A stretch of DNA of 39,269 nt from Candidatus Brocadiia bacterium (lineage in GTDB: Bacteria > Planctomycetota > DG-23 > SLPQ01), in NCBI GenBank assembly GCA_007131925.1, contig SLPQ01000120.1:1-39269 (forward strand), in the 5' to 3' direction. Shown here one piece after another: positions 1 to 39,269 of this stretch. Under the pieces are notes generated by a model, which had not been told where the DNA came from, did no database searches, and saw only the letters and a list, made by a program, of their open reading frames with translations. The position numbers and the translations under genes are program-made. The first letter of the stretch is position 1. Each line of letters begins with the position of its first letter.

Positions 1-482
1 CGGCGCGCGTTTTCAAGAAGCACCCTCTCTACCTCGTGGCCCGTCGAGTCGCCGTTTGCGTGGACGATGCGCGCATGGGAGTGCCCGCCTTCCTGGGTAA
101 AGAGCATCCTGCCGTCGTCCCTGTCAAACTTTGCCCCCCATTCGATGAGCTCACTGATCAGCGCCGGCCCCTCGCGCACCACGCGCGCTACGACTTCTAT
201 GTCGCAAAGCCCGGCTCCGGCGCTGAGAGTATCCTGAACGTGACTTTCCTGGCTGTCCTCGCTTGAGAGGACCGCGGCCACGCCGCCCTGGGCATAATTC
301 GTGTTTGACTCGCTTGCACGGTCCTTGGTAAGCACCAGCACGCGCCCATGCCGCGATGCCTCGATAGCCGCTCGCAGGCCCGCCACGCCGCTTCCGATGA
401 CTATTGAATCGGCACTCCAGCTGGAGAGCGCCGATGTGTCGAATGACAGCAGGTATCTCTTGTCGAGAAGGTATTTCTTCAT
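1..482 (-). CDS. nadB: L-aspartate oxidase (NadB), N-terminal part; gene runs off the window
   Basis: This flavoenzyme oxidises L-aspartate to iminoaspartate, the first step of de novo NAD synthesis, in the cytoplasm. About 160 residues are visible. A dinucleotide-binding segment VIGSGVAGLRAAIE lies near residues 28-41, followed by the family signature NTNYAQGGVAAV near residues 66-77 and the EGGHSHARIVHANGD region that contacts flavin and substrate. The ATG at 482 is chosen because it gives the usual short lead before the FAD motif and has AAAGGA about 10 nt upstream. The C-terminal FAD and helical domains lie beyond the window edge. A sigma70-like promoter sits just upstream (522-549), so the gene is probably transcribed separately from xerD. 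Fumarate reductase/succinate dehydrogenase flavoproteins are relatives, but the YAQGG signature favours NadB. Confidence 0.93.
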   Translation of the reverse strand, partial: MKKYLLDKRYLLSFDTSALSSWSADSIVIGSGVAGLRAAIEASRHGRVLVLTKDRASESNTNYAQGGVAAVLSSEDSQESHVQDTLSAGAGLCDIEVVARVVREGPALISELIEWGAKFDRDDGRMLFTQEGGHSHARIVHANGDSTGHEVERVLLENAR

Positions 483-521
483 AGGATACGCGTCCTTTCA
501 CGAGGCATGTACGGAGGTATG

Positions 522-549
522 ATTGTAACAGCTGACGCCGCTTTTGCAA
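522..549 (-). promoter_or_regulatory. Predicted sigma70-type promoter of nadB
   Basis: Read on the minus strand, TTGCAA (544-549) is followed after 16 nt by TACAAT (522-527), about 40 nt before the nadB ATG. Both hexamers are close to consensus. Prediction by eye only. Confidence 0.5.
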
Positions 550-583
550 AATTGTGCATCGCCGGGAGCGAGTCGTACGCCGT

Positions 584-1465
584 TTATCCGCGCGGATGGT
601 ACCTGTGGTGTATCGATTTGAGGCGGTTTCGGTCGACATGCGTGTACACCTGCGTCGTCTGGATGCTGGCGTGCCCGAGCATCTCCTGAACAGTACGCAG
701 GTCCGCCCCGCCGGCCAGAAGGTGCGTCGCGAATGAATGACGAAGAGTATGTGGGTGGACGTTTTTGCGCATGCCCGCAAGCTTTGCATACTTCTTGACA
801 AGCCGCCAGATATGTACGCGCGATAGCGCCGCGCCACGCACGCCCAGAAAGAGCGCATCCGGACTGCCGGGACCGGCCAGCCGGCCACGCCCGTCCCAGA
901 GATACCGCTCTATCGCGTGAATGGCGCTTCTCCCGAGCGGCACCACGCGCTCCCTGGAGCCCTTGCCGAAAAGAAGCACGAGAGAGAGATCGAGCTTGAG
1001 ATCACTCACCCTCACGCCCGCAACCTCCGCTACGCGAGCGCCCGAAGCGTAGAAGGTCTCAAGCATTGCACGGTCGCGAAGGACAAGCGGCCCGGGGCCC
1101 TTTGGCGCGGCAAGAAGCTTGTCAACCTCGCCCGGCTCGAGACAGTCCGGAAGGCGTTTCCACACCTTCGGCGTCTCCAGGGTCGCCGTGACAGCCTCCC
1201 CGACAAGGCCCTCAGAGGCCAGAAACCTGTAAAACATCCTCACCGCCACGAGTGCGCGGGCGATTGAGCTGACCTCGAGACCTCTGCGCTTCTCAGCGGT
1301 CAGAAACTCCTCCACATCCTCGGCCCGCGCCGATCTCGCATCGGCCGAACCCAGAAAGTCGATAAAGCGGCCCACGTCTCGCCGGTAGGCTGCGATGGTG
1401 TTTGCGGAAACTCCGCACTCCGCTGCGAGATACTCCAGGAAGTTCTTAAGCAGCGGGTGCTGCAT
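584..1465 (-). CDS. xerD: Tyrosine recombinase XerD-like
   Basis: This is a 293-aa site-specific recombinase that, with a partner, resolves chromosome dimers at dif. The N-terminal SAM-like DNA-binding domain covers about residues 1-90. The catalytic domain carries the full set R144, K168, H239, R242, H265 and the nucleophile Y274, within HTLRHSFATHLL and LGHASIQTTQVYTHV. The length equals that of typical XerC/XerD proteins, and the GGADLRTVQEMLGH segment is XerD-like. The start at 1465 is chosen because the open frame upstream of it is low-complexity and is explained by the overlapping small gene at 1446-1622. XerC versus XerD is not fully settled without alignment. Housekeeping dimer resolution is more likely than an island integrase, since no mobile-element genes surround it. 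Confidence 0.9.
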   Translation of the reverse strand: MQHPLLKNFLEYLAAECGVSANTIAAYRRDVGRFIDFLGSADARSARAEDVEEFLTAEKRRGLEVSSIARALVAVRMFYRFLASEGLVGEAVTATLETPKVWKRLPDCLEPGEVDKLLAAPKGPGPLVLRDRAMLETFYASGARVAEVAGVRVSDLKLDLSLVLLFGKGSRERVVPLGRSAIHAIERYLWDGRGRLAGPGSPDALFLGVRGAALSRVHIWRLVKKYAKLAGMRKNVHPHTLRHSFATHLLAGGADLRTVQEMLGHASIQTTQVYTHVDRNRLKSIHHRYHPRG

Positions 1466-1622
1466 GTTCCCTGTCGAGCCTGGCCTTGGCCTCCAGGAGC
1501 TCCCAGAACAGGGGGCACTGGGCAAAGTCATCCGCACAGACGCCCACGGCGTAGTCAATACGGTCGAGCTTGAAATTGACAGCGCAGCGGGCGTCGTTGC
1601 TGTCGATAAAGGGACAAACCAT
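1446..1622 (-). CDS. Small four-cysteine protein coupled to xerD
   Basis: This 58-aa protein is too short for most gene callers. A strong GGAGG lies 6 nt before its ATG, and its stop overlaps the xerD start by 20 nt, which suggests translational coupling. It has cysteines C3, C13, C29 and C36, the outer two in the matching contexts VCPF and QCPLF. This pattern suggests a small metal-binding or Fe-S fold or a disulfide knot. The first 45 residues look well structured (hydrophobic and acidic, with Tyr and Trp). The C-terminus is Ala-rich where it overlaps xerD. I do not recognise a named family. The regular Cys spacing and the good ribosome site argue that it is real, and its role beside a recombinase is unknown. 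Confidence 0.7.
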   Translation of the reverse strand: MVCPFIDSNDARCAVNFKLDRIDYAVGVCADDFAQCPLFWELLEAKARLDREHAAPAA

Positions 1623-1747
1623 GATATTCCTCCAACTTGCGCCATCTATTTCATCGGCCTGACCGCCGCGTCGCTTTAACCCGTCATACCTGAGTGCTGA
1701 AACAGATTTGAGATACCTGGAACCTGCAGATTTTGGTCTGGAGGCTT

Positions 1748-3010
1748 TCAGACCATCTCCTGCCAGCCTGCGGGCTTTATGATCTCGCGCAGGACAGTGG
1801 TCGCATACGAGCCCTTCGGCAGGAAAAAGCCGGTTGTAAAGCCGTCCTCATGCTGCTGGAATGTCACCTCGCTGACCGGCACACGCAGCGGGCGACGCAC
1901 GCCCTTGTTCTTGAGGCCGATCCTCAAGTGAAACTGCCCCAGCTTGATGTGCGCCCCATGCAGGACGGCCCATTCGATCTCGCCGGGCTTGCCCCTGGCG
2001 AGCGGGACCTTGTAGCCGAAAATCGGTCCTGAAGGGCTGATTTCGAGGTTGGCCGCCCGCCGGCTCTCCGCCGAGGCGTCTTCCACCAGAAAGACGGCCC
2101 CCTTGTCATGGATGTACGCGTAGTCGCCCTCCATCAGGCGGTCGAGCTCCCTGTAGCGTTGCTTGAGGACCTCGTTGAAGAGGTACGCCTGAAGCGCAGA
2201 GATGTAAAACTCAAGGTACCGCTTCGGCACCCGAGCGAGAATCATGCGGTATTCCCTGCGGGAGGGCTTCATGTCGGCCCACAGGCCGAGCCCGGAGTCT
2301 CTCAGGGCTATGGCGAGGTTTCGCTCGGGCACGAAGCTCTTGGGAAAGAGCTTCAGGCTGCGGTTGTAGTCTCCCTGCCAGGCGAAGCGCCTCGCCTCGT
2401 GAACGCCTGTCCCCTCCTCGGCCGCGCACGGCGCAAAGACTGCCTGCAGGGCGCGATGGTACTTGCCCTTGACAAGGGCGCGCCCGAAGAGTGCGTTTCG
2501 CCCGTGTGATCCGAAGCGCTGCGGGCCGTAAAAGTTGGGCACGCCGCGTCGCTCGAGTATCTCCAGGATCTCGCGGGCGCAAGAGACATCCCCCTGCTCT
2601 ACACCCCGCACACGCACGCGAAAGTAGTTTCCCTTGAGATGGCCGGTACGCAGCTTGTTGGTGTGGCGTGAGATGTGCAGCACCCGAAAAGCCTCAAACT
2701 CTCTTCGATCGAGCCGCGACTCATCTCCTCCCGGCACGCATATGTACTGGCGTGATATCGACTTCACGTCCTTGAGCCCGGCGTAGGAGACCGACCGCAC
2801 GTTGACATCAAAGATCTCCGCAAGCTCACGCGCTACATCAAAGGTGGACAAGCCGCGTTTTTCGATATAGAGATACAGGTGCTCCCCTTTGCCGCAAGGC
2901 TCATACAGCGGGCGCTCCTCGACCTCGAAGTCCTCAATGCGATCCTTTATCCGCCCGCCTGTGCCCGGTATGCTTTCAGTCAGAAATGGAATGTCGAAAA
3001 CGGTGCGCAT
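1748..3010 (-). CDS. truD: tRNA pseudouridine synthase D (TruD)
   Basis: TruD makes pseudouridine at position 13 of tRNA(Glu). The 420-aa product begins with the conserved IKDRIEDFEVEE (residues 21-32, with the nucleotide-stacking Phe). It carries the catalytic motif AGLKDVKSISRQ, in which D81 aligns with the catalytic Asp80 of E. coli TruD. Later segments NYFRVRVRG, NFYGPQRFG and SALQAYLFNEVL are also typical of the family and its TRUD insertion domain. It is longer than E. coli TruD (349 aa) and nearer the longer bacterial/archaeal forms. The ATG at 3010 is preferred over an upstream start because GGGAGGGG precedes it and the family alignment begins there. A 126-nt gap separates it from the membrane-protein gene upstream. 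Confidence 0.93.
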   Translation of the reverse strand: MRTVFDIPFLTESIPGTGGRIKDRIEDFEVEERPLYEPCGKGEHLYLYIEKRGLSTFDVARELAEIFDVNVRSVSYAGLKDVKSISRQYICVPGGDESRLDRREFEAFRVLHISRHTNKLRTGHLKGNYFRVRVRGVEQGDVSCAREILEILERRGVPNFYGPQRFGSHGRNALFGRALVKGKYHRALQAVFAPCAAEEGTGVHEARRFAWQGDYNRSLKLFPKSFVPERNLAIALRDSGLGLWADMKPSRREYRMILARVPKRYLEFYISALQAYLFNEVLKQRYRELDRLMEGDYAYIHDKGAVFLVEDASAESRRAANLEISPSGPIFGYKVPLARGKPGEIEWAVLHGAHIKLGQFHLRIGLKNKGVRRPLRVPVSEVTFQQHEDGFTTGFFLPKGSYATTVLREIIKPAGWQEMV

Positions 3011-3136
3011 GCACGGCCCCTCCCGGCGGTCTACATCCAAGGCCGATAAAGGGTAATGGGCCGCCTCGGTCGTGTCAACCGCCACTGCCGCGGCAGCTGC
3101 GGCGCCTCTGTCGCAGGCGACGTATATGCCCGTCAG

Positions 3137-4762
3137 TCAGTCCGCCCTGGTGTCAGCCAGACGCACGATGTCCAGGACATGCAGGTGAATGCTTCTGAGC
3201 GCACCCAGCGCATCGACAAAGTGCGCACTGGAGGCGCTGTCGGCCTTGACGCCGCCGGCCACGCGATGGATGTGCGAGCGCAGGATGGCACGCCTGGCGG
3301 CCTCGATGGTCATGGCGTTCTTGAGCACCTTGTCAGGTCGCGCGGGACGCCCTTCCAACATATCCAGCGACTCGGCCAAGTCGTCTGCTACCAGCCGGTG
3401 AAAGCGCTCAAAATGTTGCGCCTGCTCCGCCGAAAACTCCACGCCTCTGCCCGACATCCCGGCGGCTTGCGCCGCGAGCACGGCGGTGATGATTCTGCCT
3501 GTTTCGCCAATGTCTCTGCGGACGTACGAAAGGGCGATCTTGCGCAAGCGGTCATTTTCTGAAAGGCCGGCCTCGTCGATCTCGACTGCCATTATTTCAA
3601 GCACTGCAAGCCGGGCGTCCAGCTCCCGCCGGCAGGCGTTCATAAGCCTTTCGATGCCCCTCACGCCCACCAGGTACCCTGAGAGGCTCTTTCTGGCCAT
3701 CTCCAGTGCCACTCGTCCGGCCCCGGCGGTGTGCGCTGCAGCGGCATCGAGGGCTTCGCCGGGGCTTCGGGCCTTTGACGGTTCGAGCACCTCCAGCGGG
3801 TGGCGATCTTCGGCGGCGCCACCGCCGGCCAGAGAGATGGCGACCTGCTCGACGGCCGATACCAGCGGCATAAACGCAACCGCCGAAAAGAGCGCAAACA
3901 TGAGATAAGCGTTTGCAAGCATCCTGTGCTCAGCGAATGTGCCCATGGCAGCTGAAAAGCGCGTCACGAGCGTGCAAAAAGGCCCCAGCAGCGCCATCAG
4001 AAGCGACGCAGCCAGAAGGCCCGTCAAGAGCTCGGCAATGGCAAGCTGCCGGAAGGTCGCACCTCTTGTAAGGCTGGCCACCAGGGCCGCTACCGGCGCC
4101 GCGGCCGCCGCACCCAGAACCGCCGCAGTCGCAGCGTCCTGCGGAAAGCCAATGGCCATAACCAGCACGACTGTCAGCACGCTCGACTGGATCAGCGCAC
4201 TTGTGAAAAATGCAATAACGAAAAGATAAAAGGGATTGTGTCCGATCGACTCTATCGCCGCGGCCAGCCCAAGCGGCCCTGCAAAGGCGATGAGCTCCTG
4301 GACGCTGCCGCTGACAAGCTCAACACCGAAAAAGAGAAGACCCGCCCCAAGCACCACGCTGCCTACGTGGCCCGGCGCGTCATCGCCTGCAATTGCATAG
4401 ACGACAAGCCCTGCGATCATCATGTACGGTGCAGCAATGCCGGGCCGTATAGAGACAATCTGCACAAAAACGGCTGCGGAGAGAGGGAGGCCGAGGATGA
4501 CTGCTGTGGCGCGCCACGAGGACAGAAGCTTCGCGCGGCAAACCGCCGCAAGAGTTTCGGTCGCCTCCACGCCTGATCGGGCAAGAATGCCGGCGGCAGC
4601 CCCTCCCAGAAGTGCGCCGGGCCTCCCATAGCCTGCGAAAATGGCCGCAATGGCCGGATAGGGCGGCAGAAACCGTCCAAGCGACTGTCTTATCCGGCGC
4701 AGGCCGATCACGAAAAGGACAATACCGCCCGCCGCGGCGCTCAGCAAACGAAGGTACATCAT
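3137..4762 (-). CDS. Degenerate Na/Pi-cotransporter family membrane protein with C-terminal PhoU-like domain
   Basis: This 541-aa protein has the NptA/YjbB (PF02690) architecture: two inverted transmembrane repeats over about residues 1-310, then a helical, soluble PhoU-like domain (about 330-541). Intact members carry a QSSSATT-type motif and GANIGTT-type loops in the repeats. Here the first repeat reads GILARSGVEATETL, with no QSS, and the second keeps IQSSVLTVVL (QSS 192-194) but has GAAAAAPVAAL where GANIGTT is expected. Phosphate or sodium transport may therefore be lost or altered, which is inference. The PhoU-like tail suggests regulation or signalling. It follows the PilZ gene by 27 nt, so the two are probably co-transcribed. 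The start could be either of two adjacent Met codons (4762 or 4759). Confidence 0.8.
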   Translation of the reverse strand: MMYLRLLSAAAGGIVLFVIGLRRIRQSLGRFLPPYPAIAAIFAGYGRPGALLGGAAAGILARSGVEATETLAAVCRAKLLSSWRATAVILGLPLSAAVFVQIVSIRPGIAAPYMMIAGLVVYAIAGDDAPGHVGSVVLGAGLLFFGVELVSGSVQELIAFAGPLGLAAAIESIGHNPFYLFVIAFFTSALIQSSVLTVVLVMAIGFPQDAATAAVLGAAAAAPVAALVASLTRGATFRQLAIAELLTGLLAASLLMALLGPFCTLVTRFSAAMGTFAEHRMLANAYLMFALFSAVAFMPLVSAVEQVAISLAGGGAAEDRHPLEVLEPSKARSPGEALDAAAAHTAGAGRVALEMARKSLSGYLVGVRGIERLMNACRRELDARLAVLEIMAVEIDEAGLSENDRLRKIALSYVRRDIGETGRIITAVLAAQAAGMSGRGVEFSAEQAQHFERFHRLVADDLAESLDMLEGRPARPDKVLKNAMTIEAARRAILRSHIHRVAGGVKADSASSAHFVDALGALRSIHLHVLDIVRLADTRAD

Positions 4763-4789
4763 GTGAATCCGTCCCTGTCCAGGACGTCC

Positions 4790-5191
4790 TCAGGCGCGGT
4801 CATCGGGCGCGTGAGCGTTTATGACGATGTCGAGAATCTTGTCTCGATCTTCGCCGGTGATCTCCTTGAAGGTCAGTCCGAGCTGGCAGACCTCGGTATT
4901 CTGATCGATGGCCTCAAGCCACGCCACCTTCGCTATCGCTTTGACCTTTGATCCGGCAAGCTCGATGGTCAATGCCAGAAGGATCTTTTCCATCAACAGC
5001 TCTGTTATCCAGTCCACCTCCGGGACCTGGCCGGTCAGAAGCATACCACCGCCGCCGATGTTGTCAGTGCGGCCCTCGTGGACGCGCTCATCAAGAAACT
5101 CCGGGCTCGTCGAGACAAATCTGTACTTTACCGGGAGCGCCGAATCTATCCTGACGAACTTGCGCTTTTCCCGCCTTGCGTTGTCTCCCAT
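4790..5191 (-). CDS. PilZ-domain protein (predicted c-di-GMP binder)
   Basis: This 133-aa single-domain cytoplasmic protein contains the N-terminal arginine motif RREKRKFVR (about residues 6-14) and the second motif TDNIGGGGMLL. These correspond to the RxxxR and (D/N)xSxxG elements of PilZ domains that bind cyclic di-GMP. The usual Ser of the second motif is Gly here, which could alter affinity. A beta-barrel core follows (KVKAIAKVAWLE, CQLGLTFKEI). The start at 5191 is preferred because GGGAGGT sits 8 nt upstream, whereas the earlier Met at 5212 has no ribosome site. It lies just upstream of, and in line with, the degenerate Na/Pi-type protein, raising the possibility that PilZ controls that membrane protein. 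Confidence 0.85.
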   Translation of the reverse strand: MGDNARREKRKFVRIDSALPVKYRFVSTSPEFLDERVHEGRTDNIGGGGMLLTGQVPEVDWITELLMEKILLALTIELAGSKVKAIAKVAWLEAIDQNTEVCQLGLTFKEITGEDRDKILDIVINAHAPDDRA

Positions 5192-5499
5192 CCTCGGCAC
5201 CTCCCAGTACATGCTCTAACTTGCGCGGCTCCCAGCGCGGCCTGACTCCCGGGTAGGCATCAGCACCTGCCTGCGTGCAGGCGCACAGTCGTTACCGGGA
5301 AAGAGGGCGCTCTTGACCATATCGGCATTTGGGACCGTGCCATTTAGCCTCACGCTCTGGAGATGCCACACGAGTCTCGTGAAAAAGGTTGACCTCCGGC
5401 GCCGATGACTATAGTATCTGGCCCTCTGACGGTTCGCGCATCGCTCACCGGGGGGCGCCTGCGCGTTTTTCGAGGCTCAGGAATATCCGGAGGGTGAGT
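5192..5499. other. Divergent intergenic region between PilZ and lipoprotein genes
   Basis: No gene is seen. The region holds the plus-strand promoter at 5389-5417, an inverted repeat CACGAG-T-CTCGTG (5369-5381) just upstream of its -35 element that could be an operator, and a GC-rich hairpin (GCCTGC-GT-GCAGGC) near 5270-5284. No clear minus-strand promoter for PilZ was found. Confidence 0.5.
5389..5417 (+). promoter_or_regulatory. Predicted sigma70-type promoter of the CsgG-like lipoprotein gene
   Basis: TTGACC (5389-5394) and TAGTAT (5412-5417) are separated by 17 nt, about 83 nt before the ATG at 5500. An inverted repeat lies 8 nt upstream of the -35 element. Confidence 0.5.
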
Positions 5500-6153
5500 A
5501 TGCGAGCATTCAAGATCGGCGGTGTATTTGCGATGCTGGGGGTTGTGTGTGCTGCTATGGGATGTGCGACCGGCGAGAGCTACAGCGCACCCGGCTTCAA
5601 CTTCGCCTCGATCGACAGGGTCGCCATAGTGGAGGTTGAGAGCGCCCTGCGAAACCGCGCCGCGGAAAACCAGATTGGCGACTTCTTCGCCATGGAGCTG
5701 CTCAGAAGGGGCTACACGCCCATCGAGCGCCAGCAGGTGCAGGCGATTTTACAGGAGCAGGAGTTTCAGGCCGGGGACCTCACCAGCGACGCGGAGGCAG
5801 CACGGGCCGGGCGGATTCTCAATGTACCGGCGGTCCTGATCGTGAATATGCCTTCATGGGGAGACCGTATCGACATGACCGCAAAGCTCGTGGATGTCGA
5901 AGATGCCAGCATACTGTGGATGGGCTCTGGCTCCGGCGGCACGCGCAGACCTCTGCGCACAGCCATAGGCGCCGCTGTAGGCGCTGGCGCAGGGGCCGCC
6001 GCAGCGGGCGGCGACACCTCCGGAAGGGCGGCCGGAGCTGCCATCGGCGGCGCCGCCGGCGGCACGGCCGGTCATGTGCTCTCGCCGTCGGAGGCCCAGG
6101 CGGCTCAAAACGTCGTCAGAAAGGTCATGGGGAGTCTGCCGCAGAGAAGATAG
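5500..6153 (+). CDS. CsgG-like lipoprotein with glycine-zipper segment
   Basis: This 217-aa predicted outer-membrane lipoprotein has an N-terminal signal ending in the lipobox AMGC (Cys22). The body (about residues 33-140) resembles the CsgG/LpoB/GNA1162 alpha-beta fold: SIDRVAIVEVES, an ELLRRGYTPIERQQVQAIL helix and strand, then AARAGRILNVPAVLIVNM. A Gly/Ala-rich stretch (about 155-191) looks like a glycine zipper, typical of membrane-inserting or oligomerising segments. The start at 5500 has GGAGG 5 nt upstream and gives a proper signal peptide; the longer open frame upstream does not. Likely role: an envelope accessory lipoprotein. Its partner is unknown, and no curli or penicillin-binding-protein genes are nearby. 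Confidence 0.75.
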   Translation: MRAFKIGGVFAMLGVVCAAMGCATGESYSAPGFNFASIDRVAIVEVESALRNRAAENQIGDFFAMELLRRGYTPIERQQVQAILQEQEFQAGDLTSDAEAARAGRILNVPAVLIVNMPSWGDRIDMTAKLVDVEDASILWMGSGSGGTRRPLRTAIGAAVGAGAGAAAAGGDTSGRAAGAAIGGAAGGTAGHVLSPSEAQAAQNVVRKVMGSLPQRR

Positions 6154-6257
6154 CACGCTTCCCGCGGCACTCGCCGGCCGCTGCAGCGCGCGGGCGCTTT
6201 GAAGCCGGATGCCTTGCAGATCGCAGGATATTTCCTGTAAATAATCTGTCGCTTTCA

Positions 6258-6263
6258 TATAAT
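6258..6263 (+). promoter_or_regulatory. Consensus -10 element upstream of the PP-loop/larE operon
   Basis: A perfect TATAAT lies 53 nt before the ATG at 6317, in an AT-rich patch of otherwise GC-rich DNA. Only a weak -35 (CTGTAA, 17 nt upstream) is visible, so this is a partial prediction. Confidence 0.4.
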
Positions 6264-6316
6264 TTAGTCCACTGCTTTGGTAGATTGTTGGCCGCAAGAC
6301 CAGTGAGGGTGTAAAA

Positions 6317-7324
6317 ATGGCGGGCGCTGTGGCGCTTTTATCCGGAGGACTCGACAGCCAGCTGGCGGCCAGGCTTGTTATCGAGCAAGGTATACGGGTG
6401 GTCGGGCTTCATTTCACTTCGGTATTCAATGCCGCACCAAAACCCGGCGAGCCGACGCCCGCTGAAAGGGCCGCCGAGACGCTCGGCATATCTCTACTTA
6501 AAGAAGACATCAGCGAGCGGCAGATGCAGATATTGCGCGATCCGCCGCACGGCTTTGGCTCGGCGGCCAATCCGTGCATCGACTGCCACATGGCCATGCT
6601 CACCGCCGCCGCGCGCCGCATGGGGGAGGCGGGTGCGGATTTTTTGGTGACAGGCGAGGTGGTCGGCCAGCGGCCGATGTCGCAGCGCCGGCATGTCCTT
6701 GGCATGATAGACCGGGAGACAGGCCTTGGCGGGCTTATACTCAGGCCGCTCTCGGCCAAACTGCTCGAGCAGACACGCCCCGAGGCGGATGGGCTGATCG
6801 ACCGCGACAGGCTCGAGGGCATAAGGGGCAGAAGCCGCTTCAGGCAGATGGCTCTTGCCCGCAGGTTCGGCATACGAAAGTACCCATCGCCGGCGGGCGG
6901 ATGTCTCCTGACCGACCGCGGCTTCGGCGAGCGGGTGCATGACCTGCTCCTCCATGACGAGCTCGACCTCAATGGCGCGCACCTGCTCAAGGTGGGGCGC
7001 CATTACCGCCTGGCACCGGGCACAAAGGCCGTGGTGGGCCGAGATGAGCCTGAGAACATCCGCATAGAGGAGCTCGTGCGCGACGGTGATATCTTGATCG
7101 AGCTGGCCGACATGCCCGGGCCGATGTGCCTCTTGCGGGGTGGAAGATCCGAGGATATTGTGCGTACTGCCGCTTCGCTTGCCGCGCGCGTCTCCAAGGC
7201 GCGCCGGCTCGAGACCGCGCGCGTGCGCGTGCGGTCGGTATATGCCGAGGATGATGGACGCCTCATCGAGGTGGCGCCTGCGCCCGACGAGCTGGCAGGC
7301 GAGCTCTCCGTAAACGCTGCATAA
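6317..7324 (+). CDS. PP-loop ATPase, MnmA/ThiI-like tRNA sulfurtransferase family
   Basis: This 335-aa enzyme has the ATP-pyrophosphatase loop LLSGGLDSQLA at residues 7-17. It also has NPCIDCH (C87, C90), the VTGEVVGQRPMSQ block, and PAGGCLLTD with C196. This is the bacterial family often annotated as tRNA 4-thiouridine synthase or thiouridylase; it adenylates tRNA before sulfur insertion. Relatives with CxxC plus a distal Cys bind a [4Fe-4S] cluster that carries the sulfur, which I infer here. The C-terminal 100 residues (after about 230) form an additional small domain related to DUF814/NFACT-R-like tails. Neither THUMP nor rhodanese domains are seen. It is followed after 10 nt by larE, another PP-loop sulfur-transfer enzyme. 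The substrate is not proven. Confidence 0.82.
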   Translation: MAGAVALLSGGLDSQLAARLVIEQGIRVVGLHFTSVFNAAPKPGEPTPAERAAETLGISLLKEDISERQMQILRDPPHGFGSAANPCIDCHMAMLTAAARRMGEAGADFLVTGEVVGQRPMSQRRHVLGMIDRETGLGGLILRPLSAKLLEQTRPEADGLIDRDRLEGIRGRSRFRQMALARRFGIRKYPSPAGGCLLTDRGFGERVHDLLLHDELDLNGAHLLKVGRHYRLAPGTKAVVGRDEPENIRIEELVRDGDILIELADMPGPMCLLRGGRSEDIVRTAASLAARVSKARRLETARVRVRSVYAEDDGRLIEVAPAPDELAGELSVNAA

Positions 7325-7334
7325 CAGAGGAAAA

Positions 7335-8147
7335 ATGACACTCGAAGAAAAATATCAGCTGCTCACCAGTATGATCAGTGAATCGGGCGGCATGCTCGTG
7401 GCCTTTTCCGGAGGGGTCGACTCCACCTTTCTGGCAAAGGTCGCCTTTGACGTCCTCGGCGAGAGGGCCCTTGCGGTAACGGCGCGTGCAAAGGTGCACG
7501 CCGCTTTCGAAGAGCAGGAGGCCGTCGAGCTTGCGCGTGAGATAGGCATACGCCATCTCGTAATCGACGCCGACCCGCTCGAAGCGGAGGGCTTCGCGCA
7601 AAACCCCCCGCAGCGCTGCTACATCTGCAAGAGTACGATCCTGTCGGCCCTGCTGCCGATCGCACGTCAAGAGGGGCTGGCGACCGTAGCAGAGGGCTCA
7701 AATGCATCCGACACGGGCGACTATCGCCCGGGCATGAGGGCCGTGGACGACCTGGGGGCCGTGAGCCCCCTGAAGGAGGCAGGGCTGGTCAAGGACGAGA
7801 TACGCCTGCTTTCGAGGCGACTGGGCCTTTCGACCTGGGACAAGCCTGCCTTTGCCTGCCTGGCGTCGCGCATCCCCTATGGAAACATTATAACCGAAGA
7901 TAAGCTTCGCTCCGTGGATGCCGCGGAGGACTACCTCAGGGCCAGGGGCTATCGGATCCTCAGGGTAAGGCACCACGGCGATGTTGCCAGGATAGAGCTG
8001 GCGCCTGAGGAGATGGAGCGGTTTATGGATAGCGCTGACCTCGCCGAGGTGGCGCGGGCGTTCAAAGGCTTTGGCTTTCGATATGCCGCGCTCGACCTTG
8101 AAGGATACCGCATCGGCAGTCTCAACGAAGCACTCTCAAGTCGATAA
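7335..8147 (+). CDS. larE: ATP-dependent sulfur transferase LarE
   Basis: LarE inserts sulfur into the pyridinium biscarboxylate precursor of the nickel-pincer cofactor used by lactate racemase and other LarA-family enzymes. The 270-aa product has the PP-loop AFSGGVDSTFLAKV (residues 23-36), EGSNASDTGDYRPG (120-133) and KPAFACLASRIPYG (170-183). C175 matches the conserved Cys whose sulfur is sacrificed in the lactobacillal enzyme. It also has C95 and C98 in RCYICK, giving the three-Cys set reported for [4Fe-4S]-dependent LarE enzymes such as that of Thermotoga maritima. A catalytic cluster route is therefore likely, by inference. The RBS AGAGGA precedes the ATG. No larA, larB or larC lies in the window. 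Confidence 0.9.
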   Translation: MTLEEKYQLLTSMISESGGMLVAFSGGVDSTFLAKVAFDVLGERALAVTARAKVHAAFEEQEAVELAREIGIRHLVIDADPLEAEGFAQNPPQRCYICKSTILSALLPIARQEGLATVAEGSNASDTGDYRPGMRAVDDLGAVSPLKEAGLVKDEIRLLSRRLGLSTWDKPAFACLASRIPYGNIITEDKLRSVDAAEDYLRARGYRILRVRHHGDVARIELAPEEMERFMDSADLAEVARAFKGFGFRYAALDLEGYRIGSLNEALSSR

Positions 8148-8172
8148 GACTGCATCGCGCCGGTAAAAACTC

Positions 8173-8201
8173 TGGAGACCGTCAGCGGCGCAGCTTATAC
8201 T
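8173..8201 (+). promoter_or_regulatory. Possible promoter of the pfkB-type kinase gene
   Basis: TGGAGA (8173-8178), a 17-nt spacer and TATACT (8196-8201) lie in the 229-nt gap after larE. This implies an untranslated leader of about 170 nt. The -35 match is only moderate. Confidence 0.35.
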
Positions 8202-8376
8202 CACAAAGTGACCTGCATGCAGATGGGCCGTGGGCGTGTCGCGCCGCCTTGGACTCTCGACATTTCTCGTCTTTCCACCGCGGTACCCGGCGCGCCGGTG
8301 AGGTCCGCGCGTGAGACCATCCGGTCGCGGATAGGGAGAAGGCCGGGCATTACGGGCGGCAAGAACGGAGGCACCC

Positions 8377-9306
8377 TTGATACTCTGTGTCAATCTCAAC
8401 CCCTGCGTCGACAAGACGCTCTTTGTCGATGAGCTGCGAAGAGACGTTATTCAGACCGCATCTCGCGTTTCCATAACTGTCGGCGGCAAGGCGAACAACG
8501 TCGCGCGCGTCCTGTCGGCCTTTGGCCGGGAGGCCGTCGCGATGAACTTCTTAGGCGGCGAGACAGGCAGGCTCTGTCGCCGGCTGCTGGTAGAGGAGGA
8601 TCGCGTCCGCACCGAGACAATATGGACCACCGCTGCCACACGGGAGATTATCACGATTTTCGAAGAGGTCCCCGGCCGGCACACCGATATCAAGGAACCG
8701 AGTCCTTTGATTAGCGCCGATGAAAAGGCCCGTTTCATAGAGCGTTACACCGTCCTTCTTGCTGATGCACAGATGGTCTCCTTCGGCGGGAGCGCACCGT
8801 CGGACTCTGTGGACGACCTTCCCGCGGTGCTTTTGCGGCTGGCGCGAGAGCGCGGCGTACCCTTTATCCTCGATACATATGGCAGGGCCTTTGCGCTCGG
8901 CATTGAGCAGAGGCCCTTCATGGTAAAGCCGAACGCCTCGGAGGCAGGCGCGCTTCTGGGCTTTGAAGTCACAGACGAGGCCGCTCAGGCCAGGGCGCTT
9001 GAAGTCCTTGCAGAAAAGGCCTCCCTTGCGGTGCTCTCTCTTGGCGAGGGAGGTTTTCTGGCGGCCAGAAACGGCCACTTCTGGCGCGTCGGATCGCCTC
9101 AGGTAAAAACTGTCAATGCCGTCGGCTCCGGTGACGCACTCGTTGCGGGGGTGATAATGGGCCTGCTCGATGGCCGCCCCTTTGATGAGACCCTCGCTCT
9201 TGCCGCGGCCGCGGGTGCGGCCAATGCCGCATCGCCGCTTGCCTGCCGGATCGGACCTGCGGATGTCATGCCGCTGGTCGCGTCTGCACGGGTCTGCCAG
9301 CTGTAG
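8377..9306 (+). CDS. PfkB-family sugar kinase (1-phosphofructokinase/tagatose-6-phosphate kinase type)
   Basis: This 309-aa ribokinase-superfamily kinase probably phosphorylates a hexose phosphate or related sugar in the cytoplasm. The start NLNPCVDKTLFVDEL matches the FruK/LacC subgroup (usually LNPAxDxT). The first PfkB signature VGGKANNVARVLSAFG is at residues 35-50 and the second, TVNAVGSGDALVAGV, at 245-259, with catalytic base D253 after the anion-hole glycines. KPNASEAGALLG (184-195) is also typical. The start codon is TTG at 8377, chosen for GGAGG 5 nt upstream and for family alignment. No PTS genes or aldolase are nearby, so the exact sugar is unknown. It is separated from larE by 229 nt and probably has its own promoter. 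Confidence 0.88.
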   Translation: MILCVNLNPCVDKTLFVDELRRDVIQTASRVSITVGGKANNVARVLSAFGREAVAMNFLGGETGRLCRRLLVEEDRVRTETIWTTAATREIITIFEEVPGRHTDIKEPSPLISADEKARFIERYTVLLADAQMVSFGGSAPSDSVDDLPAVLLRLARERGVPFILDTYGRAFALGIEQRPFMVKPNASEAGALLGFEVTDEAAQARALEVLAEKASLAVLSLGEGGFLAARNGHFWRVGSPQVKTVNAVGSGDALVAGVIMGLLDGRPFDETLALAAAAGAANAASPLACRIGPADVMPLVASARVCQL

Positions 9307-9418
9307 CGGTGCCGGCTTTCCCTGAAAGACCATGCGCCAGGAGTGCTGAGAGACAAACGACTCATCGCTAAGCCCACATGACGGAGCTTCCAGCCGGACG
9401 CACCGGGCGCGAAATCCC

Positions 9419-9447
9419 TTGAAAAGGGGTCGTCGCACGGGTATTAT
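9419..9447 (+). promoter_or_regulatory. Promoter of the tRNA-Val gene
   Basis: TTGAAA (9419-9424) and TATTAT (9442-9447) have an ideal 17-nt spacer and end 9 nt before the mature tRNA 5' end, as expected for a stable-RNA promoter with a very short leader. Confidence 0.7.
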
Positions 9448-9456
9448 TCTGATCGT

Positions 9457-9532
9457 GGGCGTTTAGCTCAGCCGGAAGAGCGCTTGCTTCACACGCAAGA
9501 GGTCACTGGTTCAAGTCCAGTAACGCCCACCA
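9457..9532 (+). tRNA. tRNA-Val (anticodon CAC)
   Basis: This is a complete 76-nt cloverleaf with encoded CCA. The acceptor stem GGGCGTT pairs perfectly with AACGCCC (9522-9528). The D-stem is GCTC/GAGC, and the anticodon stem CTTGC/GCAAG holds the loop TTCACAC with anticodon CAC. The variable loop is 5 nt and the T-arm ACTGG-TTCAAGT-CCAGT is canonical. The discriminator is A. A T6 run (9537-9542) and a 14-bp palindrome (9541-9554) follow directly and may mark transcript termination. Confidence 0.97.
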
Positions 9533-9839
9533 TGTCTTTTTTCATACGTATGAAGTCGCACGCAGGTGGCCGCAAAGCCTTGTATTTAGCGGCTTTGCCA
9601 AGTTCGTCATTTTTCGCCTGCGTCGCGTTGCGGTCCATATCGGTCATATACTGTGGCGCTTTGCGTGCCGGGCTGACCTGTGAAGATTGCCGGGGCGTCT
9701 CAGGGGGTGTCTCTGTGACCGCCCCCACCAGCGTGGAATGCGCCCCGGACAGCAGCGCCCAGGCGGCTGTCGCAGGCCCGGGGGATCACTGCAGGCTTTG
9801 ACAGGCGGTGATTACCCGGCCGAAGCAGTGCACATGAGG
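9533..9839. other. Gene-free gap after tRNA-Val
   Basis: Only small structures are visible. A perfect 14-bp palindrome TTCATACGTATGAA lies at 9541-9554, immediately after a T6 run. An 8-bp stem-loop (GCAAAGCC/GGCTTTGC, 11-nt loop) lies at 9572-9598. No open frame here has a convincing ribosome site or protein-like composition. The exporter operon ends at its right edge from the other strand. Confidence 0.5.
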
Positions 9840-11108
9840 CTATCTTTCGCCAGTGGTGCTGGCGGACACCTGAACGCGCACACCCGGGCGCAGGCCGTCG
9901 GCACGCGGGTTGAGGATCACGAGATCGCCATCCTGCAATCCCTCTTCGATGACCTGCTCGAGCCGGCTTGCAAAGCCCGTGGTCACACGGCGAAGACCGG
10001 CCCGTCCGTCCTCAACCACCAGGAGCGCATCCTGCCCGTCGTCGGTGAAGAGCGCCCGCTTCGGCACAACCATCTTGCCGGTGAGCTCTCTGGTGACAAA
10101 GGAGGCGTCAAGCTCCCAGCCCGGCCCGATCGAAAGGTCGGGCGGGATCTCCGGAGCTACCGTGACCTTGACCCTTCGCTCCTCGAGACCCAGCGGCGAT
10201 ATATCCAACTCCGCCTGCGGTGCGATCCTGATAATCGTACCCGGAAACTCCACGTCCTCATCCGGGCGGTCCAGTGTCAGGCGCACCGGCATGCCGATTG
10301 CAAGGTCGATGACCTCGCGCGCCAGGACCTCAACCTCCACCTCCAAAATATCATCCTGAAAGACGGTCAGGAGCGCCATCTGTGGATCTACAAGCTCCTT
10401 TTCCTCCGGCAGCAGCCGTCCGACCACACCGGCAGCCGGTGCAAAGACCTGGTACTCTCCGGCAAGGTAGCGATTTCGCTCGATCTGTGCATGGTAAGCT
10501 GAGCGCCGGCCGGCGATGACCTCGTGGCTGCCCGGCGGCGGGTCGTACGATTCATAAAGCATAAGCAGCGCCTTGCGCGTGCGTTCCAGGCCGTATTCTG
10601 CATCCGTCAGTCGGTCGCGCGCCTTGTTGTACTCTTCCTCTGAAGCCACGTCGTCAAGGTAAAGCCGCTCGATGCGATTGAAGTCCCTCTGTGCCGCAGT
10701 CAACTGCGCCTCGGCCTGCCTGATCGCCAGCTTGTGCTCGGCCACCGCCGCCTCACCCGGCCTCTCGGTGAGCTTGAGCTCCTCACCTGCCAGCTCCTGC
10801 AGACGACCCTCCAGCTCAGCAGCGGCATAGTCCATTTCCCTGACGTCGAGGACCAGAAGCACCTGGCCCTCCTCTACCCGCTGGCCTTCTTCGACTAAAA
10901 TGGACACGACACGGTCGCGGTAGCGCGGGAAGATCGTGTACTCCGCTTTTGCCCTGACCACCCCCTCCTCGACGATCCGGCGGGTGATCGTCTCGGGTCT
11001 TATCTCTTTGACCTCCACCGGCACCGCCCTGCGAGCCTGCACCAGCAGTAAGACCGCCACCGCGGCCACCGTTATGGTCAAGCCAAGCCATTTCCACGAC
11101 TTTTTCAT
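9840..11108 (-). CDS. Membrane-fusion (periplasmic adaptor) protein of an ABC exporter
   Basis: This 422-aa HlyD/MacA-like adaptor links an inner-membrane exporter to the outer membrane. One N-terminal transmembrane anchor spans about residues 7-26. The first lipoyl half (VVSILVEEGQRVEEGQVLLVLD, about 67-88) is followed by a long alpha-helical coiled-coil hairpin (about 90-200, rich in Glu, Leu and Arg). The second lipoyl half with a VVGRLLPEEKELVD segment comes next, then a beta-barrel and a membrane-proximal domain (VVPKRALF, GLQDGDLVIL). There is no lipobox. It starts 4 nt after the permease stop, with GGGAG upstream, so it is the last gene of the three-gene operon. No TolC-like outer-membrane gene is present in the window. 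Confidence 0.88.
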   Translation of the reverse strand: MKKSWKWLGLTITVAAVAVLLLVQARRAVPVEVKEIRPETITRRIVEEGVVRAKAEYTIFPRYRDRVVSILVEEGQRVEEGQVLLVLDVREMDYAAAELEGRLQELAGEELKLTERPGEAAVAEHKLAIRQAEAQLTAAQRDFNRIERLYLDDVASEEEYNKARDRLTDAEYGLERTRKALLMLYESYDPPPGSHEVIAGRRSAYHAQIERNRYLAGEYQVFAPAAGVVGRLLPEEKELVDPQMALLTVFQDDILEVEVEVLAREVIDLAIGMPVRLTLDRPDEDVEFPGTIIRIAPQAELDISPLGLEERRVKVTVAPEIPPDLSIGPGWELDASFVTRELTGKMVVPKRALFTDDGQDALLVVEDGRAGLRRVTTGFASRLEQVIEEGLQDGDLVILNPRADGLRPGVRVQVSASTTGER

Positions 11109-11112
11109 CAGC

Positions 11113-13506
11113 CTACTCCCGTGCTTTCAGTACTGCCACCATGCTGAGACGCCTGATTTTTCGAAGCGCGAAACGCTGGGAAGCCCAGATGGCTGCAAAG
11201 GTGATCGCGACTCCCGCTAAAAGGGATTGCGCCGACATTTCCGCCGGCATGGTGTACATGTCGGTGCTCCAGGACTGAGCGAAGGCCCCCAGAATGACGC
11301 GCCCCAGCGGCGCGCCTGCGACCACCGCGACAACGCCGATCAGCCATTGCTCAAAAGTGATCACCGAGAAGACCTCGCCTGAGCTCATGCCGAGCACGCG
11401 CATCGAGGCCAGCTCGCGCTGCCGCTCCGACAGGACAACCAGGCTGGAAATATAGATGATCGCAAAACTGAAGACCACCCCTATCGCCACGTACAATACT
11501 ATGATCCAGCCCGCCTCCTCCCAGTACTCGACCATCAGATCCAACTGCTCGAGTCGGCTGTCGACACCGGCGAGCAAGTCGCTCTCCCGGTAGAGCTCGC
11601 GAAGAGCTGTTACGCGCTCGCGCTCGGGGCCGGGGCCTCCGACAAACTCGACCAGAAAGGAGGTGGCAAACGCCTCCTGGCCGAGCAGTTCTTCAAGCCC
11701 GGCAATCCCCATGTAGGCGTTCATCCCCATGTACTGCGGGACGATGGCGACCACATCCACCTCCACCTTGTCATAGATGTCCCGCAGGTAGAGACTCTCC
11801 AGCTCCACCGTGTCACCGATCCCGACGGCGAGATTGTCCGCCAGACGCTGCGAGAGAAGAAGCCCGTCGTCGCCAGGAATAACGCGCCTGCCGTCAACAT
11901 CAAGGATGTTGTAGAGGCGCGCTTGCGGCAGAAGGCCGATAAGCAGGACGTTTTCTCGCCGCCAGCGATGGGAGAGCTTGACCGGCACCTCGGCCATAGG
12001 CTCTGCAAGGGACACATCCGGGAGCCCCTGGAGCTCTCTGTGTATGGAGTGGCGCCGACGTGGCCCGTCCAGGGTGATCTTTGCATCGTGCGTCTCCACT
12101 TGCTCATACTGGTAAAACATGAACTTCGGCATGGCCTCCGTGGCAAGGGCCCACGTGAAGGCGACCATTGCGCAGCTGATCATGAGGCCGAAAAAGACAA
12201 AGGCCGTTCGGCTTCGGCTGCGGGAGATATTGCGCAGGGCCATCTTGCCCTGAACAGTCAGCATCCTGGCAAGAAGCGGAAACTTCTCCAGCAGGTTGCG
12301 CCTGCCGACGGGGGGCGCCGGCGGCTGCATGGCCTCGACCGGAGTCAGCCTCAACACGGCCTTGCAGCCATGATAGCCGGCAAACCCCAGCACCCCCACG
12401 CAGATCAGGATGCTCGTAGCCAGCGCCGAGGCAGAAAAGCCGGTATATACCGGCGGCAAATGAAAAAACTCATAGAGCATATCGGTCAGCGGGTTTGCCA
12501 GCCACATGCCTATCAGGCCGCCAAGCGCACCGCCGACGGCCGCAAGGGCCAGTGAGTATGACAGGTAATGAAACATGATCTGACGCTTGCCGTAGCCGAA
12601 GGCCTTGAGTATGCCGATCTGGCCACGCTGCTGCTCCACCAGCCGCCTCAGGACGATGTAGATGATGAAGCCGGCCACCATCAGGATGATCACCGGAAAG
12701 AACGTGGCCATTGTGTTGATTACTTCGATTTCCTCCGTCAGGACAAAATGACTCGTCTGGTCCACGCGTGGATATATTTCCAGTACGCCGAAGCGCTCCA
12801 GCTCAAGCTCAAGGCGCTCCTTGACCCGCTCAAAGTCCGCTCCCGGCTCCAATGAGAAGACCAGGCTGTTAAACGCCCTGTCATAGTCAGTAAAGAGCTG
12901 CCACATCGCCTGAGCCGGGACAAAGGCGATGCCAAATCGCTGTGGGTCGGTGTAGATCTCGGCCTCGGTTCGCATGGGATAGACAAACTCGGGGCTCGTG
13001 CCGACCCCGCCGACCACAAGTTCCCTGACCCGTCCGCCGGCTATGATCCTGATGGTCTCACCGAGCTCCAGGTCGTTGGCGTGGAAAAATCGCTGATCAA
13101 GCCAGCCCTTGAGCTCCCTGGCAGCGAGCGGCTCGCCCTTGAGCAGCAGGACATCGTTCAGCCGGCCATGCTCCTGCAGGTCCAGAGATACCAGCCGCAG
13201 ATAGACGCTGGCTGCGCCCTCCGCGTCATAGACCTGGACATCCCTCACCAGCCGGCCCGTCGCCTGAGCCACGCCGTCCATCCTGCGCACTCTTTCCACA
13301 TAGTGCTCCGGCATGGCAACCAGCTCGGCAAAACCTTCGGCGAAGTTTTGCTCCCGGTACAAAATATCCTTGGACACGGCCATGTTGTTGCTGGCGATGG
13401 CAAAGGCCAGAAAGGCGACCATCCCTATGACCACCAGGACCAGGCATGCCAGGTAGGAGCCGAGATTGCCCCACATATCGCGCATCATCTTGCGCCAGAG
13501 TATCAC
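11113..13506 (-). CDS. ABC exporter permease with two FtsX domains
   Basis: This 797-aa inner-membrane permease is of the duplicated FtsX (MacB/LolCE superfamily) type. An N-terminal transmembrane helix (about residues 10-35) precedes a large extracytoplasmic domain, then an FtsX domain with three helices (near MATFFPVIILMVAGFIIYIV). A middle helix (AFVFFGLMISCAMVAFTWAL) starts a second half with another extracytoplasmic domain and a terminal FtsX domain (GWIIVLYVAIGVVFSFAIIY onwards). The repeated cytoplasmic coupling segments REQ/ERQRELASMRVLGMS and QRGQIGILKAFGYGKRQIM contact the ATPase. The start is GTG at 13506, overlapping the ATPase stop by 4 nt; an upstream start would lie inside the ATPase gene. 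Likely substrates are lipids, lipoproteins or hydrophobic compounds, not defined by sequence. Confidence 0.88.
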   Translation of the reverse strand: MILWRKMMRDMWGNLGSYLACLVLVVIGMVAFLAFAIASNNMAVSKDILYREQNFAEGFAELVAMPEHYVERVRRMDGVAQATGRLVRDVQVYDAEGAASVYLRLVSLDLQEHGRLNDVLLLKGEPLAARELKGWLDQRFFHANDLELGETIRIIAGGRVRELVVGGVGTSPEFVYPMRTEAEIYTDPQRFGIAFVPAQAMWQLFTDYDRAFNSLVFSLEPGADFERVKERLELELERFGVLEIYPRVDQTSHFVLTEEIEVINTMATFFPVIILMVAGFIIYIVLRRLVEQQRGQIGILKAFGYGKRQIMFHYLSYSLALAAVGGALGGLIGMWLANPLTDMLYEFFHLPPVYTGFSASALATSILICVGVLGFAGYHGCKAVLRLTPVEAMQPPAPPVGRRNLLEKFPLLARMLTVQGKMALRNISRSRSRTAFVFFGLMISCAMVAFTWALATEAMPKFMFYQYEQVETHDAKITLDGPRRRHSIHRELQGLPDVSLAEPMAEVPVKLSHRWRRENVLLIGLLPQARLYNILDVDGRRVIPGDDGLLLSQRLADNLAVGIGDTVELESLYLRDIYDKVEVDVVAIVPQYMGMNAYMGIAGLEELLGQEAFATSFLVEFVGGPGPERERVTALRELYRESDLLAGVDSRLEQLDLMVEYWEEAGWIIVLYVAIGVVFSFAIIYISSLVVLSERQRELASMRVLGMSSGEVFSVITFEQWLIGVVAVVAGAPLGRVILGAFAQSWSTDMYTMPAEMSAQSLLAGVAITFAAIWASQRFALRKIRRLSMVAVLKARE

Positions 13507-14210
13507 CAGTTCACCTCTTCGGGCGCAATGGGCGAGTCGTTTTCGTGCACCCATTCGATCCGGCCGTCCTTGAGATAGATTATGCGGTCGGCCAGCTGGC
13601 TGATGTTTGTATTATGCGTGATCAGGACCACGGCCTTGGAGTATTCATCGCGAAAACGCCGCAGCAGCGCCAGGATGTGCCGACCGGTCGGCAGGTCGAG
13701 AGCGCCGGTCGGCTCGTCAGCCAGCAGCAGCCGGGGATTCTTTGCCAGGGCCCTGGCTATCGCCACCCGCTGCTGCTCGCCGCCTGAGAGCTGGGAAGGA
13801 AAGTGATCGGCCCGGTCGGCCAGGCCTACCTGCTCAAGAAGGTCCTGCACGTCCAGCGGGTCGCTGGCGATCTGTGCGCCGAGACTGATATTTTCCCGTG
13901 CCGTCAGGTTTGGCATGAGATTGTAGAACTGAAAGATGAAACCAACCTGGTTGCGCCTGTACTCGGTGAGCTCGTCTTCATCGCACTGGTGGATCGCCGT
14001 CTCGCCGAACATCAGCTCCCCTTCGGTAGCCTGGTCCATGCCGCCGAGGAGGTTGACAAGCGTGGTCTTACCTGAACCACTCTCTCCCAGCACCACCACC
14101 AGCTCCTGCTTGTAGAGCGTGAAGTCCACCCCCTTCAGGGCATAGACGTCCACCTCGCCCATTCGATAGCGCTTCTTGAGACCTGTCCCGACAAGTATTG
14201 AACTGGCCAT
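13503..14210 (-). CDS. ABC transporter ATP-binding protein (LolD/MacB type)
   Basis: This 235-aa nucleotide-binding subunit energises the FtsX-type permease downstream. Walker A GESGSGKTT is at residues 42-50, the Q-loop at FIFQFYNL (91-98), the signature LSGGEQQRVAIARAL at 141-155, and Walker B LLLADEP at 161-167 with catalytic E166. The H-loop is in VVLITHNTN. The sequence FIFQFYNLMPNLTARENI is typical of LolD/MacB-class ATPases. The gene overlaps the permease start by 4 nt (GTGA), so the subunits are translationally coupled. Order in the operon is ATPase, permease, adaptor. Confidence 0.93.
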   Translation of the reverse strand: MASSILVGTGLKKRYRMGEVDVYALKGVDFTLYKQELVVVLGESGSGKTTLVNLLGGMDQATEGELMFGETAIHQCDEDELTEYRRNQVGFIFQFYNLMPNLTARENISLGAQIASDPLDVQDLLEQVGLADRADHFPSQLSGGEQQRVAIARALAKNPRLLLADEPTGALDLPTGRHILALLRRFRDEYSKAVVLITHNTNISQLADRIIYLKDGRIEWVHENDSPIAPEEVNW

Positions 14211-14760
14211 CTCAAAGAATCCTCGTCATGCAGGAAAGGAGCACCGTCCGTATGGGACTCAGCGCAAAGGGAAATGCAGCATGGCAACTGGATCGCCACA
14301 CGCCTTTTCCCGGCTGCAGCAGGTGCAGGCCGGGAGTCATGCAAGATACCGACACCATACCACTCGTCGCCCTGCCTGGTCCCTCAAGTCGGCCGCAAGC
14401 CGGCCACACAAGCCGGATCAGCCGCCATCGCCCTCAAGTCAGTGGCAAAGACATACGCCAGCGCACCCGCAGCAGCCTGCCAGATTACTGGCGAAACCGG
14501 CGCTTGCTGCCCTCATGCGCCTGCCGCTCATGACGGATTTTACCTGCCGCCTTTTTCGTCAAACAATTGATTTGCAGCCTTTATTGGGGGCTCAGGACTT
14601 ACTTTTCAGCGCATCAGGGCAGAGACGCCGAGCCCACAGCACAGACCCGAGACTTCTACCCCTCTGCTGCTGGTGATGAAGCCGAGCCGCCAAAGGACGC
14701 CAACGAGCGGTCCCCAATACTGACCTGCACTGCCCGGACACCCCCTTTTAGACGGAGAGT
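14211..14760. other. 550-nt gap upstream of the exporter operon
   Basis: No coding region is supported on either strand. Open frames here are short, lack ribosome sites and have no family-like motifs. The only signal noticed is a weak promoter-like pair at 14537-14566 on the minus strand. This would give the exporter mRNA a leader of more than 300 nt. Confidence 0.5.
14537..14566 (-). promoter_or_regulatory. Weak promoter candidate for the ABC exporter operon
   Basis: On the minus strand TTGTTT (14561-14566), an 18-nt spacer and TAAAAT (14537-14542) lie in the local AT-rich patch. The distance to the ATPase start is over 300 nt, so another promoter may be used. Confidence 0.25.
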
Positions 14761-16062
14761 CTACCTCTTTGCCCATTCGGGGTAATCATCAGCGCCTTCC
14801 ACTGTAGCGCCGAAGGGGCCCAGATCGATGCTGTCAGATATCCGGCGCGTAAGCTCGCCGCCAACAGGCATCTTGGCGCGCATCGGCGGTAGATAGCGGG
14901 GGGCTACGGGAGCAGCGGTGGTCCCGGCACCCACGCAGGGCGAGTCGGGCGTGAGGCGAAAGTCATTTCTCTCGAAGTCGATAAAGCCTGCATCTTCGCC
15001 CTGGATCCAGTTTTCGATCTCTTCGAAGAGGTTGTCGGCATTGGCCGCGGCGAAGTTGTTGGAGCCGTGGAGTCTCCTGACATAGCCGGGCTGACCGGGC
15101 CTGCCCTTTTCGGCCTGGACATTTTCGACGCACATAACCCTGAAGTGATCGAGCCGAGGCGCTACGAAGATGTTGTTGTAGAAGCCGACCGACTCGGTCT
15201 CACCGCCAACCCTCGTCATGTGGATAATGTCGCTTTCACGGTTAAGAACAAAGAGATTGTTAACAATAAGATAGGTGTTGTCCGTGCCGGGAGAGCGCGG
15301 CTGGTCGCTTCCGATATTGGACTGGTGGTGCGGGTTTCCAATGTTGTTGGTTACGACTACGTTACCCATGAAGAGAAGGTGCATGGGCCGCAGGTCATCG
15401 GGGCCACGGTCGGAGTCCACCAGGTCACACTCGTAGTTGCTGGCACCCTCGATCCAGTTGTAGCGGATGATATTTCTCGGCATGCGGGTCTTGATGTTGG
15501 CACCGCCTGCAGACTCGTGGAAGTGGTTGAACTGGACGATTGCCTGTGCGCCGGGCTTGAAAGACGCCAGGTATATCTGGTGGCCGTATATGCCCGAACC
15601 GTTCCTGAAAAACTCGCAGTACTCGATCAGTATATCGCCCACGTTGCGGTCGTCCGCGCCGAGGATGCCGTTGTGGTTGCCCTCGAAGTAGCAGTCGCGA
15701 ACCGTGATGTCATGCGAGACCTGGAAGATACCTCTGGCCCCGGCGTTGTGCAGCGAGAGCCGCTCAAAGACGTAATGATCGCCCCGCGTCTCGATGCCGT
15801 TTCTGGCGCCGGCAAAATCTATCTTCGGCCGCCTGCCGCGGGGTCCGCGGATCGTTATGGGCGCGTCCGCGGTGCCTGAGCGGCGAAGGACGACGCTGTC
15901 GGTTATGTCGCCGGTAATCTCGACTACATCACCCGGCTCGAGATCGTCGGCTATCTCAGAGAGGGTCTTTATGTCTTCGTCAGGGCCCACTCGGTAGGTC
16001 ACCGCCGAGGCGGTCGCTGCAAGAGCGATCACGGATACCGCTGCTATCAGTAGCTTAATCAC
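14761..16062 (-). CDS. Secreted right-handed parallel beta-helix protein
   Basis: This 433-aa protein has a clear Sec signal peptide cleaved after ASA (residue 20). The body contains repeated short-strand coils such as PITIRGPRGRRPKIDF, DITVRDCYFEGNHNGI, DILIEYCEFFRNGSGI and NIIRYNWIEGAS. These are typical of parallel beta-helix (pectate-lyase-like) proteins that bind or cleave polysaccharide outside the cytoplasm. Asn-rich turns (NNLFVLN, YNNIFVA) stack as ladders. I do not see a diagnostic polysaccharide-lyase active site, so lyase activity is only possible. The start codon is GTG at 16062 with GGGAGG 6 nt upstream. It lies 182 nt after rdgB on the same strand. Confidence 0.82.
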   Translation of the reverse strand: MIKLLIAAVSVIALAATASAVTYRVGPDEDIKTLSEIADDLEPGDVVEITGDITDSVVLRRSGTADAPITIRGPRGRRPKIDFAGARNGIETRGDHYVFERLSLHNAGARGIFQVSHDITVRDCYFEGNHNGILGADDRNVGDILIEYCEFFRNGSGIYGHQIYLASFKPGAQAIVQFNHFHESAGGANIKTRMPRNIIRYNWIEGASNYECDLVDSDRGPDDLRPMHLLFMGNVVVTNNIGNPHHQSNIGSDQPRSPGTDNTYLIVNNLFVLNRESDIIHMTRVGGETESVGFYNNIFVAPRLDHFRVMCVENVQAEKGRPGQPGYVRRLHGSNNFAAANADNLFEEIENWIQGEDAGFIDFERNDFRLTPDSPCVGAGTTAAPVAPRYLPPMRAKMPVGGELTRRISDSIDLGPFGATVEGADDYPEWAKR

Positions 16063-16244
16063 TGCATACCTCCCTAAAGCTCTGGTCCGGCCTCACGGAG
16101 CCACTATTGCTGCCACGCCAAGGATGCACGCACATCAGCCGCTCGGGTCGAGACTACCGGCAGTCCGCGTGCCGCTTCTTGCGCCGCCGGGGCCCGGAGA
16201 CTGTGCTGAAGGACAATTGTAAAGCCTGCGCTCCAGAATGAAAG

Positions 16245-16868
16245 TCACCTTCCGCTCTTACTCAGGTATCGCTCAAACGCTCGCCTGAATGCCGACAGCG
16301 CGCGTGACCGGTGAGAGATTGAGTCTTTCACCTCTTGGCCAAGCTCGCCGAAGGTCTGATCAAAGCCCTCCGGAATGAACAGGGGATCATATCCGAAGCC
16401 ATAGTCGCCGCGCTCCTCATGGGCGATGCGCCCCTCCACATGCCCCTGACTGGTCAGTATGAGCCCCTCGGGCGATGCAAGTGCTATGACACATCGAAAG
16501 CGGGCAGCGCGCTCGCCATCTTCGAGGCCTTTGAGCCTTTCGAGGACGAGTGCATTGTTGGCCGCATCGTCCCCCTGCCGGCCGGCGAATCGCGCCGAAT
16601 AGACTCCCGGCTCGCCGCCGAGCACATCTATTTCGAGGCCCGAGTCGTCGGAGATCGTCAGCAGCCCGGTCACCCTGGCAAAGCCCTCGGCCTTGATCAC
16701 CGCGTTGGCCTCGAAGGTCGTGCCGCTTTCCGGGATGTCGCCGACATCGAAGGCCGACAGGTCCAGCACTTCCACGGAAAGCTCAGCGAGCATTCGACGG
16801 ATTTCATCGACCTTGTGGGGATTCTTGCTGCCGACGACGAGGCGTGTCTTCGGGGGGCTTTTGCTCAT
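16245..16868 (-). CDS. rdgB: Non-canonical purine NTP pyrophosphatase (RdgB/HAM1, XTP/dITPase)
   Basis: This 207-aa housecleaning enzyme hydrolyses dITP, XTP and ITP to monophosphates, keeping deaminated purines out of DNA and RNA. The N-terminal VVGSKNPHKVDEIRRML (residues 11-27) is the family nucleotide-binding motif. ESGTTFEANAVIKAE follows, then the catalytic SDDSGLEIDVLGGEPGVYSARFAG and the base-recognition segment GDYGFGYDPLFIPEG, with a final SHRSRALSAF. The length is standard. Its ATG overlaps the stop of the upstream lipoprotein gene by 4 nt. It follows rph closely, as rph and rdgB do in many bacteria. Confidence 0.95.
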   Translation of the reverse strand: MSKSPPKTRLVVGSKNPHKVDEIRRMLAELSVEVLDLSAFDVGDIPESGTTFEANAVIKAEGFARVTGLLTISDDSGLEIDVLGGEPGVYSARFAGRQGDDAANNALVLERLKGLEDGERAARFRCVIALASPEGLILTSQGHVEGRIAHEERGDYGFGYDPLFIPEGFDQTFGELGQEVKDSISHRSRALSAFRRAFERYLSKSGR

Positions 16869-17278
16869 GGGGCCGTCCGCAGCTGCAGCTCTGCCATGTT
16901 TATGAGCTCAGGCTCCGGAACGGGCAGGATATTTCCATCGCCCAGGTCTATCACGCCTGCCGCCTCTATCTCGCGCTCGAGCGAGCGGGCGAGCGCATGC
17001 GTCGAAGCCCTCACGCCCACACGGACGCGCCTCTGGCTGTCATGAACGACGAAAGACTGGTAACCCATCACCGACAGCCGCCCCGCGACATAATAGGCGT
17101 CCTCGATGACCTGCGCCTCCCCGAAAGCGCTCTGATCCGGCACTGTCTCAAACGTGGCCACCACTACAGCAAAGCCGGGCGGCAGGTCTGCGACATCATG
17201 TACCCTTGCTATGCGCTCATGATGCGCGCAGCCGACGGCGATCAGCGCTGCCGCAACGAGGCGGACAATCTTTCTCAT
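16865..17278 (-). CDS. Small lipoprotein with SPOR-like domain, between rph and rdgB
   Basis: This 137-aa protein has an N-terminal signal ending in the lipobox AVGC (Cys17), so it is a predicted lipoprotein. The rest (about residues 33-112) has the pattern of a SPOR domain: a strand FAVVVATFE, a helix beginning at QVIEDAYYVAGRL, then MGYQSFVVHDSQRRVRVGV and a second helix ALARSLEREIEAA. SPOR domains bind denuded glycan strands of peptidoglycan, often at the septum. The call is by pattern and needs a profile search. The gene overlaps rph upstream and rdgB downstream, each by 4 nt, so it is translationally locked to two nucleotide/RNA-metabolism genes with no obvious link to the cell wall. Confidence 0.7.
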   Translation of the reverse strand: MRKIVRLVAAALIAVGCAHHERIARVHDVADLPPGFAVVVATFETVPDQSAFGEAQVIEDAYYVAGRLSVMGYQSFVVHDSQRRVRVGVRASTHALARSLEREIEAAGVIDLGDGNILPVPEPELINMAELQLRTAP

Positions 17279-17988
17279 GGCGCGAGGACCTCCCTCTGGA
17301 TTCTGATGAGCCTCCGGATGCCGCCGGCGGCCAGCCTGAGCATGGCATCAAGCTCCTTTCGGCTGAAGGGCGCGCTCTCGGCAGTGCCCTGGATCTCGAC
17401 AAAGCGGCCGGACGTGGTCATCGCGACGTTCATGTCGACGTCCGCGATTGAGTCCTCGCTGTAGTCAAGATCGACAAGCGCCCGCCCGCCGACCATTCCT
17501 ACACTGACCGCGGCCAGAGGCGAGCCGAGTACTCCACGCTTTACAGCGCCCTTATCCTCAAGTCGCCCTATTGCATCGGCCAGCGCCACCCATGCGCCGG
17601 TAATGGCAGCGGTGCGGGTGCCGCCGTCGGCATCGAGGACGTCACAGTCGATGCGCAGGGTCATTTCAGGCAGCCTGTCGAGCCTTGCCACCGCACGCAG
17701 GCAGCGGCCCAGAAGCCGCTGGATCTCTGCCGTGCGGCCACCGACGCCGCCGCGTGTGCGGCTGACCCGCTGCAGTGTGGAGCCGGGCAGCATGCCGTAC
17801 TCCGCGGTTATCCAGCCGGCCCCGCTGCCCTTGAGAAAGTGCGGCACACCCTCCTCGACGGTCGCACAGCATATAACTCGCGTCTTTCCCATCTCGATCA
17901 GGACGCTGGAGGGTGAGTTTTTCAAAAAGCCGCGGGTCATACTCACGGGCCTGAGCTCATTGGCCCTCCTGCCGTGAGCGCGCGCCAT
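17275..17988 (-). CDS. rph: Ribonuclease PH
   Basis: This 237-aa phosphorolytic 3'-5' exoribonuclease trims tRNA 3' ends, and its length is near the family norm of about 238. The N-terminus RANELRPVSMTRGFLKNSPSSVLIE is typical. GAGWITAEYGMLPGST and RVSRTRGGVGGRTAEIQRLLGR carry the phosphate-binding arginine. Further family blocks are IDCDVLDADGGTRTAAITGAW and DLDYSEDSIADVDMNVAMT, with the active-site acids. The ATG at 17988 shares one base with the stop of argD and fits the family start; the longer frame upstream lies inside argD. It overlaps the following lipoprotein gene by 4 nt. Confidence 0.95.
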   Translation of the reverse strand: MARAHGRRANELRPVSMTRGFLKNSPSSVLIEMGKTRVICCATVEEGVPHFLKGSGAGWITAEYGMLPGSTLQRVSRTRGGVGGRTAEIQRLLGRCLRAVARLDRLPEMTLRIDCDVLDADGGTRTAAITGAWVALADAIGRLEDKGAVKRGVLGSPLAAVSVGMVGGRALVDLDYSEDSIADVDMNVAMTTSGRFVEIQGTAESAPFSRKELDAMLRLAAGGIRRLIRIQREVLAP

Positions 17989-19169
17989 CAGGCAACCTCC
18001 GCCAGGCATGACCCCATGATCCCGATGGCGCAGTCAATCTCGTCAGCGGTGACGGTCATGGCCGGCATCACGCGCAGGACGGTATCATGCGTGCAGTTGA
18101 TGTTGAGTCCCTTCTCGAGGCAGCTCGACACTATAGGCGCGCCCGGCACCGACAGCTCCATGCCGAGCATCAGGCCCTTTCCGCGAACCTGCCGGATGAT
18201 TGAGTGCTTTTCGGCAAGCGTCTCGAGCGCGGCGCGAAGATATGCGCCCATCTTGCGGGTGTTTTCGATCAGGCCTTCCTGTTCAATCGCTTCAAAGACC
18301 CCCAGGGCCGCAGCGGCGGCGAGGGGGTTTCCTCCAAAGGTAGACGCATGGCTGCCGGGCGTCATGGCGGCCGCGACGGGCTCTTTTGCCTCAATTGCCC
18401 CGATCGGCATGCCGCCGCCCAGCGACTTTGCAAGGGTCATGATGTCGGGCGCCACCCCCGAGTGCTGCCATGCAAAGTACTCGCCCGTGCGGCCCATGCC
18501 GGTCTGGACCTCGTCGAAAATCAGCACAACACCCCGCTCGTTGCACAGCGTCCTCAATCCCTCCAAGTAGTCGTCATCTGCAACGTTTATACCGCCCTCA
18601 CCCTGTATCGGCTCTACGATGACCGCCGCCGTCTGGCCGTCTATTGCCTCATCTACGGCCGACAGGTCGTTGTAAGGCACGTATGTGAAACCCTCCGGCA
18701 GCGGCTCAAAACCCGCGTGATACTTCGGCTGTGCGGTGGCGGTGATAGCTGCGTAGGTGCGGCCGTGAAAGGAGTTTTCCATGGAGATTATCTTGTAGCG
18801 GCCGGCGGGGGTGTACTTTCGGGCGAGCTTGAGCGCGGCCTCGACCGCCTCCGCTCCGGAGTTGCAGAAAAAGCACTTGCCGCCGAAGGAGTGCTCGCTT
18901 ATCTGCCTGGCCAAAAGCCCCTGGCCCTCCATGTAGAAATTGTTGGCCACGTGCATGAGCGTGGCTGCCTGTGCCTGAAGGCGCCTTACGACCGCCGGGT
19001 GGCAGTGCCCTACGCCGCTGACGGCCCAGCCCGGGAAAAAGTCAAGGTACTCCCTGCCGTCGGCGTCCCAGATGCGGGAGCCCTCTCCCCTTACGATCAC
19101 TATCCCCAGGCGTGTGTAGTTTGCTATTACGTACTTGTCAAAAAGCTCGATAGTCTCTTGTGTATTCAT
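17988..19169 (-). CDS. argD: Class III aminotransferase, acetylornithine aminotransferase (ArgD) type
   Basis: This 393-aa PLP enzyme converts N-acetylglutamate semialdehyde to N-acetylornithine in arginine synthesis and may also act in lysine synthesis. Family blocks include DADGREYLDFFPGWAVSGVGH near the N-terminus, FFCNSGAEAVEAALKLARKY (100-119), SFHGRTYAAITAT and VEPIQGEGGIN. IFDEVQTGMGRTG (217-229) has the PLP-binding Asp, and TLAKSLGGGMPIGA has the Schiff-base K248. The start at 19169 fits the family and has GGGGAG about 11 nt upstream. It leads the argD-rph-lipoprotein-rdgB run and has its own promoter. Ornithine or 4-aminobutyrate aminotransferase activity cannot be excluded by motif alone. 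Confidence 0.9.
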   Translation of the reverse strand: MNTQETIELFDKYVIANYTRLGIVIVRGEGSRIWDADGREYLDFFPGWAVSGVGHCHPAVVRRLQAQAATLMHVANNFYMEGQGLLARQISEHSFGGKCFFCNSGAEAVEAALKLARKYTPAGRYKIISMENSFHGRTYAAITATAQPKYHAGFEPLPEGFTYVPYNDLSAVDEAIDGQTAAVIVEPIQGEGGINVADDDYLEGLRTLCNERGVVLIFDEVQTGMGRTGEYFAWQHSGVAPDIMTLAKSLGGGMPIGAIEAKEPVAAAMTPGSHASTFGGNPLAAAAALGVFEAIEQEGLIENTRKMGAYLRAALETLAEKHSIIRQVRGKGLMLGMELSVPGAPIVSSCLEKGLNINCTHDTVLRVMPAMTVTADEIDCAIGIMGSCLAEVA

Positions 19170-19219
19170 GCAAACATAATCTCCCCGCAAAAGACGCGTC
19201 CCGAAAACAGGCGGCAGGT

Positions 19220-19247
19220 ATTCTAACAAAGCACCGCCGCCGTTCAA
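19220..19247 (-). promoter_or_regulatory. Predicted promoter of the argD-rph-lipoprotein-rdgB operon
   Basis: On the minus strand TTGAAC (19242-19247), a 16-nt spacer and TAGAAT (19220-19225) lie about 50 nt before the argD ATG. Confidence 0.5.
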
Positions 19248-19258
19248 AGTATTTCGCC

Positions 19259-21013
19259 CTACTGCTCATCAGGCCCCTCCGCTGCATCACGTACCACCGT
19301 GTGCGGCCTGAGCGCGCGCATGACGGCCGGATAGGTGGCAGGCAGACCAAGGGTCTCCTCGACGGCCGAGACGATTATGCGCGGCTCGCTCTCATCACCA
19401 GCGCGCTCTGCAGCGGCAAGAGCCCTTTCGTAAAAGTCCATCCACCGTTCGCCTTGCGCGAAAAAGAGAAAGTGCAGCCCCTCTGCCGAGCCCAGGCGCA
19501 GGAAACGCACAACTTGAGGATCTTCAGCGAATCGCTTCATCATTGCATCGTAGGTGCTCCGGTCGAGGTCATAGTTTTTCAAAAGGTCAAAGATGTAGAA
19601 GTCGGCCTCCACCTCCGGCGACAGGTCGAAAAGGGGCTGCCTTCCGGCGAAAAAATATCCCAGGTTGTTTTGCGCTGCGATGCTCGCGTCATGCGGAAAG
19701 TAGTCCTTTGCCGCCAGAAAGATCCTGTCGTGCGAGGAGAGGGTGTAGAAGTCCCGCCTCTCGGGCGTCACCGGCACCGGCATCGAGAGTATGTTCCAAG
19801 AGTCGGCAAGGCGCAGGTATTCGGCGGGCCGCGCCCAGCGCCTGTTTGCCGGGTAGGAAAAGAGCACATTGCACAAGACGGCCGCGATGAGCGCAAAAAC
19901 CGGCAAGGCACGCACATGACGCTCACGCTCGCGTGCGCACTCAGGCAGCGACAGCGCAGCTGCGCCCAGCGCGGCGGAGGTGACCGTCAGTCCGTAATGC
20001 CCGAAAAGCACCCACTGATATGCGCTCGTGGCGAAAAAGTTCACCGCCACAGCAGGCACGAAAAGACATACAAGCGTCCGCCACCGCCGTGCAGGCAGAA
20101 ATGAAATCGGCAGCAGTGCGTACACCATCAGAGCCACCGCCTGGGCTGCGCGAGCCGCAGGAGGGGCGGCAGTAGCCGTGGAGGGGTCGAAGCGCGAGAA
20201 ATGCCGGAACGTCTCACCGGTCAGTGCGGGCATCACCACAAAGAGTACCGCCGCAGTCCAGACGACGGAGAATACAATCGTCACAAAGCCGACGCGCCGC
20301 CTGCCGGTCAGGAAAAGGTAAAGCCCCGTACCGAAGACCAGAACCGCCTCACCCTCCTTGACAAAAAGCAGGAGCACCGCAAAGAGAGCAAAAAGCCGCC
20401 ACCTTTCCCGCCGCATGAAAAGAAGCATCGAAAAAAAGAAGACCGGCGACAGAGCCACCGCGTGAAAGTCGTACAAATTCCCGCTTCCAAGCAGCGGATA
20501 CAAAAGATAAAGTACCCCCAGAAGCGCCCCGTAAAAGATGCTGCCCGATACCTCTCTGGCAAGAAGGTAAAGCGGCCAAACCGCAAGCACCAGCACAGCC
20601 GTCTGAAGCACCAGAAGTACGCGCGCGTCACGCCAGATCGCCCACAGCGGCAGGTAAAGGTACACCGCCGGACTGAAATGGTCGAAGGGGCCGCGGTAGT
20701 CTCGGAAAAACCGCCCCTCGGCTGCATTTGCGATGAGGCTCTCAAATATCCCCAGGTCCCACGCGCCGAGCATCAGCTTGTGATAGCGGTGGATCGAAAG
20801 CCAGCAGTAGACGACAAAGTAGACTGCCGCCAGGACCACCAGCGCCTTCTTGAGCCCACGGCCCCTCTCCGGCACACGCTCTAGCCAGCCGTAGCCGCCG
20901 TATGTGTTTCTTATCCAGAGAGAGAGCAGCCCCGCAGTCGCTGCGATGATCGCAGCCCCTGTCAGGAGAGGAAGGTTCATCGCCCTCAGTATGATCTCTC
21001 GCTCGACTCCCAT
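19259..21013 (-). CDS. DUF2079 multi-pass membrane protein, copy 1
   Basis: This 584-aa integral membrane protein of the DUF2079 family has a GT-C-like layout of about ten hydrophobic segments through residue 400 and a soluble C-terminal part. Conserved blocks are WDLGIFESL, FDHFSPAVYLYLPL and LYPLLGSGNLYDFHAVALSP, with acidic/His residues (WDLG, DHF, YDFHA) placed on the outer face as in lipid-linked glycosyltransferases. That role is inference; the family function is undescribed. Its closest relative is the neighbouring gene upstream (21050-22780), from which it is separated by only 36 nt. AGAAGGAAG precedes the ATG; a Met 11 codons later is an alternative start. Confidence 0.82.
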   Translation of the reverse strand: MGVEREIILRAMNLPLLTGAAIIAATAGLLSLWIRNTYGGYGWLERVPERGRGLKKALVVLAAVYFVVYCWLSIHRYHKLMLGAWDLGIFESLIANAAEGRFFRDYRGPFDHFSPAVYLYLPLWAIWRDARVLLVLQTAVLVLAVWPLYLLAREVSGSIFYGALLGVLYLLYPLLGSGNLYDFHAVALSPVFFFSMLLFMRRERWRLFALFAVLLLFVKEGEAVLVFGTGLYLFLTGRRRVGFVTIVFSVVWTAAVLFVVMPALTGETFRHFSRFDPSTATAAPPAARAAQAVALMVYALLPISFLPARRWRTLVCLFVPAVAVNFFATSAYQWVLFGHYGLTVTSAALGAAALSLPECARERERHVRALPVFALIAAVLCNVLFSYPANRRWARPAEYLRLADSWNILSMPVPVTPERRDFYTLSSHDRIFLAAKDYFPHDASIAAQNNLGYFFAGRQPLFDLSPEVEADFYIFDLLKNYDLDRSTYDAMMKRFAEDPQVVRFLRLGSAEGLHFLFFAQGERWMDFYERALAAAERAGDESEPRIIVSAVEETLGLPATYPAVMRALRPHTVVRDAAEGPDEQ

Positions 21014-21049
21014 TCGCTTCCTTCTTCTGTATCACACGTCTGTGAGGCC

Positions 21050-22780
21050 TCAGTGCGCCTGGGGGCCGCCAAGGCGCCGCTGCAGGCGCATTGTCTCTTC
21101 CAGCGCCTCTGTCACTTTCATTGCGTACGTGTCGCCGTCAGCCGCATGCGCCAGCGCGCGCTCGTAAAATGCAACCCACTCATCGCCCCTCGCGTAAAAT
21201 GCAAAGGTGGTTTCCTCCGCCCGCCCGACCTGGAGAAAACGAACCAGGTCGCCACGTCCCTGGAGCGCCGCTGCAAATCGCCGCAGGCCGTCGGTATTTG
21301 TGCCGTAATCCTCGGCAAAGTCGAAAAGGTAGTAGTCCGCACTGACGTCCGGGCCCAGGTCTTCAAGCTCATAGCCCACCGCAAAGAACGCGCCGAGATT
21401 GCGCTGCGTGGCGACCGAGGCGCCCGGCGGGACGGCGCGGCGTGCGGCGTGGAAAAACCGCTCGTGCGGAGTGATGCGGTAGAAGGCACGACGCGCCCGG
21501 CTTGTCGGCAGCGGCATCGAGAGTACGTTAAACGAGTCGGACAGCTCGAAACGTACCGACGGATACGCCCAGCGTCTGTTGGCCGGAAACGAGTAGAGCA
21601 CGTTGCAGAGAAGCGCCGTTACAATGACGAATGTCACCAGCGCACGCCGCCTGGCCTCCCCCCACTCGCCGACCCCCTCAAGCGCCAGTGCCGCCGCTGC
21701 CAGCGCCGCCGCAGTCACGCTCAGGCCATAGTGGCCCGATACGGTGCGAAGCGCCCAGTTGTTCGACAGGAGATAAACGCCGATAACGGGCAAAAACAGC
21801 AGGACGAAGCCTTTCATGCGCCGCGCCGGCAGAAAGGAGATCGGTATGAGCGCGAAAAACAGAACAGAAACCGCCTGTAAAATCCGCCTCATGATGAGCA
21901 TTGCCGTCGTGCCTTCGGCCTCGACCACCCACCCGGCCGTCTCCGCTACACCACCGAAAAAACCAAAGTGCCAGTATTCCTCGCCCATTATCCATGGTAT
22001 CACCACCCACAGTGACACCGCCACCCACACAAGAGAGAGCACCACTGAGATCGCACCGTGCAGATAGCGCCTTCGAGACAAGAGGTGCAGTCCCATTGCA
22101 AAAATGAGTATCGCCTCGGTCTCCTTGACCGATAAGAGCAGAACCGCAAAGACCCAGTACCACCCCCAGCGGCCACGTTCGGCAAAAAGAACCGCAGAAA
22201 AAAAGAAAAGGGGAGTCAGCGACACGGCATGAAAATCGTGCAGATTGCCCGATCCCAGCAGAGGATAGAGCAGGTAGACCGCCGCCATGACCGCGCCGAG
22301 AGATTTGCTCCCGGATACTTGTTTCGCAAGAAGATAAAGCGGCCATGCCGCAAGCGCCAGCACCGCCGCCTGCGCGGCAAGGAGCACCCGTGGATCGCGC
22401 CAGAGCGCGTAAAGGGGCAGGTAAAGGTACACTGCCGGGTCAAAATGGTCGAAAGGCCCCCTGTAGTCGAGAAAAAGCCTGCCGGAGAGCGCGTTTGCCA
22501 TCAGGCTCTCAAATATCCCGAGGTCCCACGACCAGGCCATCAGCTTGTGATACCGCAGAATGGAAAGATAAGAATAGACAAGAAAATATATCACCGCCAG
22601 CGCGACCACTGTACGAGTCACGCGCCGCTCTGATGGGAAAATCCCGTCGGCGACGCGCCGACCCGCACGCGTATAGGCGCCCGCCGCGGCGGCTGCGCCC
22701 GCCACGGCCAGCACAGCCATGCCGGTCATGAAAAGCGTCGGATTCAGCGAGCGCCACAGGGAAAGCGTCGCACCCTCCAC
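21050..22780 (-). CDS. DUF2079 multi-pass membrane protein, copy 2
   Basis: This 576-aa paralogue of the downstream neighbour has the same blocks: WDLGIFESLMANA, FDHFDPAVYLYLPL and LYPLLGSGNLHDFHAVSLTP. By eye about three quarters of residues match over some 115 positions in this core, and much less in the N- and C-termini. About ten membrane segments precede a soluble C-terminal region with a DYYLFDF strand. The start codon is GTG at 22780, supported by GGGAGGT about 10 nt upstream. It starts 30 nt after dinG, so dinG and both DUF2079 genes may form one transcript. Function is unknown; an envelope glycan or lipid-linked sugar role is a guess from the fold family. Confidence 0.82.
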   Translation of the reverse strand: MEGATLSLWRSLNPTLFMTGMAVLAVAGAAAAAGAYTRAGRRVADGIFPSERRVTRTVVALAVIYFLVYSYLSILRYHKLMAWSWDLGIFESLMANALSGRLFLDYRGPFDHFDPAVYLYLPLYALWRDPRVLLAAQAAVLALAAWPLYLLAKQVSGSKSLGAVMAAVYLLYPLLGSGNLHDFHAVSLTPLFFFSAVLFAERGRWGWYWVFAVLLLSVKETEAILIFAMGLHLLSRRRYLHGAISVVLSLVWVAVSLWVVIPWIMGEEYWHFGFFGGVAETAGWVVEAEGTTAMLIMRRILQAVSVLFFALIPISFLPARRMKGFVLLFLPVIGVYLLSNNWALRTVSGHYGLSVTAAALAAAALALEGVGEWGEARRRALVTFVIVTALLCNVLYSFPANRRWAYPSVRFELSDSFNVLSMPLPTSRARRAFYRITPHERFFHAARRAVPPGASVATQRNLGAFFAVGYELEDLGPDVSADYYLFDFAEDYGTNTDGLRRFAAALQGRGDLVRFLQVGRAEETTFAFYARGDEWVAFYERALAHAADGDTYAMKVTEALEETMRLQRRLGGPQAH

Positions 22781-22810
22781 GACTCAGCCACCTCCCTTTT
22801 GAAGCCCGGC

Positions 22811-24778
22811 CTACATGCCGGCATGAACCTCTTCGACCAGTCGGCATTTCGGTATCGACTCCAGAAACGCCCGGCCGTACCAGCGCGTAGCAATGCGCCG
22901 GTCGAGCACCACCACTATACCCGTGTCGGTCCTTGTACGTATGAGCCTTCCGAAGCCCTGCTTGAAACGCAGCACAGCCTCCGGCAGCGAGTATTCCATA
23001 AAGGGATCGCCCCCCTCGTCACGAATGCGCTCGAGGCGCGCGGCCACCAGCGGCCTGTCGGGCACGGGAAAAGGCAGCCGGGTAATGATGACATTTGAAA
23101 GCGCCTCTCCCGGCACATCCACTCCCTGCCAGAAGCTGTCGGTCCCGAAAATGCACGCCGCGGCGCCCCTTTTGAAGCGCGCAAGTATTGCCGAACGCGC
23201 AAGCTCGCCGCCCTGCCTGTAGCAGGCTATCCCTGCGGACGCCAGGTGCGGCGCAGCCAGTTTATATACGGCTGTGAGGGTTGCATAAGAGGTGAAAAGG
23301 ACAAATGCCCGCCCCTGAGTCGCCTTAACCGCCTTTTCAACCTCGCGGGCGATAGCTTCAACGTATCCATCCTCGGTCGGCGATGGTATGTGCCTGGGTA
23401 TCACCAGCTCCACCTGCCGGTAATAGTCGAAGGGGCTGCCGAGCTTGACTGCGCCCGCATCATCTATGCCGAGGCGTTTCTTGAGGTATTCAAAGCCCTC
23501 ATCAGCCCCCACCGCCAGAGTCGCCGACGTGAAAACGACCGCCTCGACATCGCTGTAGAGAAACTCCCTCATGTATTCGGCAACGCTTACCGGTGCTGCT
23601 TTCAGGCTGACGCGCCGACCGCTCCTGCCACCGCGCTCCACCCAGAATGCAAAATCCTCCCTCTGCCTGTGCAGAAACTCCTCCACCGCAAAGGCTATGT
23701 CAAGGCACTTGTCGGCATAGCCGGCAAGCTCGAGCTCGTCATCTTCTGTCTCGGCAAGCGCGCGTGCGGCCCGAAGCTCTTTCGCCAGCGATTTCAACGG
23801 CTCCGACAGGCTGTCCACTATCCCCATCGCCTGCTCGACGCGACCGTTGGAGGGGGCGCGCGTTTCGAGCCAGTCTGCCACTTCATCGAAGAAATCATCA
23901 GTATATCTATGCAGGCGCTCGACCTTCTTTCTCAGTTCGTTGCTTTCGAGCACGGTCAGAAAGCCCTTGCCGGCCTTGTGGTTGTAGAGGTTGTTGAGCA
24001 GGTATTGCATCGAGTAGTTTGAGACATCCAGACCGAAGTGCTCACTGGCGACAGTTTCGAGTGAATGCGCCTCATCAAATATCACCGCGTCATATTGCGG
24101 CAGGAAGCCGCCTCGCTTTGGATGCAGCACCAGGTCGGAAAAAAAGAGGCTGTGATTGGCCACTATGATGTCTGCATCGCGCAGGCGCCTCCTGGCACGC
24201 TGGAAAAAGCACTTGGCGTTGAACTTGCAGCGTGAGCCGCTGCAGACGCTCCTGTCGCAGGACACCTTCTCCCAGACGTCCGGGCGAGGCAGAGAATCCA
24301 TGTCGGAAAGGCTGCCGTCGGTGGTCTGGTAGGCCCAGTCTATTATGCGGTTGAGCTCTTTGGCGGCGCCGCTGTCCTCGAAAAGCGACGCCTCGTGCTG
24401 AGAGGCCTGGTACAGGCGGCGGATGCACAGATAGTTGCTGCGGCCCTTGGCCAGGACCGCCGTGAAGCCAATGCCAAGGTGCTCACTAAGAAAGGGAATG
24501 TCCTTTTCGACAAGCTGCTCCTGCAGGCTTATCGTGTGCGTGGACAAGATGACCCGGCTTTGCCTGGTACGCGCAGCGATAATGGCCGGCACAACGTATG
24601 CGAAGCTCTTGCCCACGCCCGTACCCGCCTCGACCACGAGCGCACCGCCTCCCATGAGCGAGCGCTCCACGGCCGCGGCCATCTCGAGCTGCTCGGTGCG
24701 CTCCTCATACCTTGAAAGCGCACCGGCCACAGGCCCCTGGGGACCGAGCAGTTTCACGGCTTTCGACTGTCTCTGCAT
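22811..24778 (-). CDS. dinG: DinG/XPD-family Fe-S helicase
   Basis: This 655-aa superfamily-2 5'-3' DNA helicase is implicated in DNA repair and removal of R-loops. Walker A VEAGTGVGKSFAY includes residues 52-58, with DEAH at 235-238 and helicase motifs VFTSATL and GTDSFWQGVDVPG in the second RecA domain. C118, C179, C184 and C190 match the spacing of the four [4Fe-4S] ligands in E. coli DinG (5 then 6 residues between the last three). The final QGFGRLIRTRTDTGIVVVLDRR is motif VI. GGAGG precedes the ATG by 7 nt, and a good promoter lies upstream. Whether it is damage-induced is not shown. Confidence 0.9.
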   Translation of the reverse strand: MQRQSKAVKLLGPQGPVAGALSRYEERTEQLEMAAAVERSLMGGGALVVEAGTGVGKSFAYVVPAIIAARTRQSRVILSTHTISLQEQLVEKDIPFLSEHLGIGFTAVLAKGRSNYLCIRRLYQASQHEASLFEDSGAAKELNRIIDWAYQTTDGSLSDMDSLPRPDVWEKVSCDRSVCSGSRCKFNAKCFFQRARRRLRDADIIVANHSLFFSDLVLHPKRGGFLPQYDAVIFDEAHSLETVASEHFGLDVSNYSMQYLLNNLYNHKAGKGFLTVLESNELRKKVERLHRYTDDFFDEVADWLETRAPSNGRVEQAMGIVDSLSEPLKSLAKELRAARALAETEDDELELAGYADKCLDIAFAVEEFLHRQREDFAFWVERGGRSGRRVSLKAAPVSVAEYMREFLYSDVEAVVFTSATLAVGADEGFEYLKKRLGIDDAGAVKLGSPFDYYRQVELVIPRHIPSPTEDGYVEAIAREVEKAVKATQGRAFVLFTSYATLTAVYKLAAPHLASAGIACYRQGGELARSAILARFKRGAAACIFGTDSFWQGVDVPGEALSNVIITRLPFPVPDRPLVAARLERIRDEGGDPFMEYSLPEAVLRFKQGFGRLIRTRTDTGIVVVLDRRIATRWYGRAFLESIPKCRLVEEVHAGM

Positions 24779-24804
24779 GACTTCGCCTCCGGCATAGAGC
24801 CTCT

Positions 24805-24832
24805 ATCATACCACTGAGCGGCGCGCTTTCAA
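24805..24832 (-). promoter_or_regulatory. Promoter of dinG
   Basis: On the minus strand TTGAAA (24827-24832), a 16-nt spacer and TATGAT (24805-24810) lie 27 nt before the dinG ATG. Both boxes are close to consensus. Confidence 0.65.
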
Positions 24833-25031
24833 CGAATGGAGTCGGCAGCGCGCCGGCCGGGCCCGACATCTTCGGGCTGCGTGCCCTTCCAGACACCCCC
24901 TTGATGTGCCGCAAGCAGGCCGCGCTTGCGAGTAGTGCAAGAGGAGCCGCGCGGCTGTGATGACTTTGCCAAGCATCCTCAAGATGTCCGCCCTCAGCGG
25001 CGCGTCGCAGGGGTGTGAAAATGTCTGCAGG

Positions 25032-25059
25032 TTGCCGCAGGTTGTGCCTTTACTATAAT
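25032..25059 (+). promoter_or_regulatory. Promoter of the Gfo/Idh/MocA oxidoreductase gene
   Basis: TTGCCG (25032-25037), a 16-nt spacer and a perfect TATAAT (25054-25059) lie about 55 nt before the ATG at 25114. Confidence 0.6.
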
Positions 25060-25113
25060 GGCCTGCGGGCATCAGGCGGCTTTTCTCTTTTCCTTTTCTC
25101 GAAGGGGCAGGCG

Positions 25114-26352
25114 ATGAAGCAGGTTACAGTGGCGATTGTGGGAGCTGGCGGCAGGGGCAGGGGTTATGCATCTTACGCAGAGGCCCACCCAGAAAAGGCA
25201 AGAGTCGTGGCCGTGGCCGATCCAAACAGTATCCGCAGGGAACGGGTTGCCGAGGCACACGATGTGCCGCCGGAAAATCGCTTCACCGACTGGCGCGAGC
25301 TCGCCGAAAGGCCGCAGATAGCCGACGCGGTCGCCATCTGCACACAGGATCGCATGCATACCGAGCCGACGATAGCCTTCGCCGCAAAGGGGTACCACAT
25401 CCTGCTGGAAAAACCGATGGCTCCCACCCTTGATGAGTGCCGGCAGATAGTCAAGGCCGTCAAGGATGCCGGTATCGTCTTTGCCGTCGGGCATGTCATG
25501 CGCTACAGCTCCTACTGGCGCATGGTGAAGGATGTCATCGACTCGGGCGCCATCGGCGAGATTGTGAACGTGCTGCATCTCGAGCCGGTCGGCTACTGGC
25601 ACCAGGCGCATTCATTTGTTCGCGGCCCCTGGCGAAACACCGAGGAGTCATCCTTCATGCTTCTTCAAAAGGCATGTCATGACCTCGACATAATGCAGTA
25701 CATAGTCGGCAAGCAATGCGTGGCGGTATCCTCCTTCGGATCGCTTAAGCACTTCAAGAGCAGCCAGAAGCCCCAGGGGGCCTCGGCACGCTGCACGAAC
25801 TGCTCTGTTGAAAAGCAGTGCCCCTACAGCGCCAGGAAGATCTACCTTACCGGCAAGACAGCGTGGCCGGTCAGCTCCCTTACAGACACCCTTACAAGCG
25901 AAAGCATCGCCGAGGCGGTCGAAAACGGCCCCTATGGGCGCTGCGTGTATGAATGCGACAACGACGTGGTGGATCACCAGGTGGTCAACCTTTTGTACGA
26001 GGACGACGTGACGGGGTCGTTTACGATGAGCGGCTTTACCCCCATGATACGCAGGCAGACCCGCGTGATGGGTACGCGCGGCGAGATAACCGGAAACCGC
26101 GATGCCTTCACTGTGTATGACTTTCTGACGGAAAAGACGAGTGAGTATGACTCGTCCGTGCAGAGCGCAGACGGCGGCCATGGAGGGGGTGACGCGGGTA
26201 TTATGAAGGACTTCGTGGAAGCGGTGGCCGCGGGTGACCCGTCAATGGTCTCGACCGGCCCGGACGAGTCGCTCGAAAGCCACGCCGTGGTCTTTGCGGC
26301 CGAGGCGGCACGCCTCAAGCGGACAGTTGAAGACATGGCGGATTACCGGTAG
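25114..26352 (+). CDS. Gfo/Idh/MocA-family NAD(P)-dependent oxidoreductase with Cys motif
   Basis: This 412-aa cytoplasmic dehydrogenase probably acts on a sugar, inositol or sugar acid. The Rossmann motif VAIVGAGGRGRGYASYA (residues 6-22) and the family signature LLEKPMAPTLDEC (EKP at 99-101) are clear. The C-terminal alpha/beta domain has the substrate-site QKACHDLDIMQYIVG. C227, C230 and C236 in the CTNC...CPYSARKIY segment form an insert also found in a subset of this family, possibly a zinc site. The start at 25114 has AAGGGG upstream and puts the Rossmann motif at the usual place. It is a single-gene unit with its own promoter. The substrate is unknown. Confidence 0.9.
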   Translation: MKQVTVAIVGAGGRGRGYASYAEAHPEKARVVAVADPNSIRRERVAEAHDVPPENRFTDWRELAERPQIADAVAICTQDRMHTEPTIAFAAKGYHILLEKPMAPTLDECRQIVKAVKDAGIVFAVGHVMRYSSYWRMVKDVIDSGAIGEIVNVLHLEPVGYWHQAHSFVRGPWRNTEESSFMLLQKACHDLDIMQYIVGKQCVAVSSFGSLKHFKSSQKPQGASARCTNCSVEKQCPYSARKIYLTGKTAWPVSSLTDTLTSESIAEAVENGPYGRCVYECDNDVVDHQVVNLLYEDDVTGSFTMSGFTPMIRRQTRVMGTRGEITGNRDAFTVYDFLTEKTSEYDSSVQSADGGHGGGDAGIMKDFVEAVAAGDPSMVSTGPDESLESHAVVFAAEAARLKRTVEDMADYR

Positions 26353-26663
26353 CGCCCGGCCCTTCGGCCTGCGGAATGCGCGTGGAGCACAGGCAGCCTC
26401 ACGCGCCATAACAGGGTGGCTGAAGAAGGGCGCGGGGGCATGTCCTTTACCGTATGCCTTTTCACCCTGATGTGAATATGCACGCTGCGGAGCCGGCTCT
26501 GCATGCCAGCGACATCTCCCTACGCGATAAGTACCTCCCCGTGACGGGCGAGAGCCCCCTGCTGCATGACCGAACGGCGGCACTTACTGCGACCTGCAGC
26601 CGTCAGATGCGCTAAGGCTGTTACAGTAGATACGCGGCAAGGGCTTCGCAGCACTGACGGGCT
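26353..26663. other. Convergent gap after the oxidoreductase and DUF4139 genes
   Basis: Two transcripts end here from opposite sides. A short GGCC-CTTC-GGCC hairpin follows the plus-strand stop. There is no T-rich terminator, promoter or credible small gene. Confidence 0.5.
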
Positions 26664-28088
26664 CTACCAGTCGTAGCGCACGGTAAAGACCATTACCGCT
26701 TGTGAGTCCGCCTCGGCCCTGATGGGAAACTCGACCGTTTGCGCATCGATTTGCTCATAGTCGTGGGAGGCGTCAATTATCGTCCAGTTCATCCAGCGAA
26801 AGAGCCGCTCCCGGCTGCGCACCGTGACCGGCTGGTCCTTGTGGTTTCGGATCTTGATCTCGAACGACTCCTCCATCCAGTTGGCTCCGGGGGCTCGTGT
26901 GAAGTCGGTGCGGATGCGCTCGGCTACGACGTCAAAGGCCTTGCCCATCGTCACCTCGACCAGCTCATCTTTCGGCGTATGGCTGATTGCATCCTCCCCT
27001 ACAAACTCCGAGTCGTCGCCATCCATCTTGAAGAGCCTGACGCGACCGGCCGGCAGCGGCACTCCCAGGTTTGAGGCCTGGTCATTTTCAAAGCGGATGA
27101 AAACATCCACTTCACCTGCATCGGCCCTGGGGAAGTCCCGCATGTCCGGCTCACGGCCGTGCAAGCGAAAGCCCCGCATGGGATGCTCGAATACGTATTT
27201 CTTCTCACAGGGCACTTCTCGTGCTCTCATTAGCTCTATCTGCTTTTTCTGCCTGTCTTTGATGGTGGTGCGGCGCGGGAGGGTGTAAAGATGATACTCG
27301 GCGAAGGGCTGATCCTCAAAGCCCGGCGGGGCAGCAGGCGCGGCCAGCATAGCGCGCTCGACGCGCGGCCGGGCCTCAGCGACACGGGAGACCTCGCCTG
27401 CGAGCAGCTTGAGTCGTGCCTCGGTGTAGGTCTTGCCGGTATTGTTGGTCACAGTAACCCACGAGGTCAGGTCGAGCATGGTCTCATCTTCGTTCAAGAG
27501 CGCGCTGTAGTCGGCCCGCCAGGAGCAGTCGGAGGCGCTGTATGCAAGCTCTATCTGCTGCGAGCCGCCGGTAGCAGAGGAGATGAGCCATGACAGAGTC
27601 GGCTTTGTGACAAGCTGGTCGACCGGCATGCTGCCCACTATGTCTCTTACGTTTCCAGGCCTTGCTATGATCCTGATCGCATCGCCGTCTTGCTGTGAAA
27701 CCACCAACTGCTGGGAGTCAAATGCAATCAGCACGCCGCGGTGAGTCGTGCCGTCCTCCGTTGTGATCTGTACATCGGTGCCGAGGTACTTCTCCAGGAG
27801 CCTGTCGGCGCTTACAAGGTCGTACTCGTACTGCTGCTCGAGGATGAAGGTGCCTTCGGGGTCGCTCAGCGATCGAAACCTCACCGTCGTCGGATCAATG
27901 GTGGCCGCTACATCCTCAAAGCGTATCTGGCCGGTTCCCTCAGGCAGGAGCATGCTGCGGACATCGCGCACTATGACATGCCCATCCATGTACACCGTCA
28001 GCGTAACTGCCTCGGCCTCGTCTGCCATAACCGGCGCAACCATGAGTATGACAAACACCGCACACAGCGTCACCTTTGCAGGGTTCAT
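26664..28088 (-). CDS. Secreted DUF4139-family protein
   Basis: This 474-aa exported protein has a signal peptide (residues 1-22, cleavage after VMA). The N-terminal half has a small beta-rich part (LGTDVQITTEDGTTHRGVLIAFDSQQLVVS). The DUF4139 region follows: LSWLISSATGGSQQIELAYSASDCSWRADYSA, then strands that continue to IRAEADSQAVMVFTVRYDW at the C-terminus. These are characteristic repeats of the family once named for mucoidy inhibition. The molecular function is undescribed. The start at 28088 is set by GGAGG 6 nt upstream and by the signal peptide. It lies 49 nt after the DUF523 gene and may share its transcript. Confidence 0.82.
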   Translation of the reverse strand: MNPAKVTLCAVFVILMVAPVMADEAEAVTLTVYMDGHVIVRDVRSMLLPEGTGQIRFEDVAATIDPTTVRFRSLSDPEGTFILEQQYEYDLVSADRLLEKYLGTDVQITTEDGTTHRGVLIAFDSQQLVVSQQDGDAIRIIARPGNVRDIVGSMPVDQLVTKPTLSWLISSATGGSQQIELAYSASDCSWRADYSALLNEDETMLDLTSWVTVTNNTGKTYTEARLKLLAGEVSRVAEARPRVERAMLAAPAAPPGFEDQPFAEYHLYTLPRRTTIKDRQKKQIELMRAREVPCEKKYVFEHPMRGFRLHGREPDMRDFPRADAGEVDVFIRFENDQASNLGVPLPAGRVRLFKMDGDDSEFVGEDAISHTPKDELVEVTMGKAFDVVAERIRTDFTRAPGANWMEESFEIKIRNHKDQPVTVRSRERLFRWMNWTIIDASHDYEQIDAQTVEFPIRAEADSQAVMVFTVRYDW

Positions 28089-28137
28089 TGCGTACCTCCA
28101 GTCTGCTGAGTCTCTAATCCTGCGGATATTATCTCTT

Positions 28138-28620
28138 TCAATCAATGACAAATATGTCCACGCCCAGTATCCGCAAAGCCGCCGCCGTCACTCCAGATCC
28201 GTCGGAGAGCTTTGAGTCGACGTATGTCTTCTTGACGCCGCATGAGGGGCTGTTTTCCTTCATGATGGCGAACTTCACTCCGAAGGGCTTCGCAAGGGAC
28301 AGTACCGCGCGCGCCCCCCGCAGGAAGTTTTCGGTGACGTCGCGGCCGCTCTCGTTTATCACCTTTGCGCCGGAGGAGAGCACGGCATCGCCGTCGCCGC
28401 CGACAAGGCTCGCCTTTACGCGCGGTGTGGGCAGGCCGCCGAGCTGCTCCGGGCATACCGGTATCAGCCGGGCGCTGGCGGCCATTGATATCAGCTCGGC
28501 CGAGGGTCGGGCATCTGCATTGTAGCGCGTCTTGAGCCCTGCAAGGCAGGCGCTTACGAATACGGGCGAGCCGCCGGCCCGTTCGATGAACTCTTCAAGC
28601 GTCTCTTCATAACGTGCCAT
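28138..28620 (-). CDS. DUF523-family protein
   Basis: This 160-aa protein has the conserved DUF523 motifs: FVSACLAGLKTRYNADA (C25), IPVCPEQLGGLPTPR and MKENSPSCGVKKTY. The three Cys-containing motifs suggest a metal or Fe-S site. The family is widespread and largely uncharacterised, and is sometimes fused to DUF1722 or linked to photolyase genes. GGAGG lies 7 nt before the ATG at 28620; an upstream start would run into the divergent promoter region. It is transcribed away from the DUF72 gene. Confidence 0.88.
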   Translation of the reverse strand: MARYEETLEEFIERAGGSPVFVSACLAGLKTRYNADARPSAELISMAASARLIPVCPEQLGGLPTPRVKASLVGGDGDAVLSSGAKVINESGRDVTENFLRGARAVLSLAKPFGVKFAIMKENSPSCGVKKTYVDSKLSDGSGVTAAALRILGVDIFVID

Positions 28621-28659
28621 TGCAGTGCCTCCAGCGCGCCGGGGAAAGTACCCGCCTGC

Positions 28660-28665
28660 ATTATA
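28660..28665 (-). promoter_or_regulatory. -10 element for the DUF523 gene
   Basis: TATAAT on the minus strand lies 39 nt before the DUF523 ATG. No good -35 is seen at 16-18 nt. Confidence 0.35.
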
Positions 28666-28723
28666 CTCTCTGTTTTGACAGCATGGGCGCAAAATTTGTC
28701 ACGGCAAACAGCCCTCAAAATCG

Positions 28724-28729
28724 TATAAT
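28724..28729 (+). promoter_or_regulatory. -10 element for the DUF72 gene
   Basis: TATAAT lies 40 nt before the ATG at 28770. The -35 is poor: a TTGTCA lies 22 nt upstream, too far for a standard spacer. A consensus TTGACA at 28675-28680 is not correctly spaced to either -10. Confidence 0.35.
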
Positions 28730-28769
28730 CGCCTCCCGGGACCGCAACGCCGCGTGGAAAGGACCCGAC

Positions 28770-29672
28770 ATGTCCGAAAGCCGGAAAACCCTGTTTGGCA
28801 CGGCAGGATGGTCCTATGAAGACTGGAAGGGGCACTTTTATCCCCAGCGGCCCGGCCGACTCGACATGCTGGCATTCGCCGCTGAGTACTTCGACGTAAT
28901 CGAGGTAAACTCCACCTTTTACCATCCTCCTTCACCCCGGACGACACGCTCGTGGGTGCGGCGAACCGCGCACCTCGAGGGCTTTGAGTTCACCGTCAAG
29001 CTGCACCAGCGCTTCACGCACCAGCGCGCCGAGCAGTGGAGCCCGGCCGAGGCGGATACCTTTCGCCGTGGCATAGGTCCGCTGGCCGACGCGGGCCGGC
29101 TCGGCGGGATACTTGTGCAGTTTCCATGGTCATTTAAGAACACTCAAGATAGCCGCAGGTGGCTCAGCCGGATCGTCGATGCCTTCACGGACTATTGTCT
29201 CTTTGTCGAGGTACGTCACGACTCATGGTCGCAGGAGTCTTTTTTCGAATGGCTCGACGAAAAACGTGTCGGTTTCGTGGACGTGGACCAGCCGCTCTTC
29301 TCCGGGTCGCTGCCTCCTGTCGAAAGGGTCACAGGAGGACGGGGCTATGTGCGACTTCACGGGCAGAATCGCGCAAACTGGTTTAAGGAAGACGCCGAGA
29401 CCTACCAGCGCTATGACTATCTCTACAGCGCCGATGAGCTTCAAGAATGGGTATTGAAGCTCAGAGAGATAGGACAGGCAGCAGAAAGAACGTATTGCAT
29501 AAACAACAACCATTACCGTGCCCAGGCGGCCGCAAACTCCCTCGAGCTCAAGAGTCTCTTTTGCGGCGACACCGTCGCGGTGCCCGGGCCTCTCTTGGCG
29601 AGTTATCCTCGCCTGCGGCAGATAGCGCGCCAGCAGGAAGATGAGAGCCAGGGACGGCTGCTGTCTCAGTAG
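28770..29672 (+). CDS. DUF72-family (YecE-like) protein
   Basis: This 300-aa TIM-barrel-like cytoplasmic protein opens with FGTAGWSYEDWKGHFYP (DUF72 signature). FDVIEVNSTFYHPPSPRTTRSW, FTVKLHQRFTH, GGILVQFPWSFK, FVEVRHDSW and GYVRLHGQN are all family blocks. Biochemical function is undescribed, although the fold and conserved Glu/His suggest a phosphodiesterase- or endonuclease-IV-like barrel. The start at 28770 is preferred because AAAGGA lies 6 nt upstream and the family begins there. Confidence 0.9.
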   Translation: MSESRKTLFGTAGWSYEDWKGHFYPQRPGRLDMLAFAAEYFDVIEVNSTFYHPPSPRTTRSWVRRTAHLEGFEFTVKLHQRFTHQRAEQWSPAEADTFRRGIGPLADAGRLGGILVQFPWSFKNTQDSRRWLSRIVDAFTDYCLFVEVRHDSWSQESFFEWLDEKRVGFVDVDQPLFSGSLPPVERVTGGRGYVRLHGQNRANWFKEDAETYQRYDYLYSADELQEWVLKLREIGQAAERTYCINNNHYRAQAAANSLELKSLFCGDTVAVPGPLLASYPRLRQIARQQEDESQGRLLSQ

Positions 29673-29681
29673 CGCCGGCGC

Positions 29682-30713
29682 TTACAGCTCTATCTGCACC
29701 TTGACGGATGTCTCGGAGCCCTCTGCGGCAAAGTCGAACGCGGCCACCGCGTCATCGAATGCGAACGTGTCTGTCACAACCGGCCATATATCCACCTGCC
29801 CGGAGGCGACCAGCTCAAGCGACCTTTCATAGACGTTTGCGTATCTGAAGACCGTCTCGATAGTCGGCTCCTTGGCCTGCATGGCGACCAGGTCGAAGCT
29901 GACGGGCTCGTTCGGCATCCCCACGAAGACCACCGTGCCGCCCGGCCGCAGGGGGCCAAAGGCCGCCTCGGCGGCCCTGGCGCTGCCGGAGGCCTCAAAG
30001 ACGATATCAGCGCCCCAGTCACCGGTCATATCCATCACGGCATGCGTAAGATCATCGGTGGACACATTAACAGGCGTTATCGCGCCGAGCGAGGCGGCCA
30101 GGTCCAGCTTTGCCTGAAGGATATCCGAGATGATCACCCTCGCGCAGCCGCCCGCAAGCGCCGCCAGCGCCGTCATGATGCCGATAGTGCCCGCGCCGGT
30201 GACGACAGCGATGTCGCCCGGCGTTATCCCGGCCCTTGCCGCTGCGTGCACGCCGACGGCCAGCGGCTCGATCAGCGCACCCTCGGCGAGAGTCATGTCT
30301 TCGGGGAGCCTGTAGGTGAGGTCAGCCGGATGCACCACCGTCTCACGCAGACAGCCATGCACCGGTGGGGTGGCCCAGAAGGTCACCGACTCGTCAAGGT
30401 TGTACCGGCCGATGCGCGCCGCACGGGACCGCCAGTCAGGGATGCCCGGCTCCATGCACACATTGTCGCCGACGGCGAGGTGCTCGACCTCGTCACCGAC
30501 CTCGAGGACGGTTCCAGCGCCCTCGTGGCCCAGCACGAGCGGCGCCTCTACGACAAACGGCCCGACGCGACCATCGGTGTAGTAGTGCAGATCACTGCCG
30601 CAGATGCCTACCGCCTTGACCGCTATACGGACGTCTCCGGGCGTTAGCGTCTCTTCGATATCAATGTCGCGAAGCCTCAAAACCCGCTGCCTCTCGAGCA
30701 CAAGTGCCTTCAC
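29682..30713 (-). CDS. Zinc-dependent medium-chain dehydrogenase, sorbitol/xylitol dehydrogenase-like
   Basis: This 343-aa enzyme probably oxidises a polyol to a ketose with NAD. The catalytic zinc site is present: C38 in [11 protein letters not shown]63-E64 in GHEGAGTV, and E149 in LIEPLAVG. The NAD motif GAGTIG is at 173-178. The structural-zinc cysteines of most family members are replaced (D93, S96, A99, D107), as in animal sorbitol dehydrogenases, and GRYNL followed by FWATPP resembles those enzymes. The start is GTG at 30713 with GGAGG 6 nt upstream. The upstream ATG of the open frame would overlap the neighbouring gene and lacks a ribosome site. Confidence 0.88.
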
Positions 30714-30762
30714 AGCAAACCTCCATCCCCGTCGAAAGTCCAGGTACAGCCCGACTTCACGC

Positions 30763-31347
30763 TCACATCCGGCCGAAGGCGCGGGCAAGTCTTGACAGCT
30801 CACCATCAATGCCGGTTATGTACCACCTGTAGCGACGCCGCTCCATGCGAAATCTCACGTGCTGGCGCTCCATGCGGCTCTCCGGGGCATCAGGCGAGAG
30901 CTGGCCGACAAGCGCCTGCATGCCGAGAAAATCAAGAGGCATGACCGAGACGTTTACCGTCGCCTCGTCGCCGTCCAGGTCGCTTCCAAGCACCTCGAAC
31001 TCCTCAAAGCGCATCAGCATAAAGGCCGACGTGATGCCCCGTGCGGTCCGTTCATTTCTAAACAGATGGCCCCGGCTTACAAGGCCATACCTCTCGAAAA
31101 GGTCCTCCACCTCCTCTCGTGTCGTCTCTTCACCCTTCGCCTCCATTTCTTCAACCTCGCTGGCAAGCTCGTCGCGCTGCGACTCCTGCCAGATGGTCAT
31201 TGTCAGCCTCGACATGCCCGCCATGAAATCCTCAACAGCGCCTTCCGGCTCCCACTGACTGCTCTTCTCAGCCGAACGGCGCAAGTAGATATCCCTTCCA
31301 TAAAAGGCCACAACCAACACGGCAAAAAATATCGCGTACTTTTTCAT
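30763..31347 (-). CDS. Anchored protein of unknown function
   Basis: This 194-aa protein is not recognised. An N-terminal hydrophobic segment (about residues 4-17) after MKK looks like a signal anchor. The remainder is charged: an acidic helical stretch rich in Glu (about 60-85), then a mixed alpha/beta part ending in [19 protein letters not shown]. This resembles the final strands of NTF2-like or DUF4878-type domains, but only loosely. GGAGG lies 6 nt before the ATG. It sits between the sulfatase and the dehydrogenase on the same strand with short gaps, suggesting one transcript. Confidence 0.7.
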
Positions 31348-31375
31348 GACGGTCCTCCATCCTCCCGTGGCCTCC

Positions 31376-32749
31376 TTACGGTCGTGTCTCGCCCGCCGGC
31401 AGTATCTCGGGCTCTCTTTCTCCCGCTTCTATTATGCGGCGCATGAGTCTGCGACGAAGCCCGGCACGTACATCGGCAAGGGCCTCCTCGACGACGAGGT
31501 TTGTCCGCTCATGGGGGTCTGCATCGAGGTCGTAGAGAAACTCCTCGACGTAAAGGTCGCTTGCCGGATGGATCGCGCCGTCCTTGCCGGGCGCGCTTAC
31601 ACTGTACTTCCAGCGCTTTGTGCGAATGGCGCGGGCAACCTCGCTTTCACTGATCTGCACAAAGGCCTCCTCGGGCCAGTCAGCCGGCGCCCCGCCCGCA
31701 GTCTCCTGGAGGGGTCTGCCCTGCATGCTGACGGGGGCAGCGATGCCGCCGGCTCGCAGCAGCGTAGGCGGTACATCGATAAGGCTGACAATGTCGCTGA
31801 CGACTCTGCCGCCGGTAAAGCCCGGCCCGCACGCCACCATTGGGATGCGGATGCTGGCCTCGTGACATGAGCGCTTGTACTCGCTGTTTCGCGTGCGAAA
31901 GTGCGAGCCGTGATCACACGTGTAGATGATGAGCGTATCGTCGGCGATGCCGAACTCGCCAAGCGCCTGGCGCAGCCGGCCGAGGTTAAAGTCGAGGCTG
32001 TGGCAGCAGCCCAGGTAGTCAGGATAGTTTTCGCGCCAGTCGCCGCCGGTGCCGGCAAGGTCGCCCGGCACCTCGAAGTCCGCGAAGCGCTCCCTGCTGC
32101 CGGCCGGCCCTTCGTAACGGGAGCGGTCATTCTGGTGGTGCGGCTCTATAAACGAGAGAAAGAGAAAAAACGGCCGCTCGTCACTGCGGCCCTCCAGGTA
32201 CTCGATCGCCCAGTCACCAAGGCAGTCCGCGCGAAAGCGCCCCTCGGGAAAGTCGCGCCTGGCGCCGCTGCCGTCAAACATGTACCCGCCATAGCCGTGA
32301 GAGGTGAACTCAAGAACATCCGACGCCAGCCAGTAATCCCTGTAGCCTCCCCTTCTCTCAGGCGGAACGGGCGATGATTTGTAATCGGCGTCGAGCTCCC
32401 CGCCGAGCCCCTGAGTCGATGCGAGGTGCCATTTACCTATGTAGGCCACCTCGTAGCCTGCCTGTGAAAAGTGGTTGGCTATGGTCTTGTGGCGGGGATC
32501 GAGGGCGATGCCGTTTCGGAAATTGCCGGTCTGTGTGGCATATCGTCCCGTCTGGAGACATGCCCTTGCCGGTCCGCAGACGGGCTGACATGTGAAGGCG
32601 TTCTCAAACCGCACGCCCTCGACGGCCATACGGTCGAGATTGGGAGTGACGTTGAGCTTCTGGCCGTAGCAGCCGAGTGTGTCCCATCGCTGCTGGTCGG
32701 AGAAAAAGAAGATTATGTTCGGCCTGCTCGCGGAGGTCTTTTCTGCCAT
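31376..32749 (-). CDS. Type I (formylglycine) sulfatase, cytosolic form
   Basis: This 457-aa alkaline-phosphatase-superfamily enzyme probably removes sulfate from a sulfated sugar or ester. The metal-binding start NIIFFFSDQQRWDTLGCYG (residues 11-29) and the modification motif C58-G-P-A-R62, where Cys becomes formylglycine, are intact. GKWH, FIEPHH and TCDHG supply other active-site residues. The ATG at 32749 yields no signal peptide, whereas most bacterial sulfatases are exported, so this enzyme may act on imported substrates. It resembles choline-/N-sulfoglucosamine-sulfatase-like subfamilies by the SDQQRWDTLGCYG opening. No sulfatase-maturing enzyme is present in the window. Confidence 0.9.
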   Translation of the reverse strand: MAEKTSASRPNIIFFFSDQQRWDTLGCYGQKLNVTPNLDRMAVEGVRFENAFTCQPVCGPARACLQTGRYATQTGNFRNGIALDPRHKTIANHFSQAGYEVAYIGKWHLASTQGLGGELDADYKSSPVPPERRGGYRDYWLASDVLEFTSHGYGGYMFDGSGARRDFPEGRFRADCLGDWAIEYLEGRSDERPFFLFLSFIEPHHQNDRSRYEGPAGSRERFADFEVPGDLAGTGGDWRENYPDYLGCCHSLDFNLGRLRQALGEFGIADDTLIIYTCDHGSHFRTRNSEYKRSCHEASIRIPMVACGPGFTGGRVVSDIVSLIDVPPTLLRAGGIAAPVSMQGRPLQETAGGAPADWPEEAFVQISESEVARAIRTKRWKYSVSAPGKDGAIHPASDLYVEEFLYDLDADPHERTNLVVEEALADVRAGLRRRLMRRIIEAGEREPEILPAGETRP

Positions 32750-32797
32750 TTCCTGCGCCCTTTCTGTGCATGGGCGATCGTGGCTACTGCCCTGAGG

Positions 32798-32827
32798 ATA
32801 ATCGCTGAGCGCCGGGAAGCCAGTCAA
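32798..32827 (-). promoter_or_regulatory. Possible promoter of the sulfatase gene
   Basis: On the minus strand TTGACT (32822-32827), an 18-nt spacer and GATTAT (32798-32803) lie 48 nt before the sulfatase ATG. Confidence 0.3.
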
Positions 32828-32942
32828 TTTCACATCCGCCGCTGCCGAAAATGCGTTGAGACCACTCTCCAGGACCGGCGCTGCCTGGCGTGAGTGCGCG
32901 CTTGCGGCGCATTTTTGCCTGCTGGAAAGGTACCAGAGCGCC

Positions 32943-35924
32943 TCACTTAGCTACGAGGCGATCGATAAAGCCCGCCTCCACCGTGCATGCGCCGTGCCTG
33001 CTCTCGACCCGGCCCTTGATGATAAAGGGTCCGGCCGAGTTGAAAAGCCTGCCGTAGCGCCTGTAGCTTTCGGGAAAGAGCGTCGCCTCGAAGATGTCCG
33101 TCTCGTCCTCGAACGTTGCAAACTCCATCACGCGCCCGTCCCTTGTAGGCGCGCGCCTCCTCGTGACGAGAAATCCCGCCAACGTGATATACCGGCCGGC
33201 AAGCGCGACTAGCTCTCTTGCCGGCGATGCGCCACGATCGCGCGCTTTGTCTCTGAAAGGGATCATCGGATGCGCAGTCGGCGTCATCTCCATCGTGTCG
33301 TCTTCGCAGGCGATGGCCTCCCTCAGGGAATACTCTGATATGCGGACATTTGCGGCACCTCGAAGCGCGGCGGCTGCGCCGTTTGAAAATGCGTCCAATT
33401 GCAGAAGCGCCTCCGGGCGTGTGCATCCAAGGCCACAGAAAGCCCCCGCCCTCACAAGCGCCTCGACCTCACGGGGAGGCGCATCGATGCGTTCGAAAAA
33501 GTCGGCCGTACTGGTGAAGGCTCGCTCGGCGCGCCGGTCGAGGATCTTCAAAACCGTCTTTCGGGACAGGCCCTTTACGGCCATGAAGCCGATGCGGATG
33601 GAGTGCGGCCCTGTGAGAAACCCTTCGGCGCTTGAGTTTATATCGAGCGGCAGGATTTCCACGCCGAGCCGGCGCGCCTCCTCGAGGTAGACGCGCGGAT
33701 GGTAAAAGCCTGCCATATTTGAGATGCGCGCAGCGAGAAACTGGGCTGGGTAGTGGCTCTTGAGCCACATGGTGGCCCAGGAAATTTGCGCGTAGGTCGT
33801 TGCATGCGCCTTGCAGTAGGAATATGCGGCGAAGTTTCGCACCATCTCCCATATGGCAAGCGCCGCCTCCTGCCGCATGCCGCGCTCGGCTGCCCCTGCA
33901 ATAAAGCGGCTCTTGAGCGCCGCTATAGCCTCGCTACTTCTGCCCTTTGAGATGGCCTTTCGCAGCTCGTCGCCGACGGCCAGGTCAAAGCCCGCGACCG
34001 CCCTGGCAACCTTCAATATATCCTCCTGATACAGCATTACGCCATATGTGTCTCGCAGGCTTTCCTCCATCGACGGGTGCAGATAAAAGGGCTTTTCGAG
34101 GCCGAGGCGACGCCTCAAGTAGTGCTCCTTCATCCCGGAGCCGGCAGGACCCGGGCGGATGAGGGAAAGGCCGATCTGAAGGTCGTCTCTGTCTCGCGCA
34201 CGCATCATCTGCAGGAGGTTTCTCATGCCGGGCGACTCCACCTGAAAGCCGCCGATAGTGCGCCCGCGCCGGATGAGCCGCGCCGTTCTGGCGTCGCTGC
34301 CGTCTAAGCGATAGGGGTCGATTTTCTTTTTGAAGACCCTTTCCACATCTTCGACCGTCTCGTTTACGACAGTGAGCGCCCGCTGGCCGAGAAGGTCCAT
34401 CTTCACAAGCCCCAGCTCCTCGACCGGCCCCATGTCGTACTGGCTTACGACTATACCCTTGGACGCTCTCTCCAGCGGCAGGTAGGACGTCAGCGGCTCG
34501 TCTGAGATCACCAGCCCCCCCAGGTGCACGCCGGTGTGGCGCGGATAGCCGGTAATTCCAGAGGCGATCTCGACGATCGTGCGATACGGCTCGATATCGA
34601 GGAGAAAATCCGCCGCCTCGGGTGCGCTTCTTGCGGCGGCGGCTATGTTTTCGCCACCGTGAAAGGGCAGGGTCTTTGAGAGTGAGTTTATCTCTGCTGC
34701 AGGCAGGCCGAAGACGCGCGCCACGTCGCGAAAGGCGCTCTTGGCCTGGTAGGTCACGTGCGTGGAGATCATGGCGACGTTTGCCTGTCCGTACCTTTTG
34801 TAAACGTAGTCGATCAGCTCATCGCGACGACGCCAGCAGATGTCGAGGTCGATATCGGGGCAGTCCGTGCGGGAGAGGTTCAGAAACCTCTCGAAATAGA
34901 GATCATGCGCGATGGGGTCCACGATGGTTATACCGAGACAATATGCTACGAGGCTGTCTGCGGCAGAGCCCCGACCCGCCACGGTGATGCCCTCTGCCCG
35001 CGCGTGTCGCACGATCTGCTCTACGATGAGAAAGTACTCCGGGAAGTTGAGCTTTTCTATGACCTCCAGCTCATATGCAAGACGCTTCATCACCGCCGGC
35101 GTGAGCGGCCGGTAGCGGCGTGCCGCCCCTTTGAAGGCCAGCTTCGAAAGCCACGAAAAGGGCGTCTCCCCCTCCGGCACGTCCGCATGCGGAAAGTGAT
35201 ACCTGCCGAAGGTAAAATCAAAAGTGCATGCCTCGGCGATTTCAAGCGTATTCGAGAGAGCCTCCGGCACGAGCCTGAATATCCGCTCCATCTCGGCGGG
35301 TGTCCTGAAATACGCATCGGCCGGCGCGAAGGCGGCTGCGGGGAGGTTTTCCAGAAGGGCGTTTTCGCGGATTGCCGAGAGCACCTTGTGGATGCGATGG
35401 CGCTGCTGCCCCGCAAAGTGCGCAGCCGGAGTCGCCACAAGGGGCAGGCCCAGCTCGCGCGCCGTCTTGAAAATGCCGCGCAGGACCCTTCTGCCCGAAG
35501 ATGCCGGCAGCTCCGCGTAAAGCCCCTCAAGCCGCCCGGCGGCTCCCTTGAGAAATCCCTCGTCGGCCGAGAGTATGACAAGCCCGTCTGCATACTTGCG
35601 GGCCGCCTCCAAAAGGGAAAAGCCTTCGTCGAGCCTGCGCGCGCTGACAAGCCGGCAGAGGTTGCGATATCCGGTCTCGTCTCTGGCGAGAAAGACCGCC
35701 TCCTCCCCCCCCGCCTCCACTGCAGCGCCTGTGATGGGCTTGAGCCCCGCTGCGCGGGCAGCCTTGTAAAAGGGCACCGCGCCGTAGAGTGCGTTTGTGT
35801 CGGTGATCGCCAGCGCCTTTATCCCCATCCGCGAGGCGGCCTCCACATACTCCTCGATCGTGGAAGCGCCGTCCAGGAGGCTCCAGCTACTGTGTAAGTG
35901 AAGGGGTGCGTAGGATGAAGCCAT
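32943..35924 (-). CDS. dnaE2: DNA polymerase III alpha-type error-prone polymerase (DnaE2/ImuC-like)
   Basis: This 993-aa C-family polymerase is shorter than replicative DnaE (about 1160 aa). The PHP domain opens with PLHLHSSWSLLDG (residues 8-19). The palm has catalytic D359 and D361 in CPDIDLDICWRRRDELI and D510 in GLVKMDLLGQRALT. HTGVHLGGLVI, IRPGPAGSG and YSYCKAHATTYAQISW follow, then helix-hairpin-helix (KGLSRKTVLKIL) and a C-terminal OB fold (ITLAGFLVTRRRAPTRDG to RVESRHG). No tau-binding tail is present. The size and the place directly after dinB and lexA fit DnaE2, which carries out translesion synthesis. It starts within dinB with a 38-nt overlap and a poor ribosome site, so it is probably translationally coupled. 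Confidence 0.88.
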   Translation of the reverse strand: MASSYAPLHLHSSWSLLDGASTIEEYVEAASRMGIKALAITDTNALYGAVPFYKAARAAGLKPITGAAVEAGGEEAVFLARDETGYRNLCRLVSARRLDEGFSLLEAARKYADGLVILSADEGFLKGAAGRLEGLYAELPASSGRRVLRGIFKTARELGLPLVATPAAHFAGQQRHRIHKVLSAIRENALLENLPAAAFAPADAYFRTPAEMERIFRLVPEALSNTLEIAEACTFDFTFGRYHFPHADVPEGETPFSWLSKLAFKGAARRYRPLTPAVMKRLAYELEVIEKLNFPEYFLIVEQIVRHARAEGITVAGRGSAADSLVAYCLGITIVDPIAHDLYFERFLNLSRTDCPDIDLDICWRRRDELIDYVYKRYGQANVAMISTHVTYQAKSAFRDVARVFGLPAAEINSLSKTLPFHGGENIAAAARSAPEAADFLLDIEPYRTIVEIASGITGYPRHTGVHLGGLVISDEPLTSYLPLERASKGIVVSQYDMGPVEELGLVKMDLLGQRALTVVNETVEDVERVFKKKIDPYRLDGSDARTARLIRRGRTIGGFQVESPGMRNLLQMMRARDRDDLQIGLSLIRPGPAGSGMKEHYLRRRLGLEKPFYLHPSMEESLRDTYGVMLYQEDILKVARAVAGFDLAVGDELRKAISKGRSSEAIAALKSRFIAGAAERGMRQEAALAIWEMVRNFAAYSYCKAHATTYAQISWATMWLKSHYPAQFLAARISNMAGFYHPRVYLEEARRLGVEILPLDINSSAEGFLTGPHSIRIGFMAVKGLSRKTVLKILDRRAERAFTSTADFFERIDAPPREVEALVRAGAFCGLGCTRPEALLQLDAFSNGAAAALRGAANVRISEYSLREAIACEDDTMEMTPTAHPMIPFRDKARDRGASPARELVALAGRYITLAGFLVTRRRAPTRDGRVMEFATFEDETDIFEATLFPESYRRYGRLFNSAGPFIIKGRVESRHGACTVEAGFIDRLVAK

Positions 35925-37107
35925 GGCTGTCGGTCTCGAGGTGTCGGATGAGTTCTATGGCTCTGCCGGTCAAAATGGATGAAAAGCCGAACCGCTCCCT
36001 CACACTGTCGATGCCCCTGTAGAGCCGCTCTCGCCTCTGAAAGCCGCTCTCGTCAAAGAGCGTGGCCTGGTGCGGCATGCCTGGGGCGAGGCTCGAAAGG
36101 GCTACGCCGACGTTTCTGATGCGCATGCGGCGGGTGAAGAGCTCATCAAAGAGCACCAGAGCCAGGCCCTTGAAGTCACAGTCGTGCGTCGAGGGCTCCC
36201 TGAGCGAGCGCGCCTTGTGGCAGGTGGAAAAGTCGCTGTAGCGCAGCTTGACTGTCACGGTACGGGCGCTCATTCCGATCGAGCGCAGCTTGCCGGCGGC
36301 TCGCTCTGTAAGGTAGGAAAGCATGGCCTCGACAAGGCCGCGCTCGGCGGTGTCTTCATGAAAGGTGGTCTCGCGGCTTATCGACTTCGGATACGCGGCC
36401 TCCTCCACCTCGCTGAAATCCCGCCCCGATGCCCTCTCGGCAAGCGCCTGCCCTGAGGGCCCGAGCGCAGCAGCGAGCACCGCCTCCGATATCACCTGCA
36501 GGTCACCGATTGTCTTGAAATTGTAACGCCCGAGCCGCTCAAAGGTCCTCGGCCCCACGCCCGGCAGGTCGCGTAGACCAAGGGGCTTCAAAAACGCCGC
36601 CTCGAACCCCGGCATCACGCAGGTGATGGCATTCGGCTTGGCATAGTCGGAGGCCACCTTGGCCACCAGCCTCGAGGAGGCCACCCCCACCGAGACGTTA
36701 AGGCCTGTAGCATCCTTGACCGCCCGCTTTATACTGTCGGCAGCGTCAAAAGGGTGCCCGTAAATGCGCTTGCAGCCGGTAAGGTCGAGATACGCCTCGT
36801 CAAGGGAGGCCATCTCGATGTCAGGCGTGAATGAGTAAAAGACCCCCCGCATCCTATCCGACATTTTGCGGTAATTTTCGAACTTGCCCCTTAGAAAGAC
36901 CGCCTGCGGACAGAGCCGCCGAGCCTCGGCAAGGGGCATGGCGGTCTTTACCCCGTAAGCCTTTGCCTCGTAGCTGGCCGAGGCCACGACGCTGCGGTCG
37001 TCAGGGTCGCCGCCGACGATTACCGGCTTGCCGGCAAGCTCCGGGCAGAGCACCTGCTCGACCGACGCGAAAAAGGCATCCGCGTCCACATGCAGTATCC
37101 AGCGCAC
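35887..37107 (-). CDS. dinB: Y-family DNA polymerase IV (DinB)
   Basis: This 406-aa translesion polymerase aligns with E. coli Pol IV without gaps at the active site: D8 in HVDADAFFASVEQ, F13 as steric gate, and D103-E104 in SLDEAYLD. The thumb helix-hairpin-helix LRDLPGVGPRTFERLGRYN and little-finger domain follow. A clamp-binding motif QATLFD (from residue 347) is followed by about 54 extra residues containing RERFGFSSILTG, common in many DinB relatives. The catalytic residues are intact, unlike ImuB. The start GTG at 37107 is chosen for this alignment; an upstream GTG at 37152 would add an Arg-rich extension. It lies about 100 nt after lexA with no promoter seen. Confidence 0.92.
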   Translation of the reverse strand: MRWILHVDADAFFASVEQVLCPELAGKPVIVGGDPDDRSVVASASYEAKAYGVKTAMPLAEARRLCPQAVFLRGKFENYRKMSDRMRGVFYSFTPDIEMASLDEAYLDLTGCKRIYGHPFDAADSIKRAVKDATGLNVSVGVASSRLVAKVASDYAKPNAITCVMPGFEAAFLKPLGLRDLPGVGPRTFERLGRYNFKTIGDLQVISEAVLAAALGPSGQALAERASGRDFSEVEEAAYPKSISRETTFHEDTAERGLVEAMLSYLTERAAGKLRSIGMSARTVTVKLRYSDFSTCHKARSLREPSTHDCDFKGLALVLFDELFTRRMRIRNVGVALSSLAPGMPHQATLFDESGFQRRERLYRGIDSVRERFGFSSILTGRAIELIRHLETDSHGFILRTPSLTQ

Positions 37108-37208
37108 TCCGTCGCCGCGCTCCCTCTTTCGATGTGTGTGACGGGCAGGCACCTTTGCACCCTTTCGTCATTTCAATGTCGCCTCAAGGGCTCCCCCCTC
37201 GGGGCGGC

Positions 37209-37790
37209 TCAATACTTTCTCACGATCCCGATAACCACCCCCTGCACCTTGACGTCCTTTGCGTATATGGGCTTCATGTCGGGGTTGGCGGGCTGAAGCC
37301 TTATGCGGCGCTTTTCGCGGTAAAACTTTTTCAGTGTCGCCTCGCCGTTTTCAAGAAGCGCCACGACTGTCTGGCCGTTTTCGGCACTGTCGCGCCTCTC
37401 CACTATGACATAGTCGCCGTCCCGGATGTGCTCGTCTATCATGGAGTTTCCTCGAACCTTGAGGACAAAAGACTCCCTGTCTGAGGAGAGCATCTCGGAA
37501 ATGTCGATCTCGTCGCCAAGCGGCGCCGCCTCGATGGGCGCGCCCGCGGCTATGTAGCCGAAAAAGGGGATCGCCGAGGCCGTGCCTTCCAGGACCTTAA
37601 GCGAGCGCGCCTGGTAGCGCCGCCACGTAACCACCCCCCGCGCACGCAGGCGCTGGAGATGCTCGTAAACAGTCTTTTTGTTCAGCCGCAGCGCCTCGGC
37701 CATCTCGTCCATAGTCGGCGGCACGCCCCTCGCGCGACGATAATCCAGGATAAAGTCCACGACGTCCTTCTGCCTGCGGGTAATCTCCAT
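37209..37790 (-). CDS. lexA: SOS repressor LexA
   Basis: This 193-aa repressor cleaves itself when RecA filaments form. The N-terminal winged helix (residues 4-60) has a recognition segment LRLNKKTVYEHLQRLRARG that differs from the E. coli type, implying another operator sequence. The cleavage site is A82-G83 in IAAGAP, with nucleophile S116 in GNSM and K154 in ATLKKF; DGDYVIV is also conserved. The start at 37790 is set by GGAGG 8 nt upstream and by family length; the open frame continuing upstream has no LexA-like sequence. It leads the dinB-dnaE2 operon and most likely represses itself and both polymerases. Confidence 0.94.
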   Translation of the reverse strand: MEITRRQKDVVDFILDYRRARGVPPTMDEMAEALRLNKKTVYEHLQRLRARGVVTWRRYQARSLKVLEGTASAIPFFGYIAAGAPIEAAPLGDEIDISEMLSSDRESFVLKVRGNSMIDEHIRDGDYVIVERRDSAENGQTVVALLENGEATLKKFYREKRRIRLQPANPDMKPIYAKDVKVQGVVIGIVRKY

Positions 37791-37828
37791 CAGTACAGCC
37801 TCCAATCGACTCTTTTCACCATATCGGC

Positions 37829-37858
37829 ATTGTACCCAACAATAACCCAACATTACAA
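37829..37858 (-). promoter_or_regulatory. Promoter of the lexA-dinB-dnaE2 operon
   Basis: On the minus strand TTGTAA (37853-37858), an 18-nt spacer and TACAAT (37829-37834) lie about 38 nt before the lexA ATG, in an AT-rich patch. The spacer is filled by a direct repeat (see the operator entry). Confidence 0.6.
37834..37852 (-). promoter_or_regulatory. Candidate LexA operator (direct repeat with 11-bp period)
   Basis: On the minus strand TGTTGGGT occurs twice, with starts 11 bp apart (GTTG-N7-GTTG), exactly between the -35 and -10 boxes of lexA. The spacing equals that of the alphaproteobacterial LexA box GTTC-N7-GTTC. LexA normally represses itself, so this is a plausible operator; no other copy was confirmed. 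Confidence 0.4.
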
Positions 37859-38007
37859 CAAAAATCCGTAAAATCAGAAAAACAAAAACGCCGGCATCTT
37901 CCGTTTGCCCGCAGAGGGGGCGCACGGATCGCCCAGCACCGGGAAACTCCACACCGGCGGGCTCCTGCGCCCGCACCGCACGGCCCGGGCCGAGTCCGAC
38001 GGGCTCG

Positions 38008-38146
38008 CCATGCCTGCGGTGACAGGCATGGGGTGTCAATCCGAAGGCCAGGCAATGCGCTACGCCCTCTCCCGGGAGAGCGACCCATTACTGTGAATGC
38101 CTACCGCAAGATATGCAGGCAACTACACTGCTTTGAAATGCAGTGT
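38008..38146. other. Cluster of four hairpins between lexA and nfu
   Basis: Within the gap there are four consecutive inverted repeats. CCATGCCTG/CAGGCATGG (38008-38031) has a 9-bp stem and 6-nt loop. CTCTCCCGGGAGAG (38067-38080) is a perfect palindrome. TGCCT/AGGCA (38098-38121) has a nested GCA/TGC stem. ACACTGC/GCAGTGT (38125-38146) has a 7-bp stem and 8-nt loop, followed by TTTT on the plus strand. No reading frame is supported. A structured RNA or regulatory DNA is possible, and I match it to no known RNA family. Confidence 0.35.
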
Positions 38147-38261
38147 TTTCCCCAGGAAGGGCACGGCCTGTCATTATCTCACGCATGGCAGGCGGCATAT
38201 TGCCGGGGGGCGTCCGTTCGGGGCTTTTTTGGTACAGGGGGTTGCGTTGTCGGTGGGCATG

Positions 38262-38296
38262 AAAAAAAGCGGCCACGCTTTCTGCCGCGTGGCCGC
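38262..38296 (-). terminator. Rho-independent terminator of nfu
   Basis: On the minus strand a perfect 10-bp GC-rich stem, GCGGCCACGC/GCGTGGCCGC with an 8-nt loop, is followed by seven T residues. It begins 24 nt after the nfu stop codon. Confidence 0.92.
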
Positions 38297-38319
38297 CATA
38301 TATCTATCGGCATCTGCTC

Positions 38320-38547
38320 TCAGACGGCGACGACTTCCTTCAGCTCGGGGTAGGCCTCCTTGAGCTTTCTCTGAACACCCATCTGCAGCGTCATCTGCGC
38401 CATGGGGCAGTGGCCGCAGGCGCCCTTGAGGCGCACCTTCACAATGCCCTCTTCCGCCTCGACGTCCACCAGCTCTATATCGCCGCCGTCTGCCTGAAGC
38501 ATCGGCCTGATCTCTTCTATTACAGCCTGAACTCCATCCTTGTCCAT
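38320..38547 (-). CDS. Minimal Nfu-type Fe-S cluster scaffold/carrier protein
   Basis: This 75-aa protein consists only of the NifU C-terminal (Nfu) domain. It carries IRPMLQADGGDIELVDVE and the cluster-binding GACGHCPMAQMTL (C44, C47). Two monomers would share one [4Fe-4S] cluster and hand it to target enzymes. The start at 38547 is supported by AAGGGG 6 nt upstream and the family start. The gene has its own promoter (38605-38632) and terminator, so it is a single-gene unit. Fe-S clients in this window include DinG and possibly the two PP-loop enzymes. Confidence 0.93.
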   Translation of the reverse strand: MDKDGVQAVIEEIRPMLQADGGDIELVDVEAEEGIVKVRLKGACGHCPMAQMTLQMGVQRKLKEAYPELKEVVAV

Positions 38548-38604
38548 TACAGTCCCCTTACAGTTGTGATCATGTCGCCGGGACAAGCGCCCCGACCACA
38601 CATA

Positions 38605-38632
38605 ATTGTACACATAGCTCTCAAGAGGACAA
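38605..38632 (-). promoter_or_regulatory. Predicted promoter of nfu
   Basis: On the minus strand TTGTCC (38627-38632), a 16-nt spacer and TACAAT (38605-38610) lie about 58 nt before the nfu ATG. Confidence 0.5.
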
Positions 38633-38659
38633 GCCCCCGGCACTGCGCCTCCGGCAGGC

Positions 38660-39269
38660 TCACTGGGCGAGAGTCATAAGCATCCTGACGAGTTCGCCGC
38701 GGTCCCACTTGTCCATCGATACGGTGGCGTGGTAAAGTGACGTATCCTGCCAGTTACGATCGTAATATGCGCATACATAGTTTTTTCGCCATGTGTCGTT
38801 TCGTTCGACCAGCTCACGCGCGTCCTTTTCGTCGAGATCGGGGTTATCCCTCCGGAAGCTCTCAACGCGCCAGTCGAACGGTGCAACCGTGCGGAGGTGA
38901 TAGACGCCGGGGGTGTCTCTCAGGATTATCTGCGAGGCGCGCCCGACGATCACGGCGTTTCCGTCAGCCGCGCACTTGCGTATGATCTCCTCGAAATGCT
39001 TTACCAGCTCCTCGGGCTGCGGCAGCGCCTTTGCCCCCTCCCCCGGCATCTCGTAGTACAGGTACGGCATCGACACGCCATATGCAAAGGCGGGCTCAGA
39101 TTGCGGAAAGGTACCATAGTAGGGCACTACTTCCGGGTGGCTGCGAAACAGCTTCATCAAAAATCTGACCAGCCGGCCCTCGGCCTTTTCGTCAAAGCGC
39201 TCTATGGCGTCGGGTGAGGTTCCGACCTTTTCTGCGACCTGCCGGATCATCTCCTTTTCGAGAAGCAAG
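38660..39269 (-). CDS. Cytidylate-kinase-like family protein, 5' end beyond the window
   Basis: About 202 C-terminal residues are visible. The segments EKEMIRQVAEKVGTSPDAIERFDEKAE, NAVIVGRASQIILRDTPGVYHLRTVAPFDWRVESFR and NDTWRKNYVCAYYDRNWQDTSLYHATVSMD match the cytidylate-kinase-like family (PF13189). These are P-loop proteins related to CMP kinase, of uncertain substrate. The P-loop itself would lie upstream of the visible part, so the apparent TTG at the edge is not taken as the start. It precedes nfu on the same strand. Confidence 0.82.
   Translation of the reverse strand, partial: LLLEKEMIRQVAEKVGTSPDAIERFDEKAEGRLVRFLMKLFRSHPEVVPYYGTFPQSEPAFAYGVSMPYLYYEMPGEGAKALPQPEELVKHFEEIIRKCAADGNAVIVGRASQIILRDTPGVYHLRTVAPFDWRVESFRRDNPDLDEKDARELVERNDTWRKNYVCAYYDRNWQDTSLYHATVSMDKWDRGELVRMLMTLAQ

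Follow-up and report, generated by a model that had tools for sequence, protein, structure and literature searches.

Mutagenesis modules that lack ImuA, in which an active or inactive Y-family polymerase (PolY) is paired with DnaE2, often together with lexA, were reported in 2019 along with a motif resembling the RecA N-terminus (RecA-NT), and a Bacteroidetes example in that study pairs two apparently active polymerases (PMC6511836). A 2026 study names three such modules with AlphaFold support, DnaE2B-PolY-RecA, DnaE2B-iPolY-RecA, and DnaE2B-[ImuB-C]-PolY-RecA, the last of which it describes as confined to Actinobacteria (PMC12926913). Operons of dinB and dnaE under non-canonical LexA motifs have also been described in Bacteroidetes (PMC8565304). 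As a class, ImuA-less PolY-DnaE2 modules are thus already known (PMC6511836, PMC12926913).

Here, we describe a lexA-polY-dnaE2 locus on a 39,269-nt stretch of DNA (the window) from a Candidatus Brocadiia bacterium of the Planctomycetota. The window is an entire contig (C22) of a 3.03-Mb genome, which is divided over 257 contigs and judged 91% complete. The locus is probably a mutagenesis operon under LexA control that belongs to the DnaE2B-PolY-RecA kind, in which PolY would serve as both polymerase and hub. New here are the lineages, the minimal lexA-headed form, the single clade of partner polymerases, a C-terminal peptide, and a candidate LexA operator. With these lineages, mutasomes with two apparently active polymerases extend to Planctomycetota, Calditrichota/KSB1, and Hydrogenedentota.

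Organization of the locus

The genes follow one another on the minus strand as lexA, a dinB-like Y-family polymerase gene, and dnaE2 (Table 1). Our verification of all open reading frames and coordinates agrees with a first-pass annotation of this DNA, which had described three co-directional genes with a 38-nt overlap between the last two. When dinB is read from the GTG at 37152, 56 nt separate it from lexA. The product of the first gene combines a LexA DNA-binding domain with an S24 peptidase domain and scores 177.8 bits against TIGR00498, for which the cutoff is 111. From position 37858 to dnaE2, the sole sigma-70-like site on the minus strand precedes lexA, in line with the earlier remark that no promoter is visible between lexA and dinB; the same scan saw no separate promoter for dnaE2, a feature that the annotation had listed as evidence against its reading. 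A similar site, TTGATA-N18-TATACT, lies at the equivalent place before lexA in a genome of a sister genus (G001). The three genes are thus predicted to be expressed as a single transcript. Because the order lexA-(small gene)-polY-dnaE2 is found again in at least 10 other genomes of the same phylum, it reflects more than chance.

Table 1. Features of the lexA-polY-dnaE2 locus, in positions of the window
Feature	Position	Strand	Description or basis
lexA	37209..37790	-	193 aa; Ala-Gly cleavage site, S24 serine and lysine present (TIGR00498, Pfam, alignment)
dinB-like Y-family polymerase	35887..37152	-	421 aa; catalytic D/D/E intact; alternative start GTG 37107
dnaE2 (DnaE2B-like)	32943..35924	-	993 aa; catalytic aspartates D357, D359, D510 in invariant columns
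dinB/dnaE2 overlap	35887..35924	-	38 nt; dinB end 35887, dnaE2 start 35924
Beta-clamp-type motif QATLFD, residues 362-367	36052..36069	-	sequence; Q362 invariant in 15 aligned relatives
RecA-NT-like motif region, ~residues 368-394	35970..36051	-	profile-profile match
Conserved C-terminal peptide DSHGFILRTPSLTQ + stop	35887..35931	-	conservation among relatives
lexA promoter-like site TTGTAA-N18-TACAAT	37829..37858	-	9/12 in consensus scan
Candidate LexA operator, direct repeat TGTTGGGT-N3-TGTTGGGT	37834..37852	-	11-bp period; within promoter spacer

The direct repeat inside the promoter spacer, TGTTGGGT-N3-TGTTGGGT, is a good candidate for the operator that LexA would bind. It has one exact copy genome-wide, with matches at three mismatches occurring at control level, and it is kept in G001 although the rest of the upstream region has diverged. 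In G057, which belongs to another family, this half-site recurs in the lexA promoter in palindromic form, ACCCAACA-TT-TGTTGGGT. Shuffling of the single upstream region yields an 8-bp direct repeat in 66 of 2000 trials (3.3%), and recA, which sits behind an upstream gene in both the window's genome and G001, is without a copy of the candidate operator.

Two polymerases with intact active sites

The DnaE2 protein contains the Pfam DNA_pol3_alpha, finger, and PHP domains as well as an OB-fold region, and its gene is one of two C-family genes in the genome, the other being a 1190-residue open frame on contig C28. A tree built from 64 C-family proteins places the C28 protein among the replicative DnaE1s of relatives. 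The window DnaE2 falls elsewhere, in a clade with 100% SH-aLRT support that includes Bacteroidota plasmid pairs, a Desulfosarcina plasmid protein, and numerous proteins from planctomycetes, Hydrogenedentota, and Calditrichota; we call it DnaE2B-like, an assignment anchored by the plasmid PolY-DnaE2 pairs from Bacteroidota. The alpha-type polymerase is therefore distinct from replicative DnaE, as the first-pass reading presupposed. The sister clade, also at 100%, consists of DnaE2s linked to ImuA/ImuB.

The Y-family protein contains the Pfam IMS and IMS_C domains, is encoded by the only IMS-domain gene in the genome, and is modeled by AlphaFold2 with a confident Y-family core (mean pLDDT of 82.6). 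Its catalytic residues are D23, D118, and E119 from the GTG at 37152; the D8, D103, and E104 given previously are right when counted from the internal GTG that begins 'VRWILHVD'. With both active sites intact, the earlier suggestion of two active translesion polymerases holds to the extent that both are apparently active. In a tree of 83 Y-family proteins, from which the tail columns were left out, all sampled PolY partners of DnaE2B fall in one clade (99% SH-aLRT), the Bacteroidota plasmid pairs included. This clade contains none of the 21 PolYs whose genomes have no detected DnaE2B, the second PolYs of genomes with two also lie outside, and the window PolY is apart from E. coli DinB and from the general PolYs of the phylum. 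Since the partners of DnaE2B form one clade, the window's 'DinB' represents a dedicated partner lineage rather than an ordinary Pol IV replacing ImuB, which suggests that DnaE2B draws its partner from a single Y-family lineage.

This placement bears on the interpretation first given to the locus, namely that an ordinary DinB has been swapped in for ImuB within an ImuA-ImuB-DnaE2 cassette. Such a swap would fit the presence of lexA and dnaE2 and the absence of ImuA and ImuB, which, as the annotation had expected, are found nowhere else in the 91% complete genome: the ImuA profile matches only RecA and a KaiC-like protein there (the true ImuAs of G019, G022, G025, and G049, used as positive controls, are matched at E<1e-65), and there is no ImuB, the single Y-family gene having its D/D/E intact. 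Both trees speak against it, however, with the DnaE2 outside the ImuA/ImuB-linked clade and the PolY outside the phylum's general PolY groups. Furthermore, the ImuB-linked cassettes of planctomycetes occupy other loci and come with a DnaE2 of their own. We thus consider the swap very improbable.

A two-part tail on the Y-family polymerase

The clamp motif QATLFD noted in the first-pass annotation, together with a tail of about 54 residues, is present, and exactly 54 residues follow it. By sequence comparison, this tail is composed of two parts, a motif resembling the RecA N-terminus and then a C-terminal peptide, and both motifs are conserved. The first part had been overlooked. In a profile-profile comparison, the tail family matches the RecA N-terminal oligomerization motif with a probability of 81% (E 1.2e-5); because the window tail alone scores -1.3 bits against the RecA N-terminal HMM, which is under the best shuffles (5.2) and not significant, support for the motif is taken from the profile-profile result only. 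In the structure model, residues 368-388 form a separate helix after the Y-family core. The motif predicts that the PolY tail would bind RecA.

The second part, which we refer to as the TPSL peptide, follows the pattern G-[FY]-x-L-[RH]-T-P-S-L-[ST]-x (consensus GYxLRTPSLT plus one residue). It directly follows the RecA-NT-like motif, at the place occupied in ImuB by the ImuB-C domain. In the 392 genomes sampled from the phylum, profile matches extending through the C-terminal end were obtained for 52 PolYs and not for 77 among those listed. For nearly all of the peptide-bearing PolYs (51/52), the genome also contains a second, DnaE2-like gene: 37 of the 52 are in genomes with a top-listed DnaE2B, and further search revealed a DnaE2-like gene in 14 of the 15 others (the exception being G045), these 14 having been assigned by profile score and a second match beside DnaE1. 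None of 20 tailless PolYs read from genomes without a detected DnaE2B carries the peptide. In each of four two-PolY genomes (G072, G074, G076, and G079), it is found on the dnaE2-adjacent PolY only, and in G072 and G076, the other PolY, without the peptide, sits in a lexA-imuB-C-polY operon. This pattern indicates that the peptide goes with DnaE2 and not with ImuB-C.

Two other explanations of the peptide were considered. A role as ligand of ImuB-C is disfavored because its bearer in G072 and G076 is the other PolY, which stands next to dnaE2 and has no ImuB-C in its vicinity. The idea that the dinB/dnaE2 overlap generates it as an artefact was rejected because the peptide is conserved also where the genes lack an overlap or lie apart.

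The peptide is absent from six DnaE2-adjacent PolYs of one family (f55), four Bacteroidota PolYs, and a few other DnaE2 partners. The Y-family tree shows only about four changes in its state, leaving an independent-pairs test without power, and as it is mostly inherited within one clade, the association with DnaE2 is suggestive rather than proven. We tentatively propose, at somewhat less than even confidence, that the TPSL peptide is a docking peptide for DnaE2B; in Planctomycetota, Calditrichota/KSB1, and Hydrogenedentota, it would then tether an active C-family polymerase to an active Y-family one in the absence of ImuA, ImuB, and ImuB-C. The peptide is apparently new, in that we find no mention of it in the main texts of the two studies that describe the modules (PMC6511836, PMC12926913). 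Being short and removable, it would provide a handle on the recruitment of an error-prone DnaE2 that operates without ImuA or ImuB.

Variation of the cassette among relatives

The window cassette is a minimal form, comprised of lexA, polY, and dnaE2 only. The one same-family genome having the cassette is G001, in which one contig has an acetyltransferase-like gene between lexA (74% identical) and dinB (68%) and ends inside dinB; dnaE2 (67%) is at the end of another contig. The arrangement lexA-(small gene)-polY-dnaE2 is found in G346, G376, G336, G210, G155, and six f55 genomes. In the five named genomes, the small gene encodes a standalone ImuB-C-like protein, which reaches Pfam DUF6504 only below threshold, and in several of the f55 genomes, it encodes an S24-like, UmuD-like protein. 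One of these six f55 genomes (G240) has lexA and polY without an intervening gene, and G057 has the same lexA-headed arrangement with an inactive PolY. In G023, the cassette is split, with lexA heading each half (lexA-dnaE2 and lexA-imuB-C-polY).

Because many relatives have a standalone ImuB-C that is absent from the window's genome, the minimal form may have come about by reduction. The locus could then be a DnaE2B-[ImuB-C]-PolY-RecA module that has recently lost ImuB-C and survives as a partly working remnant, a history consistent with the lexA-imuB-C-polY-dnaE2 operons of phylum relatives, with the unrelated acetyltransferase-like gene that fills the slot in G001, and with profile searches for ImuB-C, which give no match in the window, in its 91% complete genome, or in G001. 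We nonetheless find such a remnant quite unlikely, as the catalytic and tail motifs are intact and other lineages (Hydrogenedentota L006/L013/L038, L027, L036, and G033) keep the tail and DnaE2 with no ImuB-C detected. This persistence in other lineages makes the two-gene form look stable.

Proposed mechanism

In the mechanism that we favor, DNA damage would activate RecA, which would lead to self-cleavage of LexA and to one transcript yielding LexA, the DinB-like PolY, and DnaE2. PolY would then act as polymerase and hub at once: QATLFD would bind the beta clamp, the RecA-NT-like helix would bind RecA in substitution for ImuA, and the TPSL peptide and the thumb domain would hold DnaE2 in substitution for ImuB-C. 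PolY may insert opposite the lesion and DnaE2 extend, or the reverse.

Damage-induced polymerases are able to act singly, and an alternative view is that the operon does no more than place two independent translesion polymerases under LexA, without their forming a physical complex. The intact active sites of both PolY and DnaE2 would suit this arrangement, as would the separation of dnaE2 from the tailed PolY in several relatives, by kilobases or onto another contig. On the other hand, simple co-regulation accounts poorly for the shared clade, the recurring adjacency and overlap, and the RecA-NT-like motif and peptide on the partner PolY, and AlphaFold support is reported for the described DnaE2-PolY-RecA modules (PMC12926913). 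Co-regulation without a complex is therefore unlikely, though not negligible, and we continue to favor PolY as a hub. As a simple system, the lexA-polY-dnaE2 form would allow the contributions of ImuB-C and ImuA to be tested.

Comparison with known systems

The ImuA-ImuB-DnaE2 mutasome resembles the window locus in its LexA link, its combination of a Y-family protein with DnaE2, and the clamp motif on the Y-family partner. Unlike that mutasome, the window locus has no ImuA, has intact catalytic residues and no ImuB-C domain in its Y-family protein, and has a DnaE2 of another clade. The Geobacter lexA-imuB-C-polY operon is likewise headed by lexA and contains an active PolY; it has ImuB-C and no DnaE2, whereas the window has DnaE2 and no ImuB-C.

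The DnaE2B-[ImuB-C]-PolY-RecA modules (Tessaracoccus type) share with the window an active PolY and a DnaE2B-like polymerase, and exactly that set, headed by lexA, is found in many phylum relatives. These modules include a standalone ImuB-C, whereas the window's genome has none.

By its distinct second C-family polymerase, active-site-intact PolY, RecA-NT motif (by profile-profile comparison), and absence of ImuA and ImuB, the window locus agrees with DnaE2B-PolY-RecA. In the Bacteroidota representatives of this module (Cellulophaga algicola type; PMC6511836, PMC12926913; plasmids L154-L157), an active PolY with a RecA-NT-like motif similarly adjoins DnaE2, with no ImuA, ImuB, or ImuB-C beside the genes, and both polymerases belong to the same clades as those of the window. 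The differences lie in regulation and in the tail: the Bacteroidota modules have non-canonical repressors (PMC8565304), divergent in L154, and PolYs without the TPSL peptide, whereas the window operon begins with the gene of a canonical-type LexA and has a PolY that carries the peptide.

Variation in cassette composition and setting

A small gene separates lexA from polY in the planctomycete family f55, where its matches to Pfam are weak only, and in the sister genus an acetyltransferase-like gene separates lexA from dinB (L082 1500-2410; G001:C148). The two neighbours of the window cassette look unrelated to it, judging from their sequences.

Genes within or beside the cassettes
Gene	Locus	Coordinates	Position	Basis
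S24-like (UmuD-like), small, f55	L202	5296-5646	between lexA and polY	weak Pfam
S24-like (UmuD-like), small, f55	L204	5484-5867	between lexA and polY	weak Pfam
S24-like (UmuD-like), small, f55	L205	2645-3076	between lexA and polY	weak Pfam
S24-like (UmuD-like), small, f55	L208	2061-2417	between lexA and polY	weak Pfam
Arylsulfatase-like	window	31376-32833	downstream of cassette	named from sequence alone
NifU-like	window	38320-38643	upstream of cassette	named from sequence alone

Upstream of lexA in G057, a genome from another family, lies a palindrome, ACCCAACA-TT-TGTTGGGT (L087 12420-12437), which has a half-site in common with the window's direct repeat.

In genome G049, a single open frame of 1568 residues (L149 1703-6409; G049:C1 about 42200-46900), preceded by imuA, contains ImuB-like and DnaE2 domains and is apparently a natural ImuB-DnaE2 fusion. 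PolY-dnaE2 cassettes also occur on plasmids of Desulfosarcina ovata (L109), whose PolY has lost its catalytic residues, and of Bacteroidota (L154-L156), which suggests that these cassettes are mobile.

We observe lexA-imuB-C-polY-dnaE2 sets in Planctomycetota (L190-L197, L091, L171, L175 and L185); this module type is said to be confined to Actinobacteria (PMC12926913).
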